Shown here: positions 1 to 15,617 of the stretch, piece after piece | Numbering within the stretch: the first letter of the stretch is position 1 | How the letters are laid out: each line of letters begins with the position of its first letter | NCBI GenBank assembly: GCA_017544185.1 | Contig: JAFYEQ010000316.1 | Location: 1 to 15,617 of the forward strand | DNA length: 15,617 nt | Source of the DNA: Oscillospiraceae bacterium | Lineage (GTDB): Bacteria > Bacillota > Clostridia > Oscillospirales > Ruminococcaceae | Reading direction: 5' to 3' | The notes under the pieces: generated by a model | Databases searched by the model: none | Seen by the model: the letters and a program-made list of their open reading frames with translations, nothing else | What the model was told of the DNA's origin: nothing | Translations under genes and position numbers: made by a program

Positions 1-1019
1 GGAAGATAGGCTATCACGCAAAACAGCCTCTCCTTGACGGTCAGCTTCGTTCCCGCAAGACACAGCAGTACACCGACGGTACGGAAGACCAGAGCCGCCA
101 GTATCATCAGCACTGCCATACCGCCTGCAGCGAAGGTGTAGCGTATATCCACAGCTGCACCTACCAGCACGAACAGCCATATCTCCGCCGCCGTCCATAT
201 GCTCCCGAAACGTGCGGACATCGTCTTCGCATCCTCAGACCGTATCCTGACCACGCAGGCCATGGCTACCACTGCCAGCAGTCCCGATACCGTCACATAC
301 GGCTTTACCGCATCCTCCAGCGACATCAGCATGAAGGCAGTCCCCAGAAGTACTATCACCTTCGGTTCGGGCTTTATCATGTCTCCTGCCGCGTATACGA
401 TCTGGTATACCGCTATTCCCGCAGCAGCACCGATGGATACGCCCGTGACCATAGATACGGGTATGTCCGCCAGGCTCATGAGCTGCACCTCGCCGCCCTG
501 TGCCATGGTCAGGAATGAGGAGAACAGCACTATCACGAATATATCGTCGCAGGATGCCCCCGCAAGTATCATCTGCGGTATACCCTTAGCGGTACCACGC
601 TCATCCTCGATGAGCTTCACCATGCGAGGCACCACCACAGCAGGAGATACTGCACTGAGCACAGCGCCCATAAGAGCTGCCTCTGTCCTGTCCACCCCAA
701 AGAGCACGGGAGCCAACATCACATAGCCCGCGATCTCGCAGCAGGCAGGCACGAAGGACATCATGACAGCAGGTCTGCCCACCTTCTTCAGGTCGGCCAG
801 ATCCAAGGTGAGACCTGCCCGTATGAGTATGATGATAAGCGCTATACGCCTAAGCTCTGATGATATGCCCAGTACCGTATCATCCAGTGCTCCCAGTGCG
901 AACGGGCCCATCACTATGCCTGCGGTGAGCATACCGACTATGCGGGGCAGGCGTATCTTCTCACATATCGCCGCCGCAGTCAGTCCAACAAGAAATATCA
1001 CCGCCAATGATAAAAGCAT
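1..1019 (-). CDS. Cation:proton antiporter, N-terminal part (runs off window)
   Basis: This is an integral membrane exchanger of the Na+/H+ exchanger superfamily, expected to swap Na+ or K+ for protons across the cytoplasmic membrane. Translating the minus strand from the ATG at 1019 gives 339 codons with no stop before the window edge. The protein starts with a hydrophobic segment (MLLSLAVIFLVGLTAAAIC). It has the family-like stretch LPRIVGMLTAGIVMGP near residues 25-39, a helix ending IRAGLTLD near 66-73, and SAVSPAVVVPRM near 123-134. The neighbouring acids Asp158-Asp159 (GASCDDI) resemble the ion-binding Asp-Asp pair of CPA2-type antiporters, whereas CPA1/NhaP members usually have Asn-Asp. 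The start is supported by GGAGGG 5 nt upstream. The gene follows pflA in the same orientation after 139 bp. I see no clear promoter there, so it may be read through from the pfl operon. Ion specificity cannot be read from the sequence. Confidence 0.85.
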   Translation of the reverse strand, partial: MLLSLAVIFLVGLTAAAICEKIRLPRIVGMLTAGIVMGPFALGALDDTVLGISSELRRIALIIILIRAGLTLDLADLKKVGRPAVMMSFVPACCEIAGYVMLAPVLFGVDRTEAALMGAVLSAVSPAVVVPRMVKLIEDERGTAKGIPQMILAGASCDDIFVIVLFSSFLTMAQGGEVQLMSLADIPVSMVTGVSIGAAAGIAVYQIVYAAGDMIKPEPKVIVLLGTAFMLMSLEDAVKPYVTVSGLLAVVAMACVVRIRSEDAKTMSARFGSIWTAAEIWLFVLVGAAVDIRYTFAAGGMAVLMILAALVFRTVGVLLCLAGTKLTVKERLFCVIAYL

Positions 1020-1106
1020 GATCCCTCCAAAACAAAAGAGCCGATGCTACCGCCGACCCCTGCACCAGCAGGAGCCCGCAGACGTCATCAGCTCGTGTGA
1101 GCGGTT

Positions 1107-1135
1107 CGATATCCATACGTTGATGTATGATATCG
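1107..1135 (-). other. Hairpin between pflA and the antiporter gene
   Basis: An inverted repeat pairs CGATATC with GATATCG and ATAC with GTAT, with one bulged base and a 6-nt loop. It lies 24 nt beyond the pflA stop. No run of T follows in the transcribed direction, so it is not a canonical intrinsic terminator. It may protect or process the 3' end of the pfl mRNA. The rest of 1020-1158 shows no gene. Confidence 0.4.
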
Positions 1136-1158
1136 GGGAGAACATCATTCCCCTTATG

Positions 1159-1917
1159 TTATGATCTTTTAGCCGCAAGACCGTCTTTAATACCCTGCAT
1201 GATCACATCTCGCGCGTGAGCTGCCTGCTCCGTGGTAAGAGGCGGTGTATCTCCGAGAGGGTACTCGAGCCCCAGGTTCTCGTACTTGACCTTGCCCATG
1301 TCATGGTACTTGAGCACGTCGAGAGCCTTGAGCGTCTTCAGTTCCGATAGGAACACGCCCAGACGATGGAGATACTCGTCGTCATACGTTATGCCCGGAA
1401 CAGTTACGTGGCGTACCCATATAGTCTTGCCCTTATCCGAGAGATAGCGCGCAAAGGCCAGTATGTTCTTATTGCTGTGGCCTGTGAGCTTCTTATGCTC
1501 CTCATCGTCGATATGCTTTATATCCAGCATGATAAGGTCAGTAGACTCCATCAGCCTGTCGAACACAGCTGTATCATCGGGATCGAAGGTGATGCCTGAA
1601 GTATCGAGGCAGGTGTGTATCCCCTTCGCCTTGGCCTTCTCGAACAGCTCCGTCAGGAACGCAGGCTGCATCATGGGCTCGCCTCCGGTGGCAGTGATGC
1701 CCCCGCTGCAGAACTCCTTGACACCGTCGTACATATCCAGTATCTCTTCCACTGTCATCTCTGTGCCCACAGGATCCTTCTTACTGTGCATAGTCCATGT
1801 ATCAGGATTATGGCAGTAGAGGCACCTCATAGGACATCCTTGGAAAAAGACGACGAACCGGATGCCCGGTCCGTCGACTGTACCAAAGGATTCAGTTGAA
1901 TGTATGAACCCCGTCAT
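1159..1917 (-). CDS. pflA: Pyruvate formate-lyase activating enzyme
   Basis: This is a radical SAM enzyme of the cytoplasm. It uses a 4Fe-4S cluster and S-adenosylmethionine to abstract a hydrogen from the radical glycine of pyruvate formate-lyase, switching the lyase on under anaerobic conditions. The 252-residue length is normal for PflA. The cluster-binding CxxxCxxC motif is at Cys28, Cys32 and Cys35 (FQGCPMRCLYCHN), preceded by the typical SFGTVDGPGIRFV. The GGE motif that contacts SAM is at 78-80 (TGGEP). The gene begins 3 nt after the stop of the small glycyl radical gene and has no recognisable Shine-Dalgarno, which suggests translational coupling. Here the radical glycine it must reach is on a separate 79-residue polypeptide, so the physiological substrate may be the small subunit alone or the two-subunit complex. 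Confidence 0.95.
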   Translation of the reverse strand: MTGFIHSTESFGTVDGPGIRFVVFFQGCPMRCLYCHNPDTWTMHSKKDPVGTEMTVEEILDMYDGVKEFCSGGITATGGEPMMQPAFLTELFEKAKAKGIHTCLDTSGITFDPDDTAVFDRLMESTDLIMLDIKHIDDEEHKKLTGHSNKNILAFARYLSDKGKTIWVRHVTVPGITYDDEYLHRLGVFLSELKTLKALDVLKYHDMGKVKYENLGLEYPLGDTPPLTTEQAAHARDVIMQGIKDGLAAKRS

Positions 1918-1920
1918 AGC

Positions 1921-2160
1921 TTACAGTGAAGCGTGGAACGTTCTGGAGATAACGTCGTCCTGCTGCTCCTTGGTGAGCTTGATGAAGTTTACTGCGTAAC
2001 CGGAAACTCTGATAGTGAGCTGAGGATAGTTCTCGGGATGCTTCTGAGCATCGAGAAGGGTCTCACGGTTGAACACGTTAACGTTGAGGTGATGACCGCC
2101 CTTGACGGAATAACCGTCGAGCAGACCAATAAGATTATCTATCTGCTGTGCATTTGCCAT
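1921..2160 (-). CDS. Stand-alone glycyl radical domain (small subunit of split pyruvate formate-lyase)
   Basis: This 79-residue protein corresponds over nearly its whole length to the C-terminal glycyl radical domain of pyruvate formate-lyase. It reads [11 protein letters not shown] at 7-17, [18 protein letters not shown] at 21-38, and [15 protein letters not shown] at 45-59, with the radical-bearing glycine at Gly54. It ends [18 protein letters not shown], the normal PFL C-terminus. An ATG at 2160 is preceded by AAGGAGT 7 nt upstream. The gene lies directly between the truncated PFL large subunit (58 bp upstream) and pflA (3 nt downstream). It resembles the E. coli GrcA/YfiD rescue protein, which supplies a fresh glycine to oxygen-damaged PFL. 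Here, however, the partner PFL has no radical domain of its own, so I infer that this is an obligatory subunit. It would be activated by PflA and would donate its radical to the active-site cysteines of the large subunit. Confidence 0.93.
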
Positions 2161-2183
2161 AGTTATTACTCCTTTCGAAGGTC

Positions 2184-2209
2184 ATGTGCCGTGCCGATGC
2201 ACGGCACAT
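2184..2209 (-). other. Perfect 11-bp hairpin between the two PFL subunit genes
   Basis: ATGTGCCGTGC pairs perfectly with GCACGGCACAT around a 4-nt loop. It begins 9 nt after the large-subunit stop and ends 23 nt before the small-subunit start, leaving the Shine-Dalgarno free. There is no T-run behind it, so it should not terminate strongly. An mRNA processing or stabilising element, or a partial terminator setting the ratio of the two subunits, is the likely role. Confidence 0.75.
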
Positions 2210-2218
2210 ACCATAAGA

Positions 2219-4309
2219 TCACTTGAGAGCGTCAAGATCGAGGTCGCCAACGAATACGCCGCTGTCCTTACCGAGGGCATCGGGGATGATGGAGAAGGTA
2301 TTGGAGATACCGTCCTGAGCGTTGGAGAACTGGAGCTTGGATACGGAAGAGAGAGATGCGGATGCACCGTGAGTATCTCTGCCGTGCATGGGGTTAGCAC
2401 CGGGAGCGAGAGGCTGGCCCTGCTTACGTCCGTCAGGAGTGGTACCCGTCTTCTTGCCGTATACCACATTGGATGTGATGGTAAGGATAGAAGTGGTGGG
2501 GAAGCCGTTCCTGTAGATGTGCTGTTGACGGATCTTATCCATGAACTTGTTGAGGATCATCTGTGCGATCTCATCAACACGGTCGTCATCGTTGCCGTAC
2601 TTGGGGAAGTCGCCCTCTACCTCGTAATCAACGACAACATCCTTAGCGGTGTAGAGCACATTGCCCTTCTTGTCCTTGACCTCGATATCCTTGCGGATGG
2701 GCTTTACCTTAGCGTACTTGATAGCGGAAAGGGAGTCTGCGACGACGGAGATACCTGCGATACCGGTAGCGAAGTATCTTCTTACCTCTCTGTCATGGAG
2801 AGCCATCTGAAGAGCCTCATAGCAGTACTTATCATGCATGTAGTGGATGATGTTCAGTGTATTTACATAGAGCTCTGCGAGCCAGTCCATCATATCGTCA
2901 TACTTCTCCATTACCTCATCATAATCGAGATACTCAGAGGTGATGGGTCTGTACTTGGGAGCTACCTGAGCGCCGCTGATCTCATCGACACCGCCGTTTA
3001 TAGCGTAGAGCAGGCACTTAGCGAGGTTAGCTCTTGCACCGAAGAACTGCATCTCCTTGCCGACTCTCATGGAGGATACGCAGCAAGCGATAGCGTAGTC
3101 ATCGCCGTGTGTAACTCTCATCAGCTCATCGTTCTCATACTGGATGGAAGAAGTGTTGATGGAGATCTTAGCGCAGTATCTCTTCCAGCCGTTGGGAAGT
3201 CTGGGAGACCAGAGCACGGTGAGGTTGGGCTCGGGAGAAGTGCCCAGGTTCTCGAGGGTATGGAGATAACGGAAGGAAGTCTTTGTTACGAGAGATCTGC
3301 CGTCGATACCGATACCGCCGAGGGACTCTGTTACCCACTGGGGGTCGCCGGAGAAGAGGGAGTTATACTCGGGAGTCCTTGCGAAACGAACGAGACGGAG
3401 CTTCATGATGAAGTGGTCGATGATCTCCTGTGCCTCTTCCTCTGTGATCCTGCCGAGCTTGAAGTCTCTCTCGAAGTATATATCGAGGAAGGTGGAGGTA
3501 CGGCCGAGGGACATAGCTGCACCGTTCTGATCCTTTACAGCGCCGAGATAGCCGAAGTATACGGCCTGTACTGCTTCCTTAGCGGTAACAGCGGGCTTGG
3601 AGATATCGCAGCCGTAGATCTCAGCCATCTTCTTGAGGTTCTCAAGAGCCCTGATCTGCTCAGCGATCTCTTCTCTGCAGCGGATCTTGTCATCGGTCAT
3701 AGGACAGGTATAGAAAGCCTTCTGCTCCTGCTTGTCCTTGATGAGCCTGTCAACACCGTAGAGTGCTACACGGCGATAGTCGCCTATGATACGGCCTCTG
3801 CCGTAAGCATCGGGGAGACCTGTGAGGATGTGAGAGGTCCTTGCTGCTCTCATCTCGGGAGTATATACATCAAATACGCCAGCGTTATGGGTCTTTCTGT
3901 ATTCACTGAATATCCTGTGCATCAGGGGATCGGGAGTGCGGCCGTTCTGCTCGAGAGCATTCTCAGCCATCCTAAGTCCACCGTAAGGCATGAAAGAACG
4001 CTTGAAGGGCTTATCTGTCTGGAGACCTACTATCTTCTCGAGATCCTTCTCGATATAGCCTGCGGGGTGAGAGGTGAGAGAGGATACGACGTTATTGTCC
4101 ATGTCAAGTACGCCGCCTGCTTCTCTTTCCTGCTTAGCGAGCTCCATAACATCGTCCCAAAGCTTCTTGGTAGCATCTGTGGGACCTGCGAGGAAGCTCT
4201 CATCGCCGTCGTAGGGAGTGTAGTTCTTCTGGATGAAGTCTCTGACATTGATCTCGTCGGTCCAGTGACCGCCGACGAAGCCTTCCCATTCCTGTGGCAT
4301 CTGCTTCAT
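2219..4309 (-). CDS. pflB: Pyruvate formate-lyase large subunit, lacking the glycyl radical domain
   Basis: This protein is the catalytic body of pyruvate formate-lyase (formate C-acetyltransferase), which converts pyruvate and CoA to acetyl-CoA and formate. It is 696 residues, against about 740-760 for usual PFL. The active-site pair is Cys409-Cys410 ([11 protein letters not shown]). Arg426 ([10 protein letters not shown]) sits at the spacing of the pyruvate-binding Arg435 of E. coli. The late PFL motif [20 protein letters not shown] is at 637-656. The chain continues to [17 protein letters not shown] (666-682), adds 14 residues (ending LDLDALK), and stops where E. coli PFL goes on into the glycine loop domain. 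That domain is supplied by the next gene, in another frame. The start ATG at 4309 has AGGAGG 8 nt upstream; an ATG 5 nt earlier stops after two codons. The active-site residues and the rest of the body are intact, so this is not a degraded copy. Confidence 0.97.
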
Positions 4310-4491
4310 TTCATTTTCCTCCTTGATCTTCCGGGCACGTCTCGTGGACGCATCCGAACGTTATTTAGATGCGTAATTGTAGTACACATCTGATCTGCTG
4401 AAAGTCTACCGCTGCGATATCATTTTGATACAAAACTCAAACGTGCGGCAAACACGTAAAGATAAGCACCCAACATTTCATGATGGGCCTT
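4310..4491 (-). promoter_or_regulatory. Leader of about 180 nt of the pfl operon
   Basis: Between the predicted transcription start and the large-subunit ATG lies an untranslated leader with two recognisable hairpins: ACGCATC/GATGCGT (4348-4374, 7 bp, 13-nt loop) and ACGTG/CACGT (4441-4457). It ends in AAGGAGG before the start codon. I recognise no riboswitch family in it and see no ORF with a ribosome binding site. Confidence 0.4.
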
Positions 4492-4519
4492 GTATATATA
4501 ATACAATACTCTTTGTATT
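4490..4519. promoter_or_regulatory. Two overlapping inverted repeats over the pfl promoter (candidate operator)
   Basis: TTGTAT-N5-ATACAA (4490-4506) covers the -10 box and probable start site. AATACAA-N6-TTGTATT (4500-4519) covers the spacer. They share the middle arm. The TTGT...ACAA layout recalls operators of the NADH-sensing repressor Rex (TTGTTAA-N4-TTAACAA), which controls fermentation genes in many clostridia. The spacing and inner bases differ, so the regulator is uncertain. Confidence 0.4.
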
Positions 4520-4526
4520 TTGTCAA
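4498..4526 (-). promoter_or_regulatory. Promoter of the pfl operon
   Basis: The minus strand reads TTGACA (4526-4521), a 17-bp spacer, then TATTAT (4503-4498). This is a near-consensus housekeeping sigma factor promoter. Transcription is predicted to begin near 4491. Confidence 0.85.
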
Positions 4527-4566
4527 GTACTTTTCACGATTTTTTTGAAAAGATCCACGTAAAGAT

Positions 4567-4595
4567 CGGTCACCGCCCACGAAGGGCGATGACCG
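4567..4595 (-). terminator. Terminator of the FecR-like surface protein gene
   Basis: A 12-bp GC-rich stem with one G-U pair (CGGTCATCGCCC with GGGCGGTGACCG) and a 5-nt loop starts 16 nt after the stop. The following tract ATCTTTACG is only weakly T-rich, but a further CTTTT follows. It also separates this gene from the pfl promoter downstream. Confidence 0.7.
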
Positions 4596-4611
4596 GCTGT
4601 TTGTTATCATA

Positions 4612-6117
4612 TCATCCGTATACTGCGTATACCGTCATATCGGATGTGACGCTCTGGAAATTCTGATCCCAGGCTATGAAGCTCTGACCGCTGGAGTCTA
4701 TATAGGGCGGCATCACAGGAGGCACTGCAGCCTCACCGTCATTGACCGCTACAGTATAGGACTGGCCGTCGACTATGAACGTAACGGTATGAGATGCCGA
4801 CGGGAGCGGTGCCGTCTGAGGATCGGTGATCTCCACGTATGTGCCCCAATCAAAGGTATCCTCTGTCTGTAAAGTCTGTGTCGGCTGATCCGAAGGCTCA
4901 GTGATCTGGAGGTCCTCCTCAAATATAGCGGAGATCATCCTCTCCCCGGTGATATTATCAAAGTCATCATCCCAGCCTACGAACTTCTTGCCCTCTATCA
5001 CAGGATCATTGGGTATATCAGCGCTGCCGCCGTAGGGCACCTCCTGCTCGATGATCTCATCGCCTATGACGATATATACCGGGATCATCTCCTGAGACTT
5101 AGTGGTAGTCTGTGCAGTGGTCTGTACGGTAGTCTTTTGCGTCGTGGTAGTAGTGGCCACAGTCTGCGGAGGAGCAGTAGTGGTCTCGCGGGTAGTCTCT
5201 ACAGTACGCTCGGTCGTGGTCTCGGTGGTCTCTTCCTCTGTAGTCTCCTCAGTATCCACGGTATCCTCTGTTGTCTCAGAAGTGGTATCGAGTACTGTAG
5301 TCTCCTCAGTGGTCTCATGCTCCGTCTCGGTCTCCGATACTGTCGCCTCCTCCGGCTCCTCGGGCTTTGCCGCATCAAAGGCAGCCTTGATGTCTGCAGT
5401 AGAGAAGACCAGCTCGTTCATAGAGGATATGGTCAGCAGGTCCTTGAGGGTAGACGCACCGAAGTCAGCCAGATGTATCTCGGTGTTCAGGTACTCGAAC
5501 TTGGGAGGATCCGTGCTCACCACGAGTCCGCCTACGCCCTTGTCCATAGGCTCAGACTTACCGTCAAGATTACCGTCCCTGTCGATCTTCTCGCCCATGG
5601 AATTATACAGCTGCACGTTCGAAAAACCTGCAAAGGTAGCCACATGGCTGGACGCAGGCTGATCCTGTCCCAGTTGGTACGCCACACGTACCACTGCGTT
5701 CTTGGTAGCGAAGGACGCACTGTCCGTGCGGATGGATATAGCAGAATTTTTCGCATTGGTACCGTCTACGATGACAGAGCCGCGGTTGAGATATATCTCA
5801 TTGTCCTTCTTCTTGAACTCGTCAGTCACGAATATCTGGGAGACAGGCTCTACGTATACATAGTCCTCTTCCTTGCCGCTGATGGTATACAGCAGCGTAC
5901 ACGCGCTGCCATCATTGGCGGTGACTATATCTCCCTGCTTGAGCTGCATATTTTCCGATGCAGCCTCTACGCTGCTGTCGGGATGTGTGACTGTCACATC
6001 CCCGTCGATCTGCGATACTATGAGCTGACCCGAGCCTCCCCTGCCGAAGATAAGTATCAGCACGGTCACGATCACTACCAGTACAGCAGCGACTATAACA
6101 TATAAGCTCTTTTGCAT
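4612..6117 (-). CDS. Membrane-anchored FecR-like protein with Thr/Glu-rich linker and two InlB-like repeats
   Basis: This 501-residue protein is probably anchored at the outer face of the membrane. Residues 5-24 form one hydrophobic segment (YVIVAAVLVVIVTVLILIF), with no lipobox and no clear cleavage site. Residues 30-170 resemble FecR-type domains: SQIDGDVTV, LKQGDIVTANDGSACTLLY, and NEIYLNRGSVIVDG followed by a beta-rich stretch. Residues 251-343 are an extreme Thr/Glu linker, probably extended and possibly glycosylated. Residues 345-401 and 443-501 look like two InlB B-repeat (Listeria-Bacteroides repeat) units, each with the xxFxxWDxxF...AxF/Y pattern (KKFVGWDDDF and QSFIAWDQNF). There is no LPXTG sorting signal. 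The start has AAGGGA about 7 nt upstream. It has its own promoter and terminator. Its function is unknown; it could sense or bind cell-wall or extracellular ligands. The domain assignments are by eye. Confidence 0.8.
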   Translation of the reverse strand: MQKSLYVIVAAVLVVIVTVLILIFGRGGSGQLIVSQIDGDVTVTHPDSSVEAASENMQLKQGDIVTANDGSACTLLYTISGKEEDYVYVEPVSQIFVTDEFKKKDNEIYLNRGSVIVDGTNAKNSAISIRTDSASFATKNAVVRVAYQLGQDQPASSHVATFAGFSNVQLYNSMGEKIDRDGNLDGKSEPMDKGVGGLVVSTDPPKFEYLNTEIHLADFGASTLKDLLTISSMNELVFSTADIKAAFDAAKPEEPEEATVSETETEHETTEETTVLDTTSETTEDTVDTEETTEEETTETTTERTVETTRETTTAPPQTVATTTTTQKTTVQTTAQTTTKSQEMIPVYIVIGDEIIEQEVPYGGSADIPNDPVIEGKKFVGWDDDFDNITGERMISAIFEEDLQITEPSDQPTQTLQTEDTFDWGTYVEITDPQTAPLPSASHTVTFIVDGQSYTVAVNDGEAAVPPVMPPYIDSSGQSFIAWDQNFQSVTSDMTVYAVYG

Positions 6118-6195
6118 TTCTTATCCCTTCAACAAATGCATCCGATCATGCATCGATAAACTTCCCCATTATGTTGATCATAACAACTACCTATG

Positions 6196-6224
6196 ATTAT
6201 ACCATATATCCGTGTAAATATCAA
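6196..6224 (-). promoter_or_regulatory. Promoter of the FecR-like surface protein gene
   Basis: TTGATA (6224-6219), a 17-bp spacer and a perfect TATAAT (6201-6196) lie on the minus strand. The predicted leader is about 70 nt. Confidence 0.8.
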
Positions 6225-6260
6225 TAGTATTTTTCGGAATATAATAAAAATTCATATTTA

Positions 6261-6304
6261 TAAAACAAAAACAGTGACTTTCATTCATAGAAAATCACTG
6301 TTTT
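6261..6304 (-). terminator. Intrinsic terminator of the SCP2-like gene
   Basis: AAAACAGTGA pairs with TCACTGTTTT (10 bp), with a further TTTC/GAAA pairing inside. In the minus direction it is followed by TTTTTGTTTTAT, a strong U-tract. It starts about 20 nt after the stop at 6325. Confidence 0.88.
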
Positions 6305-6324
6305 GCACATCTTATGTACTGCGA

Positions 6325-6696
6325 TCACTTATTGAAAAAAGCAGTAGATCCGAGTATTATAGCCTTGCCTGCATTGCCCTGCATCTTGATGTCGCCATCA
6401 GCGATAGCAGTAGACAGAGCCTTGTTGCCGTTCAGTACAGACATGAACACATCAGCATCAGCATCTACCTCGATGTCAGCACCCTTGTAATCGAAGGGCT
6501 CTACCTTTGCGATACCGTTTGCGATAACTATATAGAGAACGCCCTCGACTGAACCGTAGAGAGTTATCTGTGTAGCGACGCAAGCGTCAACGGGAGCGGT
6601 AGCCTTAGCCACCTTCAGTCTGAACGCATCGATGATATTATCATATGTGAGAGTTTCGAGCTCATTATCCTTCTTAGACTTAGTTGTCTTTGCCAT
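6325..6696 (-). CDS. Small SCP2-like (sterol carrier protein 2 fold) protein
   Basis: This is a 123-residue soluble protein. After a Lys/Thr-rich start (MAKTTKSKKDNELETLTYDN) it has alternating strands and short helices: VACVxTQITLYGSVEGVLYIVIANGIAKVEP-like, then DIEVDADADVFMSVLNGN, and DGDIKMQGNAGKAIILGSTAFF at the end. The pattern of a dG.l.i.v.dG..... a.v.v.... d.f..ll.G...... a...G.i...Gd...a is that of the SCP2 lipid-binding fold. In bacteria such stand-alone domains usually have no assigned substrate. An upstream in-frame ATG at 6726 would lie at the predicted transcript start. The ATG at 6696, 9 nt after AGGAGG, is the better choice. It forms a single-gene transcript with a strong promoter, which suggests abundant expression. 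The fold assignment is by eye only. Confidence 0.75.
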   Translation of the reverse strand: MAKTTKSKKDNELETLTYDNIIDAFRLKVAKATAPVDACVATQITLYGSVEGVLYIVIANGIAKVEPFDYKGADIEVDADADVFMSVLNGNKALSTAIADGDIKMQGNAGKAIILGSTAFFNK

Positions 6697-6733
6697 TGTC
6701 ATCATCCTCCTATAGGAATTAGTCATCTTTTAT

Positions 6734-6762
6734 AGTATAGCTTTTTTGCATCTATCTGTCAA
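6734..6762 (-). promoter_or_regulatory. Promoter of the SCP2-like gene
   Basis: A perfect TTGACA (6762-6757), a 17-bp spacer and TATACT (6739-6734) lie on the minus strand. The leader is only about 30 nt. The remaining stretch 6763-6842 is AT-rich and shows nothing else. Confidence 0.85.
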
Positions 6763-6842
6763 TAGATGACCTTAAAATTCGTAGGATATGACAGTCAGGG
6801 CCATTAGATATTAACAAAATAAAGCAATTTTGACAATATAAA

Positions 6843-6874
6843 ATATGGCGTATGCCATAGAGCATACGCCATAT
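6843..6874 (-). terminator. Terminator of the sugar ABC transporter operon
   Basis: A perfect 13-bp stem (ATATGGCGTATGC with GCATACGCCATAT) with a 6-nt loop begins 4 nt after the stop of the MalG-type gene. It is followed by TTTATATTG in the minus direction. Confidence 0.85.
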
Positions 6875-6878
6875 AAAC

Positions 6879-7763
6879 TTATTCCTTTACGCCGCCGAGA
6901 GCAACGCCCTCAACGATGAAGCGAGAGAAGATAAAATATACAACAACTACGGGGATTATAGAGAGCATGATAGCTACATACTTCGCACCAAGGTCGTTTA
7001 TCTTATCGTTTGTATAGATGGTGTTCACCATCATGGGCAGTGTGAGCTGCTCGGGCTTTCTGGAGATGAGTATCATACAGGGTGTATAGAAGTTGTTCCA
7101 GTTGCCGACGAAGCAGAATATCGACTGTACAGCGATAGCGGGCTTCATCATAGGGATGCCGATCTGGAAGAACGTCCTGTACTCACCGCAACCGTCTATT
7201 CTTGCAGCCTCTACTATATCCAGAGGGAAGGTGGACTTCATGGATTGTCTCATGAAGAACACGATCGCAGGAGCCGCGATAGCGGGTATGATGAGAGGGA
7301 AGTAGGTATCAGTCAGGTTCACATTGAGCATGAACTTGTAGAAACCAACAGATGTTACCTGCATGGGGACCATCATAACAGCGATGATGAACGTATAAGC
7401 TGCGCCTCTGAGCTTGAAGTCATATACTACAAGGCCGTATGCTGTCATAGTGGAGAACAGCACAGTGAGGAACGTAGCGCATAGGGATATGAAACCGGAA
7501 TTGACATAACCTGTAAGAGCGTTGTACTGGATCTTGCCCTGCTCTACCCATTCGTTGAGCTGGCCGATGTTCTTGAACATCTTGAGCCCGGGGATCAGAG
7601 AAACGCCGTTAGTGATTATCTCAAAGTGGTCTCTTGTAGAGTTTACGATAAGTATCCATATAGGGAGCAATGCAAATATCGTGAGAAGTATGAGTACCGC
7701 TGTAACGATAGCAGACCTTATGAATATCATCTTGGAATTACTTTTCTGTCCGGCTATATCCAT
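6879..7763 (-). CDS. Sugar ABC transporter permease, MalG type (CUT1)
   Basis: This is one of the two membrane subunits of a carbohydrate uptake ABC transporter. The 294-residue length and about six hydrophobic segments fit the MalG family, starting with SAIVTAVLILLTIFALLPIWILIVNS as segment one. The cytoplasmic EAA loop that docks the ATPase reads EAARIDGCGEYRTFFQIGIP, close to the consensus EAA---DGA--------I-LP, and the C-terminus ends VEGVALGGVKE, typical of MalG-type permeases. The start is set at the ATG at 7763, 11 nt after GGGAGG. A GTG at 7775 overlaps that Shine-Dalgarno itself and is unlikely. The gene begins 4 nt after the MalF-type stop, and its ribosome binding site lies inside the last codons of that gene, so the two are translationally linked. 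Confidence 0.92.
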   Translation of the reverse strand: MDIAGQKSNSKMIFIRSAIVTAVLILLTIFALLPIWILIVNSTRDHFEIITNGVSLIPGLKMFKNIGQLNEWVEQGKIQYNALTGYVNSGFISLCATFLTVLFSTMTAYGLVVYDFKLRGAAYTFIIAVMMVPMQVTSVGFYKFMLNVNLTDTYFPLIIPAIAAPAIVFFMRQSMKSTFPLDIVEAARIDGCGEYRTFFQIGIPMMKPAIAVQSIFCFVGNWNNFYTPCMILISRKPEQLTLPMMVNTIYTNDKINDLGAKYVAIMLSIIPVVVVYFIFSRFIVEGVALGGVKE

Positions 7764-7767
7764 GATA

Positions 7768-8790
7768 TCACGCACCTCCCAGCTTGATCTTCAGAGCGGT
7801 CTTGTTCCTGCCCTTGGCATGAGCGCTCCTGGGATCCTCTTCCAGATTCGTCACGAATGCTATAGCACCGAGAGCTGCCGTGATGAAGAACAGTATAACG
7901 GATGCTGCAGCGGAATAACCCAAGTTAGGTGCCGTGGTCTTATGGAAGTTGTTGTAGATATATACCGCGACAGTTTCCGTCGTGATATTTTGGGCACCCG
8001 CTTGAGCATTATACAAGTAGGGTATATCGAACATCTGGAGACCGCCTATCATGGAAGTAACTACAGTGTAGAGGAGGATAGGACGGAGAAGAGGTATAGT
8101 GATGCGGAAAAACTGCTGTGTAGGTGTAGCGCCGTCGATGTTTGCAGCCTCAAAGAGAGAAGGATTGATACCCATGATACCGGACATGAGCATGATGGTG
8201 GTATTACCGAACCACATCCACGTCTGGATGATCATTATCATTATCCTGGCCTCGCCCTTGATACCGGCAACGAAGTTCACTTTCTCCTTACCGAGCTTAA
8301 CGAGGAAATTGTTCACCGCACCATACTCAGAGTCATTGAACAGCATAACGAAAAGAGCGGCTACCGAAGCTGCAGTGATGATATTAGGCATATACATCAC
8401 TATCTTATAGAATCCTTTTCCTTTGACTTTTAGGTATGCGTCCGTGAACCACGCAGCAAGCAGAAGGGAGATTATTATCTGGGGGATGAAGTTACCTACC
8501 CACAGTATGCAAGTATTCCCAAGCACTCTGAAGAAGTTCTTGCTCGCCGACTGAGCAGCTCTCTTAGCTATCTCATGTCCGGGCGTAGTGGTAGGCTGCC
8601 CCGATAGGATTATCTTGAAGTTGTCCATTCCAACACTATCAGTCACCAGGTCACCATTTGACTGGGAAGACAGATAGAAAGTATAGAACAGGGGGTATAT
8701 CTGGAAGAACAGATATACTATAAAGAACGGAAGTATGAACAGATAGCCGAACTTGGCATAACTGATACTCCTTCTTTTATTCAGATTCAT
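7768..8790 (-). CDS. Sugar ABC transporter permease, MalF type (CUT1)
   Basis: This is the second membrane subunit of the same importer. It is 340 residues, slightly longer than common MalF-type permeases of gut Firmicutes. The first membrane segment is FGYLFILPFFIVYLFFQIYP (14-33). The EAA loop reads EAANIDGATPTQQFFRITIP, with the conserved Glu-Ala-Ala, Asp-Gly-Ala and Pro. The extra length is mainly a soluble segment after the first helix, containing DNFKIILSGQPTTTPGHE. The ATG at 8790 has GGAG 11 nt upstream. The C-terminal tail is basic (SAHAKGRNKTALKIKLGGA). It lies 256 bp downstream of the binding-protein gene, beyond an intercistronic hairpin. No ATP-binding subunit is encoded nearby, so the importer probably uses a shared MsmK/MsiK-type ATPase from elsewhere in the genome. 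Confidence 0.92.
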   Translation of the reverse strand: MNLNKRRSISYAKFGYLFILPFFIVYLFFQIYPLFYTFYLSSQSNGDLVTDSVGMDNFKIILSGQPTTTPGHEIAKRAAQSASKNFFRVLGNTCILWVGNFIPQIIISLLLAAWFTDAYLKVKGKGFYKIVMYMPNIITAASVAALFVMLFNDSEYGAVNNFLVKLGKEKVNFVAGIKGEARIMIMIIQTWMWFGNTTIMLMSGIMGINPSLFEAANIDGATPTQQFFRITIPLLRPILLYTVVTSMIGGLQMFDIPYLYNAQAGAQNITTETVAVYIYNNFHKTTAPNLGYSAAASVILFFITAALGAIAFVTNLEEDPRSAHAKGRNKTALKIKLGGA

Positions 8791-8816
8791 GCTCTGATCT
8801 ACTCCTCTCGATTGGA

Positions 8817-8841
8817 TCGGTCTAAGTACATAACAGACCGA
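8817..8841 (-). other. Hairpin just upstream of the MalF-type gene
   Basis: TCGGTCT pairs with AGACCGA (7 bp, 11-nt loop) 27 nt before the start codon. A second weaker stem (GCAGG/CCTGC) lies just beyond at about 8852-8874, bordered by two copies of GCGGTC. These make the malF leader structured. I found no convincing promoter between 8842 and 8991, although TTCACA-N16-TTATAC near 8929-8956 is a weak candidate. Confidence 0.35.
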
Positions 8842-8991
8842 AGAAAGGACCGCAGGAAGGCTATCACAGCCTGCCAGACCGCAATATGACTAAAACAGTC
8901 CGCATTTGCCCCGCGGATCTTTACCTCGTATAAAACGACGTGATAAATATGTGAAAATATTAGTAAAAATCACGAAGTCATAAGCTACAAG

Positions 8992-9017
8992 ATAGGGCAG
9001 GTGTGAGCCTGCCCTAT
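8992..9017 (-). other. Perfect 10-bp hairpin after the sugar-binding protein gene
   Basis: ATAGGGCAGG pairs perfectly with CCTGCCCTAT around a 6-nt loop, 30 nt after the binding-protein stop. The sequence after it (CTTGTAGCTT) is a poor U-tract. It is probably a 3' stabiliser or partial terminator that keeps binding-protein mRNA above permease mRNA, as known for malE-malF spacers in other bacteria. Confidence 0.7.
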
Positions 9018-9046
9018 GATGCGATCAAGAAAACTTAACTTCGATA

Positions 9047-10549
9047 TCAGTCAAAGTTGGAGTAATCGAGAGTAGGAAGGGCAGCAGCAACTCTGTCTAC
9101 CCAATCCTGGATGGTAGCGTCAACGTCAGCATCCTCGCCTACGCAGTAAGCGTTGACTGCATCATTGAATGCACCCTTAATGCTGCTGTCATAAGGAGTG
9201 ATAGCGCCGGTCATGTCGATCTTATCAGCGGTAACGTTGAGCACTTCGAACTGGTTCTGGCCGCCGAGTACAGGGTTGCCCTTGTATTCGCCAGCAGCGA
9301 TAACGTTCTCCATTGCCTTCTTGTTGGAAACGAACTCACCCTGCATCTCAGCATACTTCTGAGCGCCCTCGGTGTTGGTGGTGAAGAAGGACATGAACTC
9401 CTTAACGAGCTCAGGATTATCGCATCTGTTAGCTACGGTCATCCATGTGCCGCCCCAGAAGAATGCCTGAGGACCTACGCATACCTTCCACTTACCATAG
9501 GTAGCACCGTCAGGACCGCCTGCAGCGGAAGTAAGGATAGCGTCGCCGAAGCCCCATGTGGATACGAAGTAACCCATAGTGGTGTCATCCTGACCAGCAG
9601 CATACCAAGTATCGTTCCACTGAGCCTGATCCTTGATAACGTAGCCGTTGTCATACATTTCCTTAGCGAAGGAGATGTAGTTCTTAGCAGTGTCATCGAG
9701 AACGAGCTTGTTGTCAACTACCCAAGGAGTAGATCTACCAGCGGAGAATACCTGCCAGATACCGCCGAGAGTAGCAGTAAGAGCAGTCTTGCCACCGGAA
9801 GCTTCCTTTACCTCAGCAGCTGTAGCCTTGAACTTATCCCAGTCAGATACCTTCTCCTGGAAAGCATCGGGATCGGTGATGCCGAGATACTTTTCAGCGA
9901 GGTCTTCTCTGTAGCAGAAGCCGCCTGCTGCAGCCTGCCAAGAAAGGCCCTTCTGTACGCCGCTGGAGGACTTACCGATCTCAACGGTGTAAGGACGAAG
10001 ATCGCCGTAATCGCCATCGGAGAAGCCGATGTCGTTCAGGGGCTTAGTACCGGTCTCAGCGGAGTCATCGTTGATGTACTTGAGAGCCCAGTCAGCCTCA
10101 ACGAAGATGATATCAGCATCGTTGGAAGCGTCGGAGAGATATGCATCATAGGTCTCTGCAGCCTGGCCGCCTGCTACACCGAAGGAATGAGCATCGAACT
10201 CGTCCTCAGTGTGGTCGGTGTTCTCGCAGAAGCACTTGAGCATGGGGTTGATATCGTCTGTGTTCCAGCAAAGTACGGTGAGCTTAGATGCGCCGTCAGT
10301 GGAAGCACCTGCATCAGCAGCGGGAGCCTCGGTAGCGTCAGCAGCGGGAGCCTCGGTAGCGTCAGCAGCGGGAGCCTCAGTAGCCTCAGTAGCCTCAGTG
10401 GTATCGCCACCCTCAGCAGCCTTAGTAGTAGCTTCGGTAGTGGAAGCGGGTGTGGAACTGCTGCTGGAGCTACCGCCGCAAGCTGCGAAAACGGTACCTG
10501 CCATTGCAACGGCTGCTACCATTGCAAGTGTCTTCTTCATACTCTTCAT
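9047..10549 (-). CDS. Extracellular sugar-binding lipoprotein of an ABC importer
   Basis: This is the solute-binding component of the importer, tethered outside the membrane by a lipid. From the ATG at 10549 (AGGAGG 9 nt upstream) it is 500 residues. The signal peptide MKSMKKTLAMVAAVAMAGTVFAAC ends in a lipobox with Cys24 as the lipidation site. Residues 25-88 are a low-complexity Ser, then Thr/Glu/Ala/Pro linker with three exact ATEAPAAD-type repeats. The folded domain starts near 89 with KLTVLCWNTDD and resembles family 1 solute-binding proteins, with many aromatic residues (WGFGDAIL, FFWGGTWM) suited to stacking on sugars. An upstream in-frame start at 10606 would add a non-signal N-terminus and lies within the untranslated leader. 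It heads the operon with the two permeases. The sugar cannot be deduced from the sequence. Confidence 0.93.
   Translation of the reverse strand: MKSMKKTLAMVAAVAMAGTVFAACGGSSSSSSTPASTTEATTKAAEGGDTTEATEATEAPAADATEAPAADATEAPAADAGASTDGASKLTVLCWNTDDINPMLKCFCENTDHTEDEFDAHSFGVAGGQAAETYDAYLSDASNDADIIFVEADWALKYINDDSAETGTKPLNDIGFSDGDYGDLRPYTVEIGKSSSGVQKGLSWQAAAGGFCYREDLAEKYLGITDPDAFQEKVSDWDKFKATAAEVKEASGGKTALTATLGGIWQVFSAGRSTPWVVDNKLVLDDTAKNYISFAKEMYDNGYVIKDQAQWNDTWYAAGQDDTTMGYFVSTWGFGDAILTSAAGGPDGATYGKWKVCVGPQAFFWGGTWMTVANRCDNPELVKEFMSFFTTNTEGAQKYAEMQGEFVSNKKAMENVIAAGEYKGNPVLGGQNQFEVLNVTADKIDMTGAITPYDSSIKGAFNDAVNAYCVGEDADVDATIQDWVDRVAAALPTLDYSNFD
10317..10388 (-). repeat. Three tandem 24-bp repeats encoding the lipoprotein linker
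   Basis: Units at 10317-10340, 10341-10364 and 10365-10388 are in frame and encode ATEAPAAD. The first two units are identical and the third differs at two positions. Because the copies are identical in DNA as well as protein, the array is recent and could change length by slippage. Confidence 0.9.
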
Positions 10550-10845
10550 TTTACTTTTCCTCCTTAAAATATATATTCCCTTGTGGAATATATTAAACAG
10601 ATCCATCTCACTTTTTAGCTCTCATATCCTCAGCCTGCCGCCGGCAACAGTCTCTCTTAGGGGTACATCCCTCTGAGCTACGCATCACCCGAGGCTCGGA
10701 GAACGATCAAGCTACGGCGGACGGTCCGCCCGTGAGCTGTCTCATCCAAAGGATGTGCCGTATCTGAGATCCGGCAAGACGCACATCGGCAACAGCCTTT
10801 ATCCGTCCTGTCCACCCGATACAGTTTTCGTCCTTCGAACTTGAC
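10550..10845 (-). promoter_or_regulatory. Long structured leader of the sugar-binding protein mRNA
   Basis: About 295 nt separate the predicted transcription start from the start codon. Several helices can be drawn. Domain I (about 10732-10799) is closed by GCTGT/ACAGC and contains GATGTGC/GCACATC, with the latter overlapping an alternative CATCC-TTT-GGATG hairpin. Domain II (10710-10738) is AGCT/AGCT, AC/GT and GGCGGA/TCCGCC with a 3-nt loop. Domain III (10616-10680) is TAGCTC/GAGCTA or the competing CTCAG/CTGAG, enclosing AGGG/CCCT and a CTGTTG/CGGCAG hairpin. A last hairpin, ATATATTCC/GGAATATAT (10571-10593), sits right against the Shine-Dalgarno. No ORF with a ribosome binding site is evident. 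I do not recognise a known riboswitch. Confidence 0.5.
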
Positions 10846-10851
10846 ATAATA

Positions 10852-10880
10852 AATATACTATGTTTGCACGTAAATGTCAA
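10852..10880 (-). promoter_or_regulatory. Promoter of the sugar ABC transporter operon
   Basis: A perfect TTGACA (10880-10875), a 17-bp spacer and TATATT (10857-10852) lie on the minus strand. Transcription is predicted to begin near 10845. The -35 arm ATGTCAA (10874-10880 on the plus strand) is mirrored by TTGACAT at 10841-10847. Confidence 0.85.
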
Positions 10881-10963
10881 TGCTTTTGGAAATGTTGTAA
10901 ACTAAAATAGTCGGATCATACAAATTTTTCAAGAGTTTTTTGTGCGATCATCACTAAAAGAAA

Positions 10964-11001
10964 CTGTCCCTTTACCTATTGAAGGCCTTAAAAAAGGGCA
11001 G
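10964..11001 (-). terminator. Terminator of the mazG-hup-rqcP operon
   Basis: CTGCCCTTT pairs with AAAGGGACAG (one bulged base) around a loop that itself holds the palindrome AAGGCCTT. TTTCTTTTAG follows in the minus direction. The stretch 10881-10955 between it and the next promoter is AT-rich and shows no gene. Confidence 0.65.
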
Positions 11002-11046
11002 TGTAAATAGCATGTAACCATTTATTCATCAAATTGCACAAAGATA

Positions 11047-11064
11047 GTCGGCATATCAGCCGAC
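11047..11064 (-). terminator. Short hairpin right after rqcP
   Basis: GTCGGC pairs with GCCGAC (6 bp, 6-nt loop) 1 nt beyond the stop and is followed by TATCTTTG. It is a weak first terminator ahead of the better one at 10964-11001. Confidence 0.45.
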
Positions 11065-11065
11065 A

Positions 11066-11311
11066 TCACCCTTCGATGATCTCATAATTATCGGAGGCGT
11101 TGTCCTTCGTGGCGTATTCATTCACCGACAGCACTCGTACCTTTACGGCTTTCGTGCCCAGTTCGATACCGATAACGTCACCCACCTTGACATCGTAGGA
11201 TGCGCGTGCCACCTTATCGTTCACAGTGATCCTGCCCGCATCGCACGCCTCATTAGCCACAGTGCGCCTTTTGATCAGCCTTGTCACTTTGAGATATTTG
11301 TCAAGTCTCAT
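11066..11311 (-). CDS. rqcP: S4-domain ribosome-associated quality control protein RqcP
   Basis: This 81-residue S4-type RNA-binding protein corresponds to B. subtilis RqcP (YabO), related to Hsp15. In known members it binds stalled 60S-like (bacterial 50S) subunits with peptidyl-tRNA and helps RqcH add alanine tails to incomplete chains. The S4 fold fills residues 1-60: MRLDKYLKVTRLIKRRTVA, then EACDAGRITVNDKVARAS and VKVGDVIGIELG. The acidic C-terminus DNASDNYEIIEG is variable. The ATG at 11311 follows GGAGG by only 4 nt. Placement after mazG and hup is the typical Firmicutes order, which strengthens the assignment. In spore formers yabP and yabQ usually follow; here a terminator follows instead. 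Confidence 0.88.
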   Translation of the reverse strand: MRLDKYLKVTRLIKRRTVANEACDAGRITVNDKVARASYDVKVGDVIGIELGTKAVKVRVLSVNEYATKDNASDNYEIIEG

Positions 11312-11335
11312 GGTACCTCCGGTCAGCCTTTCAAA

Positions 11336-11363
11336 CGGCTGTATCCCTGTATGGATACAGCCG
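11336..11363 (-). other. Perfect 11-bp hairpin between hup and rqcP
   Basis: CGGCTGTATCC pairs perfectly with GGATACAGCCG around a 6-nt loop, 10 nt after the hup stop. Only TTTG follows in the minus direction, so termination should be partial at most. It probably lets HU be made in excess over RqcP. Confidence 0.72.
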
Positions 11364-11373
11364 ATAAAAAGCC

Positions 11374-11652
11374 TTACTTAGCGTCTACAGCGTCCTTGAG
11401 AGCCTTACCTGCCTTGAATGCAGGGGACTTTCTTGCAGCGATGGTGATAGACTCCTTGGTCCTGGGGTTCACGCCGTTCTTAGCAGCATGCTCTCTTACC
11501 TCAAAGGTGCCGAAGCCTACGAGCTGTACCTTGTCGCCCTTGGTGAGAGCCTCGGTGATAGCATCGATAGTAGCCTTGAGAGCCTCCTCGGACTGCTTCT
11601 TGTTGAGCTTGGTCTTCTCAGCGATCGCAGATACAAGTTCCTGCTTTGTCAT
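11374..11652 (-). CDS. hup: HU-family DNA-binding protein
   Basis: This is a histone-like nucleoid protein that binds and bends DNA as a dimer. At 92 residues it has the usual length. It opens MTKQELVSAIAEKTKLNKKQ, and has the HU signature GFGTFEVREHAAKNGVNPRT (46-65) with the DNA-intercalating proline at Pro63 in the beta arm. It ends in a helix, FKAGKALKDAV. The ATG overlaps the mazG stop (ATGA) and has GGAGG 9 nt upstream, so translation is coupled but also independently strong. The following intercistronic hairpin fits a gene made in large amounts. Confidence 0.96.
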   Translation of the reverse strand: MTKQELVSAIAEKTKLNKKQSEEALKATIDAITEALTKGDKVQLVGFGTFEVREHAAKNGVNPRTKESITIAARKSPAFKAGKALKDAVDAK

Positions 11653-12461
11653 ATTTGATTACCTCCATAAGATGTTTTCGCTTTTTCCCAATAGGTGTCA
11701 AGCGTATCTATGTCAAGAGATCTCATGTCGACCCCTTCACAGCGTATCATATCTTCAACGGCGGCGAACCTGCCGATGAATTTCTCCGTAGCACGGGTGA
11801 GCAGCTCCTCAGCATCGTAGCCTCTGAGTCTTACAGCATTGACCGCAGCGAACAGCATATCGCCCAGTTCCTCGGCCTCATGCTCCTTGTCAGCCGATCT
11901 TACCTCGGCTATCTCGCTCTCCAGCGACGCGAGGGCATCCTCTTCGTTCCTGAAGTCGAGCCCTGCTCTGGCAGCGCGCTTGCCGACCTTCTGTGCCCGC
12001 ATGAGCGCAGGGAAAGCCTTGCTCACGCCATTGAGCGTATCGGTATACGTCTCCTGCCCGTGATCTTCCTGCTTTATGTCGTTCCAGTTGGAGAGCACCT
12101 CTCCCACGGAGGACACCACCACATCACCGAACACATGGGGATGGCGCTTGATAAGCTTCTTCGATATATCATCCACCGCATCGGCGAACGTGAAATTGCC
12201 CTGCTCTTCCTCGATCGTAGAGTGGAAGACTATCTGGAGCAGCACATCGCCCAGCTCCTCGCGAAGATGGCCGCTGTCGCCCTCATCTATGGCCTCACAC
12301 GCCTCATAGGTCTCCTCGATGAAGTCCTTGCGTATGGACTGATGGGTCTGCACCTTGTCCCACGGACAGCCGTTCTCAGAGCGGAGGATCCTCATTATGC
12401 ACAGCAGATCTTCTATATCATATCTGTCCTTAGTCTTGAAGCCCTCGAGCTCAATATCCAC
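11649..12461 (-). CDS. mazG: Nucleoside triphosphate pyrophosphohydrolase MazG
   Basis: MazG hydrolyses (d)NTPs to the monophosphate and pyrophosphate, a housecleaning role in the cytoplasm. The protein is 270 residues with two MazG units, as in the E. coli enzyme. The first unit has ENGCPWDKVQTHQSI (29-43), Glu49-Glu50, and E69-L-G-D72 (EELGDVLLQIVFHS), matching the metal-binding EE...ExxD pattern. The marker RHPHVFGD is at 106-113. The second unit repeats EELGDMLFAAVNA (197-209). The start is a GTG at 12461, about 7 nt after GGAGGG. It is the first gene of the operon and overlaps hup by 4 bp (ATGA). Confidence 0.95.
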   Translation of the reverse strand: MDIELEGFKTKDRYDIEDLLCIMRILRSENGCPWDKVQTHQSIRKDFIEETYEACEAIDEGDSGHLREELGDVLLQIVFHSTIEEEQGNFTFADAVDDISKKLIKRHPHVFGDVVVSSVGEVLSNWNDIKQEDHGQETYTDTLNGVSKAFPALMRAQKVGKRAARAGLDFRNEEDALASLESEIAEVRSADKEHEAEELGDMLFAAVNAVRLRGYDAEELLTRATEKFIGRFAAVEDMIRCEGVDMRSLDIDTLDTYWEKAKTSYGGNQI

Positions 12462-12499
12462 AAGCTATCCCTCCGATCGTGATATATCGGGCTTTATAT

Positions 12500-12528
12500 A
12501 TATTACTCCATAAACGGCGATATTTCAA
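12500..12528 (-). promoter_or_regulatory. Promoter of the mazG-hup-rqcP operon
   Basis: TTGAAA (12528-12523), a 17-bp spacer and TAATAT (12505-12500) lie on the minus strand. The predicted leader to the GTG start is about 30 nt. Confidence 0.8.
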
Positions 12529-12557
12529 GGTTTTTTTAATAATTTCCCAATAAATCA

Positions 12558-12608
12558 GCGTTTTAACAGATCACAGACCTGTCATATGCCTCAGATCCGT
12601 CAAAACGC
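12558..12608 (-). terminator. Large hairpin ending the patB operon
   Basis: GCGTTTTGACGGATC pairs fully with GATCTGTTAAAACGC (15 bp including two G-T wobbles), leaving a 21-nt loop that contains a small ACAG/CTGT pairing. The T-rich TGATTTATT follows in the minus direction. It lies 74 nt after the patB stop, and the C-terminal codons of the 40-codon ORF run into it. Confidence 0.65.
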
Positions 12609-12685
12609 CAAGATCCTTTTATACGAACAAACACGACGGCTATGATGAACGGCATGAGGATATCGGCCTCTTCACGGCTCATCAT
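12563..12685 (-). CDS. Possible 40-residue membrane microprotein overlapping the patB stop
   Basis: An ORF starts at an ATG overlapping the patB TGA (ATGA) and encodes 40 residues. After MMSREEAD comes the hydrophobic stretch ILMPFIIAVVFVRIKG, then a polar tail ending DRSVIC. The 4-bp overlap is the arrangement seen in translationally coupled genes, as with mazG-hup here. Against it, there is no strong Shine-Dalgarno, the hydrophobic run is short for a membrane helix, I know no matching family, and its end lies within the predicted terminator stem. Treat it as a candidate only. Confidence 0.25.
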   Translation of the reverse strand: MMSREEADILMPFIIAVVFVRIKGSWRFDGSEAYDRSVIC

Positions 12686-13836
12686 ACCGTAAGTGACCTG
12701 TCCCACTTTTTCAGCCGTTCCAGCCCGTCCTCCAGATATGCCGATGGACAAGCCAGGTTCATACGCACGAAGCCTTCGCCGCCCTTCCCGTATATCCTGC
12801 CCTCCGACAGGAACAGACCTGTCTTCTGTCGTATGTCCGCCGCAGGCTCGGATAGCCCCGAATAACGCAGATCTGTCCACAGGAGATAGGTAGCATCGGA
12901 CCTCACTGCATGGGCCCGGGGTATCTCGCGTGAGATATATCCCTCCGCTCTCTGTCGGTTGCAGTGGATATGCTCTCGAAGTGCATCCAACCAGCCGCCG
13001 CCCTCCGTGAACGCCGCTATTACAGCATCCACCGCGAAGGCATTGGGCTCCCCGCACTCATCAGTGTTGAGCCCTCTCCATACCCTGTGGCGCAGTACGT
13101 CGTCGTATACCACCACCGCAGCAGTCTGCAGCCCCGCGATATTGAAGGTCTTCCCGGCTGAGAGGCACGTTATGCCTATGCTCCGGTTGGTATCATCAAC
13201 GGATGCAAAGGGGACATACTCCTTCCCGGGGGCCGTAAGATCGCAGTGGGCCTCGTCGGACACGACGATCACTCCGTGATCGTATGCCATGCGGCCTATA
13301 CGAGCCAGTGTATCCCTGTCCCATATGTTCCCCGTCGGGTTCTGAGGATTGCACAGGAACATCATGGATGTCTGTGGATCGGACATGCACATCTCCAGCG
13401 TATCGAAGTCGATGCTGTACTCTCCCCCGCTGTAGACCAGTTCGCACTCCTGCACGAAGCGCCCGTTGTTGACGATGCTGTTGTAGAATATATTATAGCA
13501 GGGCGTCAGGAGGAGCACCTTCTCCCCGGGAGATGTCAGCTTCCTTACCACGCTCGACAGTACTGCTACAACGCCCGAGGAGTATATCATATGCTCCCTG
13601 CCGAAGATCAGCCCGTGGCGTTCCTTCCACCAGCCGATGTATGCGTCGTACCATTCGTCGGGCACATAAGTATAGCCGTATATACCGTGGGACGCACGTC
13701 TTTCTATGGCGGCTCTTACGCACGGAGCGGTCTCTATATCCATATCGGCGACCCACATGGGCAGCTCACCGTCTTTTATGTCCCACTTCTCCGCATAGGT
13801 ACCGCGTCTGTCGGTGATATGATCGATATCGTACAT
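12682..13836 (-). CDS. patB: PatB/MalY-type PLP aminotransferase, probable cystathionine beta-lyase
   Basis: This is a pyridoxal phosphate enzyme of fold type I, class I/II aminotransferase family, in the MalY/PatB branch. Members cleave cystathionine or cysteine to homocysteine or sulfide, pyruvate and ammonia. The 384 residues match the family. Diagnostic motifs are LPMWVADMDIETAP (25-38), GIYGYTY (51-57), FLCNPQNPTG (160-169), VSDEAHCDL (192-200), and the PLP-binding Lys229 in LSAGKTFNIAGL, where most relatives have SASK. The C-terminus has the arginine that binds the substrate carboxylate in GFVRMNLACP. The ATG at 13836 comes 3 nt after the upstream stop with AGGTGA before it, so it is coupled to the DUF3737-like gene. 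Substrate and any regulatory role, such as MalY's effect on MalT, cannot be read from the sequence. Confidence 0.9.
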   Translation of the reverse strand: MYDIDHITDRRGTYAEKWDIKDGELPMWVADMDIETAPCVRAAIERRASHGIYGYTYVPDEWYDAYIGWWKERHGLIFGREHMIYSSGVVAVLSSVVRKLTSPGEKVLLLTPCYNIFYNSIVNNGRFVQECELVYSGGEYSIDFDTLEMCMSDPQTSMMFLCNPQNPTGNIWDRDTLARIGRMAYDHGVIVVSDEAHCDLTAPGKEYVPFASVDDTNRSIGITCLSAGKTFNIAGLQTAAVVVYDDVLRHRVWRGLNTDECGEPNAFAVDAVIAAFTEGGGWLDALREHIHCNRQRAEGYISREIPRAHAVRSDATYLLWTDLRYSGLSEPAADIRQKTGLFLSEGRIYGKGGEGFVRMNLACPSAYLEDGLERLKKWDRSLTV

Positions 13837-13839
13837 AGG

Positions 13840-14670
13840 TCACCTGTATATTATCTGCGTGCGGGCTGGGTCTTCCTTGTCCATGATCAGCTCCCCTATC
13901 CCGTCGCAGACTATCCTGCCGGATCTTGGGTCCTTCACGCTGTCAACGGTACCGATCAGATCCGCATCCACTGTTGAATACTCGAACGCCAAAGTCGTAT
14001 CTATCAGCCTGCAGTTGATCAGCTGCAGGCCCTCGATATAGCACAGCCCTTGGAGGCTCTCTATCGTGCAGTCCACGAAGGTCAGACAGCGGGAGTTCCA
14101 GCCCAGGTATTCCCCGCTTATGAAGCTGTTCTCCACGCGCACGTTCTCGCAGTTCCAGAAGGCATCCTTGCTGAGCAGCGTAGAATCACGTATCACCACG
14201 TTGGACGCGCCGTCGAAAGGATAGTTCCCCACCAGACGCAGGCCATCAGCCCTGAGATCCGTGCAGCCCATACCGAAATAGTCTCCCTTGGCAGTCACGT
14301 CGGTGAGCTGTACGTCCTCGCAGTTCCACAGTGTCTCAGCAGCGTTCACAAAGTCGGTGCGCAGGATATCCAGCCCCACACATCGCCTGAACATCTTGGG
14401 GGCCTCGATCAGCGTATCTCTCACGGATATATTGTTGGTATACCATATCCCCGCTCTGCCCATCTCGAATATGGAGCACTTGTCGACCGTGATGTTCTCA
14501 CAGTACCACAGAGGATACTTCCATTTGAACATACAGCCATACAGGGCTATGTTGCTGCTCTCCTTGAGCGGAGACTCGCCATCGTCGAATATAGTGTCAT
14601 GTATCTCGAGCTCCTTCGACGCGAACAGAGCTCTCTCACCTATCAGTTTTTTTGAATATATCCTATCCAA
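13840..14670 (-). CDS. DUF3737-like right-handed beta-helix protein
   Basis: This 276-residue protein is built of short repeating beta-strand turns with the recurring pattern N-hydrophobic-x-hydrophobic-x-(D/N)-(S/C/T), as in WYCENITVDKCSI, WNCEDVQLTDVTA, WNCENVRVENSFI and SRCLTFVDCTI. It resembles a parallel beta-helix of pentapeptide/pectate-lyase style. The opening around ELEIHDTIFDDGESPLKES and the repeated W(Y/N)C(E/K)N turns match my recollection of the DUF3737 family, which often neighbours PatB-type aminotransferases in gut Firmicutes. No catalytic residues can be assigned. It has no signal peptide or membrane segment. The start is a TTG at 14670, with GGGTGA about 5 nt upstream; I found no better ATG. 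It is followed 3 nt later by patB. Its function is unknown. Confidence 0.82.
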   Translation of the reverse strand: MDRIYSKKLIGERALFASKELEIHDTIFDDGESPLKESSNIALYGCMFKWKYPLWYCENITVDKCSIFEMGRAGIWYTNNISVRDTLIEAPKMFRRCVGLDILRTDFVNAAETLWNCEDVQLTDVTAKGDYFGMGCTDLRADGLRLVGNYPFDGASNVVIRDSTLLSKDAFWNCENVRVENSFISGEYLGWNSRCLTFVDCTIESLQGLCYIEGLQLINCRLIDTTLAFEYSTVDADLIGTVDSVKDPRSGRIVCDGIGELIMDKEDPARTQIIYR

Positions 14671-14697
14671 ATCGTCACCCGCCCGAAGCTATAACGA

Positions 14698-14749
14698 GAG
14701 GCAGGGAAAGGAGCCTGCGGATATCATCGCCGTATCTCTGCCCTGCCTC
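14698..14749 (-). other. Long hairpin between the 93-residue gene and the DUF3737-like gene
   Basis: GAGGCAGGG pairs perfectly with CCCTGCCTC (9 bp), enclosing 34 nt that can form an inner GATA/TATC stem. It begins 17 nt after the upstream stop. TCGTTATAG follows, which is not a good U-tract. Partial termination or mRNA protection is plausible. No convincing promoter for the DUF3737-like gene is visible in this 96-bp gap. Confidence 0.55.
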
Positions 14750-14766
14750 GGGATCTTAGCCTATGA

Positions 14767-15048
14767 TCATGCGTTCTGCTTGCCGAGCCAAGCGTAGGCC
14801 ATATCCAGCGCACTGTACAGCGTAGGACGTTCGCTCTGCTTCACGATAGCCTTCATGGGAGGCAAGCTGGGGTCTGTAGCCATCTTGTACATCTTCACCT
14901 TGGAAGCTACCTCCAGATCCCCCTTCTTCTCCTTGGAAAGGATCTGCATCCATACCACATAATTGTCGTACATATTGCCGTAATAGAGCTGGTCTCCCAG
15001 CCTTACGAGAGGATAGCCCTTGTATGTGAAGAATCTCTTTTCGCTCAT
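14767..15048 (-). CDS. Small conserved-looking protein of unknown function
   Basis: This 93-residue soluble protein has a clear ribosome binding site (AAAGGAG 6 nt before the ATG at 15048) and begins 15 nt after the DUF4340-like stop, so it belongs to the same operon. Visible features are FFTYKGYPLVRLGDQLYYGN (6-25), a beta-rich start; YVVWMQILSKEKKGDLEVASKVKMYKM (30-56); and an amphipathic C-terminal helix, YSALDMAYAWLGKQ. There is no signal peptide, membrane segment or cysteine pair. I have a vague sense that similar 90-95 residue proteins occur next to DUF4340 or ABC-2 exporter genes in Clostridia, but I cannot name a family. It could be an accessory subunit of that system. Confidence 0.75.
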   Translation of the reverse strand: MSEKRFFTYKGYPLVRLGDQLYYGNMYDNYVVWMQILSKEKKGDLEVASKVKMYKMATDPSLPPMKAIVKQSERPTLYSALDMAYAWLGKQNA

Positions 15049-15063
15049 CGTTATCTCCTTTCA

Positions 15064-15617
15064 TCACCAGGTCGTTATGATATCCCTGCCGGACAGCAGG
15101 TTCTCCAGATTCTCGATCAGTCTGTCCGCATACACCGTGCGGCACTTGAAGGAAGTCTTGCCGTTGAGGCGCACTACGGACATACGGCTCTCAGAGGGTA
15201 TGAACTCTATCACGTCCGTACCATGTGTAGCGTTTATGGTCACTGTCACAGTGGCAGGATCGTCACACTCGGTCAGGTATATCTCCTCCGCAGGTGCCTT
15301 CAGGAAGTACTGATAGAAGCTCTTGAACCGTCCGTCATCTATGGGCGTCATATCGTTCACGCCTGCGGACGGACGCGAATATGCCACGCTAAGAGCCTTG
15401 CTGTCACCGCTGAGCTCGAAATGAGTGGTGTCGTCCTCGCCTATAGTCACGTCCAGTGACTTGATGGTATAGATATACGTGCTGGTCATGAGGGGCTGGG
15501 TGATGTCCGTAGGCATCACGGTCACCCAGGGCACGGTCTCCTTGTCGAATATGAAGACTATCTCTATGCCCTCAGCCATGCAGTAGTATCCGTCATCAGC
15601 CTCACTGCCTACCACGA
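15064..15617 (-). CDS. C-terminal part of a DUF4340-like protein (runs off window)
   Basis: The reading frame is open to the right edge, leaving 184 codons and the stop. The piece is beta-rich: TSTYIYTIKSLDVTIGEDDTTHFELSG-like strands, then RFKSFYQYFLKAPAEEIYL, and VTVTINATHGTDVIEFIPSESRMSVVRLNG. It ends with a segment that fits DUF4340 proteins, YADRLIENLENLLSGRDI. In such proteins an N-terminal membrane anchor precedes extracellular beta repeats, and the gene commonly follows ABC-2/GldG-type transporter genes. The anchor and neighbours would lie outside the window. The stop codon is doubled (TGATGA). The identification is by pattern only and moderately secure. Confidence 0.7.
   Translation of the reverse strand, partial: VVGSEADDGYYCMAEGIEIVFIFDKETVPWVTVMPTDITQPLMTSTYIYTIKSLDVTIGEDDTTHFELSGDSKALSVAYSRPSAGVNDMTPIDDGRFKSFYQYFLKAPAEEIYLTECDDPATVTVTINATHGTDVIEFIPSESRMSVVRLNGKTSFKCRTVYADRLIENLENLLSGRDIITTW

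Follow-up and report, generated by a model that had tools for sequence, protein, structure and literature searches.

The stretch of DNA analysed in this study (hereafter, the window) comprises 15,617 nucleotides of a contig from an Oscillospiraceae bacterium and carries, on its reverse strand, a pyruvate formate-lyase (PFL) locus in which the catalytic body and the glycyl radical domain are encoded by separate genes. The body gene (2219..4309, reverse strand) encodes the catalytic barrel in 696 residues, from which the glycine-loop domain is absent. Its product scored 1098.9 bits against TIGR01255 (curated cut-off 994.2), covering positions 1-668 of the 744 in the profile, and the active-site pair Cys409-Cys410 (codons at 3080..3085, reverse strand), described as intact in the original prediction, is present and invariant in an alignment of 54 PFL rows. 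The body ends in DALGKD followed by 14 residues and a TGA stop codon; this C-terminal tail (2222..2263, reverse strand) contains the motif [VI]F.G[DE] and is predicted to be disordered in the isolated body.

The second gene (1921..2160, reverse strand) encodes a radical subunit of 79 residues holding the whole glycine-loop domain, in which the radical glycine, Gly54 (codon 1999..2001, reverse strand), lies within RVSGYAVNF and corresponds to E. coli Gly734. The Pfam family Gly_radical is divided over the two window proteins, with positions 2-49 in the body and 50-106 (of 106) in the small protein. When the small subunit is aligned to residues 683-758 of E. coli PFL, its segment HHLNVNV (2074..2094, reverse strand) corresponds to strand beta10 (strand name taken from passages of PMC8683613). 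The body aligns up to about residue 680 of E. coli PFL and the small protein from residue 683, so that the small subunit contributes the tenth barrel strand in its entirety and the cut falls in the linker between barrel and radical domain, where it had been predicted. Unlike a single-chain PFL1, the window body has no radical glycine in its own chain, the glycine being in the separate 79-residue gene. The locus fits the split PFL group as defined here, i.e. a body that ends before beta10, a [VI]F.G[DE] tail and an adjoining radical ORF.

The two genes are separated by 58 nt containing AAAGGAG, and the Shine-Dalgarno-like site of the small gene, AAAGGAGT, is located at 2168..2175 (reverse strand), which bears out the claim that this gene has its own ribosome-binding signal. 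Three nucleotides past the small gene lies pflA (1159..1917, reverse strand), encoding a PFL-activating radical SAM enzyme of 252 residues that scored 285.8 bits against TIGR02493 (cut-off 231.75). The order of body, separate radical subunit and pflA had been proposed with coordinates that proved right, as judged from the ORFs and the division of Gly_radical. A fluoride riboswitch (RF01734, 43.8 bits) was also detected at 1072-1161 (reverse strand), directly upstream of a cation/proton antiporter gene (PF00999; 3-1019, reverse strand) that runs off the window end.

The genome from which the window derives is a fragmented MAG of 393 contigs and 70% completeness. A search for a full-length PFL or a second radical domain in this genome returned one body and one radical domain, and exactly one of each is present in a 100% complete genome of the same genus (G090).

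Distribution of the split locus

The window small protein was searched against a family sample of 148 genomes, 104 of which gave matches. A standalone radical ORF was identified in 24 of the 148, the window's own included, in frames of 82-138 residues at 75-100% identity (75-97% for the other 23 ORFs); the remaining matches sit in longer frames, save a 36-residue fragment (G112) and a 127-residue frame of 32% identity (G144). In all 24 split loci the body stops before the radical domain at the same place and adjoins the radical ORF. Since this body end is constant while gap lengths and relative frames differ among the 24 loci, a frameshift was dismissed and the split taken as real, as had been proposed. 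Most of these genomes (22 of 24) have a completeness of 90% or higher, with contamination of 5% or lower. Each holds one PFL1-type body, and no full-length PFL, other PFL1-type body or further PFL1 radical domain was found in the 24. Extra large matches in G019, G025, G065 and G137 (frames of 828-861 residues) are assigned to other glycyl radical enzymes because their radical domains share no more than 41-50% identity with that of the window; G025 and G137 also gave one weak short match each.

In the order, class and phylum samples, which partly overlap, a standalone ORF was found in 17 of 245 genomes (at 76% identity or more), 19 of 341 genomes (the 17 new ones all having a truncated body upstream) and 2 of 398 genomes, respectively. 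Among named GTDB loci, the best 80 of 564 relatives comprised 72 with a same-strand body just upstream of the small gene, of which 71 are split and one (L159) is fused; in the other eight no body adjoins the small gene, one of these (L226) lying at a contig end. In two split loci (L171 and L175) pflA is located between the body and the small gene. The titles of the named loci include Ruminococcus bicirculans, R. flavefaciens, Eisenbergiella tayi, Lachnoclostridium, Lachnospiraceae, Erysipelotrichaceae and Candidatus Gastranaerophilales, with many MAGs, and some of the split loci carry the names of strains, such as R. bicirculans 80/3 (L178) and E. tayi DSM 26961 (L186). The complete split loci number 104 and represent 100 distinct bodies, as four genomes carry two locus names each; in 103 of the 104, the radical gene has a Shine-Dalgarno-like site ahead of it.

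The layout is conserved in 24 of 148 family genomes and in 71 of the 80 named loci, and split PFL is a genuine and repeatedly encountered form of a central enzyme, made of two subunits. The further suggestion that the split is the only PFL architecture held for the 24 split family genomes but not throughout, as two of 27 named genomes (G783 and G801) have both a split and a full-length PFL.

Phylogeny of the PFL bodies

A tree was constructed from 109 bodies, 56 split and 53 full length, with L061 left out as short. The split rows group with three full-length rows (59 rows together; support 90, unstarred), and the tree favours one old fission. Inside this group, eight tail-less or nearly tail-less bodies of 665-695 residues (Amygdalobacter, Breznakia, Traorella and others, represented by protein records only) are supported at 99 (starred), and the tailed group (99, starred) includes the full-length rows L159, L057 and L230. 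A split clade excluding these three, which was picked for the AU test after a first tree, was rejected (p 0.0007). The linkers of fused L159 (SNMLFVNDTPDVTCGCEEVTCAVDANDQQIENL) and L057 (DSDIFIGCDNCSFGTTGAIGVQTELPPSLRVQNL) hold apparent remains of the split tail, and for this reason both sequences are most simply read as re-fusions. L230 has an ordinary short linker and a long branch; for this row a clean re-fusion and a sister position are both possible. The tail motif was present in 95 of 104 split bodies versus none of 56 full-length linkers, the tail-less body group being left out of this count. Two other full-length PFLs (L285 and L286), with radical domains 81-82% identical to that of the window and no linker scar, may likewise be re-fused enzymes or else sister to the split group.

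The intergenic region and a third small protein

In the window, the gap between the body and the radical gene contains a hairpin with a 12-bp stem and no T run (2183..2210, reverse strand; -24.3 kcal/mol, z -4.45), a possible mRNA processing or stability element. Hairpins of different sequence occur in the close relatives L034, L035 and L153. A conserved hairpin or terminator was rejected as a feature of the gap, as the hairpins are not conserved and one followed by a T-rich run is found in only 3 of 104 gaps. There was no signal for a separate promoter (2 of 78 gaps at p<=0.05), and no known RNA was found in the gap in 12 sources. Over the 104 split loci the gap has a median length of 239 nt and shows codon-like periodicity; taking it as non-coding was abandoned, as it turned out to hold a coding third gene in most of them.

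This third ORF, judged by eye, is present in 70 of 104 split loci (68 of 100 distinct) and encodes a protein of 60-97 residues by longest reading frame. Values of dN/dS were 0.04-0.26 in 14 of 17 pairs of relatives, with dS saturated in three. The N-terminal half is related to the helix and strand of the radical subunit (hhalign probability 95.4 over 34 columns; E 1.9e-8, for a single comparison), and residues 3-30 of the NCBIfam family GrcA3 matched the third protein in four of six cases at E 6e-4 to 0.04. The C-terminal half carries conserved cysteines, C...AC..P, and no glycine loop. Six of the proteins were tested against Pfam and none matched a family above cut-off, two weak matches being at chance level; 2278 database proteins match the third protein, and the named ones in the best 120 are entered as 'hypothetical protein'.

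In the family sample, matches to the third protein at E<=0.001 occurred in 35 of 148 genomes, the weak ones falling in radical domains, and strong matches (E<=1e-12) were found in 17 of 24 split genomes versus none of the 124 others. The strong match in G111 is unlinked from PFL. The seven split genomes without a strong match comprise six with Cys-tailed bodies and the window's own. A further 25 genomes included G786, where the copy is unlinked, and G945, where it comes after the radical gene; the genomes of fused L159, L057 and L230, together with G777 and G787, gave no match to the third protein beyond radical domains.

Twenty-eight of the 104 split loci lack the third ORF and have at least two cysteines in the tail of the body. 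Part of these Cys tails is related to the end of the third protein (hhalign probability 95.1, E 3.3e-8, 21 columns, with 16 of 27 distinct tails used), and no locus of the 104 has both elements. Six have neither (the window, L035, L161, L151, L171 and L175); L035 and L161 are one genome, which holds an unlinked copy of the third protein, as does the genome of L171. A search of the window's genome, at its 70% completeness, returned neither element; the body of its congener G090 is Cys-tailed. The tree carries six changes between the third-ORF and Cys-tail states, and a sign test on the two was not significant with four starred independent pairs.

The third protein is a conserved, unannotated and new component of the split operons of most relatives and is absent from the window. 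We infer that most split PFLs possess a Cys element as a regular component, provided by a separate protein or by the body itself. As a tentative and rather doubtful reading, the third protein or Cys tail could be a dummy radical domain, the N-terminal half copying the helix and beta10 and occupying the barrel slot when the radical subunit is undocked; its C...AC..P cysteines would then guard the active-site Cys pair, or would sense oxidation and free the slot for a fresh radical subunit. If so, split PFL would be a three-part machine in most lineages.

Additional radical genes

More than one standalone radical gene (two or three, each at no less than 79% identity) was found in 11 of the 27 named genomes (G789, G790, G793, G794, G796, G798, G799, G800, G805, G806 and G807), a proportion that is not a frequency because the 27 were picked partly for an unlinked small gene. 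These 11 hold one split-type body where it is complete, the body being in pieces in G794 and G798. The orphan radical genes retain the glycine loop and, in the eight genomes with alignable ends, are identical to the operon copy at 71-76 of 78 residues; the three Gastranaerophilales pairs, left out of this range, gave 3-7 of 78 when end-aligned, a figure that fails because the ends differ in length.

Thirteen orphans were identified, of which 12 could be judged for their neighbours (L226 is at a contig end). A Crp/Fnr-family regulator lies within about 600 bp of eight, upstream on the same strand in L180, the first copy of L185, L200, L208, L224 and L228, and divergent in L298 and L299 (Gastranaerophilales). 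No such regulator adjoins the second copy of L185, L195, L300 or L301. The eight represent five or six lineages, as L180 and L185, and likewise L200 and L228, are close relatives. For E. coli yfiD, passages of PMC3181329 describe control by FNR, ArcA and PdhR and a rise on micro-aeration; those of PMC8683613 call YfiD constitutively expressed. Near two orphans and their regulators, a groEL-like gene was also recognised by eye (L180:552-2186 and L224:1525-3150), which suggests a stress neighbourhood, and the Gastranaerophilales orphans L195 and L299 adjoin a D-2-hydroxyacid dehydrogenase gene.

The original prediction regarded the radical domain as a replaceable cartridge. The extra copies in 11 of the 27 chosen genomes and the regulators beside 8 of 12 orphans give this idea indirect support, and at the level of sequence they favour, rather than prove, replaceable spares; the orphan copies may be such spares. 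Spares are, however, not general because the 24 split family genomes hold a single radical gene each.

Other glycyl radical enzymes

Two other glycyl radical enzymes are apparently split at the same domain border, one into 752 and 98 residues with an activase-like ORF following (L261:5-2584) and one into 711 and about 87 residues (L262:135-2620); these splits are probably independent. A glycyl radical enzyme body in the genome of Ruminococcus sp. YE71 (L249) contains one in-frame TAG (GSSAS*GADKNG), representing a nonsense change or a sequencing error. A second radical-domain fragment of 36 residues and 76% identity lies about 0.9 kb past a full-length PFL (L063, approximately 3772-3873; G112:C66).

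Discussion

Many anaerobes use PFL as a main route from pyruvate, and oxygen destroys the radical of the enzyme. The window pair most probably constitutes a working two-subunit PFL, a reading to which we assign a probability of roughly 85%. The body would hold the substrate site and Cys409-Cys410, and the small subunit would supply the helix, the tenth barrel strand, the glycine loop and the C-terminal helix, its docking into the barrel rebuilding a normal PFL. The catalytic cysteines, the radical glycine and the activase are all conserved. The window body resembles E. coli PFL by fold (TM 0.90 by query length), and a structure predicted for the fused L159 from a 45-row alignment (pLDDT 86.9, pTM 0.90) superposes on E. 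coli PFL with a TM of 0.94 and 1.8 A over 770 columns; we infer that the window's own pair docks.

The window enzyme shares with E. coli PFL (PflB; TIGR01255; PDB 2pfl and 1h16) a 62% identical body, the Cys pair, the glycine loop and the activase type, but the E. coli enzyme is one chain where that of the window is cut between residues ~680 and 683. Its small protein resembles GrcA/YfiD (TIGR04365; PDB 6owr) in beta10, the glycine loop and the C-terminal helix. YfiD has a disordered N-terminus of 60 residues, as described in PMC8683613; it works beside a full-length PFL, whereas the window protein is the sole radical domain of its body. According to the same paper, the YfiD radical is undetectable without cleaved PFL; by this analogy the proposal that PflA may activate the free small subunit is not supported, and PflA most likely sets the radical on Gly54 within the complex.

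The small gene could instead be a GrcA-type spare that only mends oxygen-cleaved full-length PFL, an interpretation that agrees with the NCBI name (the small protein passes the cut-off of NF038360, the autonomous cofactor GrcA3, at 163.8 versus 158 bits) and with the Crp/Fnr-type regulators adjoining the orphans, given the FNR control of yfiD reported in passages of PMC3181329. It is nevertheless improbable, and contradicted for the operon copy, as full-length PFL is absent from the 24 split family genomes, the E. coli-type GrcA cut-off is missed (TIGR04365, 98.7 versus 170 bits), and the adjoining body, lacking both beta10 and the glycine, would be inactive alone. The genomic context is that of a subunit, and the split is already partly visible in databases under the name of a spare part. 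The fragmented state of the window's assembly would be compatible with a frameshifted normal PFL, either a pseudogene or an assembly artefact; the recurrence of this arrangement in all 24 family loci and in 71 of the 80 named ones, among them loci bearing strain names, the quality of 22 of the 24 genomes and the Shine-Dalgarno-like sites in 103 of 104 loci leave this next to no likelihood.

A less clear-cut alternative, possible although unlikely, is that separate genes serve dosage, allowing the radical subunit to be made in excess of the body, and that oxygen damage is secondary. The strong hairpin in the window, the differing hairpins in three close relatives and the extra radical genes of the chosen genomes are in line with this; the absence of a promoter signal from the gaps, the lack of hairpin conservation and the rarity of a hairpin with a T-rich run count against it. 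Returning to the two-subunit enzyme, oxygen cleavage at Gly54 would cost only the small subunit, the radical part being a separate short gene product, and the extra radical copies of several relatives would act as spares.

A body and small part with the same division of labour have been engineered as tPFL:YfiD. According to passages of PMC8683613, oxygen-cleaved E. coli PFL also undergoes clipping at 690-695; when YfiD is combined with tPFL, a laboratory cut at residue 695, the complexes reach wild-type activity once activated, yet bind and activate poorly: binding was undetectable and activation 32-fold below that of cPFL:YfiD. They differ from the natural split of the window in the place and laboratory origin of the cut. 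Given the poor binding and activation, a bare cut would have to be compensated for by other changes, among which the conserved tail may count; by analogy with the weakened binding of YfiD in E. coli, the tail may guide docking.

Two entries listed as 'Formate acetyltransferase' (PDB 38la and 38lb) are solved PFL bodies which, like that of the window, are without a radical domain, none being matched in either; both are absent from a fold search of a structure library ending April 2026. Entry 38la, which matches a natural 666-residue protein of Amygdalobacter nucleatus, is without a tail, unlike the window body, and the tail of 38lb has Cys. Passages of PMC12208373 place A. nucleatus among formate-producing species and report that the PFL inhibitor hypophosphite reduces its growth; if its only PFL is split, this would be physiological evidence that split PFL works. 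No paper on the split architecture was among the matches listed in open-licence literature, and the passages of PMC13252398 and PMC11528403 do not describe it.

A natural, separate and replaceable radical subunit would allow the spare-part idea to be put to a direct test with no need for engineering and would offer biotechnology a two-component glycyl radical enzyme. It would also predict how such anaerobes outlive brief exposure to oxygen.
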